This document shows, piece after piece, positions 1 through 64,000 of a stretch of DNA of 64,000 nt (the first letter of the stretch is position 1; each line of letters starts with the position of its first letter). This DNA comes from Candidatus Jettenia caeni (GTDB taxonomy: Bacteria > Planctomycetota > Brocadiia > Brocadiales > Brocadiaceae): NCBI GenBank assembly GCA_000296795.1, contig BAFH01000004.1, forward strand, positions 1,054,001 to 1,118,000, given 5' to 3'. The position numbers and the translations under genes were made by a program. Below the pieces are notes generated by a model. That model was not told the origin of the DNA. It ran no database searches and saw only the letters and a program-made list of their open reading frames with translations.

Positions 1-265
1 TTACACTTTTTCTCTTTGACACCAGGAGTTCATCACCCATCATCTTACGAATATCACAAACAAGCTCTTCATTCCGGGAAATAAAACGATGGCCGCCAAG
101 ATCAAACCGGTAACCCTTGTATTCATTCGTGATACATAACCCTCCTACCATTGGTTCTTTTTCAACTACGGTGACGTCATGTCCGTATTTAGACAATTCC
201 CACGCAGCGGATAGGCCACAAGGTCCGCCACCAAGCACCACTATCTTTCTTTTCAACCTGTTCAT
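1..265 (-). CDS. FAD/NAD(P)-dependent oxidoreductase, amine-oxidase-like (N-terminal part only)
   Basis: The first 88 codons of a flavoprotein run off the left edge of the window. The N-terminus has a Rossmann dinucleotide motif (VVLGGGPCGLSAAWEL), an acidic residue closing the second beta strand (VTVVEKE), then GGLC and the DLGGHRFISR segment. That layout is typical of the protoporphyrinogen oxidase / UDP-galactopyranose mutase / amine oxidase superfamily, where GGH and the following residues contact FAD. The ATG at 263-265 gives the usual few residues before the dinucleotide fold. The substrate domain is not in view, so the substrate is unknown; in such genes it is often a sugar, carotenoid or lipid. 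The porin terminator lies just upstream, so this gene has its own promoter or is transcribed through. Confidence 0.8.
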   Translation of the reverse strand, partial: MNRLKRKIVVLGGGPCGLSAAWELSKYGHDVTVVEKEPMVGGLCITNEYKGYRFDLGGHRFISRNEELVCDIRKMMGDELLVSKRKSV

Positions 266-351
266 TATCCTTTCACTCGGTATTTACATGAATCATACAG
301 GGGACTACCTTTGGCAGGAGAGACGTAAAATCTTACAATCTCTCTCCTCAT

Positions 352-392
352 GAAAAAATCAGTAAGGGGCATGTGGGAATATGCCCCTTACT
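352..392 (-). terminator. Rho-independent terminator of the porin gene
   Basis: A perfect 12-bp inverted repeat (AGTAAGGGGCAT at 361-372, complement at 381-392) has an 8-nt loop. Read on the minus strand it is followed by TGATTTTTTC, a U-tract. It lies about 20 nt beyond the porin stop codon. Confidence 0.9.
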
Positions 393-411
393 TTAGGAAG
401 ACTCCTAAACA

Positions 412-1887
412 TTAAAAATACGTTGCGACAGAGAATACAAAGGCATTGTTACCCACATCAGCCAGCTCTTTTTGTTCAACATTAATCTGGTAATCGAATT
501 TAAACACCGTATCCTCCGTGTAGCGATAGTTGAGGCCGGGTGTAATACGAGTCCTTAAATGATTAACCCTTTCGCCTCCGGCTAGCGCAGATGTTTGCAC
601 CTGATCCCATCTTACAACACCGGTGAATGTTGAATTTTCTGTAAAGATTTGCGGCGCCCATGCTCGTAACACAGGAGGCATAAAATGATACCGGCCTTCC
701 ACATAATATCCCCACATGGAATCGGCAATACCGGCAGTTTCAGCAGCAGTATTTGTTTCTATGAAGGCATAAGCCCCTTCACCTACCAGTTCAAAGGCTC
801 CTCTTTGGTATGCAAAATCTATTGCTGAAATGGTTATCTGATTCTCGTTAGCATCGTCATATCGCTGCGTATAAGCAGAACCACCCAACTCCAGGCCTAT
901 AAACGGGCTATATGCAACACGTCCTACAACACCGGGACTTTGGTTCTCATTATCAAACTCAAATCCGCCCCGTGAACCTCTCAACCCGTTGCTTAATGCA
1001 AAATGCGGCGTGCCATCATCGTCTAAACCATGGAATACACCGTTTGTAATATAGATTTCATAATCCAATTTGCTTAATTCTGATGGATAGAGGCTACCAA
1101 AAAAACCCATGCCTGCATCAGTAAGAGTTGTTGGAATAATAAATTGATTTACCAATGGCCGGTCGGTAAGATCCTGTAAAGGAGAATCATGAACCAGATT
1201 AAACTTTCCCAGAGGAGTAAGAAGAAAACCGCCTCTCCAATTAATCCAATCTGTTATCAGGAAATCTACCGTTGCAAACTCCAGAATTACCTCTCCATCC
1301 CTGCCGCCTCCAACACCACCATGCTCGAATTCTAATTCTGCCGCAAGCTTTACACGATCGGAGATGTCTGAGTATATAAATGGTATAAATCTGTGCTGGT
1401 CAAAGCCATGTTTCCCGCTGCTATTATTTTCTGATTGCCAGAACTCAAAATCCATATAACCGCCAAGATAGGTATTTCTACCAAACCTTCTCAAAAATGG
1501 CTTTGTATATGGCCCACTAAAGGCCGGACCTAATTTCTTTTTCTCGAGTTCGGCAGTCTTTTCAGCAAAATATGATCTCTCAGCAGGCTCTCCTGCATAA
1601 GGAATTTCCGGATACGTAGTTCCTCTCTGGACGTCTTCCTTTAATGAAGCGATCTCCTGATCTTTTTGGGTATCTTTTGCCTTTAACGATTCAATCTCCT
1701 TTTCTTTTTGAGTATCTCTTTCAACTTGTTGCTTGAGCAAGTCTTTTAATTCTGCCAATTCCCTTTCCAGTTTATCAACTTTGTCACTTAAAGCCTCTGT
1801 TTCTGCAGATTCTGCAAAGACATCTGCAATAGATAAAGCTACAAACAAAGGTACTGCCATGAACATCAAATAACGAATATACCGCAC
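412..1887 (-). CDS. Outer-membrane porin with N-terminal coiled coil (phosphate-selective/OprO-P-like)
   Basis: A 491-residue exported beta-barrel protein. I start it at the GTG at 1885-1887 because a strong Shine-Dalgarno (AGGAGG) sits 6 nt upstream and the longer open frame would run through the promoter and operator. Residues 1-25 form a signal peptide ending in DVFA. Residues about 28-80 are a heptad-rich coiled coil with an internal repeat (KEKEIESLKAKDTQKDQEI), as in porins whose trimers are extended by a periplasmic stalk. The rest has alternating short strands, many Gly/Tyr/Phe, and ends in FSVATYF with a terminal Phe, the outer-membrane insertion signature. I infer a general or anion-selective porin; the solute cannot be read from sequence. 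The gene is monocistronic, with a sigma70-type promoter and a Fur-like palindrome overlapping its 5' leader, suggesting iron-dependent control. Confidence 0.85.
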   Translation of the reverse strand: MRYIRYLMFMAVPLFVALSIADVFAESAETEALSDKVDKLERELAELKDLLKQQVERDTQKEKEIESLKAKDTQKDQEIASLKEDVQRGTTYPEIPYAGEPAERSYFAEKTAELEKKKLGPAFSGPYTKPFLRRFGRNTYLGGYMDFEFWQSENNSSGKHGFDQHRFIPFIYSDISDRVKLAAELEFEHGGVGGGRDGEVILEFATVDFLITDWINWRGGFLLTPLGKFNLVHDSPLQDLTDRPLVNQFIIPTTLTDAGMGFFGSLYPSELSKLDYEIYITNGVFHGLDDDGTPHFALSNGLRGSRGGFEFDNENQSPGVVGRVAYSPFIGLELGGSAYTQRYDDANENQITISAIDFAYQRGAFELVGEGAYAFIETNTAAETAGIADSMWGYYVEGRYHFMPPVLRAWAPQIFTENSTFTGVVRWDQVQTSALAGGERVNHLRTRITPGLNYRYTEDTVFKFDYQINVEQKELADVGNNAFVFSVATYF

Positions 1888-1909
1888 AACTGCCCTCCTT
1901 ATAGAAAGT

Positions 1910-1930
1910 AAATGAGACTCATTCTCAAAA
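1910..1930. promoter_or_regulatory. Fur-box-like operator of the porin gene
   Basis: AATGAG-A-CTCATT (1911-1923) is a perfect 6-1-6 palindrome and continues into TCTCA, giving the overlapping hexamer pattern of Fur boxes (TGAGAA TGAGTC TCATTT on the minus strand). It lies a few bases downstream of the predicted transcription start and upstream of the ribosome binding site, a repressing position. A Fur-family gene occurs at 37985-38434. Binding is inferred. Confidence 0.6.
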
Positions 1931-1941
1931 CGAGAGGTGGC

Positions 1942-1971
1942 ATTATATAAAATATAAAAAGATATTGTCAA
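1942..1971 (-). promoter_or_regulatory. Sigma70-type promoter of the porin gene
   Basis: On the minus strand a perfect TTGACA (-35, complement at 1966-1971) and a perfect TATAAT (-10, complement at 1942-1947) are separated by 18 nt. The start site would be near 1934, about 45 nt upstream of the GTG start. Confidence 0.85.
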
Positions 1972-2218
1972 GAAATATTTTAGCAAGAGGCTTTTTGCTC
2001 ATACCGGGGAATTCGCTCTTTGATTCTTCTGACTTTTCATTCAGAAGAAATAATCTTTGAATACAATAATCCCCAAGCAGATCCCTCCACCTAATCCAGT
2101 TAAAACACACACATAGGCTTGAACTTGCTCAATGGGCGGGCACACATAAGCAGACCGGGTCAAATTTGTAAAACATGTGCAGTTTGTTACCTAATTGAAT
2201 ATAGAGGAATTTCAATTC

Positions 2219-2295
2219 CGTAGGGCAAACCTTTAGGTTTGCTATCCCCGTGCACAATTCAGGCGGGGGAAGCAAGGCTAAAGCCTTGCCCTACG
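2219..2295. repeat. Palindromic dispersed repeat, REP-like (CGTAGGGCAA type)
   Basis: Outer arms CGTAGGGCAA and TTGCCCTACG are perfect inverted repeats. Each half contains its own small hairpin (AACCTTTAGGTTT and AAGGCTAAAGCCTT). A second copy with the same design is at 59149-59200. The stretch 1988-2396 holds no gene; this repeat is its only clear content. Confidence 0.75.
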
Positions 2296-2396
2296 TTTTG
2301 ATAAAAGATAAAAGCCGCCGAATGCCTATTTTAAATTGCTTGCCAAGTCCTTCTGCATAAACTGCAATATCACTCATAAAATTTACTTGTACCTGA

Positions 2397-3341
2397 TTAG
2401 ATAAAACTTTTGATAAGATAATGCACAAACAATACCTTCAATAATTTTACCGGAGTAACAGGAAACCCGATTTCTTCTAGCCCAACCTTATAATAATTCC
2501 AAAATTCTTTTCTTTTCTTTTTCTTGGAAAAAAAAATTTTCATAAAAAATCTGTAGTACTTCATTCTCCACTTCCTAAATATTTTTTTGTATTCTTCTTC
2601 ATGTAAGTAGAGAGAACCATATTTTTTCAGGATAATAAGGTTTCCTAAAAAAGATGTGTTAAATTCCCCTGCAGACGAAGTTATCGTCCTGTTATGTCTC
2701 CTCGTAAACGAAAGGACTTGATGCACAAAGCCAAAATCATAGTCCTGCAGAACATCAAAGCAAGCCTCTTTATCAGCATGGAAATTATTTTCATTATAAA
2801 AGAATTTACGACTTCTTATAGCATCAGACCGTAGTAATGTTGTTGTTGGTGAACCAAAAATACATCGGGCGCCAAGTATAATAGACCTGCATATTTCCCG
2901 TCCTGATATAACAGTGACGGTATAGGGAATTCCATCACAATTTACCTTAATGTTATCGAGGCGATAAGATCCTACAACACCTACAGAAGGATGCTTTTCG
3001 GCAAGCTCTACCATTTTTGTTAAACATTCCGAAAATATCCAATCATCAGCATGCACTACTTTGCAATATTTACTCTCATGAGATATAAGACGAAATGCAT
3101 GGTTGTGATTCTGAAGAGCATTTAAAAAGTGATCATTATTATAAATATGTATCCGTTTATCTTTTTTTGAATAATCATGCGCTATAGCTAAAGTACGATC
3201 TGTACTCCGATTATTTACAATGAGATATTCCCAATTCTGGTATGTTTGTGCTAATACACTTTCAATACATTCCGCTAAATACTTTTCACCGTTATGTACA
3301 GGTGTTACTACACTGACTAAAGGCTGCACAGTTAAGTCCAT
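2397..3341 (-). CDS. Family 2 glycosyltransferase
   Basis: A 314-residue GT-A fold transferase. The N-terminus carries the donor-binding start of GT2 enzymes (LVSVVTPVHNGEKYLAECI, residues 9-27), then the conserved AQTYQNWEYLIVNNRSTDRT segment and an acidic metal/UDP site VVHADDW (residues 95-101). The second half is more divergent and ends in a Lys/Phe-rich tail (FFSKKKKRKEF) that may sit at the membrane. It would transfer a sugar from a nucleotide donor to a surface polysaccharide or lipid; acceptor and sugar cannot be predicted. It stands alone between gene-free stretches, with no other envelope-sugar genes next to it. ATG at 3339-3341 has AGGA a few bases upstream. Confidence 0.85.
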   Translation of the reverse strand: MDLTVQPLVSVVTPVHNGEKYLAECIESVLAQTYQNWEYLIVNNRSTDRTLAIAHDYSKKDKRIHIYNNDHFLNALQNHNHAFRLISHESKYCKVVHADDWIFSECLTKMVELAEKHPSVGVVGSYRLDNIKVNCDGIPYTVTVISGREICRSIILGARCIFGSPTTTLLRSDAIRSRKFFYNENNFHADKEACFDVLQDYDFGFVHQVLSFTRRHNRTITSSAGEFNTSFLGNLIILKKYGSLYLHEEEYKKIFRKWRMKYYRFFMKIFFSKKKKRKEFWNYYKVGLEEIGFPVTPVKLLKVLFVHYLIKSFI

Positions 3342-3811
3342 ACATCAATTCCTACTCTGATGGCCTATCATAATGCGAGCACATGATATTTGACGCTCCT
3401 CTTACTCTTTCCCATGCCGATTTTAAGTCTCACGGTGACACAGTTATGGTCAGTTACAGGCCGAAAAGTGTTTTACCTGGAGATGACTTTCACTTCTCTG
3501 ACAACGCGCAACCTCAGGCACGCTAGGGGTAAACAGAAGTTTTTAGAATGACAAGTTTCTCGGGAATGGCAAGTAAAACAGGGGAATGATTTGGTACACT
3601 ATGGGTGTAAGAAGAGTGTAAGCTTTAATCTATGATGACCCTTTACGTCATCCTCGAACGGCTTTATCCGGAATCCTGATATTATAGAAGAAGATCAAGA
3701 AGGTATACTTGATCCCCGCCCGTTTCCATACATAAGAAAAAGTCACGTGGAAATGACGCAAAAATGACACATATGGCTCGATTCTATTGACACACCTATG
3801 TCACATAAATA
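3342..3811. other. Gene-free stretch
   Basis: No convincing coding region, tRNA or riboswitch is visible. The right end has several TGACAC/GTCACA words (around 3765-3803), similar to words at 4843-4883; their meaning is unknown. Confidence 0.5.
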
Positions 3812-3844
3812 AAAGGGTTGTGTAACACGGAGACACAACCCTTT
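3812..3844 (-). terminator. Rho-independent terminator of the small zinc-ribbon gene
   Basis: A perfect 12-bp stem (AAAGGGTTGTGT at 3812-3823 with its complement at 3833-3844) has a 9-nt loop. On the minus strand it is followed by TTTTATTTATG. It lies about 30 nt past the stop codon of the gene at 3876-4145. Confidence 0.85.
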
Positions 3845-3875
3845 ATATAAATTATAATATTACTGTGGATAACTA

Positions 3876-4145
3876 TTACTCAATTATAGGCACAAATTCA
3901 CCTAGAACACTACCTTCGTTCGTATACACAGTTGGCATGTAAAATGTATTTTCTGCAGCCTGATCTATCCTTTGATTGCATTTCTGACATCTTCTGTTGT
4001 GGGGACCCCGGCTAATAAATTTTCTACCGCACATAAGACAAGACCTTTCGGCTTTATCTGTACAAATATTTTTTAGGGAGAGGTTTTTTTCGTTGTATCT
4101 TTTCATAACTTTACGTCTGGATCTTTCCTTTTGCTGTACGCTCAT
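3876..4145 (-). CDS. Small zinc-ribbon protein of unknown function
   Basis: An 89-residue protein. The start is the ATG at 4143-4145, placed by AGGAGG 6 nt upstream; an in-frame upstream extension lacks such a site. The N-terminal third is very basic (QQKERSRRKVMKRYNEK). The centre has a single treble-clef or ribbon-type zinc site, CLMCGRKF with a second pair CQKCN about 14 residues later. The tail is acidic and hydrophobic. Such small basic ribbon proteins are often nucleic-acid binding or regulatory, but I do not recognise the family. It is monocistronic with its own terminator. Confidence 0.7.
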   Translation of the reverse strand: MSVQQKERSRRKVMKRYNEKNLSLKNICTDKAERSCLMCGRKFISRGPHNRRCQKCNQRIDQAAENTFYMPTVYTNEGSVLGEFVPIIE

Positions 4146-4337
4146 CTTCTGCCTCCTAGATAAGGTTAACAAAATAAATTACTACTATCTAAAAAAACAA
4201 AACTCTCTAATACTATTGTTCCAAATATTTTAATTATTCTTGACATAAGAACTTTTATTTATCTGCTATAAAAATGTTACAGTATTGTATAAATTAGCAA
4301 TATAAGCCCTTATACATCTTTATAATATTATTTTTTC

Positions 4338-4365
4338 TTGTATTTCAATATATACAGCGTATAAT
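4338..4365 (+). promoter_or_regulatory. Promoter of tRNA-Pro
   Basis: TTGTAT (4338-4343) and a perfect TATAAT (4360-4365) are spaced 16 nt apart. The predicted start is about 24 nt before the mature tRNA. Confidence 0.65.
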
Positions 4366-4395
4366 ATAAGTCTTAAGTGATTCATTCTTAAATAA

Positions 4396-4972
<577 letters not shown>

Positions 4973-5281
4973 TTATTTTGGCTTTTTAGAGGCTCCTTTC
5001 TTTTTTTTCGTTGCTTTCACTAAAGGCTTTTTTGCTGCTTTTTTCGGTTTTGTTATAGGTGATGGACTACAGAGCAGTTCCCGTTTGGGAGCAAGACGAC
5101 CGCAAGAATTACAAGCATACTTTAAATTAACAAGCTTAGGCGCACATACATGCCTTGGGTCATCTGTTAACGTACCACAAAATTTACAAGCAATAACCTT
5201 TTTGGCAGGTATCGGCTTACATAAATGGCCCTTGTCTGTTGTTACTGAACCACACGTCCCACAACTATAAATAGTGCCCAT
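4973..5281 (-). CDS. Triple zinc-ribbon protein with lysine-rich tail, unknown function
   Basis: A 102-residue protein made of three similar units of about 25 residues, each with CxxC followed by a distal Cys: CGTCG...LC (about 7-21), CKFCG...VC (about 33-46) and CNSCG...LC (about 57-70). The C-terminus, about 30 residues, is almost only Lys, Ala, Pro and Thr (KKAAKKPLVKATKKKKG), like the basic tails of histone-H1-like and HU-like proteins. I infer three small zinc sites and RNA or DNA binding through the tail. No family name is recognised. It lies between tRNA-Pro and tRNA-Glu. A GGAAAGG about 12 nt upstream is a usable ribosome binding site. Confidence 0.75.
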   Translation of the reverse strand: MGTIYSCGTCGSVTTDKGHLCKPIPAKKVIACKFCGTLTDDPRHVCAPKLVNLKYACNSCGRLAPKRELLCSPSPITKPKKAAKKPLVKATKKKKGASKKPK

Positions 5282-5460
5282 AATATAGTTTACCTTTCCT
5301 TTCTATCCAATATTCCCAAAGGTCATAGAATATAAAGTTACTTTAAAATGTCTTTTAAAAAGATTCTGAAAATAGGTTGCCTTGACGAAAAGTATACGCC
5401 AATATCTTGTGGTGCTTGATGAAATGTGCTTATTGGCATTCTATTCATCTTTCATAAATG

Positions 5461-5533
5461 TACCCCCAAGGGGATTTGAACCCCTGTCTCCAGGCTGAGA
5501 ACCTGGCATCCTGGGCCACTAGACGATGGGGGC
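5461..5533 (-). tRNA. tRNA-Glu (anticodon CTC)
   Basis: On the minus strand acceptor GCCCCCA pairs with TGGGGGT, the CCAGG/CCTGG stem holds the loop TTCTCAG (anticodon CTC), and the T arm is AGGGGTTCAAATCCCCT. The 3' CCA is not encoded, unlike the nearby tRNA-Pro. Confidence 0.96.
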
Positions 5534-5604
5534 CTTAAAGATGTAACAAAAATAGCTAATAAAGGTTACTATATTTATTTTATAATGTCAATAAAATTTC
5601 GACT

Positions 5605-6378
5605 CTATATTATTCGCTTATCAATAACAACCCTTTCTCCGGTCTTTGTTATAGTAATCTTCCCAAAATCTTCCATTTTATTTAATTCACTGGTAGTAAA
5701 AACAGGACCATCAACGCAGACTCGTTGACCACTGCAATCGCACTGACCACATACACCAAAACCGCATTTCATGTATCGGTCAAGAGATACTTCGCAATCA
5801 ACGTCATACTTTTTGCATAATTCAACCACCTTGTACAACATCGGCTCAGGACCACACGCATACACCTTTCGAAAATGCTGTTTTTTTATTATTTCACCAA
5901 GAAGATCAACTGTTGTTCCCTTGAATCCCACAGCGCCGTCTTCGGTACATAATCTCATATTCCTGAAGCGTTTTTGATAGAGTATCTCTGAGGAATTTCT
6001 CGCCCCCTGTATAATGGTTACATCAGGTAATGTATCAATAACAGTTGCCAAAGATGCCATCCCTATCCCTCCCCCTACAACACACGAATTTATCTGTAAA
6101 TTGAATCCCTTACCATAAGGACCGCGTATACCAATACGGTCTCCTGCCTTTTTACTATGGAATACCCTGGTAAATGGACCCTTTTTTAGCACAGAAATAC
6201 CCAGAAGGTTTTCTTGAATGTAGGATATGGTAAAGGGCTTTTCATCCAAAAGAGGTATCCATACCATAACAAACTGTCCCGGATTGAAATGTATCTTTCG
6301 TTCAAAAAAGAATGTTTTAACATTCGGGGATTCTTCCCGGATATCGCAAATCTTTACCATAATTGGTTGCTCAATCAT
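5605..6378 (-). CDS. pyrK: Dihydroorotate dehydrogenase B, electron transfer subunit PyrK
   Basis: A 257-residue FAD and [2Fe-2S] protein that takes electrons from the FMN subunit PyrD and passes them to NAD+ in pyrimidine synthesis. The ferredoxin-reductase-type FAD site is EKPFTIS (about 46-52). The NAD site is VVGGGIGMASL (about 100-110). The C-terminal cluster Cys are C205, C210, C213 and C221 in MKCGFGVCGQCDCSGQRVC, the PyrK signature. The chosen ATG (6376-6378) overlaps the pyrD stop by 8 nt, so the two are translationally coupled; a longer open frame would extend 10 codons into pyrD. Length is normal for the family. Confidence 0.95.
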   Translation of the reverse strand: MIEQPIMVKICDIREESPNVKTFFFERKIHFNPGQFVMVWIPLLDEKPFTISYIQENLLGISVLKKGPFTRVFHSKKAGDRIGIRGPYGKGFNLQINSCVVGGGIGMASLATVIDTLPDVTIIQGARNSSEILYQKRFRNMRLCTEDGAVGFKGTTVDLLGEIIKKQHFRKVYACGPEPMLYKVVELCKKYDVDCEVSLDRYMKCGFGVCGQCDCSGQRVCVDGPVFTTSELNKMEDFGKITITKTGERVVIDKRII

Positions 6379-7291
6379 GTGCAGCACCCACAATCTTGTT
6401 GATATCATCGATACTGTTTTCCTGCATCCACTGAATCATCTCTTCACATACTTTCTTAAAAACATCGATACCCCGATAATAAACACCCGTTCCAATTCCT
6501 ACAGCAGATGCCCCGGCCATCATCATTTCTATAGCGTGTCGTCCCGTTGAAACCCCCCCTACTCCGATAACGGGAATTTTTATAGCCTTGTATAAGTCAT
6601 AGATGCATCTTACAGCAATAGGTCTTAAGGCATCACCGGTAACGCCTCCCACTTGAAAACTTAAAATGGGCTTTTGAGCCTCTATATTAATAATCATTCC
6701 GGGCCCCATTGAATTAACCGCCGTAATAGCATTAGCCCCTGCATCTTCCGCAGCTTTTGCAACGGTACAGATTTCAGAGATATTGGGAGATAATTTAATA
6801 AATATCGGCAAGCCGGTAACCTTCCTTACCTCAGAAGTGATGTCGAAGGTGGCTTGAGGAGTTCCCTGACCTGCAAGAAGACCAAATCCCGGGGTATGCG
6901 GGCAGGAGAGTGGTATTTCTATTGCTGAAAATTCTGTAACGGAAAGACCTTCGATAACCCGCACGAAATCATCTTTATGCGTACCGACAACACTCGCAAT
7001 CACGGGTACGCCTACATCCTGAAGATTGGTAAATTCCCTTGCAGCTTTATCAACGCCCGGATTAGAATACCCTACTGCATTCAGCATTCCTGCTTCAAAT
7101 GTGATGACCGTAGGGTTTTTGTGTCCCTCCCTTGGCTCTCTGCTGATAGATTTGATAGTTACCGCCCCTGCACCATTCTCCGCTACTCTTTTTAGTAATG
7201 CCCTCGTAGTACCTAAAATTCCCGATGCCGAGATGGTAGGGTTGTTTAATTTGATATTGCATAGAGTAACTGATACGTTTACTTTCGACAT
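6371..7291 (-). CDS. pyrD: Dihydroorotate dehydrogenase, class 1B catalytic subunit PyrD
   Basis: A 306-residue FMN TIM-barrel enzyme oxidising dihydroorotate to orotate. Recognisable parts are LNNPTISASGILG at the start, GAVTIKSISREPREGH, the active-site loop PLSCPHTPGFG with the class 1 catalytic Cys, VKL-type FMN site FIKLSPN, VNSMGPGM, and the phosphate-binding VIGVGGVSTGRHAIEMMMAGASAVGIGT. The start is the ATG at 7289-7291; an upstream in-frame extension is hydrophobic, low complexity and crosses the promoter. Pairing with pyrK identifies the NAD-dependent heteromeric type. No Shine-Dalgarno is visible and the promoter predicts a nearly leaderless transcript. Confidence 0.95.
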   Translation of the reverse strand: MSKVNVSVTLCNIKLNNPTISASGILGTTRALLKRVAENGAGAVTIKSISREPREGHKNPTVITFEAGMLNAVGYSNPGVDKAAREFTNLQDVGVPVIASVVGTHKDDFVRVIEGLSVTEFSAIEIPLSCPHTPGFGLLAGQGTPQATFDITSEVRKVTGLPIFIKLSPNISEICTVAKAAEDAGANAITAVNSMGPGMIINIEAQKPILSFQVGGVTGDALRPIAVRCIYDLYKAIKIPVIGVGGVSTGRHAIEMMMAGASAVGIGTGVYYRGIDVFKKVCEEMIQWMQENSIDDINKIVGAAHD

Positions 7292-7301
7292 GAGATTGAG
7301 T

Positions 7302-7329
7302 ATTATAGTAACAATAAGAAAAATGTAAA
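7302..7329 (-). promoter_or_regulatory. Promoter of pyrD-pyrK
   Basis: On the minus strand TTTACA (-35, complement at 7324-7329) and TATAAT (-10, complement at 7302-7307) are 16 nt apart. The start site falls within a few nucleotides of the pyrD ATG, so the mRNA would be leaderless or nearly so. Confidence 0.6.
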
Positions 7330-7444
7330 AATAATTTTTATACAAGATTTTAAAAGATTTGTCATTGACAATCAAGTAAATGAATATAAATATAATAGAA
7401 GGAATTCTTTATACAAAAAACAATGAGATGGGAATTAACCGTTT

Positions 7445-7948
7445 ATGAAAATTCTCGGAATTGATCCAGGAACACGTATTGCCGGTTATGGCTTAATAGA
7501 AAAGAGAGGCCCGGGGATAACGGTCATAGAGTATGGTTCTATTAAAACCGATAAAAGCCACAATTTCCCACAACGCCTTAAGTTCATCCATTATAAAATC
7601 ATGGATATTATTTCTAAACATCAACCGGATCAAATGGCTACCGAAGAAATTTTTTACGGTAAAAATATAAAGTCTGCAATAAAGATTGGTGAAGGAAGAG
7701 GCATTGTCTTCTTATGTGCTGCATTGGCAGACATCCCTATTACAGAGTACGCAGCAACGGTTGTCAAAAAAGCGGTCGTAGGTAACGGAAATGCACACAA
7801 AGGTCAGGTGCAGGAAATGGTAAAAATCATTCTTGGCCTGTCTGAAATCCCAAAACCTGATGATGTTTCGGACGCACTTGCTATTGCAATTTGTCATAGC
7901 CATAATGTAGCCCGAATTTTACAACAGGACACAGATGAACGCAGATAA
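7445..7948 (+). CDS. ruvC: Holliday junction resolvase RuvC
   Basis: A 167-residue RNase H-fold endonuclease that cuts Holliday junctions in recombination repair. The four acidic catalytic residues are in place: D7 (GIDPGTR), E67 (ATEEIF), D140 and D143 (DDVSDALAIA). GYG and the basic stretch VKKAVVGNGNAHKGQVQ are typical. Length is normal except that the last residues (QQDTDERR) are encoded by one arm of a dispersed inverted repeat that also supplies the stop codon. ruvA and ruvB are not adjacent. It is divergent from pyrD. Confidence 0.96.
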   Translation: MKILGIDPGTRIAGYGLIEKRGPGITVIEYGSIKTDKSHNFPQRLKFIHYKIMDIISKHQPDQMATEEIFYGKNIKSAIKIGEGRGIVFLCAALADIPITEYAATVVKKAVVGNGNAHKGQVQEMVKIILGLSEIPKPDDVSDALAIAICHSHNVARILQQDTDERR

Positions 7949-8051
7949 GTACAGATACATATAAAAAAATTTATCAGGTAACTCACCTGATAGATGATTA
8001 ACGGCATGCTTCTGAAAAATCTGTGTTTTTTATCTGTGTTCTTCTGTGTCC
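7928..8051. repeat. Dispersed inverted repeat of the GGACACAGAT type
   Basis: The left arm begins GGACACAGATGAACGCAGAT and the right arm ends ATCTGTGTTCTTCTGTGTCC. A smaller 8-bp hairpin (TATCAGGT/ACCTGATA) is in the middle. The left arm overlaps the last codons of ruvC. A second copy is at 29609-29673, and a fragment resembling its partner word (TCTGCGTTCTCTGTGG) is near 23764. Confidence 0.75.
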
Positions 8052-8109
8052 AACTGCTTCAACTGCAATTTTTAGCTGCAACACTTTTTGCTATGAACAA
8101 ACACAAAAA

Positions 8110-8144
8110 GCCCTGTGTTTAAGCTTGACACAAGGGCCTCTTTT
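8110..8144 (+). terminator. Rho-independent terminator downstream of ruvC
   Basis: GCCCTGTGT pairs with ACACAAGGGC (one bulge) around a TTAAGCTTG loop and is followed by CTCTTTTGC. It ends about 70 nt before argB. Confidence 0.75.
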
Positions 8145-8215
8145 GCTATAATCCAATTTCTTTTTATCTTATTTTTTTTCGATATCATTCACCCTTTTTG
8201 CGAGCATAACAGTAC

Positions 8216-9103
8216 ATGGAAAATGCCATACGCAAGGCAAGTATACTGATAGAAGCCACTCCTTATATACGATCTTTTAAAGATAAAATTGTAGTTATTA
8301 AGTTTGGTGGAGGAGCAATGTCCAGCGATGAAGTGCTGACAAATGTACTCCAGGATATTGTGTTTATGAAAACCGTTGGCATTATACCCATACTGGTTCA
8401 TGGTGGCGGCCCTCATATTACCCAGGAAATGACAAGAAGGGGTTTGAGTCCAAAATTTATTGAGGGACATAGAATTACCGATGTTGAGACCTTAGAAATA
8501 GCAAAAGACATCCTCATAAATCAAATAAGCGCTTCTATCGTAAAGAAAATCTCTGAATTAGGTAATGAGGCAACCTGCATTTGGGAAAATGGATACTGTC
8601 CAATAAAGGCAGAGAAATATTATATCGAGACAAAAGCACATGATGGTACGTTTAAAAGATTAGATATTGGCTTTGTAGGCAAGGTAACATCGATCGATAA
8701 AGATAGATTCTTAAGTTTATGTAATACACGCACAATTCCCATTGTTCCTCCTATTGCAAAAGGAACAAATGGGAATGCCTATAACGTAAATGCAGATAAT
8801 GTGGCCGCATTTATCGCAGAATCACTTAAAGCAGAAAAACTGGTCTTTCTCTCGAATACCCATGGCATTATGACAAGACCGGGCGATGAAACCTCATTGG
8901 CTTCTACACTGCATGAGAATGAAGTTCATGAGCTTATTGATAAAAAGATAATTAGTGGTGGTATGCTTCCTAAGGCGTTAGCATGCATTAGTGCGGTTAA
9001 AGCGGGAGTGAAAAAAGCACACATCATTAATGGATTAATTCCCCATGCGCTTTTATTGGAAATTTTTACTGATAAAGGCGTTGGAACACAAATCATTGTA
9101 TAG
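8216..9103 (+). CDS. argB: Acetylglutamate kinase ArgB
   Basis: A 295-residue amino-acid kinase that phosphorylates N-acetylglutamate, the second step of arginine synthesis. It has the phosphate-binding KFGGGAM near residue 30, HGGGPHITQEM (substrate side), and the C-terminal ISGGMLPK and GVGTQI motifs. A leading helix of about 25 residues (ENAIRKASILIEATPYI) precedes the first strand; in arginine-inhibited kinases of this family such a helix builds the hexamer and the arginine site, so feedback inhibition is likely. argD and argF lie 4.6 kb downstream beyond the Mla cluster; argC and argJ are not in the window. Confidence 0.96.
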   Translation: MENAIRKASILIEATPYIRSFKDKIVVIKFGGGAMSSDEVLTNVLQDIVFMKTVGIIPILVHGGGPHITQEMTRRGLSPKFIEGHRITDVETLEIAKDILINQISASIVKKISELGNEATCIWENGYCPIKAEKYYIETKAHDGTFKRLDIGFVGKVTSIDKDRFLSLCNTRTIPIVPPIAKGTNGNAYNVNADNVAAFIAESLKAEKLVFLSNTHGIMTRPGDETSLASTLHENEVHELIDKKIISGGMLPKALACISAVKAGVKKAHIINGLIPHALLLEIFTDKGVGTQIIV

Positions 9104-9214
9104 AGATTCAAAGAGAAATATACCAAAGTATTACCTTGTAAATCAAATACAAGGGCTTTCTTGCAGGAGATGATCTCCGGATTCTCGTAGTTACTCCAAA
9201 TACTGTCGGATCAT

Positions 9215-9310
9215 AGTATGGGCGAACTTTGTGTTTGCCCATACTTTGTGCAAACCCTAAAGCCTCTGCACTTTTCCATAATCAGGGCGAACACAAGGTT
9301 CTCCCCTACC
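9215..9310. repeat. Hairpin-rich repeat (GGGCGAAC type)
   Basis: AGTATGGGCGAAC and GTTTGCCCATACT (9215-9245) form a 13-bp stem with one G-T pair around TTTGT. A related word GGGCGAACACAAGGTTC follows at about 9285, close to CCCCTAC. The stretch 9104-9419 has no gene. The hairpin may also end argB transcription, though it lacks a good U-tract. Confidence 0.55.
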
Positions 9311-9419
9311 TCTATTTTGCGCCGTATTTTGAGTAGTTACAAATTTTTTAACCAGCAAGATTAAGGAATTATGAAATTAATTCTTATCTCGTAACAATCC
9401 TCATAAAGAAAGGATATGG

Positions 9420-10904
9420 ATGGTTCAAAAATGCGTCCTGCTTTCCATGATATCAACTACCCTGTTTTTTGCGTTATCGTATATACATGCAGAAGACTAT
9501 GATCCGGATATAAACTTTTGGCCAATTTTTTATTATAATAAAGATACGGATACAGGTGAAAAGGAGATTGAGGCATTCTATCCCGTCGTCGGTTGGCACA
9601 AGGATAAGGATGCAAGGGTATTCTGCTTTAGACCCGTCTACAGTGTAAAAAAAATACCGAAAGAAAAGTATAAGAAATCAGAGTTTCTCTGGCCTCTCAA
9701 CTATACCGTACACGCCGGTAACAGGACTTATACAAAGTCCTTTCCATTCTATTCATATACAAAAGATACCAGCGGTGAGACTCCGGAAAAGGAGAGAACC
9801 TTTTTCCCTGTCTTTTTTAGCAGGACTCAAAACGGGAAGGACAAAGACTTTGCCATATTTCCCTTGTATGGCACATTTCACCATCGGTTTAATCGCGACA
9901 AGATACAATTTATCCTGTGGCCTATCTATACAGAGGTTATAAAAGGTGATCGCCATTCGTGGAATATTATCTGGCCAATTTTTAATTATTCTCAATCCAC
10001 AAAAGGCGATGAGTACGGTTATAAAGTATGGCCTTTTTATGGAAAACACGAGAAGGAAAGATCGTTTGAAAAGGGCTTTATCATGTGGCCGCTGTACACG
10101 TATGTCAATGCAGAGATAGAAAACGTTGGAAGATATGAAGGATGGGGTACTATTCCGTTCTATATCTCAGAAAAATCTCCTGTATCTGATTCCCAATCAA
10201 TTTTATGGCCACTCTTTAATCATGTAGATGACAAGCAGAGAGGGCTTGAACGATGGGATTATCCGTTTCCCATTGCGACAAGGATAAAGGGTAAGGAAAG
10301 GAATAAAAATACCTTCTTACCATTTTGGAATATTGACCGCAAACGTAATTCAGAAACCGTATCGTTTGCTTATCCCTTGTTCTGGTTACTTCACTATGAA
10401 ACGGGTGATTCCAGAAAGACAGATACCGTACGGTTTCTGCCTTTTTACTGGAAACGTGATGAATATCTGATTCATGAGGAAAAATACACCGGACTAAGAC
10501 AAATCTGGCCTTTTTATAAACGAGAAAAAGAGCCTGATCATTCCACAAATTTTGAAGTATTCTCTCTCTATCCATTCTTAGATGATGAATCATGGGAAAG
10601 AAACTGGAAATCGTTCTTTCATATGTATGAACGGAGAAATGATAAGACATCCGGGAGAAAAACAACACGCCTGTTGTGGAGGCTCTATCATACAGAAAAC
10701 AGTGAGCGACTTTCCTATCTGGAGATGGCACCCTTTTTCTCTCTCTATAAAAATAAAAATAACAACATTACCTGTTTCTCTCTCTTCTGCAATATCTTTC
10801 AATATAAGAAAAAAGAAACAGACCGATATATTAAGCTGTTGTATCTCGTAAAAATACCTTTGACTCTTACGGCGAAAAATGAGAAGGTAACCATAGAACA
10901 ATAA
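9420..10904 (+). CDS. Exported protein made of about 20 aromatic-Pro repeats, next to the Mla genes
   Basis: A 494-residue protein of unrecognised family. Residues 1-24 are a signal peptide (hydrophobic core LLSMISTTLFFALSYIHA). The rest repeats a short hydrophobic word every 20-30 residues: FWPIFYY, FLWPLNYT, FILWPIYTE, NIIWPIFNY, YKVWPFYGK, FIMWPLYTY, ILWPLFNH, QIWPFYKR and more degenerate forms (TFFPVFF, AIFPLYG, FSLYPFL). Between them are charged, Lys/Asp/Glu/Arg-rich turns. This alternation suggests short beta strands facing a membrane or a beta-solenoid/barrel rather than a globular enzyme. Its stop is 36 nt upstream of mlaE on the same strand, so it is probably co-transcribed with, and may be an outer-membrane or periplasmic partner of, the lipid transporter. 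The ATG at 9420 has AAGAAAGG upstream. Confidence 0.75.
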   Translation: MVQKCVLLSMISTTLFFALSYIHAEDYDPDINFWPIFYYNKDTDTGEKEIEAFYPVVGWHKDKDARVFCFRPVYSVKKIPKEKYKKSEFLWPLNYTVHAGNRTYTKSFPFYSYTKDTSGETPEKERTFFPVFFSRTQNGKDKDFAIFPLYGTFHHRFNRDKIQFILWPIYTEVIKGDRHSWNIIWPIFNYSQSTKGDEYGYKVWPFYGKHEKERSFEKGFIMWPLYTYVNAEIENVGRYEGWGTIPFYISEKSPVSDSQSILWPLFNHVDDKQRGLERWDYPFPIATRIKGKERNKNTFLPFWNIDRKRNSETVSFAYPLFWLLHYETGDSRKTDTVRFLPFYWKRDEYLIHEEKYTGLRQIWPFYKREKEPDHSTNFEVFSLYPFLDDESWERNWKSFFHMYERRNDKTSGRKTTRLLWRLYHTENSERLSYLEMAPFFSLYKNKNNNITCFSLFCNIFQYKKKETDRYIKLLYLVKIPLTLTAKNEKVTIEQ

Positions 10905-10940
10905 GGAAGAAGATTTTCGATAAAGAGGAATTTTCATATC

Positions 10941-11711
10941 ATGGCAAATCCAATAGCATATATAGGGATAAAAGCGCTTACCTTATTTCAATTGACAGGT
11001 GAATTACTCCAACTTCTTGCCAGCACCATCTATTGGTCTAAACATACCTTCAGGAATGTAGACAAGATTTTCCACTTTATGGTAAAAATGGGGGTTAACA
11101 CGTTACCAATCGCCACCTTTACTTCGCTCTTTGTGGGAATGGTTATGGTGCTTCAAACTGGTTATACTCTGGAAAAATTCGGTATGGCAGAATCTCTGGG
11201 CGCCATCGTCCCCATCGCAATGGCAAGGGAATTAGGGCCGGTACTCACAGCGCTCTTACTCGCGGGCAGGATTGGCGCTGCAATTACCGCAGAAATCGGC
11301 ACCATGACGGTATCAGAAGAGGTAGACGCACTGAAGACCCTGGGCATTAATCCGGTAGGATATCTCGCTATGCCCCGTTTCCTGGCTTGTTTATGTATGC
11401 TGCCTGTTCTCGTTGTCTATGCAGATGTGATAGGTATTCTGGGCGGTGCATCTGTAGCTGCGACCTATTTCCACATCCCTGCAAAAATATATTTTGATCG
11501 TATGGCAGAAAGCCTGCAATTTATTGATATTATTAAGGGACTGACAAAGGCAGCGGTTTTTGGCGCTACGATAGCCATTATAGGATGCCGTTATGGTTTG
11601 GAGGCTAAAGGAGGGGCTGCAGGTGTGGGTGAAGCAACAACGAGATCTGTGGTCTGTTCATTTGTTACCATATATATATTGAATTATTTTATCACAAGAT
11701 TATGGCTGTAA
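10941..11711 (+). CDS. mlaE: MlaE-family ABC transporter permease
   Basis: A 256-residue integral membrane protein of the MlaE/YrbE (DUF140) family, the permease of a phospholipid transporter between inner and outer membranes. Typical conserved parts are FTSLFVGMVMVLQTGY, AMARELGPVLTALLLAGRIGAAITAE-type helix sequence, and MTVSEEVDALKTLGINPVGYL with the EXDAL coupling motif for the ATPase. A GEATTRSVV stretch near the end is also conserved. The last 10 nt overlap mlaF, showing translational coupling. No STAS protein MlaB, MlaC or MlaA is adjacent, so the cluster is a reduced EFD type. Confidence 0.95.
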   Translation: MANPIAYIGIKALTLFQLTGELLQLLASTIYWSKHTFRNVDKIFHFMVKMGVNTLPIATFTSLFVGMVMVLQTGYTLEKFGMAESLGAIVPIAMARELGPVLTALLLAGRIGAAITAEIGTMTVSEEVDALKTLGINPVGYLAMPRFLACLCMLPVLVVYADVIGILGGASVAATYFHIPAKIYFDRMAESLQFIDIIKGLTKAAVFGATIAIIGCRYGLEAKGGAAGVGEATTRSVVCSFVTIYILNYFITRLWL

Positions 11712-12457
11712 ACGCTATTGAAATCGATATACAGAAACTCAATAAATCCTTTCGCAACTTTCAGGTATTAAAGGATCTCGATTTACAGATACGGGCAAGT
11801 GAGACGACGGTGATTATGGGCGGCAGTGGAACAGGAAAAAGCGTCCTGCTAAAACACATTATTGGATTAATCAGTCCGGATTCCGGGAAGATATTCATAC
11901 GGGGTGTAGATATTACAACACAAAAAGGCCCTGCGTTAGATACCATCAGAAGCCGGTTCGCTATGGTATTTCAATCTGCTGCATTACTAAATTCACTTAC
12001 CGTTGCTGAAAATGTCGGATTAGGACTCAAAGAACAACACCGGTTTTCAAAAAAGGAAATTAACGAGATTGTTATAGAAAAATTAAAACTCGTAAAAATG
12101 GAACATAAATATAACAGTTTGCCGGGCGAGCTCAGCGGAGGAATGAAAAAAAGGGTCGGCATTGCCCGCGCCCTAGCTATGAGTCCGGAGGTTGTGCTGT
12201 ATGATGAGCCGACAGCTGGTCTTGACCCGATTATGGCCGGAAATATTGATGAGCTTATCCTCGAATTAAAACAGAAATTTAAAATGACCGCAGTTGTTGT
12301 AACTCACGATATGGAATCGGCGTTTTATATTGGTGATCACATTTGCATGCTTTATCAGGGGAAGATCATTGAGGAAGGAAGTCCGGAATCTATCAGGCGC
12401 AGTAGCAACGATTACGTTATTCAATTTATTACCCGACATAAAAGTGTACAAACATAA
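11702..12457 (+). CDS. mlaF: MlaF-family ABC transporter ATPase
   Basis: A 251-residue ATPase that drives the MlaE permease. Walker A is GGSGTGKS (40-47), the Q-loop is in FAMVFQSAAL (about 87-96), the signature LSGGM is at 144-148, Walker B with catalytic Glu is VVLYDEP (164-170), and the switch His is in VVVTHDME. The start overlaps the mlaE stop by 10 nt. The substrate is presumably phospholipid by family; direction of transport is not determinable. Confidence 0.95.
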   Translation: MAVNAIEIDIQKLNKSFRNFQVLKDLDLQIRASETTVIMGGSGTGKSVLLKHIIGLISPDSGKIFIRGVDITTQKGPALDTIRSRFAMVFQSAALLNSLTVAENVGLGLKEQHRFSKKEINEIVIEKLKLVKMEHKYNSLPGELSGGMKKRVGIARALAMSPEVVLYDEPTAGLDPIMAGNIDELILELKQKFKMTAVVVTHDMESAFYIGDHICMLYQGKIIEEGSPESIRRSSNDYVIQFITRHKSVQT

Positions 12458-12637
12458 ACCATTGAAAATGCAGGGCAAGGCTTTAGCCTGGCTCCTCATA
12501 TGCATCAAGCTAACCAGAGAGGATTTCCTGCAGAATATTCTTTGCAGAAACGAACCTTGTGTTTATCCTGAAAAAGACAAGAATCCTATGAGGACATTTC
12601 TTTCATTAATTACCTTTAAACTTTGGAGGAATGTAAT

Positions 12638-13549
12638 ATGGAATCAACATCAATCTCCGCTACTAAGGTAGGCATATTCTTTATCATTGGCATAGCGATA
12701 CTCGCCCTTTTAACCTTCCGCCTGGAGACATTCAGGAAATGGGGCAACTACTACGATCTTATAGCCTATTTCAAAGAAGCCAGAGGTTTAGAGGCTCAAA
12801 ATGATGTTACCCTGGCAGGCACAAAGGTTGGACATGTGAAAAGTGTTACGGTTGAAGGTGATATGATTAAGGTCGTCATATCTATTCAAGAAGATATCGT
12901 AGTCCGGAAAGGATCGGAAGCGTCGATTATCTCCGATTTCTTACTCGGAAAAAGCCATGTAAACATTACCCTTGCATCGGTCTCTAATCCAGCATATAAT
13001 GCTGGTGAAATAATAAAAACTATTGAATCACCGAGCCTTGCTGATATGTTAGCGAAAGTGGATAGTGCACTGGCAAGTGTGCAAAACATTTCTGCATCCT
13101 TTGAAGGAACCAAAGAAGTCTTTGATTCATTCAAGGTCGCCGGAAAATCATTGGATAAAGCAAACATTAAATTGAATAAACTGCTGGATTCTACGCTTAA
13201 CATCACTGAAAAAATTAATTCAGGACAAGGGACATTGGGCAAACTAATCGTTGATACAACACTCAGCAACAAAATAGAATCTGCTGTGGATACTACTCAA
13301 AGGGTACTTGCGAATAATGAACAAACTATCAATAATACCCTGTCAAGACTTTCTGAGGCTTCGGAAAGTGTAAAGAATCTCCTTAAAAAGATAGAGCAGG
13401 GCGAAGGTTCCTTATCTAAAATGCTTACCAATGATGAACTGTATGTAGAAGTGAAAAAATTATTGAGTGATATGAGAGAAACAATACAAAGCTATCGCGA
13501 GCAAATTCCCGTTGGCGCCTTTGGAAGTATTGTTTTCAGCGCCTTTTAA
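12638..13549 (+). CDS. mlaD: MlaD-family (MCE domain) lipid-binding protein
   Basis: A 303-residue inner-membrane anchored MCE protein. The ATG at 12638 is chosen because GGAGG lies 8 nt upstream; a longer frame would begin at TTG inside the ribosome binding site. One transmembrane helix (about residues 9-27, VGIFFIIGIAILALLTF) is followed by the single MCE domain (about 35-115, with GLEAQNDVTLAGTKVGHV). The remaining 180 residues are helical and heptad-like with repeated LDKANIKLNKLLD and NEQTINNTLSRLSE, as in long MCE proteins that form a coiled-coil needle or tube. It completes the mlaEFD operon. Confidence 0.93.
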   Translation: MESTSISATKVGIFFIIGIAILALLTFRLETFRKWGNYYDLIAYFKEARGLEAQNDVTLAGTKVGHVKSVTVEGDMIKVVISIQEDIVVRKGSEASIISDFLLGKSHVNITLASVSNPAYNAGEIIKTIESPSLADMLAKVDSALASVQNISASFEGTKEVFDSFKVAGKSLDKANIKLNKLLDSTLNITEKINSGQGTLGKLIVDTTLSNKIESAVDTTQRVLANNEQTINNTLSRLSEASESVKNLLKKIEQGEGSLSKMLTNDELYVEVKKLLSDMRETIQSYREQIPVGAFGSIVFSAF

Positions 13550-13611
13550 TGGTGTATATATTTCTATAAGACTATTGTATCTCATAATGAATATTGTATA
13601 ATTGTACCATT

Positions 13612-13648
13612 GGGGATTGAAGCCCATTGAAAATTTCAATCCCCCTTT
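13612..13648 (+). terminator. Rho-independent terminator of the Mla operon
   Basis: GGGGATTGAA (13612-13621) pairs perfectly with TTCAATCCCC (13635-13644), followed by CTTTTC. It lies about 60 nt after mlaD and separates it from argD. Confidence 0.85.
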
Positions 13649-13678
13649 TCATTTTCGAGGGGATGTAAAGAATAAAAT

Positions 13679-14860
13679 ATGAACACACAAGAGATAAAAG
13701 AAGTGTATGACAAGTACGTTATTCCGAATTATATTCGGAACCCTATTCTCTTAGAGAAAGGTAGCGGTGTCGATGTGTGGGATGCAGAAGGCAAACGCTA
13801 TCTTGACCTCTTCTCAGGCTGGGCAGTAAGCTTACTTGGTCACTGCCACCCTCATGTTGTAGAGGCTATTCAACGTCAGGCTGCCAAATTACAACATGCC
13901 CCGAATATTTATTACACAGAACCACAGGGTTTACTGGCAAAGCACATATCAGAAAAATCTTTTGGAGGGCAGTGCTTCTTTTGCAACAGCGGAGCTGAAG
14001 CTAATGAGGCAGCAATTAAACTTGCCCGTATCCATAATTCTCATACAGGAAAATATAAAATAATCACGTTTGCCGATTCATTTCACGGCAGGACAATCGC
14101 TACGGTTACCGCAACCGCACAGCCGAAGTATCATAAGGGCTTTGCGCCACTCGTCGAAGGATTTTCCTATGTTCCTTTTAATGATCTGGAAGCATTAAAA
14201 AAATCAGTAGATGATAAGACCTGTGCCATTATGCTGGAACCGATTCAGGGCGAAGGCGGAATTAATATCGCTACCAAAGATTTTCTGCAAGGTGTGAGAA
14301 AACTGTGTAACGAGAAAGGATTGTTGCTTATCCTTGATGAGGTACAATGTGGTATGGGCAGGACTGGAAAATATTTTGCCTATCAGCATTACGGCATAGA
14401 ACCGGATATTATGTCGCTGGCAAAGGCGCTTGGCGGCGGTGTAGCCATTGGAGCTATGGTAGCCGGAAAAGAGATTGCAAAAAGTCTTGTCCCCGGCAGC
14501 CATGCTTCTACGTTTGGGGGAAATCCGCTGGCATGCGCAGCAGCAATAGCAGTGTTTGAAACAATAGAAAAAGAAAACTTGCTCAATAATGCAAAAGAAA
14601 TGGGAAGCTATTCCGTAGAGCAATTAAAATCCCTTCAGAAGACGCAGGGAATTATCCGTGAAGTTCGCGGTATAGGTCTCATGATCGGAATTGAACTCAC
14701 GGTGAATGGCGCAGACCTCATTAAAAAATGTATCCAGGCAGGTTTGTTCCTCAATTGTACCCATGATAAAGTTATTCGATTTATGCCGCCACTTAACGTT
14801 AAAAAACAGCATATTGATGAAGGGCTAAATATTTTAAAAACGGTTCTTTCTAAACCTTAA
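13679..14860 (+). CDS. argD: Acetylornithine aminotransferase ArgD
   Basis: A 393-residue fold-type I PLP enzyme that converts N-acetylglutamate semialdehyde to N-acetylornithine with glutamate. Class III aminotransferase marks are present: FSGWAVSLLGHCHP, FCNSGAEANEAAIKLAR (101-117), FHGRT (135-139), ILDEVQCGMGRTG (218-230, D220 contacts the pyridine N) and the PLP lysine K249 in SLAKALGGG. Length is normal. The next gene, argF, starts 18 nt after its stop, so the two form an arginine operon. Confidence 0.95.
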   Translation: MNTQEIKEVYDKYVIPNYIRNPILLEKGSGVDVWDAEGKRYLDLFSGWAVSLLGHCHPHVVEAIQRQAAKLQHAPNIYYTEPQGLLAKHISEKSFGGQCFFCNSGAEANEAAIKLARIHNSHTGKYKIITFADSFHGRTIATVTATAQPKYHKGFAPLVEGFSYVPFNDLEALKKSVDDKTCAIMLEPIQGEGGINIATKDFLQGVRKLCNEKGLLLILDEVQCGMGRTGKYFAYQHYGIEPDIMSLAKALGGGVAIGAMVAGKEIAKSLVPGSHASTFGGNPLACAAAIAVFETIEKENLLNNAKEMGSYSVEQLKSLQKTQGIIREVRGIGLMIGIELTVNGADLIKKCIQAGLFLNCTHDKVIRFMPPLNVKKQHIDEGLNILKTVLSKP

Positions 14861-14878
14861 TTTAGTGAGAGAATATCC

Positions 14879-15802
14879 ATGAAATGTAAGGATTTAATTT
14901 CAATCGCAGAACTTACACCATCCGATATTGAGGAAATATTTAGCGTTACCAGAGAGTTAAAAGAATGGCACAGTAAGGGGTATGATGAAAAGTGCCTGAG
15001 TGGAAAAACCCTGGGGATGATTTTCGAGAAGAGTTCCATGCGCACGCGCGTTTCTTTTGAAGTAGCAATGGTACAACTCGGTGGTCATCCTATCTATCTG
15101 ACCCAAAATGATATCAATCTGGGAAAAAGGGAGACGGTAAAAGACGGCGCCAGGGTGCTATCACGATATGTAGATGGCATTGTTATCCGCACCTTTAGTC
15201 AGGAAGTAATTCAGGAACTTGCCCGGTATGCTACCGTACCTGTTATTAATGCTTTATCGGATTATCTTCATCCATGCCAGGCGCTCAGTGATCTGTATAC
15301 TATTCAGGAAAAATTTGGCGCCTATACCAATATAAAGATAGTCTTTATCGGGGATGGGAATAATGTTGCACGCTCTCTGGCACAGATCAGTGCAAAGCTT
15401 GGTATCCCGTTCCATATTGCCTCTCCAAAAGGATATGAGCTTACATCAGATTTTACTTCTCAAGTGAAACAGATGACCGATAGGAGCGATATACTGCATC
15501 TCTACCAGGACCCCAAAGAAGCTGCTGAGAATGCGAATATACTCTATACAGATACCTGGGTTAGCATGGGGCAAGAAGCTGAAGCGCAAATACGAAAACA
15601 AGCCTTTAAGGGCTTTCAAATCAATAGTGATCTTTTAAAGGTGGCAAAAGACGATGTCAAGGTAATGCATTGCCTGCCGGCTCATCGGGGAGAAGAAATA
15701 ACTGATGAAGTTATTGATGGTCAGCATTCTATTGTATATGATCAGGCTGAAAACAGACTTCATCTGGAAAAGGCGCTTTTGAAGCTCCTGCTGCGCAGAT
15801 AA
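14879..15802 (+). CDS. argF: Ornithine carbamoyltransferase ArgF
   Basis: A 307-residue transferase making citrulline from ornithine and carbamoyl phosphate. The carbamoyl-phosphate loop is SSMRTR at 52-57 (the usual STRTR with Met in place of Thr, a known variation), HPCQ is at 131-134, the ornithine-side DxxxSMG motif appears as DTWVSMGQE, and the HCLPAHRGEE loop near residue 265 supplies the catalytic Cys. Followed by a short region of tiny coupled reading frames and then rph. Confidence 0.95.
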   Translation: MKCKDLISIAELTPSDIEEIFSVTRELKEWHSKGYDEKCLSGKTLGMIFEKSSMRTRVSFEVAMVQLGGHPIYLTQNDINLGKRETVKDGARVLSRYVDGIVIRTFSQEVIQELARYATVPVINALSDYLHPCQALSDLYTIQEKFGAYTNIKIVFIGDGNNVARSLAQISAKLGIPFHIASPKGYELTSDFTSQVKQMTDRSDILHLYQDPKEAAENANILYTDTWVSMGQEAEAQIRKQAFKGFQINSDLLKVAKDDVKVMHCLPAHRGEEITDEVIDGQHSIVYDQAENRLHLEKALLKLLLRR

Positions 15803-15814
15803 GAGGAGTTTATC

Positions 15815-15941
15815 ATGGAACTACAAGAAATTTCATGAAAAATAATAAACCATCGGCAGGTTGTTCTCTGAAATGCTTTGGAGTACGAATTGGATTTCGT
15901 ACAGAGAATTTATGAAAGATAGAGAGATGAGATATTTCTAA
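15815..15941 (+). other. Chain of three tiny overlapping reading frames upstream of rph
   Basis: A 7-codon frame (15815-15838, MELQEIS) has AGAGGAG 6 nt upstream. Its TGA overlaps the ATG of a 26-codon frame (15835-15915), whose TGA overlaps the ATG of a 9-codon frame (15912-15941), whose TAA is one base before the rph ATG. This could be a translational coupling leader or the debris of a lost gene. No homology is recognised. Confidence 0.35.
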
Positions 15942-15942
15942 T

Positions 15943-16671
15943 ATGAGAGTCGATAACCGTGAACAAGATGAGTTACGTCCAATAACCATGAAAAGGCGCT
16001 TTACGAAATACGCGCCTGGTTCTGTACTGATTGAAACAGGAAATACCAAGGTTCTCTGTAGCGCATCGGTTGAAGAAAGTGTTCCTCCGCATATAAAAAA
16101 CACCGGTGAAGGCTGGATTACAGCAGAATATTCATTGCTCCCGGGGTCCACCCCCGTCAGGGTTCCCAGGGAATCTACCAAAGGAAAAGTAATTGGCAGA
16201 ACACATGAAATCCAAAGGTTCATTGGCCGTTCGTTACGTTCTATTATCGATCTTGCTGTATTGAAAGAGCGAACGATATGGATCGATTGTGATGTCATCC
16301 AGGCAGATGGAGGCACACGCACTGCAGCCATTACGGGTAGTTATATAGCATTAATGGACGCTATTCAATGGTTAAAAGGTAAAAACATGATTCAGGAAAA
16401 TCCTGTCTTGAGCAGTATTGCTGCGGTAAGTGTGGGAATTGTAAATAACGTGGTTCTCTTAGACCTCTGTTATGCAGAAGATGCTGCTGCTCAGGTTGAC
16501 ATGAATATTGTAATGACCGGTAAGGGTAAATTTATTGAAATTCAAGGTACTGGGGAAGAATATTCCTTTGACGATGAACAATTGGCTGAAATGTTGAAGA
16601 TGGCAAAAAAAGGTATTTGCAAGATTACTGAAATTCAAAAAAAGGTATTAGAAGAGAGAGTGGAAATATGA
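15943..16671 (+). CDS. rph: Ribonuclease PH
   Basis: A 242-residue phosphorolytic 3'-5' exoribonuclease trimming tRNA 3' ends. The family pattern is clear: MRVDNREQDELRPITM at the start, GSVLIETGNTKVLCSASVEE, GEGWITAEYSLLPGSTP-type active-site region with Arg/Glu, RSLRSIIDL, and IDCDVIQADGGTRTAAITG with conserved Asp residues. Length matches the usual 238-245. Its TGA overlaps the rdgB ATG (ATGA), so both are made together, a common pairing. Confidence 0.95.
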   Translation: MRVDNREQDELRPITMKRRFTKYAPGSVLIETGNTKVLCSASVEESVPPHIKNTGEGWITAEYSLLPGSTPVRVPRESTKGKVIGRTHEIQRFIGRSLRSIIDLAVLKERTIWIDCDVIQADGGTRTAAITGSYIALMDAIQWLKGKNMIQENPVLSSIAAVSVGIVNNVVLLDLCYAEDAAAQVDMNIVMTGKGKFIEIQGTGEEYSFDDEQLAEMLKMAKKGICKITEIQKKVLEERVEI

Positions 16672-17300
16672 CATCAATTACAAACGATATTCATAAAAAA
16701 ACTATACTCATTGCTACACAAAATAAAAATAAGAGAATAGAGATCCTGGATATCCTTAAAAACATTCCCGGAATTTTATTTCGGGATATTGAGGATTTTC
16801 CTTTTCTTCCAACGGTAGAAGAAGACAAAAATACCTTTCAGGAAAACGCAGTGAAAAAAGCAACCATTTTGGCAAAGGCCTGTAATACATGGGTAATGGC
16901 AGATGATTCCGGACTTCAGATTGATGCGCTCAATGGCCGTCCTGGCGTCTTCTCATGCAGGTACGCCGGTCCAAATGCTACCGACGAAAAGAATAGAGAA
17001 AAAGTATTATCAGAATTAAAGGGAGTGCCAAAAGAAAGGCGTACGGCAAGGTTTGTCTGTACTATTGCCCTTGCAAGTCCACACGAATTATTCTTTGTGG
17101 TAGAAGGCCGTTGTGAGGGTTTCATTACCGAAGAACCAAAAGGAAAAAGAGGATTTGGATACGACCCTATTTTTTATGTACCTCAATACCATCAAACCTT
17201 TGGAGAACTGCACTCTTCAATTAAGAATATGATTAGCCACCGTGCGGATGCATTAAAGCAATTTAAAGAGCGGATAATGCCTCTGATTCGGAAAATATAG
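16668..17300 (+). CDS. rdgB: XTP/dITP pyrophosphatase (RdgB/HAM1 family)
   Basis: A 210-residue house-cleaning enzyme that hydrolyses inosine and xanthosine triphosphates to monophosphates. Motifs are ATQNKNKRIEIL near residue 15, the ADDSGLQIDALNGRPGVFSCRY loop with the catalytic Asp, GRCEGFI, the GFGYDPIF loop, and SHRADALKQF near the C-terminus. Slight N-terminal extension of about 12 residues. Convergent with porB; no terminator is obvious in the 240 bp between them. Confidence 0.94.
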   Translation: MTSITNDIHKKTILIATQNKNKRIEILDILKNIPGILFRDIEDFPFLPTVEEDKNTFQENAVKKATILAKACNTWVMADDSGLQIDALNGRPGVFSCRYAGPNATDEKNREKVLSELKGVPKERRTARFVCTIALASPHELFFVVEGRCEGFITEEPKGKRGFGYDPIFYVPQYHQTFGELHSSIKNMISHRADALKQFKERIMPLIRKI

Positions 17301-17543
17301 GTATCTTATACCTGCTCAACTTATATTTTTTACTACAGATAAAGCAATCGTCCCCGATTGAACTGAAACATTTGGTACGGTTATATCTTTCTGCACAAGC
17401 TCACATTGCTCCTATCTCTTATTTCCGTCAAGAGACAGAGTGGCATGGATAAACCTTATCCCTGCAAGCTTTAAGCAGAGATGATTTTTGTTCGTGCATT
17501 CTATTTTATTCAACGTTAGGATGAGCTTGCTTTAAACGATGGA

Positions 17544-18491
17544 TTATCTCTTTCGTGATTCACTGCTACGAGCATTATCCCAGTACTGATCAACCATTTC
17601 TTGTACTCTCTTGAGTGTCTCCTCTTGTCTTACAGGCTTAAAAAGATGCGCAAATCTCCCTTGTCCCTTTAAATATTCTTCAACAGGCCTAAAACTTTTC
17701 GGAACAACCGTATGCTTTACTTCACCGTAGATTGCCTCTTTTAAAGCCCAGATACCTGTATCGACAGCTAACCTTGCAAATTTAGCAGAATGTGATGGAT
17801 CTGTTACCCATCCGGCAGGACAAGGAGAAAGGTTTATGAAGAGTTTTGGTCCCTTATACTGCTCTGCTTTTTTAAACTTATTGATCAGGTCAACAGGATG
17901 AGCGGGAGAAATGGTAGCAAGATAGGGTGGTGTATGGCTCCTCCATATCTCAAAGAGATTCTTCTTCGGAAGTTCTAACCCTGTTGGGCTTATTCTCCCT
18001 ATCGGTGTAGTTCCGGTCTTTGATGCAAAGGGTGTTGCTCCGGACGATTGGAAACCTGTGTTTCCATACGCCTCGTTATCAGAGCATATATAATAAAAAT
18101 CGAGGTTACGGTAGAGGGCTCCCGATGTGGATGCAAGACCGATATCGTAAGCAACTCCGTCACCTGTCAATACAACTACCTTTACATTTTCTTTCAAATC
18201 AAGCCGCCCCTTCCTTATCAGTATATCCAGGGCGTCTCTTATACCTTGCGCTCCGGCCGGAGCACAGGCCATTGCTGTGTAAAGCCAGGAACTTTTAAAA
18301 GGGGTAAACGGATAAACAGCAAGTAAAGTAAAACAGCCTGCGGCGTTTACGACAACAATATTTTCCCCCAATACCTTCAAACAATGCCTCAGGGATAAAA
18401 GCCCTCCACATCCTGCACAGGTAGGAGTGCCTGGAGAAAGGTTTTCCTCTTGAGGAATATCTTTTATGGATTTTATCGTTGTTATATTCAT
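17544..18491 (-). CDS. porB: Pyruvate/2-oxoacid:ferredoxin oxidoreductase, beta subunit
   Basis: A 315-residue thiamine-diphosphate subunit. CAGCGG near residue 25 and later Cys residues (AAGCFTLL and YICSDNEAYGNTG) match the [4Fe-4S] ligands of PorB. VVVLTGDGVAYDIG is the TPP/Mg motif (usually GDGDA; here Val replaces Asp). SDNEAYGNTGFQSSGATP is strongly conserved in pyruvate oxidoreductases. The start is the ATG at 18489-18491; an upstream TTG would add five residues. Third gene of the operon after the gamma-delta and alpha genes. In an anammox-type autotroph it would reductively carboxylate acetyl-CoA to pyruvate; other 2-oxoacids are possible. Confidence 0.92.
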   Translation of the reverse strand: MNITTIKSIKDIPQEENLSPGTPTCAGCGGLLSLRHCLKVLGENIVVVNAAGCFTLLAVYPFTPFKSSWLYTAMACAPAGAQGIRDALDILIRKGRLDLKENVKVVVLTGDGVAYDIGLASTSGALYRNLDFYYICSDNEAYGNTGFQSSGATPFASKTGTTPIGRISPTGLELPKKNLFEIWRSHTPPYLATISPAHPVDLINKFKKAEQYKGPKLFINLSPCPAGWVTDPSHSAKFARLAVDTGIWALKEAIYGEVKHTVVPKSFRPVEEYLKGQGRFAHLFKPVRQEETLKRVQEMVDQYWDNARSSESRKR

Positions 18492-18527
18492 AAATTTAAG
18501 GAACAAATATAGTATTCTTTCCGTGTT

Positions 18528-19796
18528 CTATGTATTGCGCGTTTCTCCGTGATAATTATTATCGTTTTCAGTCCCCTTCCCGGCAACGTTCTTCAATTTC
18601 TTCATCTCCTTCCATTCCATTTCTGTATAAAGAAGGTAAGGAACTTTACCTGCTCCTGTACCGACCGCCTCAATCATACGGTCAAAGATAAACTCAAACT
18701 CCTCAGAACTAAGAGTTTTTCCTCCAAGCCCGCCAATAAACGACAACAAGAGAGGTCGTTCTTTTTCATTATACATGACGCTGGAAATTTCTGAATACAA
18801 GATACCGCCCTTCCCTACACTGATATTCTGGTCTACAATAGCTACAGCTTTTGCTTTTCTTATCGCCCCCTTTATGCACAATTCCGGGAACGGTCTTAGA
18901 AGTCTCAACCTCAAAAGCCCGGCTTTAACACCTTTTTCCCGCGCCCTCTTTACAGCGGCCTTCCCAAGGGTTGAAAATGAGTTGGTCATGATCAGAATAT
19001 ATTCCGCATCATCGGTCATATAGCCTTCAGTAGTATTGTAACTTCTCCCAAAAAGCCTCCCGAACTCTTCTGATACCTCTCTATAAACATCTAATGCGCC
19101 CATACTAGCCAAATGCATCTGATATTTAAAATAAGAATATCCGGAACCGCCAATAACTGCCGTTCCCTGTGCCATTGGTTGACTTGCCTTGAAAAATGCG
19201 TGTTTAGGTTGATATGGCGGCAGGAACCTTACCACCTGTTCTCTATCAGGCGCCTCTACCGGTTCTCTCGTAAAGGAGAGGTGAAACCCATCCATATTAA
19301 CAAGTACTGGCAAAAGGACACGCTCATCCTCTGCTAACCGGTATGCTATCAAGACCGAATCTAACACCTCCTGACAGGTCTCACAGTGGATCTGTAAAAA
19401 TCCGGCATCCCTTGCAGCAAGGATATCATTATGATCAGGTTCAAGGGTTATCGGGGAGGATAAAGCCCTTGATACATTTACCATTACCAGAGGAACGCGC
19501 CATCCTGCTACCGTATAGAGCATCTCAAATCCATACAGCAGTCCCTGACTCGATGTTGCCGTAAAGACCCTCACCCCTGTAGCAGAAGCAGCGCCCGCTG
19601 CTGTAATCATGGAATGCTCCGAGTCCAGGGTTACAAACCTGGCATCCATATCTCCATTGGATATCCACCTTGCCAGCGTCTCAATAATCTCTGTCTGCGG
19701 TGTTATCGGATATGCGGGAATATAATCAACTTCTGCCAATCTAACACCCCAGGCAACCGCAGCATTACCTGTAAGCATTTCCTTTATCATTGCCAC
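18528..19796 (-). CDS. porA: Pyruvate/2-oxoacid:ferredoxin oxidoreductase, alpha subunit
   Basis: A 422-residue subunit with the PP-type thiamine domain (AYPITPQTEIIE, residues 29-40; DSEHSMITAAGAASATGVRVFTA with the glutamate that activates TPP) followed by the transketolase C-terminal-like domain. TSSQGLLYGFEMLY and the PITLEPDHNDILAARD substrate loop fit pyruvate oxidoreductases of the four-domain type. Start is given at the GTG (19794-19796) preceded by GGGGAAG; an ATG two codons later is an alternative. A 68-nt gap separates it from the gamma-delta gene. Confidence 0.93.
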   Translation of the reverse strand: MAMIKEMLTGNAAVAWGVRLAEVDYIPAYPITPQTEIIETLARWISNGDMDARFVTLDSEHSMITAAGAASATGVRVFTATSSQGLLYGFEMLYTVAGWRVPLVMVNVSRALSSPITLEPDHNDILAARDAGFLQIHCETCQEVLDSVLIAYRLAEDERVLLPVLVNMDGFHLSFTREPVEAPDREQVVRFLPPYQPKHAFFKASQPMAQGTAVIGGSGYSYFKYQMHLASMGALDVYREVSEEFGRLFGRSYNTTEGYMTDDAEYILIMTNSFSTLGKAAVKRAREKGVKAGLLRLRLLRPFPELCIKGAIRKAKAVAIVDQNISVGKGGILYSEISSVMYNEKERPLLLSFIGGLGGKTLSSEEFEFIFDRMIEAVGTGAGKVPYLLYTEMEWKEMKKLKNVAGKGTENDNNYHGETRNT

Positions 19797-19864
19797 AATA
19801 ACTTCCCCAGGTAAATTTCAGTCAGATGGTTCTTGTCTTTCACAAAAATAATGAGTATATAAAC

Positions 19865-20758
19865 TTACCACGCACGGACTTCCCGCACGCTCTCTATTGC
19901 TTTTACCGGACATTCCTCAACACATATCATACATCCTTTACAATTATCGTAATCAGTATATGGATAGCCATTCTCATTCACAGAAATACAGGCATCGGGA
20001 CATCGGACTACACAGACCATACATTTAGTACAGATATCGTAGTTCCAGACAGGCTTAAATACCCTCCAGTTACCTGTTTTCCGTAAAGGGGTATTTCCCG
20101 TAGCATATATGGCAGGACTAGAAATAAGGGCTGTTTCAAAAGGAACTGCGATAACTGGGTTTGCTTTGTGAATACCTTTAGCAATCTTTATTTCGACAGG
20201 CTTTATAGCATGAAAACAGTACTGTGATGCTTCTTTGTTCTTGAGTAAAAACTCTTTCTCTGTTACAATCTCCGACAGTTCCTTTTCAATGGACTTTTTT
20301 AGGGAATCTTCTCCAAGATTAACAATCCTTGCGGCAATTCCTCCTGCCAGGGCGCTAAGAATAGGTTTCCCCAGCATCTTTAAGCTGATTTTTGTTATAT
20401 CTAAGGTAATAACGTGCACAGGAATTTTATACGTATCCTTCAATTCTGCTGCACTGCGAGCGGTATTAACAAAAACAATACCATGCTCTTCAAGCCCTGA
20501 TAAAGGATGCGCATGGGGATCGTCAAGGAGGGTTTCATCCAGCACAAACACACTATCTGGTTCTGCTATTACACCACGCTCCAGAATGGGTTCTTTCGAT
20601 ATGCGGGTGAAGGCAGATATCGGCGCACCTCTCCGTTCTGCACCATAGAGCGGAAAGTCCTGGGCACAGTACCCTTCAAAAAAAGCAGCAGTGCCAAGGA
20701 TCCTGCTCGCGATCTTTGCCCCCTGACCACCCCTGCCATGAAATCTTAATCTAAGCAC
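19865..20758 (-). CDS. Pyruvate/2-oxoacid:ferredoxin oxidoreductase, fused gamma and delta subunits
   Basis: A 297-residue fusion. Residues 1 to about 185 are the gamma domain (FHGRGGQGAKIASRILG, GAERRGAPISAFTRIS, both diagnostic). Residues about 235-297 are a delta-type ferredoxin domain with two [4Fe-4S] sites, CTKCMVCVVRCP and CKGCMICVEECP. It links oxoacid oxidation or synthesis to ferredoxin. The start is GTG (20756-20758), since the gamma motif begins within five residues; the ribosome binding site is weak. First gene of the three-gene minus-strand operon. Confidence 0.92.
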   Translation of the reverse strand: MLRLRFHGRGGQGAKIASRILGTAAFFEGYCAQDFPLYGAERRGAPISAFTRISKEPILERGVIAEPDSVFVLDETLLDDPHAHPLSGLEEHGIVFVNTARSAAELKDTYKIPVHVITLDITKISLKMLGKPILSALAGGIAARIVNLGEDSLKKSIEKELSEIVTEKEFLLKNKEASQYCFHAIKPVEIKIAKGIHKANPVIAVPFETALISSPAIYATGNTPLRKTGNWRVFKPVWNYDICTKCMVCVVRCPDACISVNENGYPYTDYDNCKGCMICVEECPVKAIESVREVRAW

Positions 20759-21024
20759 GTAAAAACCCTATTGTTACATTTAAGCTGCCTTTGACAGCGA
20801 CTCATGAAAATAGAAATGTTCATAGTCATTTATTGTATAAAATCATCCATAGACAGGCAAGGAATTGTTTTATGGTTTGAGAAATCAAAATGTAAGATTT
20901 TCTATTACTTAATGCCTGCTATCCTCTATACCTGTATATAAGTTGACTTAAAACAATACTTTTGTTAGAATTTTTAGCTTGTGTAAAATAAATAAAAGAG
21001 TGCGGATTCATGAGGATTGGTAAC

Positions 21025-21984
21025 ATGAGTAACTACGTTATTGGCGTTGACCTGGGAGGTACGAATTTAAAGGCAGGTATTGTAGATAAAAAAGGGAAAA
21101 TTCACTCCAGGCTCTCAATAAAAACTCATTATAATGCCGATCCTCAAACAATTTCCGACCAAATATTTAAACTCATTCATGATATTATCATGATAGCTCA
21201 GGTAAAAACATCCGATATTGTGGGTATCGGGCTTGGCTCTCCCGGCCTCATTGATAAAAGAGGTGAAACTATTCTATTTTCACCAAACTTACCACAATGG
21301 CGTAATATACCCATTAAAGAAATGATAACAAAACGGTTTGTTGTTCCCTGTGTGCTGGAAAATGATGCGAACGCAGCCGCATGGGGTGAGAAGTGGGTAG
21401 GGGCAGCCCGGGAAGCCAGTTCAGTAGTAATGATAACTCTTGGTACAGGTATCGGAGGCGGCATTATTATAGATAACAAACTTTGGCGCGGCGCTAATAA
21501 CGTGGCTGGTGAAATTGGCCATATGGTAATTCAGAAGGACGGAAGAAAATGCAATTGTGGCAACTACGGATGTATCGAGGCATATGCCTCGGCTACGGCC
21601 ATGGTGCGGCGTTTTAAGGAGTTATTAAAGAGCGGTGCCGTATCATTACTCAAAAATTCAGATGAAATAACGGCAAAGATGATCAATGATGCAGCCTTAC
21701 AGGGCGATAAAGCATCTTTGGATATTATCAAAGAAACAGGACAGTACCTCGGTATTGCCCTTGTAAATATTATGCATATAGTAAATCCCGAGGTAATTGT
21801 ATTAGCGGGAGGAATGGCAGCTTCGGGAGAATTACTGATGGAGCCCGTCAGACAGTTAACAAAGCAAAAGGCCTTCGAGGCCTCGTATAAAGATACAAAA
21901 ATTGTATTTTCACAACTTGGAAATGATGCGGGAATTATTGGAGCGGCAGGATGTCTACTGAAAGAATTAGAAATTTCTGTATAA
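21025..21984 (+). CDS. ROK-family glucokinase-like kinase
   Basis: A 319-residue sugar kinase of the ROK family. The N-terminal ATP motif is [17 protein letters not shown]. The catalytic [11 protein letters not shown] (DxD region) and [11 protein letters not shown] are present, and the zinc site is [14 protein letters not shown], which in ROK proteins identifies sugar kinases as well as repressors. There is no N-terminal helix-turn-helix, so this is a kinase, most likely glucokinase. An upstream ATG at 21010 would add five residues; the 21025 ATG gives the family's usual start. Its 3' end overlaps lepA by 34 nt. Confidence 0.88.
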
Positions 21985-23747
21985 TTGCACATATTGACCA
22001 TGGAAAATCTACCCTGGCAGATCGTCTTCTGGAAAAGACACATACTATTACCTCCAGAGAGTTTCGTCACCAGATGCTTGATGATATGGATTTGGAACGC
22101 GAACGCGGCATCACCATTAAGGCAAGTGCGGTTGCACTAAAACTTGTAAGGAACGGTCAGGAGTATAATTTAAACCTCATAGATACGCCAGGCCATGTAG
22201 ATTTTAGTTATGAAGTCTCCAGAAGCCTGGGCGCCTGCGAAGGCGCTCTTCTTCTCGTGGATGCCTCACAGGGCGTAGAGGCCCAGACTGTTGCGAACGC
22301 CTATCTTGCGATGGAACACAATTTGGCAATTATCCCGGTTATCAGTAAGATCGATCTGCCACAATCCCGGCCCTACGATGTGCTTACCGAAATGGAAAAA
22401 ACGTTAGGCATTTCTCCGGAAGAAGCATTCATGGTTAGCGCAAAGACAGGAGCTGGTATTGACGAAATCTTTGACGCCATTATCAAACATATCCCGCCGC
22501 CAAAAGATAGCTCAGATGCGCCATTAAAGGCGCTGATCTTTGATTCGGTATACGATGAATATCGTGGTGTTATTATTTACCTCCGCATCTTTGATGGTTC
22601 TATCAAGGTGGGTGATGAGATATATATGATGAAAACAAACCGTTCTTTTAAGGTGGAAGAGGTAGGTGTATTCAAACCCAAAATGGTAGCCAAAGACGGC
22701 CTTTCCGCCGGGGAAGTAGGCTATTGCATTGCTAATATTAAATCCATCCGGGACGTCAAGGTAGGAGATACGGTTACTCATGCGAGAGAAAGAGCGGCAG
22801 AAGCATTGCCAGGATACCGGCCGCCGATACCCATGGTATATTGTGGTATTTACCCGGCAAATAATGCCGATTTTCATCTGCTTCGCGAAGCATTAGAGCG
22901 ACTGAGCCTGAACGATTCGTCATTTACCTTTGAGCCGGAAACATCACAAGCCCTCGGATTCGGGTTCAGATGCGGATTCCTTGGGCTTTTGCATATGGAA
23001 ATTGTCCAGGAACGCCTGGAACGCGAGAGCAACATTAATATAGTACAAACTGCACCAAACGTAACCTATGAGATATTAAAAATAAATAAAGAGATAGTTA
23101 AGGTTGATAATCCCGAAAAAGTACCTCCAGTAAATGAAATTGAGGAATTTCGGGAGCCGATAGTACGCGCCAGCTTTGTCTTGCCAACTGAATACTTAGG
23201 AGCCATTATGCAACTGGCCGAGGCGCGCAGAGGAAAATACAAAGGCACTGAATATCTGAGTGAAAAACGCGCAATTCTTACCTATGAACTCCCCTTATCT
23301 GAAATCATTTTTGATTTCTTTGACAAGATGAAATCTGCCACCAGAGGTTATGGAACATTGGACTACGATTTTATCGGATACGAGCACGCAGATCTTGTAA
23401 AATTGGACATCCTTGTATCTGGAAAACGGGTAGACGCCCTTTCGACAATCGTGCATAGAAAGGATGCAGACATGAAAGGCCGAAAATTAGTAAAAAAACT
23501 CAAGAATGAGATTTCACGGCACCTCTTCGAGGTCGTACTGCAGGCAGCAATAGGAAGCAGGATTATTGCAAGAGAATCAATCCGCCCGATTGCAAAGAAT
23601 GTTACCGCTAAGTGTTATGGTGGTGATATTACCAGGAAACGAAAGCTTTTGGAAAAACAGAAAGAAGGTAAAAAGAGGATGAAATCCGTAGGTAACGTAG
23701 AAATTCCACAAAAAGCATTTTTATCGGTATTGTCTGTTGATGAATAA
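21951..23747 (+). CDS. lepA: Elongation factor 4 (LepA)
   Basis: A 598-residue translational GTPase that back-translocates or remodels stalled ribosomes. G motifs: AHIDHGKST (G1, near residue 13), RGITIKA (G2), DTPGHVDF (G3), ISKIDLP (NKID-type, with S in place of N), SAKTGAG (G5). The LepA-specific C-terminal domain is present, including [20 protein letters not shown] and [26 protein letters not shown]. Length is exactly usual. The start codon lies inside the 3' end of the ROK gene, and the signal peptidase gene follows, the same lepA-lepB order as in E. coli. Confidence 0.97.
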
Positions 23748-23797
23748 CAGGATATCTCTATTTTCTGCGTTCTCTGTGGTTAAATTTAACAATACTC

Positions 23798-25312
23798 ATG
23801 AGGTACAGAGTGGCTAATATAAAAGAAAAACAAACAACATCTACGGCAGATGATAAGGGGAAAAAACGGAAAGGCAAATTACGGGAAAATATTGAATCCA
23901 TAGCGATTGCCATTGCGCTCGCCTTTGCCATCCGCTATTTTGTAATAGAAGCATTTAAAATCCCAACAGGCTCTATGGCGCCCACCTTACTGGGCGAACA
24001 CAAAGATGTAAAATGTCCAAATTGCGGCTGGTTCTTTTATGCAGACCGTAATACGGAAATCGCTCTATGTCCTAATTGCCAGGCTGAGACGAATATCTCT
24101 ATGTATTGTAGTGCTTGTAACGATAGAATCCGGTACAATTGGCCTGCATGGCTATGGAGGAAGGGAACATGTCCAAAATGCCAAATTACCATTCCCTGGT
24201 CAGATTTATCGAATCGTGTACTTCATGGCGGGAACAGGATTCTTGTTAATAAATTCTGGTATAAATTTAAAAATCCAGAACGTTGGGATGTTATGGTATT
24301 TATCTATCCTTTGTATGACCTTACGTGCAAAGGGTGTTATACACAACTGCCCGATACGGAATGGAGTGAGGGACTGCGCTGTCCCCGATGCGGTTCAACA
24401 CGGTTTTCAAAAAAGAAGAAAAATTATATTAAAAGACTTGTTGGTTTACCAGGGGAGAAACTGCAGATTATTAACGGCGATATCTATATCAACGATAGGA
24501 TACAAAGAAAACCCCAAAAAGTACAGGACACCCTGTGGTTGCCTGTCTACAATAGCCATTATCCGGCAAAAGACGAAGTTAACCCACTATGGATAGCCGA
24601 TAGCAAAGCGTGGAAGATCGATAAAGAATCGCTCACTCTGAATACTATTTCAGATGGAAATTCACCGGTATCTATGGTAACGTTTGGGCGGAAAATTTCT
24701 GACCAAAATGGTTACAACAGGGGCAGTAATAGTGAGATGGGGGATATAAAGATCAGCTTTGATGTAACACCATCAAAAGGATCTCATTATCTGGAGCTTG
24801 CCCTGGAAAGAAACCAGGATGTATTTACCGCTATTATCCCAACCAGCGATGTGGATAAAAAAGGTCGCCTTACAAAATCAGGAAACGTTGTCCTGGAAAA
24901 GGATATCCATTTACAAACAGGACAAAAACATACGATAGAGTTTTCCCATGTCGACCGTATTGTTTCTCTCCGGATAGATGATAAAGAAGTTTTCTCTTTT
25001 GATAATGACGATGGAACGGTACCGGCGCCGCGTCCATTTGATGTAAGCCGAATTCATTTTGGCGGTGGTCACGTACACGCAACTTTTGAAAATATCAAAA
25101 TCTTTCACGATATTTATTATACCAATCTTTCTCCTGATGCATGGGGAACAGAACAACCAATCCAGTTGGGAGAAAAGGATTATTTTATGCTTGGTGATAA
25201 TAGCAGGAACAGTAACGACAGCCGTGTGTGGAAGTTTGTTCCGGAGGAAAATATCGTTGGAAAAGCATTCTTTGTATTCTGGCCGCTGGATACTATCGAG
25301 TTTATAAAATAG
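23798..25312 (+). CDS. lepB: Signal peptidase I with zinc-ribbon and beta-domain insertions
   Basis: A 504-residue membrane serine protease that removes Sec/Tat signal peptides, about twice the length of common LepB. After a basic N-terminus, one transmembrane helix (about 33-50) leads to the catalytic S59 in PTGSMAPTLLGEH. The general base is K212 in YIKRLVGLPGE. Between them lie six CxxC pairs (C73/76, C91/94, C104/107, C125/128, C177/180, C195/198), enough for three zinc ribbons. A second insertion (about 250-440) looks like a beta-sandwich (ISFDVTPSKGSHYLEL, HTIEFSHVDRIVSLRIDD). The closing box E, LGDNSRNSNDSRVW, is intact. ATG at 23798 lacks a ribosome binding site; GTG at 23810, with GAGG 6 nt upstream, is a real alternative. 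Downstream of lepA. Confidence 0.93.
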   Translation: MRYRVANIKEKQTTSTADDKGKKRKGKLRENIESIAIAIALAFAIRYFVIEAFKIPTGSMAPTLLGEHKDVKCPNCGWFFYADRNTEIALCPNCQAETNISMYCSACNDRIRYNWPAWLWRKGTCPKCQITIPWSDLSNRVLHGGNRILVNKFWYKFKNPERWDVMVFIYPLYDLTCKGCYTQLPDTEWSEGLRCPRCGSTRFSKKKKNYIKRLVGLPGEKLQIINGDIYINDRIQRKPQKVQDTLWLPVYNSHYPAKDEVNPLWIADSKAWKIDKESLTLNTISDGNSPVSMVTFGRKISDQNGYNRGSNSEMGDIKISFDVTPSKGSHYLELALERNQDVFTAIIPTSDVDKKGRLTKSGNVVLEKDIHLQTGQKHTIEFSHVDRIVSLRIDDKEVFSFDNDDGTVPAPRPFDVSRIHFGGGHVHATFENIKIFHDIYYTNLSPDAWGTEQPIQLGEKDYFMLGDNSRNSNDSRVWKFVPEENIVGKAFFVFWPLDTIEFIK

Positions 25313-25407
25313 TCTTAACTCAGAAAAGCAAACACCCGGAGGCATAAATGCCTTCTTTATACAGCCTTTATGGCCCGGGGATTAAAGGTTATAGCTAAAG
25401 GTTTATT

Positions 25408-26220
25408 ATGAATTTATTAAGGGCAGAAGGTTTAACAAAATCATACGGCAAACGTGTTGTCGTCAATCAGGTTAGTTTTGAAATCAATGATGGGGAAATT
25501 GTAGGATTACTTGGTCAAAACGGAGCGGGAAAGAGCACCTCATTCAATATGATTATCGGTACTATTCAGCCAGATAGCGGACGGGTTATCTTCCGGAATG
25601 AGGATATCACTGATTCTCCCATATATCTCCGCGCCCGGAAAGGGATGGGCTATCTATGCCAGGAAACATCTGTCTTCCAACGTTTAACGGTAGAGGAAAA
25701 TATCCTTGCTATCCTTGAAACACATCGATACAATTCTGACGAAAAATACAGGCGACTGATAGAATTACTTACCGAATTTAATCTGAAGCCATTATCAAAA
25801 AATAAAGCATGTACCCTTTCGGGCGGAGAAAGAAGGCGGTTGGAAATTGCACGGGCGCTTGCCAGTTCTCCGGTTATGATTCTTTTAGATGAACCATTCA
25901 CCGGCGTTGATCCTATTGCAGTAAATGAGGTACAGGATATCCTTTTACGATTAAAGAGCAAAGGCATTGGCTTACTGATAACCGACCATAACGTCCGTGA
26001 AGCCCTTAGTATCACAACGCGCTCTTATATTATCAACGCGGGTACTGTCGTTGCCAGCGGCACTACACAGGAAATCTTAAGCAATCCCATTGCGCGCCAA
26101 TCTTATTTAGGGAATAATTTCCCCACCAGCGAGCAGAGACTAACAGATTTTAACACCAAAGGCAAAAAACCGAAAGATGCCAATCAAAAACCTATCGCCC
26201 GTAAAGATGCAATCTATTAA
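25408..26220 (+). CDS. lptB: LPS export ABC transporter ATPase LptB
   Basis: A 270-residue ATPase powering lipopolysaccharide extraction by LptFG. Walker A is LLGQNGAGKSTSF near residue 37, the LptB-type Q-loop region GMGYLCQETSVFQRLTVEEN, signature LSGGERRRLEIARAL, Walker B VMILLDEPFTGVDPIAV and switch His in LLITDHNVREAL. The sequence is closer to LptB than to branched-chain amino acid ATPases. A tail of about 30 Lys-rich residues is extra. lptA, lptC and lptFG are not adjacent. An LPS-type outer membrane agrees with the porin and Mla genes. Confidence 0.93.
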   Translation: MNLLRAEGLTKSYGKRVVVNQVSFEINDGEIVGLLGQNGAGKSTSFNMIIGTIQPDSGRVIFRNEDITDSPIYLRARKGMGYLCQETSVFQRLTVEENILAILETHRYNSDEKYRRLIELLTEFNLKPLSKNKACTLSGGERRRLEIARALASSPVMILLDEPFTGVDPIAVNEVQDILLRLKSKGIGLLITDHNVREALSITTRSYIINAGTVVASGTTQEILSNPIARQSYLGNNFPTSEQRLTDFNTKGKKPKDANQKPIARKDAIY

Positions 26221-26252
26221 ATAATGTCTGGTCATGTAAAGGAGTAATTACT

Positions 26253-26471
26253 ATGCCAATATACGAATTTCAATGCAACCAGTGCAATACAAAGTTTGAC
26301 GAATATTTCCGGAGTGCATCCGAACAGAAAGAGCTCTTTTGTCCATCCTGTCAGAGTAATCATATCCATAAGTTGTTCTCCCTGTTTGGAATGTCTTCGG
26401 GTAGTGACGGAAACGGTGATTCCAGCAGTTGTGGTAGTTGCACTGCTTCCACCTGTACCGGATGTTCCTGA
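26253..26471 (+). CDS. FmdB-type zinc-ribbon protein
   Basis: A 72-residue protein with the FmdB/CxxC_CxxC_SSSS regulatory-protein start MPIYEFQCNQCNTKFD and the second pair CPSCQ about 20 residues later, giving one zinc ribbon. A Ser/Gly/Cys-rich tail (SSSCGSCTASTCTGCS) follows, commonly seen in this family. Function is not established; a nucleic-acid or protein contact role is usual speculation. GGAG lies 8 nt upstream of the ATG. Confidence 0.88.
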   Translation: MPIYEFQCNQCNTKFDEYFRSASEQKELFCPSCQSNHIHKLFSLFGMSSGSDGNGDSSSCGSCTASTCTGCS

Positions 26472-26587
26472 GAGAATATGATTATCCATGGACAAGGTAA
26501 TAATTTCAACCGCATGAATTCCTGCAATTATTCACCTGATCAGATTGCCTTTGGCAATTTATTTACTGTATAAGAGAGTTATAAAAA

Positions 26588-27064
26588 ATGAAGAATATTT
26601 GGGCGCCCTGGCGCATAGCATATATACAAGAATCTTCTCAAGAAAACGGTTGTTTCTTATGTAACGCATTTCAGGATAATCAGGATAAGAAACATCTCGT
26701 TATTTATCGGGGTAAGGAGTGTTTCTGCATCCTTAACAGATACCCATACAACAGTGGGCACCTGATGATTACGCCCAACAAGCATAAAGCAGATATTTCC
26801 GATCTTACCGATGAAGAAATGCTGGAGATTATGAAATTGACAAGGGATATGAAAGAAACCCTTATGAAAATAATGAAACCAGAAGGATTCAATATCGGTA
26901 TAAATTTGGGGAAATCAGCGGGGGCAGGTCTTGCTGGACATTTTCATCTCCATATCGTACCCCGATGGGGAGGTGATACCAATTTTATGCCTGTCATTTC
27001 AGACGTAAAGGTTATCCCACAATCTCTGGAAGATGTCCATAAAGAATTCAAAAAATATTGGTAA
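26588..27064 (+). CDS. HIT-family nucleotide hydrolase/phosphorylase
   Basis: A 158-residue histidine-triad protein. The catalytic triad is GHFHLHIVPRW near the C-terminus (HxHxH), and NRYPYNSGHLMI plus LCNAF (an N-terminal CxxC pair CFLC) mark the AP4A phosphorylase-like or FHIT-like bacterial branch. It likely cleaves dinucleoside polyphosphates or AMP adducts. It is nine bases upstream of dgt, in an apparent HIT-dgt-ispD run. Confidence 0.9.
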   Translation: MKNIWAPWRIAYIQESSQENGCFLCNAFQDNQDKKHLVIYRGKECFCILNRYPYNSGHLMITPNKHKADISDLTDEEMLEIMKLTRDMKETLMKIMKPEGFNIGINLGKSAGAGLAGHFHLHIVPRWGGDTNFMPVISDVKVIPQSLEDVHKEFKKYW

Positions 27065-27073
27065 ATTACTTGT

Positions 27074-28228
27074 ATGTTGACACGGGAAGAAATTGAATCC
27101 AGAGAAGAACGTGATCTTGCCCCTTATGCCATGAAAAGTAAGGATTCCAGGGGCAGAAAATATCCGGAGAAGGAGCACTATTATCGCGGTATCTATCAAC
27201 GGGACCGGGATCGTATTATCCATTCTACAGCATTCAGGCGCCTTGAGTATAAAACTCAGGTTTTTGTAAATCACGAAGGAGATTATTACCGGACCCGGTT
27301 AACCCATACCATTGAGGTTTCACAAATTGCACGAACCATTGCCCGGGCTTTGAATCTCAATGAGGATCTTGCAGAGGCTATCGCACTTGCGCATGATCTT
27401 GGCCATACCCCTTTTGGGCATTCAGGTGAAGACGCCTTGAAAAAGTTGATGGAAGGACATGGAGGGTTTGAACACAACCTTCACGGACTTCGCGTTGTTG
27501 ATATCCTTGAACAAAAATATCCGGACTTTCCGGGATTAAATTTATCATGGGAGTTAAAGGAATCCATCGTAAAGCATAAATCTCCTTACGATAATACCTC
27601 GGTTTCAGCAGAATATAATACCAATGAGCAACCGTTACTTGAAGCGCAAATTGTGGATAAAGCAGATTCCATTGCTTATGATAACCACGATCTCGATGAC
27701 AGTTTGAAGGCAGGCATTATTACTCATGATGAGCTGCTATCGGTCGAATTATGGCGGGAAACACAAAAAAAAGTCAAACAAGAATATACCATCCACGATC
27801 ATGATGTATTAATCGCGCAAACCATTAAAGCCCTGATTAATATTGAGGTTATTGATCTTCTGGAAAACACGGTATCCAGAATTAAGCATGAGGGTATACA
27901 GTGCATCCAGGATGTAAGAAAGTACCCGGGCACCATTGTATCCTTCTCCCCATTGCTATCCGAGCAAAAGAAGAAACTTCAACAGTTTCTCTTCAGAAAT
28001 GTGTACCAACACTACCGGGTAGCCCGAATGGCAGATAAAGCAAAGCGTTTTTTGGAAGAACTATTCACCGCTTTTATCAAAAACCCGAAACAGCTTCCTC
28101 TTGAATATCAAAAATGGATAGAAAAAGCCGGGCTTTATCAAGGTGTTTGCGATTATATCGCAGGAATGACAGATCGTTTTGCGCAGGATGAATACAAGAA
28201 GCTGTTCTATCCATACGAGAGGGTTTGA
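27074..28228 (+). CDS. dgt: Deoxyguanosinetriphosphate triphosphohydrolase-like protein
   Basis: A 384-residue HD-domain enzyme that hydrolyses dNTPs to deoxynucleoside and triphosphate. Metal ligands are visible as H in TRLTHTIEVSQIARTI, the HD of ALAHDLGHTPFGHSGE, and a later D in DKADSIAYDNHDLDD. FRRLEYKTQVF at the start is a family mark. Length fits the short dGTPase type-2 proteins. ispD starts 2 nt after its stop. Confidence 0.93.
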   Translation: MLTREEIESREERDLAPYAMKSKDSRGRKYPEKEHYYRGIYQRDRDRIIHSTAFRRLEYKTQVFVNHEGDYYRTRLTHTIEVSQIARTIARALNLNEDLAEAIALAHDLGHTPFGHSGEDALKKLMEGHGGFEHNLHGLRVVDILEQKYPDFPGLNLSWELKESIVKHKSPYDNTSVSAEYNTNEQPLLEAQIVDKADSIAYDNHDLDDSLKAGIITHDELLSVELWRETQKKVKQEYTIHDHDVLIAQTIKALINIEVIDLLENTVSRIKHEGIQCIQDVRKYPGTIVSFSPLLSEQKKKLQQFLFRNVYQHYRVARMADKAKRFLEELFTAFIKNPKQLPLEYQKWIEKAGLYQGVCDYIAGMTDRFAQDEYKKLFYPYERV

Positions 28229-28230
28229 AT

Positions 28231-28914
28231 ATGAAAGTGTCAGCAATTTTAGTGGGAGCAGGTCTTGGGTTACGGATGGGTGGATCTGTCAAAAAGCCAT
28301 TTTTACAGCTCTGTGGTAAGCCAATATTCCTCCATACTATTGAACGTTTTTCACAAGTCAATACCGTTAGTGAAATTATTTTTGTTATCGGTGAGACTGA
28401 AATAAAATTGCTCTGTGAGCAATGGAAAACGGTTCTGGATACTTATAAGGTTAAAAAAATTATTCCTGGCGGCAAAAGACGTCAGGATAGTGTCTATCAT
28501 GGGCTTTGCCAGGTAGCAGCAGATGCCGGGATTATACTTATTCATGATATTGTAAGACCTCTGGTGAGAAAAGAGCATATTGAAGCCGTTATAGAAAAAG
28601 TAAGAGAATCACGGGCGGCTATCCTTGCAGCGCCCATGAAAGCGACCGTTAAAGAAACAGGAAATGATTTATTCATCCAACGGACTGTACCGAGAAGCAG
28701 CTTATGGATGGCTCAAACCCCCCAGGGGTTTGAGAAGCATCTCATTCTCAAGGTATTTCACGAGTTTAAAAATTCAGAGAGAGAGTTTACGGATGACGCT
28801 GAAATGGTGGAAAAAGCAGGCTATCCTGTCTGTATCGTCCCCGGTTCAGATGAAAATATTAAAATTACAACGCCTGAGGATCTCCGCCTCGCAGAAGCAT
28901 TACTTTTACCATAA
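28231..28914 (+). CDS. ispD: 2-C-methyl-D-erythritol 4-phosphate cytidylyltransferase IspD
   Basis: A 227-residue nucleotidyltransferase of the non-mevalonate isoprenoid pathway, joining MEP and CTP. The CTP-binding start is AILVGAGLGLRMGGSVKKPFLQL-type (Gly-rich loop with R and K), followed by GGKRRQDSVYHGL, HDIVRPLV, the PMKATVKE segment and TPQGFE, and the C-terminal GSDENIKITTPEDL. The ATG at 28231 is used; an upstream TTG would overlap dgt. No ispF follows; hopanoid and quinone synthesis would depend on this pathway. Confidence 0.94.
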   Translation: MKVSAILVGAGLGLRMGGSVKKPFLQLCGKPIFLHTIERFSQVNTVSEIIFVIGETEIKLLCEQWKTVLDTYKVKKIIPGGKRRQDSVYHGLCQVAADAGIILIHDIVRPLVRKEHIEAVIEKVRESRAAILAAPMKATVKETGNDLFIQRTVPRSSLWMAQTPQGFEKHLILKVFHEFKNSEREFTDDAEMVEKAGYPVCIVPGSDENIKITTPEDLRLAEALLLP

Positions 28915-28926
28915 AATAGTAATTTT

Positions 28927-29601
28927 ATGAAAAAAATTTTTATCATAATTGTTCTTATTCCTTGTACCTATCTTTCTCCGTATATCTCATCCGCATACAG
29001 CACATATCAACACAATACATCTGCGGTTGACCAGAGCTTACTTGCGACAGAGATGTTACACCAGGAGTTTGAGACGATAAGAAGAGTACTCCACATCCTG
29101 GAAAAAGCCTCCCATTGCCTCGATAAGGGTGAGCCGGTTTCTCAGAAAACGTTTAGTAATATTATAGAAATTATTAAAGAGTTTTCGGACAAATGCCATC
29201 AAGAGAAAGAAGACAAGATACTGTTTCCACTTATGAAGGACAAAGAAGAAGGGAAAAAAAAAGATCTTTTGGGACGGTTGCTTATGGAGCATGTAACTTC
29301 GCGTGACAAAATACGGGATCTGTCTCTATCACTCAACAATCTTTATCTCGGTAAAAAGGCAAAAAAGAAGCTCACCAAAATTGCCTATGCCTATATCAAA
29401 CATACCAGGAAACATATTCAAACAGAGGAAAAAGTTCTCTTCCCCTGGGTAAATAAGGTATTAACTCATGATGAGCAAATATTATTAAAAAACAAATTTG
29501 AGGCCTTGGAGAAAAATGATATTGAGACCGGCGTTCATGAGAAGTATATTGCTATGATTGAGGAGATTGAGAAACAATTAGAAATTTGCCCCGGGTTCTA
29601 G
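28927..29601 (+). CDS. Exported hemerythrin-like (HHE domain) protein
   Basis: A 224-residue helical protein. Residues 1-23 are a signal peptide (IFIIIVLIPCTYLSPYISSAYS). The mature part is a four-helix hemerythrin-type bundle with a di-iron ligand set: His in LHQEFETI, H..E in CHQEKEDKILFP, His in LLMEHVTSRD, and HTRKHIQTEEKVLFP. DcrH/YtfE-type proteins with this pattern bind O2 or NO or act in iron-sulfur repair. Secretion places it in the periplasm or in an anammox-type internal compartment, which is unusual for the cytoplasmic members. It follows ispD by 12 nt but is unrelated in function; a dispersed repeat follows. Confidence 0.87.
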   Translation: MKKIFIIIVLIPCTYLSPYISSAYSTYQHNTSAVDQSLLATEMLHQEFETIRRVLHILEKASHCLDKGEPVSQKTFSNIIEIIKEFSDKCHQEKEDKILFPLMKDKEEGKKKDLLGRLLMEHVTSRDKIRDLSLSLNNLYLGKKAKKKLTKIAYAYIKHTRKHIQTEEKVLFPWVNKVLTHDEQILLKNKFEALEKNDIETGVHEKYIAMIEEIEKQLEICPGF

Positions 29602-29608
29602 TTACATA

Positions 29609-29673
29609 GGACACAGATAAACACAGATAAAAAGCATCTTAACAATCCGCGTCTATCTGTGTTCATCTGAGTC
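29609..29673. repeat. Dispersed inverted repeat of the GGACACAGAT type
   Basis: The left arm starts GGACACAGATAAACACAGAT and the right arm ends ATCTGTGTTCATCTGAGTCC. It is shorter than the copy at 7928-8051 and sits between the convergent hemerythrin and proB genes, where it may act as a terminator. Confidence 0.75.
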
Positions 29674-29691
29674 CAATATATCCAAATCTAT

Positions 29692-30834
29692 TTACAAAAT
29701 TACCATATTATCCCGATGAATAATCTCATCATAGAGTTTATAACCAAGTATTTTAGTAATAGAAGACGTACTACATCCCTTAATCTTTTCAATCTCCTTA
29801 GAAGAATAGTTTGTCAGGCCTTTAGCAAATATCGCTCCATCCCCTTTTTTACAAATAGAAATAGTATCTCCTTTATCAAAAGCACCCTCTACCGATACGA
29901 TGCCCGTAGCAAGCAAGCTCTTCCCTTTTTCGGTTAAGGCACTCATCGCTCCATCATCAACATAGATTTTACCTTTTGGCTTTATAGTAAAACCGATCCA
30001 TCTCTTACGGTTTGCAAGCTTTTCCTTTTTCGGGAGAAACAAGGTGCCCATATCCTCACCCTGCACAATCCTTTTTAATACCTTATCCGTTCTCCCATTT
30101 GCGATAATCACCGCTTCTCCCGCTTTTACTACAACAGATACAGCTTCTAACTTCGTCTGCATTCCCCCCACGCCTCTTTGTGTTTTTGAGTTAAATGCCA
30201 ATTGTTTAATCTCATCAGAAACATCTTCTACAACGGGAATAACCGTTGCTTTATTTTTCGCTGTTGGACATCTGTCATAGAGCCCATCAACAGAGGAGAG
30301 GATGATAAGTAATTCTGCATTCAGGAGATTTGTGACCATTGCAGAGAGCGCGTCATTATCGCCAAACTTGATTTCTTCCACAGAAATGGTATCGTTCTCA
30401 TTTACTACAGGGATGGCATTGAGTTGAAATAGTGTATGAATCGTATTGCAGGTGTTCAAATACCTTTGCCTGTCTTCAAAATCTTCACGGGTAAGGAGTA
30501 TTTGAGCTGCATGGTAACCGTGGAGTTTAAAACACGCATCGTACATACTAATCAATTTACTCTGACCAATTGCAGCTACCGCCTGTAGCTCTGGCAGTGT
30601 ACCTGGCCTCTTCCCGATACCGAGCTCCCCCATTCCAGAGCCAATCGCCCCGGAGCTTACCACCACCACACGGTATCCCATCTTCTTTAATTCTACAACC
30701 TGCCCTGCCAGGCCCTTGATCTGCTCCTTATCCAAATATCCATTATCAGTAGTCAAAACTCCTGTCCCTATCTTGATAACGATCTTCTTTACCTTCGACA
30801 GAACCTGGCTTCGCATCTCATCCTTTAATTTCAT
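29692..30834 (-). CDS. proB: Glutamate 5-kinase ProB
   Basis: A 380-residue kinase for the first step of proline synthesis. The amino-acid kinase domain has KKIVIKIGTGVLTTDNG (residues 16-32), VVSSGAIGSGMGELGI, VNENDTIS and FGDNDALSAMV; the C-terminal 100 residues (RKRWIGFTIKPKGKIYVDDGA onward) are a PUA domain, as in full-length ProB. An internal ATG at 30816 has AAAGG 5 nt upstream and may be the true start, giving a 374-residue product. proA is not adjacent. Confidence 0.94.
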   Translation of the reverse strand: MKLKDEMRSQVLSKVKKIVIKIGTGVLTTDNGYLDKEQIKGLAGQVVELKKMGYRVVVVSSGAIGSGMGELGIGKRPGTLPELQAVAAIGQSKLISMYDACFKLHGYHAAQILLTREDFEDRQRYLNTCNTIHTLFQLNAIPVVNENDTISVEEIKFGDNDALSAMVTNLLNAELLIILSSVDGLYDRCPTAKNKATVIPVVEDVSDEIKQLAFNSKTQRGVGGMQTKLEAVSVVVKAGEAVIIANGRTDKVLKRIVQGEDMGTLFLPKKEKLANRKRWIGFTIKPKGKIYVDDGAMSALTEKGKSLLATGIVSVEGAFDKGDTISICKKGDGAIFAKGLTNYSSKEIEKIKGCSTSSITKILGYKLYDEIIHRDNMVIL

Positions 30835-31338
30835 CTATACGCCAATCAAGTTAAATAAAACAGAGAGATTCCATACAATTATTATCTTCTTTACCTCTAT
30901 AAAATGTAATATTATACAAAAATAATTATTCAATATTAAACGAAAAACCACCTTCAAATATTCCCTGCTTAAGGAATTAACAAAAGGCAATCCAAGTTTT
31001 ACACAATTCACAACCCATACTGTAAAGCGTACAAACTTTGCTTAGTCTCAATTATTTTTTAACAACAATTACAAAATAGTTATTATTAAAATACATAAAT
31101 ATTTACATATTAATTACTTACGAAATTCAAAAAAAAAAAAAAAACAATTACCTGTAACAGAATATTCCTGATATAATCAATAGGTAATTTAGTAAGTATT
31201 TTACAAAGATATTTTAGAGCCATGCTAGATACTAATTTTAGTTTTTTCTTCAATACAATCAAACAATATATCCCTTTGAGATAGTATCAGTTCTAAAATT
31301 ATTTTGCACTAAGATACAGCTTCTGCTTGAGATATATT
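30835..31338. other. AT-rich intergenic region between proB and the histidine kinase
   Basis: About 500 bp with no gene. It includes a run of about 17 A near 31128-31145 and must hold the divergent promoters of proB and the kinase, although none stands out clearly. Confidence 0.5.
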
Positions 31339-33414
31339 ATGAAAGATAAAAGAAATGACCCTTACAAAAAATCTGAATCCACTATCATAAAACAAACCGG
31401 TAAACTGAAAAAACAGGCACAACAGACACGATGCAGAAAAAATAGAGAAACTACTAAAAAGATGCCTGCATCCGATATTGAGAAATTAATCCACGAATTA
31501 CAGACACATCAAATTGAACTGGAAATGCAAAATAATGAGCTTCTCAAGGTACAGCAAGAAATTGAAGAATCACGAATCAAATATGTTGATCTGTACGACT
31601 TTGCCCCTATCGGGTATGTAACTCTTGATCCAAGAGGAATAATTGTAGAAGCAAACCTTACCCTTTGCAATCTACTAGGTATAGAGAGAAAACATCTTAT
31701 GAATAAGCCATTTCCTCTTTTTATAGCAAATGAATTTAAAATTCTGCTTCTCAACCACGTCCAAAAGGTTTTATCGGCGAATACCAAACAGAGATGTGAA
31801 TTGATGTTATTAAAAAAGAATGGAACCCCATTCTCTGTATCAATAGAAAGTATTGCTATGCACGATAGCAAGAGAGGTTTTTTGTGTCAATCTGCCATAA
31901 GTGATATAACCGATCGCAAACAGATAGAAGAAGAGCTTCGGCAAATAATGAGCTCTATCTCAGATTATCTTTGGAGTGCTGAGATTAATGAGAAAAGTCA
32001 ATTTACTTACCACTATTACTCTCCTGTAGTTGAGAAAATTACGGGCCGGCCGCCGGAATTCTATATGAAAGGACCTGAACACTGGCTAAATACGATCCAT
32101 TCCGATGATAGAGATCGATTGAGCAATGTTTTTAAGAAAATTACAACCGGACAATTGGATCACACAGAGGAAGAATACCGGATTACTTTGCCGGATGGAG
32201 AGATTCGATGGGTACGCGATAGTGTTCTTGCAAAGAAAACTGGAAATAAGACCATACGTCTGCACGGTGTTGCATCGGATATTACGGAACGCAAGCAGGT
32301 AGAAGCTGCTTTACAAAAGAGTGAAGCTAGTCTTGTTCGTGCACAACAAATAGCTCATTTAGGAAATTATGAATGGGATATCGTAAAAGATAGTGTGTAT
32401 TGGTCTCATGAGAATTATCACATCTTTGGTGTGTGTCCAAAGGAATCTATCGTAACATATAATACGTTCCTGGAACGCATCCATCCTGACGATAAGGAAT
32501 TTGTAAGGAAATCTATTCATGAGGCCTTATATGAAAAAAAGCCTTACAGTATTAACTATCGTATCGTTTTACCAGACGGTACAGAACGCACTATCCATTC
32601 AGAGGGTGAAGTTATCTTCGATGATTCCGGCAGGCCCATTAAAATGGATGGGATAAATCAGGATATCACTGAAAAAGTACTCCTGGAAAAGGAATCCGAG
32701 CGATCCAAACATTTGGCATCATTGGGAGAACTCGCAGCCAGTATAGCGCATGAGATCAACAATCCCATTACCGGCCTTATTAACTGTACCCAAATACTTA
32801 TCAATAAAAGTCCAGAAGGAAGCAAAGAAAAAGACCTTGCCAAACGGATTATGAAAGAAGGTGATCGTATAGCAAAGATCGTCCATAACCTCCTTTCCTT
32901 TGCAAGGCCTACCTGCAAAGAAAATAAAGAGATCGTCCATGTAAACGAAATACTGTCCGATACATTGGTACTAATAGGTACACAATTAAGAAAAGATGGT
33001 ATCAAAGTAAGGCTCGATATTCCCCAAAGACTACCAGAAATTGTAGCGAACAAGCACCTCATTCAACAAGTGTTCTTAAATGCTATTCATAATGCAAGGT
33101 ATGCCTTAAATCAAAAATATTCAAGCACACATGAGAATAAAATTCTTGAGATCTTAGGCGAAGAGATAATGCTTGATAATTGGCCATACGTAAAGATAAC
33201 CTTTTATGACCATGGTACAGGAATTCCTGTTAAAATACGGAATAAAGTAATAGAATCTTTTTTTACTACAAAGCCAAGAGGGGAGGGAACCGGATTAGGT
33301 CTGAGTATTAGTTATAGTATTGTTAAAGACCATGGCGGTAAACTCATGGTGGACAGTATTGAGGGAAAATTTACGAAACTATCAATTATTTTACCGGCAA
33401 AATCAAGACTTTAA
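31339..33414 (+). CDS. PAS-domain sensor histidine kinase (three PAS domains)
   Basis: A 691-residue soluble kinase. A basic N-terminus and a helix (ELQTHQIELEMQNNELLK) precede PAS-1 (about 75-195), PAS-2 (about 200-320) and PAS-3 (about 330-450), the latter two closing with PAC-type D-I-T-E/D-R-K sequence. HisKA carries the phospho-acceptor H471 in ASIAHEINNPITG. The ATPase domain has the N-box FLNAIHNARYAL, G1 DHGTGIPV and G2 GEGTGLGLSIS. No transmembrane helix, no GAF or receiver, and no response regulator within reach, so it is orphan. PAS ligands are unknown. The ATG at 31339 is used; the frame extends to an upstream TTG. A heme-binding-like protein follows 225 nt later. Confidence 0.92.
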   Translation: MKDKRNDPYKKSESTIIKQTGKLKKQAQQTRCRKNRETTKKMPASDIEKLIHELQTHQIELEMQNNELLKVQQEIEESRIKYVDLYDFAPIGYVTLDPRGIIVEANLTLCNLLGIERKHLMNKPFPLFIANEFKILLLNHVQKVLSANTKQRCELMLLKKNGTPFSVSIESIAMHDSKRGFLCQSAISDITDRKQIEEELRQIMSSISDYLWSAEINEKSQFTYHYYSPVVEKITGRPPEFYMKGPEHWLNTIHSDDRDRLSNVFKKITTGQLDHTEEEYRITLPDGEIRWVRDSVLAKKTGNKTIRLHGVASDITERKQVEAALQKSEASLVRAQQIAHLGNYEWDIVKDSVYWSHENYHIFGVCPKESIVTYNTFLERIHPDDKEFVRKSIHEALYEKKPYSINYRIVLPDGTERTIHSEGEVIFDDSGRPIKMDGINQDITEKVLLEKESERSKHLASLGELAASIAHEINNPITGLINCTQILINKSPEGSKEKDLAKRIMKEGDRIAKIVHNLLSFARPTCKENKEIVHVNEILSDTLVLIGTQLRKDGIKVRLDIPQRLPEIVANKHLIQQVFLNAIHNARYALNQKYSSTHENKILEILGEEIMLDNWPYVKITFYDHGTGIPVKIRNKVIESFFTTKPRGEGTGLGLSISYSIVKDHGGKLMVDSIEGKFTKLSIILPAKSRL

Positions 33415-33639
33415 TGTTCTTCTTGAAACATGATTGTGTAATTGATAGATTATATATCACAGAAACGTTCCTAAGAGCATAAAAGAATAGAATCAATAAT
33501 AAAGAGATATGATTGCAATCAAAAGGAAATAGCCGATAGCTTAAGTTACATTACACAATTATAAATCGGTTGATAAACAAGTTGTCCAAAACAGCAAATT
33601 TAAAGATCCGCTCGCCGTCAAAAATATAAAGGAAACAAT

Positions 33640-34035
33640 ATGATTACACTCAATGATGCAAAAAGAGTTATTACTGCTGCAGAGAAGAAAGCTCAAGAAA
33701 TTGGTCAGCCTATGAATATAGCTGTCGCTGATGCTGGAGGAAATCTGGTAGCCCATGTGCGAATGGATGAAGCCTGGATAGGAAGTATTGATATTTCAAT
33801 AAAGAAGGCATATACCTCACGTGCCTTCGATGTTGCTACGAAAGATCTGGCTCCTCATTGCCAATCCGGAGGTCAGTTCTTTGGTATACATGCATCAAAC
33901 GATGGGCGAATCATGATATTTGCAGGTGGAATCCCTCTTAAACGCAATGGTAAGATAGTTGGAGCTATAGGTGTAAGCGGTGGTTCTGGAGAACAGGATC
34001 ATGCTGTAGCAGAGGCAGGAGCAGCGGCTTTCTAA
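33640..34035 (+). CDS. GlcG/HbpS-family (DUF336) protein, putative heme binding
   Basis: A 131-residue protein of the GlcG/HbpS family. Visible marks are the start ITLNDAKRVITAAEKKAQEIG, the strand AVADAGGNLVAHVRMDEAW, and GGIPLKRNGKIVGAIGVSGGSGEQDHAVAEAG. In Streptomyces the homologue HbpS binds heme and iron and controls the sensor kinase SenS; others are accessory to glycolate or diol metabolism. No signal peptide. Its neighbour upstream is a sensor kinase, so a partner role is a reasonable guess but it is not proven. GGAAA precedes the ATG. Confidence 0.85.
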   Translation: MITLNDAKRVITAAEKKAQEIGQPMNIAVADAGGNLVAHVRMDEAWIGSIDISIKKAYTSRAFDVATKDLAPHCQSGGQFFGIHASNDGRIMIFAGGIPLKRNGKIVGAIGVSGGSGEQDHAVAEAGAAAF

Positions 34036-34386
34036 CATTAGGTATTCGTAGGAAACGGCTGGTAGCTCAATAAGAATAGCACCATTGTTTATAAACAATC
34101 AAATACGCGCCAGAAACGCTTTCGTAACAATAGCACATCACAAGCGACATCTCGATTCTATCGTTTAGTGTTCAAAACAAGCATAATGCCCTGATGAACA
34201 ATACCTCAATAATTTGTTTATTTCTTTCTACTTCGCTATAAGTCTGGTAATATCAAAAATCATGACAGAGAAGCACATGAAGTTCGTGGTATTATCATGG
34301 TTTTCATAGCACTTGACCATGTTTGCGAGTATTTCTAAGACATTCCTTTGATCCTACAGCTATAACCCAGACAAGTACAATCCTCT
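34036..34386. other. Gene-free stretch downstream of the HbpS-like gene
   Basis: No coding region is supported. A 42-codon open frame on the minus strand (about 34210-34360) has no recognisable family or ribosome binding site. Confidence 0.45.
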
Positions 34387-34435
34387 GTTTCGTTTGTAAT
34401 TCCCGAATGTCTTTATCGGGAATTACAAACGAAAC
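34387..34435. repeat. Perfect 20-bp inverted repeat beyond gatB
   Basis: GTTTCGTTTGTAATTCCCGA (34387-34406) and its exact complement (34416-34435) flank a 9-nt loop. It starts 7 nt past the gatB stop codon. Neither strand has a classic U-tract, so it may be an RNA 3' stabiliser, a terminator of atypical type or a repeat element. Confidence 0.8.
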
Positions 34436-34442
34436 TTTCCCA

Positions 34443-35879
34443 TCAGATACCTACTTTTTCCTTTAAAAGCTCATTCACCATCTTGGGGTTTGCTTTACCT
34501 TTTGTTTCTTTCATTACTTGCCCTACCAAAAATGTAAGGGCATTCTTTTTCCCGTTTTTGTAGTCTTCTATTGCTTCCGGATTGCTTGCTATAATTTTAG
34601 CGATCACCGCCTCGATCAAACTTCCGTCGCTGATCTGTGCTAGCTTTTTCTCTTCAATGATTGATTGAGGGGCTTTTCCAGTTTGGATCATCTCAGAGAA
34701 AACTTCTTTTGCAATTGTGCTGCTGATTATACCTTTTTCAATAACCTCAACTAATGCCGCCAACTGCTTTGGTTTAACTGGCAGGTTGTTTGTATCTAAT
34801 TTTTTGTCCTTTACTTCTCTCAATAAATCATTAATAATCCAATTAGAAAAGGCTTTCGGACGATCTAAGGTTTTTACACATGCTTCAAAGAAGTCCGCAA
34901 GTACCTTCTCTTCTGTAAGAATACCGGCATCGTAATCCGAGAGTTTAAATACCCCGATAAATCTCTGTTTTCTGTCTAAGGGAAGTTCCGGAATTGTATC
35001 TTTTATTGCATGAAGCCATTTCTCATCAATCAAGACAGGTAATAGGTCTGGTTCAGGAAAATACCGATAATCCTGGGCCTCTTCTTTTGAACGCATATGT
35101 TCACTTCTTTCAGCTACTTCATCCCACAATCTCGTTTCCCTGGCGATTGTTGCTCCTTTATCTAACAGCTTACCCTGCCTTACAGTCTCATACTCAATAG
35201 CTTTTATAACGGATTTCATTGAATTAAGGTTTTTTATCTCTACTCTGTTACCGAGCTTATCAGAACCTTTTTCCCTAAGGGAGATACTTGCTTCAAATCT
35301 CAATGATCCTTCCTGCATCTTGCAATCGGAGACTTCTGTATACAAGAGGATTTTTCTTAAGGTCTGCATATAGCTTTCTACTTCGTCTCCATTCCGCATA
35401 TCGGGATGCGATACAATCTCAAGCAGGGGAACACCAGCTCTGTTGAAATCAACGAGACTGTAGTCAGCGCCAATTTCCTCAGGATGAATAAGCTTGCCAG
35501 CCTCTTCTTCTAAATGGACATTATGAATTCGAATCTTTTTAACATTACCATTTACCTCAATATTCATATATCCGTTTACGCCCAAATTATAGTAATTCTG
35601 GGATATTTGGTAATTTTTTGGTAAATCCGGATAATAATAGCTTTTTCTATCGAAATTTGTGAACCTGTTAATATCACAACTTAATGCAACAGCCAGTTTA
35701 AGTGCATATTCAAAGGCTTTCCTATTCATCACTGGTAAAATACCTGGCATACCGAGACACACAGGACACACCTGGGTATTCGGCTCAACGCCAAATTGTG
35801 TGCCGCATCCACAAAACAGCTTTGTTATTGTGGATAATTCTGCATGGGTTTCCAGGCCTATAATAACTTCATATTTCAT
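34443..35879 (-). CDS. gatB: Asp-tRNA(Asn)/Glu-tRNA(Gln) amidotransferase subunit B
   Basis: A 478-residue kinase/scaffold subunit of the GatCAB complex that makes Gln-tRNA or Asn-tRNA by transamidation. YEVIIGLETHAELST at the start, the zinc pairs CGCG and CPVCLG, NRKAFEYALKLAVAL, YYYPDLPKNYQISQ and the GVPLLEIVSHPDMR stretch are standard. The C-terminal YqeY/tail domain (about 330-478) binds tRNA. Last of the fur-rpmB-gatC-gatA-gatB run; 18 nt after gatA. Confidence 0.97.
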   Translation of the reverse strand: MKYEVIIGLETHAELSTITKLFCGCGTQFGVEPNTQVCPVCLGMPGILPVMNRKAFEYALKLAVALSCDINRFTNFDRKSYYYPDLPKNYQISQNYYNLGVNGYMNIEVNGNVKKIRIHNVHLEEEAGKLIHPEEIGADYSLVDFNRAGVPLLEIVSHPDMRNGDEVESYMQTLRKILLYTEVSDCKMQEGSLRFEASISLREKGSDKLGNRVEIKNLNSMKSVIKAIEYETVRQGKLLDKGATIARETRLWDEVAERSEHMRSKEEAQDYRYFPEPDLLPVLIDEKWLHAIKDTIPELPLDRKQRFIGVFKLSDYDAGILTEEKVLADFFEACVKTLDRPKAFSNWIINDLLREVKDKKLDTNNLPVKPKQLAALVEVIEKGIISSTIAKEVFSEMIQTGKAPQSIIEEKKLAQISDGSLIEAVIAKIIASNPEAIEDYKNGKKNALTFLVGQVMKETKGKANPKMVNELLKEKVGI

Positions 35880-35897
35880 AATGAATAGCCTTGTATT

Positions 35898-37400
35898 TTA
35901 TCTTTGTCTTGATGGAACTCTCAATGCAGGTTTCTTCACATGAAAATCCGTTTCCTGCTCAAAGGCATACGCAATCTGTAGTAATCTTTTTTCTTCAAAA
36001 TGCTTTCCGAGAATCTGCATTCCAATGGGTAAACCATCACTTGAAAATCCACAAGGAATGGAAATTCCTGGGATACCTGCAAGATTTGCCGGGATAGTAT
36101 AAATATCTGAGAGATACATTTGTAAGGGATTATTAGCACGCTCACCGACTTTAAAGCCAGGCACAGGAGAGGTAGGGCAAATTATACAATCAATTTTTTC
36201 AAAGGCATTATCAAAATCGTTTTTTATCAAAGTTCTTACTTTCGATGCCTTCAAATAATATGCATCGTAATATCCGGAACTTAATGCGTAATTTCCTAAC
36301 ATAATGCGGCGCTTGACTTCACTGCCAAATCCTTCAGATCGTGTACGGCTATACATATCTATTATTCCACGTGCATTGTTTGTTCTGTGGCCGTACCTGA
36401 CTCCATCATACCTAGCTAAATTAGAACTTGCCTCTGCATTTGCAACGATATAATATACTGCAACAGCGTACTCAGTGTGTGGCAGCGACAGGTAAACAAT
36501 ATTTGCGCCGAGCTTCTCATATATCTTCAAGGCATCTTTTATTGCCTTATTAACGTCTGAATGTAATCCTTCAGTAAAGTATTCCTTAGGAATACCTATC
36601 CGTAAGCCATTAACACCAGAATTAATAGTATCTAAATAATCAGGAACAGGAACTTGAAGAGAAGTTGAATCACGGGGATCATAACCTGCAATTACCTGCA
36701 GCAGAACCGCAGCATCTTTAACATTCTTTGTCAATGTACCGATCTGATCCAAAGAAGATCCAAAGGCAACCAAACCGTACCGTGATACCCTGCCATAGGT
36801 TGGCTTTACACCCACAATACCACATAGGGCAGCGGGCTGCCTGACAGAACCGCCTGTATCAGATCCTAAGGCCATAAATGCCATATCTGCTGCTACGGCA
36901 GCGGCAGATCCGCCACTAGACCCACCAGGAACATAGTCTACATTCCATGGATTACGTGTTATCTTATAACGAGAATTTTCTGTGGATGATCCCATTGCAA
37001 ATTCGTCTAAATTCGTCTTACCAATAATTATGGCATCTTCTTCCTTTAGACGTTTCGTAACAAAGGCATCATAGGGAGGCATGAAATCTTTAAGAATTTT
37101 TGAGGCACAGGTAGTGGGTACGTTTTTTGTACAAATATTATCTTTAATTGCGATGGGAATACCTGCAAGCAAGCCTACCTGCTGATTATTTTCTATCTTC
37201 TTATCTATTTCTATTGCTTTTTTTAAAGCATCTTCTTCGGTAGTAGTTATATATGCTTGAACATCAGGCTCAAGGTCTTTTATCCGTTCAAATAGATGTC
37301 TAACAATATCTGCAGAATGCAATTCTCTGGATACTATTTTTTCCTTTATTTGTAACGAGTTGAATTCTAGAAGTTTCAAAGATGCTTCTCTTATTTTCAA
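35898..37400 (-). CDS. gatA: Asp-tRNA(Asn)/Glu-tRNA(Gln) amidotransferase subunit A
   Basis: A 500-residue amidase-signature glutaminase subunit that releases ammonia for tRNA amidation. The catalytic Ser-cis-Ser-Lys is visible: Lys in [11 protein letters not shown], cis-Ser in [13 protein letters not shown], and the nucleophile Ser in [13 protein letters not shown]. The C-terminal amidase part ends at GIPISIPCG-type [10 protein letters not shown] and [15 protein letters not shown]. It follows gatC by 6 nt. Presence of GatCAB indicates indirect charging of Gln and/or Asn tRNA. Confidence 0.97.
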
Positions 37401-37406
37401 ATACCT

Positions 37407-37688
37407 TTATTCAATTACCTTTGGCACTTTAAAAAAAGCATCAATTTTGGCAGGGGCATTGATGAAGGCATCTTCTCTTGAAATTGATGATTCGGGTTTG
37501 TCCTCTCTAAACACGTTGGATACATTCATAGTATGTGCCAATGGTTTAATATTTTCTGTATCTAAAGTGTTTAATTTTTCAATATAAGATAAAATATTGC
37601 TCAATTGATGAATGAAAACCTCTTTTTCAGCTTCTGTAAGCTCTATCCGAGAAAGGTTAGCAATATATTCAATTTCTTTTTTATCCAT
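37407..37688 (-). CDS. gatC: Asp-tRNA(Asn)/Glu-tRNA(Gln) amidotransferase subunit C
   Basis: A 93-residue belt subunit linking GatA and GatB. The N-terminal helix pattern EIEYIANLSRIELTEAEK, LSNILSYIEKLNTLDTENI and the acidic-Pro FREDKPESS loop are typical. Order gatC-gatA-gatB is classic. Confidence 0.94.
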   Translation of the reverse strand: MDKKEIEYIANLSRIELTEAEKEVFIHQLSNILSYIEKLNTLDTENIKPLAHTMNVSNVFREDKPESSISREDAFINAPAKIDAFFKVPKVIE

Positions 37689-37726
37689 TACTATAAATAT
37701 ATAGATAATAATTATTTATTTTCTTT

Positions 37727-37957
37727 TTACAGAGCCTTCGTAACCTTTCCAGCACCAATACATCGGGTACATACCTTAACCTTCTTTACGGAACCTTCAA
37801 TATTCGCCTTTATTCTCTGTAAATTTGCCTTAAATTTTCGCCTTGTCTTACCAGTGATTTTTTTTCCTACACCGCCTTTCCACTTAGCCAAACCTCTCCG
37901 TTCGATCTGATTCCCCACTTCGGTTCTTTTACCACATATTTCACATACCCGAGCCAT
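37727..37957 (-). CDS. rpmB: 50S ribosomal protein L28
   Basis: A 76-residue ribosomal protein. It starts ARVCEICGKRTEVGNQI and carries KITGKTRRKFKANLQRIKA and VCTRCIGAGKV. Four Cys in two CxxC pairs make this the zinc-binding (C+) paralogue type. Slightly basic, normal length. Between fur and gatC. Confidence 0.95.
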   Translation of the reverse strand: MARVCEICGKRTEVGNQIERRGLAKWKGGVGKKITGKTRRKFKANLQRIKANIEGSVKKVKVCTRCIGAGKVTKAL

Positions 37958-37984
37958 ACACTATACTCCTATCTTTATAATATT

Positions 37985-38434
37985 TTATCTTTTAGCAGAA
38001 TCCTCTATTTTGTTACAATCTTCACACAAGCCTTGTATCTGTAAGCGATGAGATTCTGGTTTAAATTTTTTACTTTTACAAACTTCATCCTGTAGTTTTT
38101 CTATCCTGTGTTCTATAAATTCAATAATTTTTCCACATTTATTACATACTAAATGATCATGATGTTCATGCCCATATACATGTTCATAATGCGCATGCCT
38201 CTCACCAAAAATCACTTCTCTCAACAATCCGCTTTTCACAAGGAGTGAAAGAGTACGATAAATGGTAGCCTTTGATATTTTTAGATTATTATTCCTAAGA
38301 TCAACCAATAATTCATCTGCTTCAAAATGCTTATGGTTTGCAAATATACGATCGAGTATTGCCTGTCTTTCCGGAGTAAATTTTAATTTTTTCGATAAGA
38401 GATATTCTTTAAATTTCTCTTCTTCAGATAACAT
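37985..38434 (-). CDS. Fur-family transcriptional regulator
   Basis: A 149-residue metal-responsive repressor. The winged helix covers about residues 10-85 (LKFTPERQAILDRIFANHKHFEADELL, SKATIYRTLSLLVKSGLL). The dimer domain has the HAHYEHVYGHEHHDHLVCNKC metal region with several His, CxxC at NKCG and a second CEDC near the end for structural zinc. It is most like Fur proper rather than Zur or PerR, but the type cannot be fixed from sequence. The ATG at 38434 is used; the frame reaches a TTG three codons upstream. First gene of the run to gatB, and a possible controller of the porin. Confidence 0.9.
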   Translation of the reverse strand: MLSEEEKFKEYLLSKKLKFTPERQAILDRIFANHKHFEADELLVDLRNNNLKISKATIYRTLSLLVKSGLLREVIFGERHAHYEHVYGHEHHDHLVCNKCGKIIEFIEHRIEKLQDEVCKSKKFKPESHRLQIQGLCEDCNKIEDSAKR

Positions 38435-38483
38435 AGAGAACAAAAATATTAATTATAGCGTAATAACTAAGGCTTATACGGTG

Positions 38484-38531
38484 TAAAAAAGCAAAGCCCA
38501 TCCAGGTGATGAGGTTAAGGGGATGGGCTTT
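38484..38531 (-). terminator. Rho-independent terminator of the rRNA operon
   Basis: An 11-bp stem (AAAGCCCATCC at 38493-38503, GGATGGGCTTT at 38521-38531) is followed on the minus strand by GCTTTTTTAC. It starts 10 nt beyond the 5S gene. Confidence 0.9.
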
Positions 38532-38541
38532 GAGTGAGTAA

Positions 38542-38652
38542 TTCCGGCAGTGACCTACTCTCCCGGCTTTCGCCAGTACCATTGGCGTAAGAGGCTTAAC
38601 TACCGTGTTCGGAATGGGAACGGGTGTTTCACTCTTACTATGCCCACCGGAA
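38542..38652 (-). rRNA. 5S ribosomal RNA
   Basis: About 111 nt. Ends pair (TTCCGG with CCGGAA), and the internal loops (on the plus strand CAGTGACCTACTCTCCCG and CCGTGTTCGGAATGGGAACG) are the 5S signature. Last gene of the operon. Confidence 0.95.
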
Positions 38653-38727
38653 CATAAAGGACATATGATGAACAGATGAATATCTTAACGGTAACAACAG
38701 ATACTTTTGGATAAGGCAATCAAAAAG

Positions 38728-41722
<2,995 letters not shown>

Positions 41723-41848
41723 AACTTTTGTAATCATCTTATCCAAAGAGGATCTAATTGCTACCCGTTAAGTATTCACTTTTCAAAGAACAAAATTTAG
41801 TATTTTACGTATTCTTTAATTACCTTAAATCCTTATGCCGATTTAAAG

Positions 41849-41924
41849 TGGTGGAGATGAGCGGGATCGAACCGCCAACCTCTGCCTTGCAAGGGCAGCG
41901 CTCTCCCAATTGAGCTACATCCCC
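41849..41924 (-). tRNA. tRNA-Ala (anticodon TGC)
   Basis: Acceptor GGGGATG/CATCTCC (one G-T), CTGCC-CTTGCAA-GGCAG anticodon arm and TTCGATCC T loop. CCA is encoded. Sits in the 16S-23S spacer. Confidence 0.97.
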
Positions 41925-41957
41925 CGCTTCCAAAACTCCATACATCATAATCGGAAG

Positions 41958-42035
41958 TGGTGGGCCTAAGTGGATTCGAACCACTGACCTTTCCCTTATC
42001 AGGGGAATGCTCTAAACCAACTGAGCTATAGGCCC
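41958..42035 (-). tRNA. tRNA-Ile (anticodon GAT)
   Basis: Acceptor GGGCCTA/TAGGCCC, TTCCC-CTGATAA-GGGAA anticodon arm, GGTTCGAATCC T arm, CCA encoded. Lies between 16S and tRNA-Ala as in classical operons. Confidence 0.97.
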
Positions 42036-42127
42036 AAAATGGTATCAATATCTTTGGGCCTGCACCTTCCCTTACTCCTATCACTGCTTGCCTTAGCTCT
42101 GATAATGAAAACGTATTTTTATAAAAT

Positions 42128-42167
42128 AACATAAGAAGCCTTCCGCGTGCGAGCTGAATTGAATCAG
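42128..42167 (-). other. 3' arm of the pre-16S processing stem
   Basis: Downstream of 16S, the words AACATAAGAAG, CGTGCGAG and TGAATTGA are complementary to the leader at 43836-43880 in the same order. The long imperfect duplex would loop out the 16S for RNase III cutting. Confidence 0.75.
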
Positions 42168-42176
42168 TTCTTTTTA

Positions 42177-43774
<1,598 letters not shown>

Positions 43775-43835
43775 TATTATTACATAGAATATAAAGCGCT
43801 AAGCTCTCGCCTAGCTCTCTCTTAGCTTACTCCTC

Positions 43836-43880
43836 GACTCAATTCAACTCACTTCTCGCACGCTTATGACTTCTTATGTT
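43836..43880 (-). other. 5' arm of the pre-16S processing stem
   Basis: The leader segment lies about 60-105 nt before 16S and pairs with 42128-42167 over three blocks (TCAATTCA, CTCGCACG, CTTCTTATGTT on the plus strand). A similar pairing flanks 23S (about 41735-41785 with 38676-38722). Confidence 0.75.
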
Positions 43881-44003
43881 GCCAAAGAACTAGTTTTTTA
43901 ACTTAAATTGCAGATCTTTAATTATATATTAAATTCACAACAAATCAAGAAAAAAAATATTCTTTATAAAATTTATTGCGATTTTTAACTTCTAACGTCC
44001 GCA

Positions 44004-44031
44004 ATTATATCACAAAAATTCAAAAGTCCAA
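44004..44031 (-). promoter_or_regulatory. Proximal rRNA promoter
   Basis: On the minus strand TTGGAC (complement at 44026-44031) and a perfect TATAAT (complement at 44004-44009) are 16 nt apart. A GC-rich discriminator (TGCGGACG) follows, as expected for growth-rate controlled rRNA promoters. The start would be about 220 nt before 16S. Confidence 0.75.
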
Positions 44032-44125
44032 CCACAAACAAAAAAACTTAAGAATTTTTTGTGATACTTAAATTTACAAAAAAAAAACAAGAAAAAAATT
44101 GTTTTTCTCTTAAGTTCGAGGTTTA

Positions 44126-44153
44126 ATTATACTTTAAAAATTGCTAAATGCAA
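44126..44153 (-). promoter_or_regulatory. Distal rRNA promoter
   Basis: TTGCAT (complement at 44148-44153) and TATAAT (complement at 44126-44131) are 16 nt apart on the minus strand, about 120 nt upstream of the proximal promoter. The rest of 43881-44554 is very AT-rich with A and T runs that may act as UP elements; no gene is seen there. Confidence 0.65.
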
Positions 44154-44554
44154 GTATGAAAATATAAAAAAATTGGTTCTTTTTAAACTTAATTACCATA
44201 ATAGTTTATAGAATGACTTTTGCGGAAATAGAACAAAATAGGGTTCCAAACCGCTCAAATTCTTTCCATCTACCTTTTCTTGTTTTACCGCTAATATATT
44301 ATTATTTTTTATACAACTCAATACTATGTTAAGTAATATTAGGAATCGAAATGAACAAAACAAATATTATAAATAACCTTCCATTAAAAATCTCAAGTGA
44401 TTAATGATTGAAAGATACTATGTAGTTTTGCTATTATATCCACTTCATAAGCTATAATAATGACTGACTATATTGGACATTCTATACAACATAACTTTAT
44501 AGTGATGATGTGTCAAGGAGTTGGATTTTATAAAGGAGCAAAACCAGCATTTTT

Positions 44555-45289
44555 ATGTATAAATTTTATCAGATACTATTTACCATATATTCATGGGCTT
44601 TGTTTGTCTCGTTTTGGATACTTTCTACCTTAACGGCCGTAATTTTAAGTATTGATACAAAAAAAAAGGAGCATGTATTTAACACAATAGAAAGATTTTT
44701 TAGCCGTATTGCATTTAAACTTATGGGAGTAAAGGTTGAAATTCTAGGTATAGATAATATTCCTAAAAATGAGCATGTTATCTTTATATCAAATCATCAA
44801 AGTATGATGGATATTAAACTTTCTCTTGCTTATATACCTATAAATTTTAGCTTTATCTCAAAAGATACGGTTTTTCATATTCCCATATTAGGGGCTTATA
44901 TGAGAGCATCGGGACACCTTCCTATTCAAAGAAATGATGATAGAAAGGCTTATGCTACTCTTTTAACGGCTGTTAAGAAATTAACAGAAAAAAAATCACT
45001 TGTGGTATTTCCAGAGGGAACAAGAAGTGAAGATGGTCAATTAGGCACGTTTAAAAGGGGTATTTCATTCATTATTTTAAAATCGGGAAAACGGGTAATA
45101 CCTATGGCTATTTCTGGTAGTAACCAGCTTATGCCAAAGCATGGGTGGCTATCCCATCCGGAAAAGAGACACATTCGAATATCCTTTGGAAATCCCTTGT
45201 CTTTTGGTAATTCAAGAACAGATCGAGAGTATACTATTGAGATAACAAATATATTACATAAAGAAGTATCGACGTTATTGCATCAGTAA
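44555..45289 (+). CDS. plsC: 1-acyl-sn-glycerol-3-phosphate acyltransferase (PlsC family)
   Basis: A 244-residue membrane acyltransferase that adds the second acyl chain in phosphatidic acid synthesis. A hydrophobic helix (about 8-32) is followed by the HX4D catalytic motif NHQSMMD (about 80-86), and FPEGTRSEDGQL is motif III. Length is usual. It is transcribed away from the rRNA operon and precedes a radical SAM gene by 175 nt. If the host is anammox, it is one of the acyltransferases that could handle ladderane acyl groups, but nothing in the sequence shows that specificity. Confidence 0.92.
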   Translation: MYKFYQILFTIYSWALFVSFWILSTLTAVILSIDTKKKEHVFNTIERFFSRIAFKLMGVKVEILGIDNIPKNEHVIFISNHQSMMDIKLSLAYIPINFSFISKDTVFHIPILGAYMRASGHLPIQRNDDRKAYATLLTAVKKLTEKKSLVVFPEGTRSEDGQLGTFKRGISFIILKSGKRVIPMAISGSNQLMPKHGWLSHPEKRHIRISFGNPLSFGNSRTDREYTIEITNILHKEVSTLLHQ

Positions 45290-45463
45290 AAGTGATCTTA
45301 CAATCTATCGATTCATTGTTGTATACTACCTAATAGATATTCGACTTTCCGGCATTATTGACAATCTATAATAAGGTTGTACAATAGATAACGTATGGAG
45401 CTTGGCTTCTGCGAGAGTTATAAAACCATAAGCCTGTTTGTTTAAATAGAGAAAACTAAATAC

Positions 45464-46945
45464 ATGAAAATTTTATTATGTTCTATGCCAGATACAGTAC
45501 CCCAATTCTCTGCCAAGACGTGGAGAGCACCTAATCTCGCTATCTCTTCTATTGCTGGAAATATTCAATCACACCACGAAATTGCTTTGGCTGATTTAAT
45601 ATTAAAAAGAAAAACTTTACTATCTTCAATAAGAGACATTATTCAAGACTACCAGCCTGATATAGTAGGACTTAGTGCCATGACCTTTCAGTTTAATACA
45701 GCCCAAAGGATTGCAGATTTCATAAGAAGCTCACAACCGAATATTAAAATTGCCATCGGCGGTTATCATGCTACTCTTATGTATGAGGAAATTGCGTCTT
45801 CCGATAAGGGTAAAGTATTTGATTATATCATACGCGGAGAGGGAGAAACAACCTTTCGCGAAGTATTGGATGCCATTGAAGGAAAACAGAGATGGGAGAA
45901 TATCCCCGGTCTATCCTATCAGGACAATGGTAATTTTATTCATAATATTCCAAGGCCCTTAGAAAATTTGGATACCTTACCACTTCCGCGCCGGGATGTA
46001 CGTATTTGGAATGGTTATCTGTTTTCCGGGAAAGCCTTAGATATGGTTGAAACATCTCGTGGCTGTACGATGACCTGTAACTTCTGTAGCATGAATCAGA
46101 TGTACGGGCGTACATTCAGGATATACAGCTTTGAGAGAGTTATGCTTGACTTAACAAATGCGAAAAAAGCAGGGGCAAAGTACATAGCTTTTGCGGATGA
46201 TAATATTACTCTAAATGTAAAAAGGTTTGAATCTTTATGCGATGCAATTGTAGCTGCCGGACATAACGATCTGTGTTATATAGTTCAAGCAAGTACTACA
46301 GGTATAGCGTCTTCCCCAACACTGGCTCAAAAAATGGCCCGTGCAGGAATTCAGATCGTATTTTTAGGAATCGAGAATGTATCTGAGCGTAATCTGAAGA
46401 TGATGAATAAAGGAAATCTCTTAGAAAAAACAAAAAAGGCAATTGAATACCTTCACAACAATAACATCCTCATTGTAGGCGGTATGATTCTTGGTCATCC
46501 AGAAGATAAGGAAGAAGATATAGCACAGAATTTTGAATTCTTTGATAAGGCAAATATAGATTTTTATGGCGAACAAATTATCACCCCTTATCCCAAAACA
46601 GGCATGCGAGATATTTTAATCAAAGAGGGTTTAGTTACCAATAGTTATGATTACAGTAAGTACAACGGTTTTTGGGCAAATGTTAAAACAAAATATCTTT
46701 CATCAGAAGATTTACAGTTTTTGCGTTGGAAATATAAGCGTAAGTACTCTACTTTTTTTAAAACAACTCCTGTGTTTAAAACTATTTTCCCCGGAGTCAA
46801 CCTCCTGCGAATATTCATTTTGAGACCTTATTACCGTATAAAAAATTTTATTTCCTCCCTTGGAAAAACAGAACATGATATTTTCAAAAGGGATATGAGA
46901 AAATTTATCAAAACAAATAATTTTTTTGGTCCTAATTTTAAATAA
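45464..46945 (+). CDS. B12-binding-domain radical SAM protein (copy 1)
   Basis: A 493-residue enzyme. Residues 1 to about 140 form a cobalamin-binding-like Rossmann domain (YQPDIVGLSAMTFQF, IAIGGYHATLM, DYIIRGEGETTF); the DxHxxG lower-ligand motif is absent, as in many radical SAM members. The radical SAM core carries the [4Fe-4S] triad C201-C205-C208 in SRGCTMTCNFCSM, then FADDN and GIENVSERNLKMMNKG. About 90 C-terminal residues, rich in basic and aromatic residues, are specific to this pair. It is collinear with the gene at 56164-57627. In anammox genomes such enzymes have been proposed for ladderane lipid steps; the substrate here is unknown. Confidence 0.9.
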   Translation: MKILLCSMPDTVPQFSAKTWRAPNLAISSIAGNIQSHHEIALADLILKRKTLLSSIRDIIQDYQPDIVGLSAMTFQFNTAQRIADFIRSSQPNIKIAIGGYHATLMYEEIASSDKGKVFDYIIRGEGETTFREVLDAIEGKQRWENIPGLSYQDNGNFIHNIPRPLENLDTLPLPRRDVRIWNGYLFSGKALDMVETSRGCTMTCNFCSMNQMYGRTFRIYSFERVMLDLTNAKKAGAKYIAFADDNITLNVKRFESLCDAIVAAGHNDLCYIVQASTTGIASSPTLAQKMARAGIQIVFLGIENVSERNLKMMNKGNLLEKTKKAIEYLHNNNILIVGGMILGHPEDKEEDIAQNFEFFDKANIDFYGEQIITPYPKTGMRDILIKEGLVTNSYDYSKYNGFWANVKTKYLSSEDLQFLRWKYKRKYSTFFKTTPVFKTIFPGVNLLRIFILRPYYRIKNFISSLGKTEHDIFKRDMRKFIKTNNFFGPNFK

Positions 46946-47040
46946 TATAGCCACAGTTATGGGGGTAATTCGGTTGCGATTATAAAACGCAATGTATTTC
47001 AGGGGAAAATGAGAACTGCAAAACTACCAGTACAATTTTA

Positions 47041-48243
47041 TCATGGATTGCATGCAATATAGGTAAACAGAGCTGGCCCCATATAAAGGACATCCTCGTC
47101 TAATAAAAATCGGGAGCTGTGTAACGGCAGATTCGTTCCCCTTTCTAAATTACCTGAACCAAGAAAGACATAGGCGCCTCCTATTTTCTCCAGATAATAG
47201 GAAAAATCCTCTCCACCCATTTTGGGATCTATTTTTTCTACCGACTTACTACCAAATAGTTCGATGATTTTACTTTGTATGAAATCCAATTGAGGTTGAG
47301 GATTATTCAGAAGAGGATGGCCCTTAAGATATTCAAATTGGTACGAGGCATTGTTAACAGAAGTTATCCCTTTGATAGTGTCTTCAATTAGTATGGGCAT
47401 CCTGTATCTTAATTCTTTAGAAAGGGTTCTCACCGTACCAATAATTTTGACCTTATCCGGAATAACATTAAAGGTTGTTCCCCCTGATATTTGGCAGAGA
47501 GAGACTACACAAGGGGATAAAGGATTTACTTTTCGTGATACAATAGTTTGAATAGCCAGAATGACCTCAGCGGCAATAACAACAGGATCTATACACAAAT
47601 GAGGGGTAGAGGCATGCCCGCCTTTCCCGATAATAGTAATAACAACACGATCCGTAGCTGCCATAGTAGCCCCTGCCCGTAATCCAAAGATACCAGAAGA
47701 GATATTGGGCTCGATATGCAATCCATAAATCTCATCTACATTATTTAAAACGCCATGCTCTACCATGAGTTTTGCGCCACCGGGATGTTGCTCTTCGCAA
47801 GGTTGAAAGATGAATTTTACCTGCCGTTTAAGTTTATCTTTTAACTGTACCATCAGTTTTGCAGTACCCAGGAGCATTGCCATATTGGCGTCATGTCCGC
47901 ATGCATGAGCAATCCCCTCATTTTGGGATTTAAACTCAAGATCATTTTCTTCCGTAATCGGCAAGGCGTCCATATCAGCCCTGAAGGCCACCGTGCTCGA
48001 TGCATTATCAACTGGTAAGATGCCCACAACGCCCGTTTTCGCAATTTCCGATTGTACCTGAAGTCCCAATCGCTTCAATTCTTCTCTGATAACACGGGAT
48101 GTACGTATCTCCTGAAATCCTGTTTCCGGATAGGTATGAAAATCCCTGCGCATCTGGATAATATAATCATGTATCCCTTTAGCATTTGTCAATATTTCTT
48201 CAATCAATATGTTATTTTGCATAGGTGCTTTGTAATCATTCAA
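47041..48243 (-). CDS. M20 family amidohydrolase / N-acyl amino acid deacylase
   Basis: A 400-residue zinc amidase of the M20D hippurate hydrolase/IAA-amino-acid hydrolase type. Metal-binding parts are ADMDALPITEENDLEF, HACGHDANMAMLLG, and QPCEEQHPGGAK with the catalytic Glu. The dimerisation lid domain is GKGGHASTPHLCIDPV with its His. DPKMGGEDFSYYLEKIGGAYVFLG closes the site. It is the last gene in the minus-strand set with an epimerase, DUF1611 and GcvH-like protein, 44 nt after the epimerase gene; deacylation of an N-acetyl amino acid is the natural role there. Confidence 0.9.
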   Translation of the reverse strand: MNDYKAPMQNNILIEEILTNAKGIHDYIIQMRRDFHTYPETGFQEIRTSRVIREELKRLGLQVQSEIAKTGVVGILPVDNASSTVAFRADMDALPITEENDLEFKSQNEGIAHACGHDANMAMLLGTAKLMVQLKDKLKRQVKFIFQPCEEQHPGGAKLMVEHGVLNNVDEIYGLHIEPNISSGIFGLRAGATMAATDRVVITIIGKGGHASTPHLCIDPVVIAAEVILAIQTIVSRKVNPLSPCVVSLCQISGGTTFNVIPDKVKIIGTVRTLSKELRYRMPILIEDTIKGITSVNNASYQFEYLKGHPLLNNPQPQLDFIQSKIIELFGSKSVEKIDPKMGGEDFSYYLEKIGGAYVFLGSGNLERGTNLPLHSSRFLLDEDVLYMGPALFTYIACNP

Positions 48244-48287
48244 AATACAGACAGAAAAGACATATTCTGAACATAAGGGTTAGCCGT

Positions 48288-49322
48288 TCAGGCAGTCTCC
48301 CAAACATTCCTTTTCACTACCCCCAGCCCATTACCTTCCGGCAATAGTAATTTCCCTTTATCAACTGTTACCCCCAGATAAGGATCATTGGTAACGAGCA
48401 AGTGTCCATCAAGATCAACATAGTCAACCAGGGAGATAAGATGAGCTGCCGCTGTGATAGACAGGGAACTTTCGATATTGCAGCCTATCATTACTTTAAG
48501 ATTATGAGCTCTGGCCGTATGAATCATCCGAAGGGCTTCCCGAATTCCGCCACATTTCATGAGCTTAATATTAATCCCATCCACCACACCTGATATAGCC
48601 GGTATATCTCCTGCATTTTTAACATCTTCATCTGCAAAAACAGGAATTTTTACACGATCTCTTATCCCTCTCAGGGACAAGATGTTACCAATAGGAAATG
48701 GCTGTTCCACAAGTTCAACACCAAGTTCTTCCATGATGTTCAATTTCTTTATTGCCTCATCCACCGTCCAACCTGTATTGGCATCAACACGGAAGATTGC
48801 TTTGGTAATTTTGCGCAACTCCTTAAGGATCTCTATATCATTTTTTATACCCACCTTTATTTTCAGAATGGAGAAATCCTTTACTTCATCCACCTTCTCA
48901 CACATCTTCTCCAGGGTATCAATTCCTATGGTAAATGAGGTCGCTTTTTCCCCAGTTCGATTTAAACCTAAAAGCTTATAGAGCGGTATTTTCAATTTTT
49001 TACCCACTATATCATGGAGAGCTATATCGATTGCAGCACGCGCGGCAGAATTGCCGGGGAATTTGTTTGCCAGGGAACGGGTAATATCTTCCGTTTGAAA
49101 TGGGTCTGCATTTTTTAATACATCGGTAGACTCATTACATACCGCGGCAACGCTCAATATACTTTCTCCAAAAAAACTGGTTGGCGCAGCTTCTCCAAGT
49201 CCCGATATTCCATCTTCATCTTTTAGCTCAACTACAATATTATCCTGAATACTACGAGTTTCTCTGGCAATTTTGAAGGTATGCCTCAATTTCAAACTAA
49301 GTGGACGATAAGAAAGATTCAT
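48288..49322 (-). CDS. Dipeptide epimerase / N-acyl amino acid racemase-like enolase-superfamily protein
   Basis: A 344-residue muconate-lactonising-type enolase-superfamily enzyme. The N-terminal capping domain (SYRPLSLKLRHTFKIARETRS) has the 20s loop. The barrel shows the KIKVG catalytic lysine (about residue 160), metal ligands Asp in RVDANTGWT, Glu in LVEQPFP, Asp in FADEDVKN, and the second lysine in NIKLMKCGGI. These are the L-Ala-D/L-Glu epimerase and DgcA (N-acetyl-D-glutamate racemase) patterns. Its ATG overlaps the DUF1611 stop (ATGA), implying a functional pair. Substrate by context: N-acetylglutamate or a peptide with D-Glu. Confidence 0.88.
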   Translation of the reverse strand: MNLSYRPLSLKLRHTFKIARETRSIQDNIVVELKDEDGISGLGEAAPTSFFGESILSVAAVCNESTDVLKNADPFQTEDITRSLANKFPGNSAARAAIDIALHDIVGKKLKIPLYKLLGLNRTGEKATSFTIGIDTLEKMCEKVDEVKDFSILKIKVGIKNDIEILKELRKITKAIFRVDANTGWTVDEAIKKLNIMEELGVELVEQPFPIGNILSLRGIRDRVKIPVFADEDVKNAGDIPAISGVVDGINIKLMKCGGIREALRMIHTARAHNLKVMIGCNIESSLSITAAAHLISLVDYVDLDGHLLVTNDPYLGVTVDKGKLLLPEGNGLGVVKRNVWETA

Positions 49323-50356
49323 GATAAAAGAGGTTGGATAACATCAAGAAATTTGTCCACCCCAAATTTGATGGGATCGGTAACAGGAAGTTTCGTTTCT
49401 TCCTCTACCCTTTGGATCTCCTGCAATGCATCGTGATCTGATATGCCGAGACAGTTGAGTGAGATCCCAAGCACTTTACAGGGATAAACAGGCCGTGCCA
49501 GATCCTCATAGAGTTTAATCAAATGAGGGAGCGGTATAATAGGAAAGTTACTATAATGACGTAACGTCTTTCGTGCGGGCTGATGACATAAGATTAGACC
49601 CTGCGGAGCTGAACCATGAAGGAGACCAAGGGTAACACCTGAGTATGCCGGATGGGTAATAGAACCTTGTCCTTCAATGCTAAGGAGTGAATAATGGGCG
49701 CGGTCAAGCACGAGTTTTTCAGCCGCCCCGGAAATGAAGTCAGAAAGGACATGATCTACCGCGATTCCACTCCCTTCAATCATAATACCTGTCTGCCCGG
49801 TGGCTACAAAACAGGCATTGATACCCCGCTTCTTCGCTGCATTTGTAATTTCAATAGAGGTCAGCATCTTCCCTATATTGCAATCGGAGCCTACGGTAAG
49901 GATACGCAATGCTTTTGTTTCTTGTGCCTTACCGGTTCCAATAGGGATATTCTCAGGTGGTTTGCGAATATCAAAGATCTTTACACGATGCTCCTGAGCT
50001 AATACACAAAACTCAAGATCATCACTTAAATGGGTATGGAGGCCACTCATAATATGGAGCTTATTTCTTAAAGCATCTGTGATATGATTACGCCAGTCTG
50101 CCGGTAGTATGCCGCCGGGAGGAGCAATACCGATGAGGAGTGTTGTAGGGTTCAGATGTAATAGTTCCTGGATATTGCTGACAATGGGAATTCCTTCACC
50201 AATACCAATAATTGAAATAAGATCTTTTCCCGCATTGAAACGGTCTATAATCGCAATAACTTCTTCTTTGCGATAGCGAATAACACCAACTGCTGTTTTT
50301 GCACTGAAAACGTCCAGTCTTCCTTCGGCCAATATAACAATCCTGCGTTTCATCAT
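49319..50356 (-). CDS. DUF1611 / DgcN-like P-loop protein
   Basis: A 345-residue protein of the DUF1611 family. It has an N-terminal Rossmann-like part (RRIVILAEGRLDVFSAKTAVG, IGIAPPGGILPADWR) and a C-terminal P-loop-like part whose motif is TVGSDCNIGKMLTSIEI, followed by FVATGQTGIMIEGSGIAVD and EGQGSITHPAYSGVTLG. Homologues in Pseudoalteromonas are D-glutamate N-acetyltransferases (DgcN) working with the epimerase DgcA. The neighbouring genes match that pair. The ATG at 50354-50356 is chosen over an upstream TTG that would overlap the previous gene. The reaction is inferred from family and context. Confidence 0.85.
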   Translation of the reverse strand: MMKRRIVILAEGRLDVFSAKTAVGVIRYRKEEVIAIIDRFNAGKDLISIIGIGEGIPIVSNIQELLHLNPTTLLIGIAPPGGILPADWRNHITDALRNKLHIMSGLHTHLSDDLEFCVLAQEHRVKIFDIRKPPENIPIGTGKAQETKALRILTVGSDCNIGKMLTSIEITNAAKKRGINACFVATGQTGIMIEGSGIAVDHVLSDFISGAAEKLVLDRAHYSLLSIEGQGSITHPAYSGVTLGLLHGSAPQGLILCHQPARKTLRHYSNFPIIPLPHLIKLYEDLARPVYPCKVLGISLNCLGISDHDALQEIQRVEEETKLPVTDPIKFGVDKFLDVIQPLLS

Positions 50357-50372
50357 AGGGCTCGTAGAACAG

Positions 50373-50819
50373 CTATTTTTGCTGCTTTCTCTTAACAACT
50401 TTGCTGTGTTGTTTTCTCTGCTTCAGGGGGGTGACAGGCTGTGACTTACTAATGTACGCCATGTATTGCTGCGCATTCATTAATTCGTCAAGAAGATGAG
50501 ATTCTGGTGTTACAAACTTGATTAACCAACCATGTTTGTAGGGATCATAACTCAAGATGTCCAAATTCTCAAATAGACGTTCATTTACCGCTATGACTTC
50601 GCCGCTTATAGGCGATGTAATATCAAGCAGCGTTTCTAACGATTCTACTTCTCCAAAGCAGATATCTGAAAGGATTTCATCTCCGACTTTCGGAAGATCC
50701 AGAAATAGCAATTTATCAAGTTTATTAACAATAAATTCTGTTAAACCAACGGTAATTGATTTATTGTCATGAAAAAACCATGCGTGTGCAGGGGTGTACC
50801 TTAAATATTCAGGAATCAT
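50373..50819 (-). CDS. GcvH-like protein lacking the lipoyl lysine
   Basis: A 148-residue protein matching glycine cleavage H protein over its first 120 residues: HAWFFHDNKSITVGLTEF, LLFLDLPKVGDEI, GEVESLETLLDITSPISGEV, DPYKHGWLIKF. In true GcvH the sequence is ESVKAASD with K carrying lipoate; here E62 (codon GAA) replaces it, so it cannot be lipoylated at this place. A Lys/Arg/Gln-rich tail of about 25 residues is additional. No gcvT or gcvP is near. It heads the operon with DUF1611, epimerase and M20 genes, spaced 16 nt from the next start. Confidence 0.88.
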   Translation of the reverse strand: MIPEYLRYTPAHAWFFHDNKSITVGLTEFIVNKLDKLLFLDLPKVGDEILSDICFGEVESLETLLDITSPISGEVIAVNERLFENLDILSYDPYKHGWLIKFVTPESHLLDELMNAQQYMAYISKSQPVTPLKQRKQHSKVVKRKQQK

Positions 50820-51235
50820 AAATATAGTACCTCAAAATCAATTAGGCTGCCTTTGGCAGCGGCTTCTCTGCTCGTTCCCAAATTCTGTTCTGCTTTGCTC
50901 GTTCCAAATTCCGTCTGGAAACAAGCAGGTCGAAAAACAAGCAGGACGGTTTGAATTTCCTAAACGTCAAGTTAAGTCTTCGGCAACTTTTTAGTGCCAG
51001 TAATTAGTGCCAGTGCCAGACGGACACGAACCGCTCATGGAATTCATGTTAATAGAAATGTATAATACCAATTAAGGATAACTGATTTTAAAGAAAACTT
51101 CAACGTTAAAATAGTTATCACATAGAGACTTTTTATTTTGAAGAGATTTTTCATGTTATTAATATTTAGTTATTTCAATACTTAAAAATTTAAACCCTTT
51201 TACTTTTAATTTTTTACCGTGCAACAAACCTTACT
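50820..51235. repeat. Gene-free region with short repeated words
   Basis: The left half holds a small palindrome GCTGCCTTTGGCAGC and two CTCGTTCC(C)AAATTC words, plus AGTGCCAGTAATTAGTGCCAG repeats. The end of this region (CTCATG...AATAGAAATGT) resembles 20798-20821, where the same palindrome word also occurs. No coding region is seen. Confidence 0.45.
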
Positions 51236-51649
51236 ATGAATAAAGGTATCTATTGTCTTATTATTAGGCTACATCAATCGTACATGATAAAGGTCGGATC
51301 TCTGGGTATATATAACTTTGCAGCAGGCTTTTATGTCTACATCGGAAGCGCACAAGATAACCTGGAACGCAGGATTGAAAGGCATCTGCGCAAAGAAAAG
51401 AAATTTCATTGGCATATCGATTATCTGTTAGCTTATGGGAAAGTTATTTGTGTCCATACCTATGCTCTTGAAAAGAACTGGGAATGTAGGCTGAGTCGGA
51501 GAATTAGCACTATAAAAAATGCCACAACTCCTGTAAAAGGCTTCGGTTCATCAGATTGCAACTGCCTTTCTCATCTTTATTTTTTTCAAAATAACCCCGA
51601 AGTTAAGATGTCTACCTTATATAGCGAGCAAAATAGCAGTTACTTATAA
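51236..51649 (+). CDS. GIY-YIG domain protein (DUF123 type)
   Basis: A 137-residue protein. The GIY-YIG core is split over strands KGIYCLII and GFYVYIGSA, followed by ERRIERHLRKEKKFHWHIDYLL, the DUF123 pattern where Arg and His residues are conserved. CRLSRRI and GFGSSDCNCLSHLYFF match the C-terminal part of the family, with Cys residues that may bind zinc. In the family it is regarded as a nuclease-like protein whose role is unknown. Isolated gene with no restriction or intron context. Confidence 0.85.
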   Translation: MNKGIYCLIIRLHQSYMIKVGSLGIYNFAAGFYVYIGSAQDNLERRIERHLRKEKKFHWHIDYLLAYGKVICVHTYALEKNWECRLSRRISTIKNATTPVKGFGSSDCNCLSHLYFFQNNPEVKMSTLYSEQNSSYL

Positions 51650-51968
51650 TAAGGATAATTACTCAAAACCAGGTTAAATACCTTTTTTGCTTATCCGATT
51701 AATGAGTAAAAATGGAAAAATAAGATGAATTATGATATGAGAAGGTATATAATTAATCGTTAATTTATTTTTTAAAACCTGCATGCCCGGCACATAACGT
51801 CAAAGAACTTCTCGAAATTTTCGGTCTTTCTTTCCCTTAATCAAGGAAAAATGGTTTTACTAATGTATAAGACATTGATTAATTATGACTTGCAGGCAAA
51901 AGAAGAAAATCCGACAATAACTATATGTATCTTTTATTCTCTATCTGATCTTCTGTTAGCTGAAAAAA
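51650..51968. other. Intergenic region upstream of mutS
   Basis: An AT-rich gap of about 320 bp without a gene or clear structure; the promoter of mutS should be here but I cannot place it. Confidence 0.45.
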
Positions 51969-54584
51969 ATGAACGAAACACCCATGATGCGTCAATATAA
52001 TGAAATCAAAATACAACATAAAGACGCATTGCTTTTTTTCCGTATGGGCGATTTTTATGAATTGTTTTTTGAGGATGCAAAACTTGCTTCAAAGGTATTA
52101 GGAATTACCCTAACGTCTCGCTCAAAGGGAGAAAATTCAATACCGATGGCAGGTGTACCTCACCATTCTGCCGAGTCTTATATCCGAAAATTAATTAAGG
52201 CCGGGCACAAAGTAGCCATTTGCGACCAATTGCAAAACCCTGAAGAAGCTAAGGGGATCGTAGATCGTGGCGTTACCCGGATTATAACACCTGGTACAGT
52301 CACCGAAGATTCTCTCCTGGAAGATAAAAGCAATAACTATTTAATGGCACTATTAGAAACGAATACCCTGTTTGGATTATCGTGGATCGATCTGTCTACC
52401 GGTCGATTTGAGGTAGAGGATATCCAGAAAGACAGGCTTTTTGATGAATTTGCAAGACTAAATCCGTCAGAGCTGTTAATGCCCGAAGAAACCTTTCATA
52501 ATCATACCGCCTTTGTAGAAAAAATCCGGGCAGAATACAACATCATGATTACCGCCAGACCTGATTGGGAATTTTCAAAAGATACTGCGTATCACATCTT
52601 AACAGAACATTTTGGGACAACATCCCTGGAAGGGTTTGACTGCGAAGATGTAGGGCCAGCTTTAGGCGCTGCAGGCGCTGTGATTCAATATTTAAAAGAT
52701 ACCCAAAAGACATCACTAAGGCATATTATAAAAATCCAGAGATACCGGGCAGATAACAGAGTACTTATCGATAAAGCAACGCAGCAAAGCCTGGAACTTA
52801 CACAAACCATGAGAACCCATGACCGGGAGGGCTCATTACTTGCCATAATTGATCAGACAAAGACACCCATGGGCGCCCGGTTACTCAGGGAATGGGTCAT
52901 TAGTCCGCTACGGATATCCGCTGAAATTAAATATCGCCAGGTTGGTGTATATGAGTTGTTTGAGAAACCGGAACTCAGACGAGAATTACGGAATATTCTC
53001 AGTAACATTTATGATATTGAACGAATTTCAACGAAGATAAGTTGTGGTCGCGCCAATGCCCGTGATCTCATTGCTCTTAAACAATCTCTCTCAAAACTAC
53101 CCGCTCTGAAAGATCAAATAGGATTTTGTATTTCAGATATCCTGGTAACCACAGAACAACAATTAGATACCCTTGAGGAAGTGCAAACCCTAATCGGCGC
53201 CGCTCTTGTATCAGATCCCCCTCCAACAATTAAAGATGGAGGGCTTATTCGAGAGGGGTACGATCCTGCACTCGACGAATTGAAATACATTAGCAAAAAC
53301 GGAAAGAGCTGGATTGCCAACTTTCAAGCCGAAGAAATTGCCAGAACAGGGATTAATTCTCTTAAAGTAGGTTATAATAAGGTATTTGGCTATTATATAG
53401 AAGTAACCAATATACATATGGATAATATACCGAAGACCTATATCAGAAAACAAACTCTTAAAAATGCAGAACGCTTCATTACACCTGAGCTGAAAGATTA
53501 CGAGACAAAAGTGCTAACGGCTGATGAGCGTGCGAAAGATTTAGAATATGACCTATTTATCCGGATACGCGAAAAGGTAAGCGCCTTCACACCACAGATA
53601 CAAAAGATATCTGAGACAATTGCGTTGATAGATGTGCTATCCACCCTTGCAAATCTTGCATCGGAAAATCGGTATATCATGCCAGAAATTACCGACAGCC
53701 TGGAATTAAACATAATCGATGGACGCCACCCTGTACTCACTCGGAAACTGATAAATGAAAGTTTTGTTCCCAACGATATCAATCTGGATGGAGTAAACAA
53801 TAAAATAATGATCATTACCGGACCAAATATGGCCGGAAAAAGCACCTATATTCGTCAAGTAGCGCTCCTTGTCCTTATGGCGCAAATAGGAAGTTTTATC
53901 CCCGCAAAAGAGGCAGTTATCGGAACCGTAGACAGGATCTTTACACGGGTAGGCGCCTCGGATGAACTCTCCCGGGGGCAGAGTACCTTTATGGTGGAAA
54001 TGAATGAGACAGCAAATATTCTTAATAACGCCACAGCACGCAGTTTAATTATCTTAGACGAGGTAGGACGCGGCACAAGCACCTTTGATGGAATCAGCAT
54101 TGCCTGGGCAATTACAGAATATATCTACCAGCATATCCACGCCCGAACACTCTTTGCCACCCACTATCATGAGCTTACAGAGCTTGCCTTGCTCTTTCCG
54201 GGCGTCATAAACTTTAATATCCTTGTTAAGGAATGGGGCGATGAGATTATATTCTTACGAAAGATTGTAGAAGGCGGAACAGATAAAAGTTATGGAATAC
54301 ATGTTGCTCGGCTTGCTGGTATACCGAAAGAGGTTATTCAGAGGGCACGCATAATCCTGAACAACCTCGAGGCCGCAACGTTAGATATAAACGGTAAGCC
54401 AAAATTTGCACCCCTGAAAACAGTTCAGGATAAAAGGCCTACTCAATTAAAACTTTTTGTATCAAAACAAGATATGGTAATCGAAGAGATTAAGAAGCTT
54501 GATATATCTAAGATATCTCCCCTCGAAGCTCTTAACAAACTCAACGAATTGAAAAGGAGACTAGAAGATAACAACGGTTTATAA
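51969..54584 (+). CDS. mutS: DNA mismatch repair protein MutS
   Basis: An 871-residue MutS1-type mismatch recognition ATPase. The mismatch-contact motif is FFRMGDFYELFFEDA near residue 23 (FxE type). The ATPase has ITGPNMAGKSTYIRQ (Walker A), STFMVEMNETANIL, and IILDEVGRGTSTFDG (Walker B) followed by THYHEL. Domains I to V are all present and the length is typical. No mutL is adjacent. The C-terminal helix-turn-helix is shortened but present (LDISKISPLEALNKLNELKR). Confidence 0.97.
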   Translation: MNETPMMRQYNEIKIQHKDALLFFRMGDFYELFFEDAKLASKVLGITLTSRSKGENSIPMAGVPHHSAESYIRKLIKAGHKVAICDQLQNPEEAKGIVDRGVTRIITPGTVTEDSLLEDKSNNYLMALLETNTLFGLSWIDLSTGRFEVEDIQKDRLFDEFARLNPSELLMPEETFHNHTAFVEKIRAEYNIMITARPDWEFSKDTAYHILTEHFGTTSLEGFDCEDVGPALGAAGAVIQYLKDTQKTSLRHIIKIQRYRADNRVLIDKATQQSLELTQTMRTHDREGSLLAIIDQTKTPMGARLLREWVISPLRISAEIKYRQVGVYELFEKPELRRELRNILSNIYDIERISTKISCGRANARDLIALKQSLSKLPALKDQIGFCISDILVTTEQQLDTLEEVQTLIGAALVSDPPPTIKDGGLIREGYDPALDELKYISKNGKSWIANFQAEEIARTGINSLKVGYNKVFGYYIEVTNIHMDNIPKTYIRKQTLKNAERFITPELKDYETKVLTADERAKDLEYDLFIRIREKVSAFTPQIQKISETIALIDVLSTLANLASENRYIMPEITDSLELNIIDGRHPVLTRKLINESFVPNDINLDGVNNKIMIITGPNMAGKSTYIRQVALLVLMAQIGSFIPAKEAVIGTVDRIFTRVGASDELSRGQSTFMVEMNETANILNNATARSLIILDEVGRGTSTFDGISIAWAITEYIYQHIHARTLFATHYHELTELALLFPGVINFNILVKEWGDEIIFLRKIVEGGTDKSYGIHVARLAGIPKEVIQRARIILNNLEAATLDINGKPKFAPLKTVQDKRPTQLKLFVSKQDMVIEEIKKLDISKISPLEALNKLNELKRRLEDNNGL

Positions 54585-54720
54585 TCGGGAAATCGACACA
54601 TCGATAAGGTAATTTCCTCATGTCAATCATCCCCCGTTGTACCGAAAACGTTTAACAGTTCGCTTTCGTCTGACATGTATTAAAATGGCTCAATTTATCA
54701 AATACTCTACAGGAGAAAGT

Positions 54721-55746
54721 ATGCAATACCTACCGCTTCTTGGAATATCAGTAAATGACTCAGCCGTCTTTCTTATTATAATCTTTTTATTTATATCTGC
54801 ATTTCTCTTTATGCTCTTTAAATACGGAAGGCTTTATCTCAAGTCTATTACATCAAATGCCCATGTATCTCTCTTACACATAATCGGTATGGCGCTTCGC
54901 CATGTCGATATCCAGTCTATTGTAGAATACCGTATTATGGCTAAAAAGGCCGGAATTGACATCGCCGCTGCATCTCTGGAATCACATTCCCTGGCAGGCG
55001 GAAATATTAAGCATGTTGTACGCGCCATGATTGCCGCATTGAAAGCAGGCATTGAACTCGGTTTTGATCATGCTTGCGCCATCGACCTTGCAGGAAGAGA
55101 TGTATTCGATGCGATAAAGGCGAGTATCAACCCGAAGGTAATTGATTGTCCAGATGCAAGAGATTGTTCCACACTGGATGCCGTAACAAAAGATGGTATA
55201 CAGATAAAGGTTAAGGCGCGGGTGACACTACGCACAAAGATTGACAGGCTCGTGGGTGGAGCAACTGAAGAAACTATTATTGCCCGCGTCGGCGAAGGCA
55301 TTGTTACTTCTATTGGCTCCATAGAAAACTACAAGGAGGTGTTGGAAAGACCTGACTTAATATCAAAACTTGTCATGGAAAAAATGCTTGATGGAGATAC
55401 AGCCTTTCAGATTCTTTCTATTAATATTGTCGATATCGATGTAGGCGAAAACATTGGCGCAAAACTCCAGGCTGATCAGGCTGAGGCAGATAAACGTCTG
55501 GCCCAGGCAGAAGCTGAAAAACGACAGGGATTGGCTATTGCACATAAACACGAAATGAAGGCACTTGCAGAAGAAAACATGGCAAAAATACTTGCAGCAG
55601 AAGCCGAAGTGCCAAAGGCCATTGCACAAGCATTCCGCGAAGGAAATCTGGGCATTATGGATTATTATCATTTGAAAAATATCAAGGCAGATACCGAAAT
55701 GCGAACATCAATCTCAAAATCCGGCATCTCGCCTGTGATAAAATAA
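54721..55746 (+). CDS. floA: Flotillin-like protein FloA
   Basis: A 341-residue membrane protein of the FloA (UPF0365) family that scaffolds lipid microdomains. One N-terminal hydrophobic hairpin or helix (about 12-30), then a PHB-type domain ([44 protein letters not shown]-type strands), then the coiled coil rich in EA repeats ([17 protein letters not shown]). The end has [18 protein letters not shown]. The ATG at 54721 with GGAG 5 nt upstream is chosen; an open frame extends 28 codons further but lacks a site. NfeD partner is not adjacent. Confidence 0.94.
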
Positions 55747-55769
55747 CAAATTTCTCTATAATCATGTCG

Positions 55770-55790
55770 CCCCTTCGGGGTTATTTATTC
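55770..55790 (+). terminator. Weak terminator-like hairpin after floA
   Basis: CCCC-TTC-GGGG followed by TTATTTATTC, about 25 nt after the floA stop. The stem is only four pairs, so the call is tentative. Confidence 0.35.
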
Positions 55791-55843
55791 GTAGTTGTTT
55801 ATGACTTTGCTGCACAAAGTCCTGTATAATCATGAAATCATCA

Positions 55844-55931
55844 TCTGCAGGATATTCTATCTTACTCTAACGTGTTATATATTCCACGTGATATGATCTT
55901 TTGGCTTGTATGATAGAGTATGTCCTGCAGA
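55844..55931. repeat. Structured intergenic segment with nested inverted repeats
   Basis: TCTGCAGGATATTCTATC and GATAGAGTATGTCCTGCAGA are imperfect inverted repeats about 50 nt apart, enclosing ACGTG...CACGT (about 55870-55889). It lies about 230 nt upstream of the second radical SAM gene. No known riboswitch consensus fits it. Other parts of 55791-56163 contain no gene. Confidence 0.5.
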
Positions 55932-56163
55932 AATTGAATTGCTTAGGTGTTTCCAAAGGTCTTGGTCGTATATGTCTAATTCTTGTTTGTCATTAAAGAA
56001 TCAGTATTTGAATAACAGTATCTAATCTCTGTCGTTCGTTCATCTATTACCTGGCAGACTAACTCAAGCGTTAATTAAATTCCCTTGAAAGCCTTAGAAT
56101 TACTGATAGAATAAGAGAATATAAAGAAGTATCAGAAAACATAAAAACAGGTAAAAATAATCT

Positions 56164-57627
56164 ATGAATATTCTCTTATTATCCATGCCAGACTGTGCCC
56201 CTCACTTCAATGCAAACCGGTGGAAACCACCTAATCTTGCCATTTCGTCTATTGCAGGTAATATTGAAGGCCATAACGTTTATCTGGCTGATCTTATCTT
56301 ACGAAGAACTAGAATTGCTGAAACTATCAGGGAATTGCTCCTACAATATCAACCAGATATTGTAGGATTATCTGCCATGAGTTTCCAATTCGCTACAGCT
56401 AAGAGAATAGCAGATCTTGTAAAAAGCCTCAAGAAAGATACTAAAACCGTTTTAGGCGGATACCATGCCACCTTAATGTATCATGAAATGTGCGAAAGTG
56501 ATGATTCAGGCCCTTTTGACTTTATCATTCGCGGCGAAGGAGATTTATGTTTTAATGAGTTATTAGAGGCCATAGATGGTAAAAGATCTCTGGAAAGCAT
56601 CCCAGGCATCTCATTTCGGGTTGATAACTATTTTATCCATAATCAAGCACGGCCATTAGAAGATCTTACAAAAATAAAAATTCCAAACCGTTCCCAACGA
56701 ATATGGAAGGGATATCAATATTATGGTTTCACGCTTGATATTGTGGAATCCTCCCGTGGATGTGTTATGCCTTGCAATTTTTGCAGTATGGATAAAATGT
56801 ACGGGAAAACCTTCCGAAGGTTTAGTATTGAAAGAATACTTTTAGACATTGCTAACGCCAAACAGAATGGTGCAAATTTCATCATATTCTCGGATGATAA
56901 TTTTACTTTAGACATCAAAGGATTTGAGTCCCTTTGCGATGCTATAACCGAAGCCGGGCACAACGATATCCGATACATTATTCAGGCAAGTAGCATGGGA
57001 ATTACTTCCTCTGATACCCTTATTGAAAAAATGGCTAAGGCAGGCTTTCGAATCGTTTTCCTTGGTATAGAAAATGCCTCAGAAGAAAATTTGAGACTTT
57101 TGAAAAAGGGAAATATTATCGAGAGAACCAAATTAGCTGTTAAACGACTCCACGAATACAATATTATGATCGTCGGTGGCATGATCATTGGAAACCCAAA
57201 CGATAAAGAAGAAGATATTGCAAGGAATTATGAATTCTTTGTAAATTTACAAATTGATTTCTTTGCAGACCAGATATTAACCCCCTATCCTAAAACAGGT
57301 ATGCGTGAAGAATTGCTTAATATGGGACTTGTAACAAATAAATATGACTATAGCCGCTATAACTGTTTTTGGGCAAATATTAAAACAAACTATCTGGAAC
57401 CAGAAGACATTCAATTTCTCCGGTGGAAATATAATAGAAAATATGCCAATTATATCTGCACCACCCCTGCCTTTATTAAAAATTATCCTCTTGCCTATTA
57501 TTACAGACAATATTTTCGCAGACCATTTTTCAAGATAAAGAACCGTTTGTTTCAGAATAGCATCAGCGAAAAGGAATTGTACAAAAGGGATATGGAAAGG
57601 GCAGAGGCTATGAATAAATTCTTTTAG
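56164..57627 (+). CDS. B12-binding-domain radical SAM protein (copy 2)
   Basis: A 487-residue paralogue of the gene at 45464, collinear over its whole length. The cobalamin-like domain has YQPDIVGLSAMSFQF, VLGGYHATLM and FIIRGEGDLCF. The cluster Cys are C200, C204 and C207 in SRGCVMPCNFCSM. FSDDNFTLD, GIENASEENLRLLKKGN and YPKTGMREELLNMGLV match copy 1. The C-terminal 90 residues (FLRWKYNRKYANYICTTP) are specific to the pair. There is no lipid gene on its immediate flanks; a DUF362-ferredoxin gene follows. The ATG is given by the same starting word M-I-L-L as in copy 1. Substrate unknown. Confidence 0.9.
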   Translation: MNILLLSMPDCAPHFNANRWKPPNLAISSIAGNIEGHNVYLADLILRRTRIAETIRELLLQYQPDIVGLSAMSFQFATAKRIADLVKSLKKDTKTVLGGYHATLMYHEMCESDDSGPFDFIIRGEGDLCFNELLEAIDGKRSLESIPGISFRVDNYFIHNQARPLEDLTKIKIPNRSQRIWKGYQYYGFTLDIVESSRGCVMPCNFCSMDKMYGKTFRRFSIERILLDIANAKQNGANFIIFSDDNFTLDIKGFESLCDAITEAGHNDIRYIIQASSMGITSSDTLIEKMAKAGFRIVFLGIENASEENLRLLKKGNIIERTKLAVKRLHEYNIMIVGGMIIGNPNDKEEDIARNYEFFVNLQIDFFADQILTPYPKTGMREELLNMGLVTNKYDYSRYNCFWANIKTNYLEPEDIQFLRWKYNRKYANYICTTPAFIKNYPLAYYYRQYFRRPFFKIKNRLFQNSISEKELYKRDMERAEAMNKFF

Positions 57628-57922
57628 TATCTTATGTTTTATTTATCATTTCAGATTTGTAATTATATACTGGAGAGTTAATGCTCGTAATATCAATAAA
57701 TAGGAAAATAAATTATCCTAAATAAGTAATTTATCCATTATAAGCATAATCTATGGTAAATAGGAAAACATTTCTATATAATAGAATTAGGATTTTACTA
57801 TTGCATAAACAGTCAAATCTTTATTTCATGGTAATTTTTTCTCCGTCCTCTTCAACGCATAAGATCATATTGAATTTACTAGTATTTTGATTTGAGACCC
57901 TGTTTTACCAGGAGATTATCAT

Positions 57923-59113
57923 ATGCCTTCTGTGTCGATTGTTACCTGTGATGATTATACATTAGAAAAGATTTATCATGCCATTCATAAATCTTTAAGA
58001 TTACTGGATGGTATTGATAAGCTCGTTAGACCTGGCATGAAGGTGCTTTTAAAGATCAACCTTCTCTCATCCTCACAACCACCTGAAAGGGCTGTTAATA
58101 CACATCCCGCCGTAGTCAGAGCACTTGTCAATATATTTCAAAAGGATTTTGGATGTGAAGTTTATATTGGAGACTCTTCAGGCAGTGTAAAAAACAGTTC
58201 CACCTTCAACGCATTCCGAATAACTCGTATCAATGAGATTGCAGAGGATACAGGAGCAAGGGTTGTCAATTTTGATAAAGATGAGTATATTGATGTTAAC
58301 AACCATGATTATGAGATCGTAGATAAATTCCGTATCGCCAAAACACTACGGACGGCAGATCTTATAGTCTCCGTACCTAAACTGAAAACGCATGGTTTAA
58401 CCCAATACACCGGGGCAATAAAAAATATGTTAGGTACAATTCCGGGAAACGGGAAAAAGAATATTCACTTAATTGCGCCAAAACCAACGGTATTTGCTAA
58501 GGCATTAGTAGATATCTATCAAATGGTACCGCCTCATCTCATTATTATGGATGCCGTTGTAGGCATGGAGGGAAACGGTCCCAATGCTGGTCAGCCCAAA
58601 AAAGTGGGGCTTATCATTTCCAGTCGTGATAGCGTGGCGCTAGACGCTGTAGCTAGCACTATCATTGGATTTGAGCCTATGGCTATACCAACTATTCGAT
58701 TTGCGCATCAACGTGGTTTAGGCAGTGGCGATCTAAACAACATTCGTGTAGTTGGCGAATCGATCTCCAATGTAGCTGTTCCTGATTTTCAAAAACCCTC
58801 CAGTGGCGCCCAGGACTTTGCAGGAAAATATTTGCCAAATTTCTTATTATCTTTGATGTTTGATAATACCTGTTCAACATTTTCTACCGTAAATCACTCG
58901 AATTGCACACGATGCTATGAATGCGTAAGAAACTGTCCTGCAGGCGCAATGTCAAAAGAGAATGGCAAGGTAATTGTAGATAAGCAGAAGTGTATCGGAT
59001 GCTTCTGCTGCGATGAGGTATGTGATTTTGAAGCAATCGAAATGAAACGTTCCTTACTAGGAAGAACACTTTTGGGCATGGCAAAGGCTCTCGGTGTAGA
59101 AAAAGTCGAATGA
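57923..59113 (+). CDS. DUF362 domain protein with C-terminal ferredoxin
   Basis: A 396-residue protein. DUF362 covers about 1-300 (VLLKINLLSSSQPPERAVNTHP, VYIGDSSG, LIVSVPKLKTHGLTQYTGAIKN, MDAVVGMEGNGPNAGQPK). A bacterial-type 2[4Fe-4S] ferredoxin is at about 331-385: CTRCYECVRNCPAGA and CIGCFCCDEVCDFEA. Fe-S proteins of this family serve as electron carriers or small redox enzymes of unclear specificity. In an anaerobe with a ferredoxin oxidoreductase system, electron transfer is likely. ATG at 57923 has GGAG about 8 nt upstream (AGGAGATTATC). Confidence 0.88.
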   Translation: MPSVSIVTCDDYTLEKIYHAIHKSLRLLDGIDKLVRPGMKVLLKINLLSSSQPPERAVNTHPAVVRALVNIFQKDFGCEVYIGDSSGSVKNSSTFNAFRITRINEIAEDTGARVVNFDKDEYIDVNNHDYEIVDKFRIAKTLRTADLIVSVPKLKTHGLTQYTGAIKNMLGTIPGNGKKNIHLIAPKPTVFAKALVDIYQMVPPHLIIMDAVVGMEGNGPNAGQPKKVGLIISSRDSVALDAVASTIIGFEPMAIPTIRFAHQRGLGSGDLNNIRVVGESISNVAVPDFQKPSSGAQDFAGKYLPNFLLSLMFDNTCSTFSTVNHSNCTRCYECVRNCPAGAMSKENGKVIVDKQKCIGCFCCDEVCDFEAIEMKRSLLGRTLLGMAKALGVEKVE

Positions 59114-59148
59114 ATTGTACTAAGTAAAATAAATGGAAAAGAGTTGAT

Positions 59149-59200
59149 GTAGGGCAAGGCTTCAGCCTTGCAAAGGTGCAAGCCGAAAGGTTTGCCCTAC
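59149..59200. repeat. Palindromic dispersed repeat, REP-like (GTAGGGCAA type), second copy
   Basis: GTAGGGCAAGGC at the left and GTTTGCCCTAC at the right, with AAGGCTTCAGCCTT inside, match the design at 2219-2295 in reversed order of halves. A partial half (CAGGGCAAGGCTTTAGCCTGG) occurs at 12471-12491, between mlaF and mlaD. Confidence 0.7.
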
Positions 59201-59305
59201 GGAAATGAAATTTCTAACCAGGAAACGAGGATATACTATAATTCTCATAAAGTTATCTATACTTAATTATAGAATACAATTTTTCATGAACGCTTAATTT
59301 AAATT

Positions 59306-60670
59306 ATGGAAATACAATGGACGAAGATATTTCTCCCAGAAATTAAGGAGCTTATTGAGACAAAAGATTTCAAAGGATTGAGAGATTTTCTTCGCGAACG
59401 TCATCCTGCCGATATTGTAGATATCCTCAGAGAACTTAATCCCACAGAGCGGGTAATGAGTTTCCGGTTACTTGATAAAAACAAAATATCTGAGGTCTTT
59501 GCCCTATTCGAGCCTATTGAACAAGAGGAACTTCTCAAGCAATTTACAGAACAGCATGCAAGAGAAATTTTAATACAAATGCAGCCAGACGACCGCACAC
59601 AACTCTTTGATGAACTACCGGCATATGTAGTAGAAAGACTTCTTAAATTACTTCCATCCTTAGAACGAAAGGAAGCTAATGAGCTTCTCAACTACCCGCA
59701 TAATTCTGCTGGCCGCATAATGACTCCCGAATATGTAGATCTTCAAATGGATATGACCGTTGGGAAAGCACTTGAGCATATCAGAAAAACAGGGCCAAAC
59801 CGTGAGACAATTTACATCTGCTATATTGTAGATGAAACCAAAAAGCTTCGTGGTGTAGCTTCCTTGAAAAATATCATCCTCGCTAATACAGACCAACTTA
59901 TTAAGGATATCATGAATGAAAACGTCTTCTATGTACATACAACAGATGACCAGGAAAAAGCAGCACAGGTAGTTCAGAAATATGATATTCTGGCTGTCCC
60001 TGTGGTAGATAATGAAGATAGACTGGTAGGCATTGTTACGGTAGATGATATATTAGACGTTGTTCAGGAAGAAGCAACTGAGGACTTTCAAAGAATGGCT
60101 GGTATACAAACTATTGAAGAAGAATATTTTCGTGTTGGTTTTACAAAACGCGTTAGCAATCGTATCTCATGGCTGGTCATCCTCGTAATTGCTGCAACTA
60201 TATCACAAACCATACTGAGAAGCTATTCCGGGATCTTGAATTCAATAATTGCCCTTACCTATTTCATACCTATGCTCACGGGATCCGGTGGTAATACAGG
60301 ATCACAATCATCTACCCTCATTATTCGGGCATTGGCAACCGGAGAGATAAAAACAACAGAATGGTGGCGAATTATATTGCGGGAATTTAAGGTAGGTGTT
60401 GCACTTGGGCTCATTATGGGCATAATAGCCTTCACCATTGCCGCTATATCCTTAAGGCAAATCACCCTGGCGTTAACAGTTGGTATATCTTTGTCTACTG
60501 TAGTTTGTGTTGGAAACATTGTCGGCATAGCAATTCCCTTATTTTTCAGATTTGTAAAACTTGACCCGGCATTTGTATCTGCGCCGCTTATCGCTACCTT
60601 GCTGGATGCTACCGGACTGCTCATTTACTTTGAAATTGCCAGAAGAATATTTACCATAGCTGCCTCGTAA
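59306..60670 (+). CDS. mgtE: Magnesium transporter MgtE
   Basis: A 454-residue Mg2+ channel. The N-domain (about 1-130, FLRERHPADIVDILRELNP, LNYPHNSAGRIMTPEYV) and two CBS domains (about 135-260, VHTTDDQEKAAQVVQKYD, VGIVTVDDILDVV) form the Mg2+ sensor. Five C-terminal helices form the pore, with the GSGGNTGSQSSTLIIRALA motif. The order and length match the family. In this family pore closing at high Mg2+ is built into the N and CBS domains. No M-box riboswitch is recognisable in the 100 nt upstream. Confidence 0.95.
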   Translation: MEIQWTKIFLPEIKELIETKDFKGLRDFLRERHPADIVDILRELNPTERVMSFRLLDKNKISEVFALFEPIEQEELLKQFTEQHAREILIQMQPDDRTQLFDELPAYVVERLLKLLPSLERKEANELLNYPHNSAGRIMTPEYVDLQMDMTVGKALEHIRKTGPNRETIYICYIVDETKKLRGVASLKNIILANTDQLIKDIMNENVFYVHTTDDQEKAAQVVQKYDILAVPVVDNEDRLVGIVTVDDILDVVQEEATEDFQRMAGIQTIEEEYFRVGFTKRVSNRISWLVILVIAATISQTILRSYSGILNSIIALTYFIPMLTGSGGNTGSQSSTLIIRALATGEIKTTEWWRIILREFKVGVALGLIMGIIAFTIAAISLRQITLALTVGISLSTVVCVGNIVGIAIPLFFRFVKLDPAFVSAPLIATLLDATGLLIYFEIARRIFTIAAS

Positions 60671-60781
60671 CTTCACAGACTATACTTTATCTTGACATTC
60701 TTTTCGTAGGATGGTATCCTCTATGCAATTTTCTAACATAGAAGGTATTCTGCTATTCATTCACACGGAAAGGAGTTATCG

Positions 60782-61063
60782 TTGAATAACCAGTATAAAT
60801 CACCAGAAAGAAATTCTCTGATTTGCGGCCTTGCCTTTGATAATAAGGATAATCATAAAAGAATCACAACGGGAGAAAATTTTTGCATATTAGGTGGTTC
60901 TGCGAAAACACACGAAAATCTGGTTGAAATGGTAATGGAATTCAATGCAGCCATCAAAAAATATGGCAAAAAGTTAGATGATCTTTCTGAGACGGAATAT
61001 TACAATATTGTAAAAGAAATTTGTACTGATAATGAAAAAACATACTGGCTTTATCACGCTTAA
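60782..61063 (+). CDS. Small protein of unknown function (93 aa)
   Basis: A 93-residue cytoplasmic-looking protein starting at TTG with a strong AAAGGAG 6 nt upstream; no ATG alternative fits. Its middle, ENLVEMVMEFNAAIKKYGKKLDDLS, is helical; no catalytic or metal motif is seen and no family is recognised. The TPR gene starts 16 nt after its stop, so it is the first gene of the small-protein run. Confidence 0.6.
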   Translation: MNNQYKSPERNSLICGLAFDNKDNHKRITTGENFCILGGSAKTHENLVEMVMEFNAAIKKYGKKLDDLSETEYYNIVKEICTDNEKTYWLYHA

Positions 61064-61079
61064 CTTATAAAATAAACTT

Positions 61080-61880
61080 ATGAAAAAAATTGTTTTTCTC
61101 TTTTCTCTTATTCTTTTAAATCTTATTTGCCTTGCTCCAGGCTATAGTACCGATGACTTTCGTGATTTTGATGTGCATTATCAGCTTGGAAATGAATATA
61201 ATAAACGCGGCATGATTGACGATGCAATCGTTGAATACAAAAAGGCCATTGAGATCAATGGTTATTCTCCACAACTTTATAACAATTTGGGCGTAGCCTA
61301 TGGCAAGAAAAGATTATTTGATGAAGAGATATCTTCCTATAAGAAGGCAATTGATTTAGACTATTCCTATAAAGATGCTTATTTTAATTTAGGGATTGCT
61401 TACGGCGCAAAAGGAATGATAGATAATGAGATTTGCGCTTACCAAAAAGTCATAGAAATAGACCCTGATAGCTTAGAGGCTCTGTATAATCTTGGCCATG
61501 CTTATCGCGAGAAAGAATTGTACGATGAGTCCATCGCTGCATATAAAAAGGTACTTAAAATTGATCCTAATTATATCGATGCATACTTCAATTTAGGTGT
61601 TACGTTTGGCAAAAAAGGCTTATTGGATGATGAAATCCTGCAATATAAAAAAGTACTAAGTTTGAATCCTGACAGCGCCGAGGCCCACTTTAACCTGGGA
61701 ATTGCATACGGAGAAAAAAAGATGCTTAATGATCAAGTTAGTGAATACAAAAAGGCTATCGCAATTAACCCAAAGTATGCAAAGGCTTATAAAAATCTGG
61801 AATCTATTTATCGTAAAAAAGGAATGAAGGAAGAAGCTGATAGAGAATTGTTAAAATATCATGATTTAGTAAAAAATTGA
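61080..61880 (+). CDS. Exported TPR repeat protein
   Basis: A 266-residue protein with a signal peptide (residues 1-23, VFLFSLILLNLICLAPGYS) and seven consecutive 34-residue TPR units from about residue 30 to the end, each carrying the N-L-G-x-A-Y and E-Y-K-K-A-I words (YNNLGVAYG, YFNLGIAYG, YNLGHAYRE, FNLGVTFGK). It would be a periplasmic adaptor binding another protein. It opens a run of exported proteins that includes two lipoproteins with TPR-like tails. Confidence 0.85.
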   Translation: MKKIVFLFSLILLNLICLAPGYSTDDFRDFDVHYQLGNEYNKRGMIDDAIVEYKKAIEINGYSPQLYNNLGVAYGKKRLFDEEISSYKKAIDLDYSYKDAYFNLGIAYGAKGMIDNEICAYQKVIEIDPDSLEALYNLGHAYREKELYDESIAAYKKVLKIDPNYIDAYFNLGVTFGKKGLLDDEILQYKKVLSLNPDSAEAHFNLGIAYGEKKMLNDQVSEYKKAIAINPKYAKAYKNLESIYRKKGMKEEADRELLKYHDLVKN

Positions 61881-61966
61881 TCTTTGAAAGAGAAGATATT
61901 AAAACATTTTTGAATTTTGGTTAAGTCTTTATACTATTATAAAACAAGAGAAGGAGAAATAACAAG

Positions 61967-62230
61967 ATGATAGAAAAATTAAATAAAGTAATAACTGAAA
62001 AATCCGAAAAGATTATGGCAAATGAAAAAGTAGAGGGATTCGTAAACAATTTAGGTGGGGTAATGTGCTTTTTTGGGGCTATCGTGTTTGGTATTATGTT
62101 CATCGTAGGTGGTGCAAGCCTAATGAAGACTGGTAAGAACTACGTGGTAAAACCATCCGCAGAAGAAGCAACATCCGAGTCTACCTCAACAGAAGAATCC
62201 CCCGCAACGGAAACGAGTAAAGAAGAATAA
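61967..62230 (+). CDS. Single-pass membrane protein with acidic Ser/Thr/Glu tail
   Basis: An 87-residue protein. Residues 1-30 form a charged helix, 31-55 a transmembrane segment (GVMCFFGAIVFGIMFIVGGASL), and the C-terminus is a low-complexity tail (TSESTSTEESPATETSKEE). No known family. AGGAG lies 11 nt upstream of the ATG. Between the TPR gene and the secreted protein, 26 nt before the latter. Confidence 0.65.
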   Translation: MIEKLNKVITEKSEKIMANEKVEGFVNNLGGVMCFFGAIVFGIMFIVGGASLMKTGKNYVVKPSAEEATSESTSTEESPATETSKEE

Positions 62231-62256
62231 TAAAAACACTTTAAGGATAAAAAACT

Positions 62257-62856
62257 GTGGTTAAAAAGATAGTCTTATTACTATGTACTGTAAGCTTAAT
62301 CTCATGCCTGTATGCCATACAGTCAGCTCATGCCGTTTTTCCAAAATTAACGCCGGAACAAGTACAAGAAGCCATTGAATATGGGCAAAAAAACAAAAGT
62401 TTGGATATGGTAACTTTCTCAAAAAGCTGGACTGTCTCTTTAGAAAAAGGCAAAGGTTTTGCCACCTTATTTACCCCTTATCATAATATTGCCTATAAGG
62501 CGAGAAAATTTGCTGTAGAACATAGAGAATTTACTAATAGAGAAATCCAGGAAGTATTGCAAACTGGAGATTCCCTCTCTTTTTCTGTAACTGTTTATGG
62601 CGATGAGTATGATTTTGCATTACATTATTCCGCTATGGTTTACCAAAAGGATACGGTCATACAACCTGAATTCGAATTTATACCGGAAATAGCAGAAGCA
62701 AGCGAATCCTGGCCTGACTCACCAAGCTATTTAGCCCGTCTGGTCTTTAAATTTCCCATGAACGATATTGACTTAAACACTTCAATTGCATTTGTTGTGA
62801 TGGTTCCGGGCGGAGAAGAAGTTCATTTTCATTTTGATCTGGCAAAAATAAAATAA
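62257..62856 (+). CDS. Exported protein of unknown function (199 aa)
   Basis: A 199-residue protein with a signal peptide (MVKKIVLLLCTVSLISCLY..., ending QSAHA near residue 24). The mature part starts VFPKLTPEQVQEAIEYGQ and continues with predicted mixed beta structure (DSLSFSVTVYGDEYDF, VVMVPGGEEVHFHFD). No family recognised. The GTG start is supported by AAGGA about 10 nt upstream and by the Lys-Lys signal n-region. Likely periplasmic. Confidence 0.65.
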   Translation: MVKKIVLLLCTVSLISCLYAIQSAHAVFPKLTPEQVQEAIEYGQKNKSLDMVTFSKSWTVSLEKGKGFATLFTPYHNIAYKARKFAVEHREFTNREIQEVLQTGDSLSFSVTVYGDEYDFALHYSAMVYQKDTVIQPEFEFIPEIAEASESWPDSPSYLARLVFKFPMNDIDLNTSIAFVVMVPGGEEVHFHFDLAKIK

Positions 62857-62995
62857 ATTCCCATTAAACCTTAATCTTCGTGTAATTGGCTTACAGAATA
62901 TTATGAGAAGTAATATGAGTTTATCATAATGCCACAAAAGAAGATAAACTAATACACTCCGGCTTATCCCGATAAACAAAAGGAAAATTTCCACA

Positions 62996-63748
62996 ATGAA
63001 AAAGGTAGATTTTTTAACTTTTCTGATATTATTAGGCTTATCTTCATTCATGGGATGCGCCGGATTTTCTAAAAAAACTATCGAGATTCAAAAAAACCAT
63101 GCAGAACGCCTGGAATCAATCGATAAAAAAATTCAAGAGCATGAGCAAGTATTTTCAAATTTAAATTCATCTGATAAAAACCTCGAAAAACGTATCGAAG
63201 AAGTCTTACGCAAGGTGGCTCATGCAGAAGCAAATTATCTGCAAATTCATTCCATGTTAAAAGCTCTTGATTCAAAAGTAGAAACAGAAAATACTTCCAT
63301 GAAAAATGCTATCTCTGAAGCTCAAAAAAATATAAGCAATTTTGAAAAAATATTAAGCATAATACAGGAAGAGAAAAACGATTTACAGAATCAAATTGTT
63401 ACACTTCAATCCCAAATATCTCATATTACAACAGAAATCGAAGAACATAACAAGCAATCTGTCTCCTTATTTCCATCTCTTACCGAGCAGGGAGGTACGC
63501 CAAATGAAAAGCAAACGGATGAAGAAAAATCAAAAGGGAATAACATTACAGGGTCATTAGTTACACAACAGGAAAAAGAGGCATTGCAAGACTTATTGGA
63601 TAAAGCTCTTGCATTATACAGAAACGAGAATTATGAAGAATCATTGAACACATGGGAAAAAGCGCTTGCCATTGATCCTGAAAATCTTGAGGCAAAACTC
63701 AATATTGAAATTGTAAAGGAAAAAATAAAATCTCTTTCAAAAAACTAG
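62996..63748 (+). CDS. Coiled-coil lipoprotein with C-terminal TPR-like unit
   Basis: A 250-residue protein. The signal peptide ends in lipobox SFMGC (lipidated Cys at 21). Residues about 28-150 form a long coiled coil (ERLESIDKKIQEHEQVF, DSKVETENTSMKNAI). A low-complexity linker follows, then one TPR-like unit (DKALALYRNENYEESLNTWEKALAI) to the end. This is the layout of YbgF/CpoB-type and related envelope proteins, which combine coiled coil and TPR, although the match is only architectural. Paralogous to the next gene. Confidence 0.75.
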   Translation: MKKVDFLTFLILLGLSSFMGCAGFSKKTIEIQKNHAERLESIDKKIQEHEQVFSNLNSSDKNLEKRIEEVLRKVAHAEANYLQIHSMLKALDSKVETENTSMKNAISEAQKNISNFEKILSIIQEEKNDLQNQIVTLQSQISHITTEIEEHNKQSVSLFPSLTEQGGTPNEKQTDEEKSKGNNITGSLVTQQEKEALQDLLDKALALYRNENYEESLNTWEKALAIDPENLEAKLNIEIVKEKIKSLSKN

Positions 63749-63809
63749 TTGTTCTATTCTCTATTTTAGTATCTGAATACTTCGATATAAAAGCTAAAGG
63801 TAATTAATA

Positions 63810-64000
63810 ATGAAATATTTTTCTTTGATTTTTATAATATTAGCATTAACTTTTCTCCTCACAGGATGCACTGAATTCTCCCGATTTTATACGAAATCAT
63901 CCAAAAATGATGAACGTCTAGCCTTAATCGACCAAAGGATTCTGGAACTCGAACAAGCACTCTCAAATTTAAATGTATCTGATCAGAATCTGGAAAAACG
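63810..64000 (+). CDS. Coiled-coil lipoprotein, paralogue of the preceding gene (cut by the window edge)
   Basis: The first 63 codons of a lipoprotein: signal peptide to lipobox LLTGC (Cys at residue 20) followed by coiled-coil sequence ERLALIDQRILELEQALSNL, matching ERLESIDKKIQEHEQVFSNL of its neighbour, then LNVSDQNLEKR. Tandem duplication is clear. The end is outside the window. Confidence 0.8.
   Translation, partial: MKYFSLIFIILALTFLLTGCTEFSRFYTKSSKNDERLALIDQRILELEQALSNLNVSDQNLEK

What the first reader, a model, noticed from the sequence alone, without database searches (positions are those of the whole stretch)
47041..50819. Possible N-acetylated D-glutamate route (GcvH-like, DgcN-like, epimerase, M20)
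A DUF1611 (DgcN-like) gene overlaps an epimerase (DgcA-like) gene. In marine bacteria this pair acetylates D-glutamate and racemises it to N-acetyl-L-glutamate. The following M20 amidase could release L-glutamate. This would recycle D-Glu, for example from peptidoglycan or environmental D-amino acids, and would add a deacetylase to the known pair. It may also feed arginine synthesis with N-acetylglutamate, the ArgB substrate.
Basis: partly seen in the sequence, partly recalled or inferred. Interest (0 to 1): 0.68.

Follow-up and report, generated by a model that had tools for sequence, protein, structure and literature searches.

The report
Anammox D-glutamate salvage genes, odd GcvH
Anammox bacteria carry a tightly kept gene set, related to a known enzyme pair that turns the cell-wall amino acid D-glutamate into ordinary L-glutamate, and in these bacteria alone it comes with a partner protein that looks like the glycine-cleavage carrier GcvH but has lost the site where the cofactor attaches.

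Summary
The four genes are real and read in one direction (minus strand): GcvH-like, DUF1611, enolase-superfamily epimerase, M20 amidohydrolase. The genome is an anammox planctomycete (hydrazine synthase present). GcvH-like, DUF1611 and epimerase stay together at all 25 anammox-order loci examined; M20 is usually next but has moved or is missing in some genomes. The DUF1611-epimerase pair is widespread, and in other planctomycetes it lies in murein-recycling clusters (AnmK, LD-carboxypeptidase, GH3, M19, M14). A D-Glu to L-Glu role is therefore well supported. The exact chemistry (N-acetyl-D-Glu or L-Ala-D-Glu) is not settled by sequence: our proteins score below the DgcN and DgcA cut-offs, true DgcA is closer to the dipeptide epimerase YcjG than to ours, and our epimerase is closest to a Bacteroides enzyme I know as a dipeptide epimerase. 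DUF1611 has the fold of solved DgcN, a P-loop domain whose Mg-binding Ser/Thr is always lost, which fits acetyl-CoA rather than Mg-ATP. The arginine-feeding idea is weak because ArgJ is present. The M20 deacetylase is plausible but dispensable. The new element is the lineage-specific GcvH-like protein, which lacks the lipoyl lysine in every copy.

The parts
50373..50819 (-). GcvH-like protein, 148 aa, without the lipoyl-lysine and with a Lys/Arg-rich C-terminal tail
   Evidence: GCV_H 1e-26; position of the lipoyl lysine is Glu in an ungapped alignment with pea H-protein; no lysine there in any of 25 homologues
49319..50356 (-). DUF1611 (DgcN-like) protein; likely true start at Met15 (50356), annotated ORF from 50398
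   Evidence: PF07755/PF17396; DgcN model 285 bits, cut-off 480; AlphaFold model pLDDT 93 matches solved DgcN 7xrj at Z 39.5
48288..49322 (-). Enolase-superfamily epimerase (DgcA / dipeptide-epimerase type)
   Evidence: MR_MLE domains; best solved relative 3iji, 267 bits; catalytic residues invariant
47041..48243 (-). M20 amidohydrolase, N-acyl-amino-acid type
   Evidence: TIGR01891 360 bits, cut-off 154; YxeP 1ysj, 270 bits; not linked, or not found, in some relatives
49319..49322 (-). 4-base ATGA overlap of the DUF1611 stop and the epimerase start
   Evidence: Sequence read directly

Best explanation
A D-glutamate to L-glutamate salvage module of anammox bacteria, working like DgcN/DgcA: the DUF1611 protein N-acetylates D-Glu (probably with acetyl-CoA held at a modified P-loop), the epimerase inverts the alpha carbon of the N-acyl-D-Glu, and an N-acyl-amino-acid hydrolase, normally the M20 next door, frees L-Glu. 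D-Glu comes most likely from the cell's own or imported murein peptides. The GcvH-like protein, with no lipoyl lysine, is a non-catalytic partner (scaffold or regulator) of the pair. Shown here: gene set, conservation, shared active-site residues, shared fold, murein-recycling neighbourhood in relatives. Inferred: the substrates, the acetyl donor, the M20 step and the GcvH-like role.
For: 67 of 100 positions invariant in five DgcN-type proteins are kept, including K34, H121, GxDCxxGK, TGQTG, D215, D220, E227 and EGQG. The DUF1611 model matches solved DgcN (7xrj) at Z 39.5 over 328 residues. In all 133 homologues the residue after the P-loop GK is Met/Lys/Arg, never Ser/Thr, as expected if no Mg-ATP is bound. 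The epimerase keeps KxK, DAN, EQP, ADE, KxxK and DxD. DUF1611 and epimerase trees co-vary over 56 pairs (Mantel r 0.88, best of 999 shuffles 0.27). Other planctomycetes have the pair beside GH3, M19, M14, and DUF1611 beside AnmK, a SIS-domain protein (MurQ by my reading) and LD-carboxypeptidase S66; family f51 has an Asp/Glu-racemase-type gene beside DUF1611. Annotated dgcN-dgcA operons stand beside D-amino-acid transaminase and alanine racemase, or a glutathione/peptide ABC transporter. The genome has AmpG, and anammox cells have peptidoglycan (PMC4432595). EC numbers and the use of the pathway are reported in PMC11747546 and PMC10845958.
Against: Scores are below the DgcN and DgcA cut-offs (285 of 480, 232 of 400). 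True DgcA groups with YcjG, away from our epimerase, so the shared substrate is an extrapolation. NagZ (GH3) and LD-carboxypeptidase (S66) were not found in this genome. M20 is unlinked in one complete genome and not found in others. No direct evidence of activity.
Confidence: 0.55

Rival explanations
1. Murein dipeptide route: the epimerase turns L-Ala-D-Glu into L-Ala-L-Glu, which a peptidase (perhaps the M20 enzyme) then cleaves; DUF1611 has another, linked role.
For: Closest solved relative is B. thetaiotaomicron 3iji/3ijl/3ijq, 41.6% identical, which I know as a dipeptide epimerase; DgcA-type enzymes are 29-34% identical. The DxD motif that binds the dipeptide amino group in known dipeptide epimerases is present. 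M19 dipeptidase and M14 peptidase genes lie beside the pair in L150. DUF1611-linked epimerases are not a clade apart from the known dipeptide epimerases (AU p 1.5e-7).
Against: It leaves the strict pairing and co-variation with DUF1611 unexplained. DxD is also present in true DgcA. Haloarchaea, which lack murein, keep the pair.
Confidence: 0.3
2. DUF1611 is an ATP-dependent ligase (BioD/CobB-like fold) that joins an acyl or aminoacyl group to D-Glu, so that the epimerase acts on that amide.
For: The C-terminal domain matches dethiobiotin synthetase, cobyrinic acid a,c-diamide synthase, MinD/ParA and cyclic 2,3-diphosphoglycerate synthetase (Z 13-14).
Against: The Mg-binding Ser/Thr after GK is absent in all 133 homologues. 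The solved homologue 7xrj is titled an N-acetyltransferase.
Confidence: 0.07
3. The set supplies N-acetyl-L-glutamate for arginine synthesis.
For: argB, argD and argF lie about 35 kb away in the same window.
Against: ArgJ, which makes and recycles N-acetylglutamate, is in the genome far over its cut-off; the arg genes are not linked to the set.
Confidence: 0.04

Closest known systems
DgcN-DgcA D-glutamate pathway (EC 2.3.1.312 and 5.1.1.25)
   Same: Adjacent DUF1611 and enolase-superfamily genes; same DUF1611 fold and core residues; same epimerase catalytic residues
   Different: Both proteins far below the equivalog cut-offs; epimerase in another branch; GcvH-like gene added upstream; M20 downstream; an anammox bacterium instead of the Proteobacteria and haloarchaea of the original report (from memory)
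L-Ala-D/L-Glu (dipeptide) epimerases: YcjG, B. subtilis 1jpm, B. thetaiotaomicron 3iji
   Same: Catalytic Lys pair, metal ligands and DxD; murein-recycling neighbourhood in relatives
   Different: Paired with DUF1611 in one operon; below the curated YcjG-type and Thermotoga-type cut-offs
Glycine cleavage H protein (GcvH)
   Same: Full-length GCV_H domain
   Different: No lipoyl lysine; basic C-terminal tail; operon with DUF1611 and epimerase instead of gcvT/gcvP; a normal GcvH with ESVKA lies beside gcvT elsewhere in the same genome

Membership tests
DgcN (NCBIfam NF041892) | Score over the curated equivalog cut-off of 480 bits | tested here: not met
   285 bits
DgcN (NCBIfam NF041892) | Fold and invariant core residues of DgcN | tested here: met
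   Z 39.5 to 7xrj; 67 of 100 DgcN-invariant positions kept, the motif residues named in the text among them
DgcN (NCBIfam NF041892) | Acetyl-CoA:D-Glu N-acetyltransferase activity | not testable with these tools
   Needs an assay
DUF1611 (PF07755 with PF17396) | Both Pfam domains over their gathering scores | tested here: met
   248 and 87 bits, cut-offs 25 and 22.6
DgcA (NCBIfam NF042940) | Score over the curated cut-off of 400 bits | tested here: not met
   232 bits
DgcA (NCBIfam NF042940) | Groups with annotated DgcA in a tree | tested here: not met
   DgcA and YcjG form a supported group that excludes our protein (quick tree)
L-Ala-D/L-Glu epimerases (enolase superfamily) | Catalytic lysines (KxK and KxxK), metal ligands D/E/D, DxD motif | tested here: met
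   Invariant in the alignments
L-Ala-D/L-Glu epimerases (enolase superfamily) | Score over an NCBIfam AEE equivalog cut-off | tested here: not met
   187 of 500 (NF041118) and 153 of 343 (NF011708)
GcvH | Lipoylated lysine in the ESVKA motif | tested here: not met
   GEVESLETLLD; Glu at the lysine position in the window and no lysine there in any of 25 homologues
GcvH | Score over the TIGR00527 cut-off (115.85 bits) | tested here: not met
   97 bits
M20 amidohydrolase subfamily (TIGR01891) | Score over the cut-off of 153.75 bits | tested here: met
   360 bits; the usual Cys, His and Glu motifs (ACGHD, EE, LHxEP, LPLH) read in the sequence
M20 amidohydrolase subfamily (TIGR01891) | Specificity for N-acetyl-L-Glu | not testable with these tools
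   The subfamily hydrolyses many N-acyl amino acids

The most novel reading that the evidence does not exclude
A GcvH paralogue that lost lipoylation has become a dedicated scaffold or regulator of a D-glutamate acetylation/epimerisation pair in anammox bacteria, a non-lipoyl job for an H-protein of a kind I do not know from elsewhere.
Probability: 0.35. Interest if true: 0.6.

Novelty: new variant of a known kind. Interest (0 to 1): 0.4.

Why it matters
It places DgcN/DgcA-like chemistry in murein recycling of planctomycetes, a phylum whose cell wall was disputed until 2015, and in anammox bacteria. It points to a lineage-specific H-protein without lipoate, which can be tested directly. It also shows that the DUF1611 family is built on a P-loop NTPase fold that has lost its Mg-binding residue, which bears on how DgcN works.

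Tried and rejected
AlphaFold of the GcvH-like protein failed (pLDDT 38). Viral contigs hold no relative of it. The DxD motif was tried as a test between N-acetyl-Glu and dipeptide substrates and rejected, because true DgcA has it too. The idea that DUF1611-linked epimerases form a clade of their own was rejected. Reverse use (making D-Glu for the wall) was considered and set aside for this genome because MurI is present. A promoter/terminator scan gave nothing above shuffles. The original DgcN/DgcA paper is not in the held library; statements about its content beyond the cited papers are from memory.

Full report
What is there. The window lies in a 4.09 Mb, 4-contig genome that carries hydrazine synthase alpha twice, so it is an anammox planctomycete; a close named relative is isolate H5_AMX3. 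On the minus strand four genes follow each other: GcvH-like (50819-50373), DUF1611 (start probably 50356, end 49319), epimerase (49322-48288) and M20 amidohydrolase (48243-47041). DUF1611 and epimerase overlap by ATGA.

Conservation. DUF1611 was found in 33 of 59 related genomes: in nearly all of the anammox family (the three lacking it are incomplete or highly fragmented assemblies) and in one sister family, whereas the two other families sampled most in the order lack it. At the 25 anammox-order loci examined the order GcvH-like, DUF1611, epimerase is unbroken. At some of these loci the upstream DUF123/MutS genes are no longer there, so the trio is kept together for its own sake. M20 follows at most loci, but in the complete genome G011 it lies elsewhere, in G007 it lies on another contig with an in-frame stop, and in G014 and G034 (incomplete genomes) it was not found. 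The trio is the core; M20 is an associate.

The GcvH-like protein. It has a full GCV_H domain, but an ungapped alignment with pea H-protein puts Glu at the lipoyl lysine. In all 25 homologues this position is Glu, Asp, Asn, His, Ser or similar and never Lys, while the neighbouring Glu residues stay invariant. A Lys/Arg-rich tail follows in the anammox family. The same genome has a normal GcvH with ESVKA beside gcvT. None of 75 named DUF1611 loci outside the lineage has a GcvH-like neighbour, so the gene was added in the anammox order. Its role is unknown; a non-lipoylated scaffold or regulator is my inference.

DUF1611. The AlphaFold model (pLDDT 93) matches Anabaena 2obn (Z 45), solved DgcN 7xrj (Z 39.5) and Thermotoga 2g0t (Z 38). 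Below these, the C-terminal domain matches P-loop NTPases of the MinD/BioD/CobB kind at Z 13-14. The P-loop GxDCxxGK is kept, but the next residue, which binds Mg in true NTPases, is Met in 126, Lys in 6 and Arg in 1 of 133 homologues. I read this as a phosphate-binding loop reused for a Mg-free ligand such as CoA, in line with the acetyltransferase title of 7xrj. Core motifs are shared with true DgcN, although the bit score is far below the DgcN cut-off.

Epimerase. All catalytic residues are present. It is 41.6% identical to B. thetaiotaomicron 3iji and 29-34% identical to DgcA-type proteins. In the quick tree annotated DgcA groups with YcjG, away from our protein, and the data reject a clade of DUF1611-linked epimerases that leaves out the known dipeptide epimerases. 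Sequence therefore cannot tell N-acetyl-Glu from L-Ala-Glu as substrate. DUF1611 and epimerase nevertheless co-vary strongly (Mantel r 0.88), which suggests that they work in one pathway; part of that correlation may simply reflect shared species descent.

Pathway. In other planctomycetes the pair lies in murein-recycling clusters: L150 has an MFS permease, GH3, DUF1611, epimerase, a serine hydrolase with PG-binding domain, M19 dipeptidase and M14; L144 has a SIS-domain protein (MurQ by my reading), a BadF-type sugar kinase, AnmK, DUF1611 (no epimerase next to it), a serine hydrolase and S66 LD-carboxypeptidase. In family f51 an Asp/Glu-racemase-like gene is next to DUF1611. Annotated dgcN-dgcA operons sit near D-amino-acid transaminase and alanine racemase (Vibrio) or a glutathione ABC transporter (Pantoea). 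The window's genome has AmpG but no GH3 or S66 was found, and it has MurI and ArgJ. The picture is salvage of murein D-Glu to L-Glu, not D-Glu synthesis and not a needed source of N-acetylglutamate.

Verdict. The part that is new is the lineage-specific, lipoate-less GcvH-like protein.

Noticed in passing
phylum search: Only 41 of 294 planctomycete genomes have MurI over its cut-off, the anammox ones among them; how the others make D-Glu for their wall is open.
   Followed up: no
L081 4857-5576; G132:C114:2413-2784: An Asp/Glu-racemase-like gene stands directly beside DUF1611 in family f51.
   Followed up: partly
L180 (G007:C61:1855-3027): M20 homologue, 84% identical, with an in-frame TAA: possibly a decaying gene or an assembly error.
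   Followed up: no
window 8216-9103, 13679-14860, 14879-15802: argB, argD and argF (by reading of the translations) lie in the same window, about 35 kb from the set.
   Followed up: partly
window 45464-46945 and 56164-57627: Two paralogous B12-binding radical SAM genes lie on either side of the locus.
   Followed up: no
L185 and L186 (G000 C1:97605 and C4:490015): Two hydrazine synthase alpha copies with identical scores in one genome.
   Followed up: no
L167: Record titled Candidatus Kuenenia stuttgartiensis whose epimerase groups with Pirellulales; probably a mislabelled bin.
   Followed up: no
Gemmatimonadota loci such as L109, L111, L126: DUF1611 without an adjacent epimerase, in conserved neighbourhoods of another kind.
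   Followed up: no
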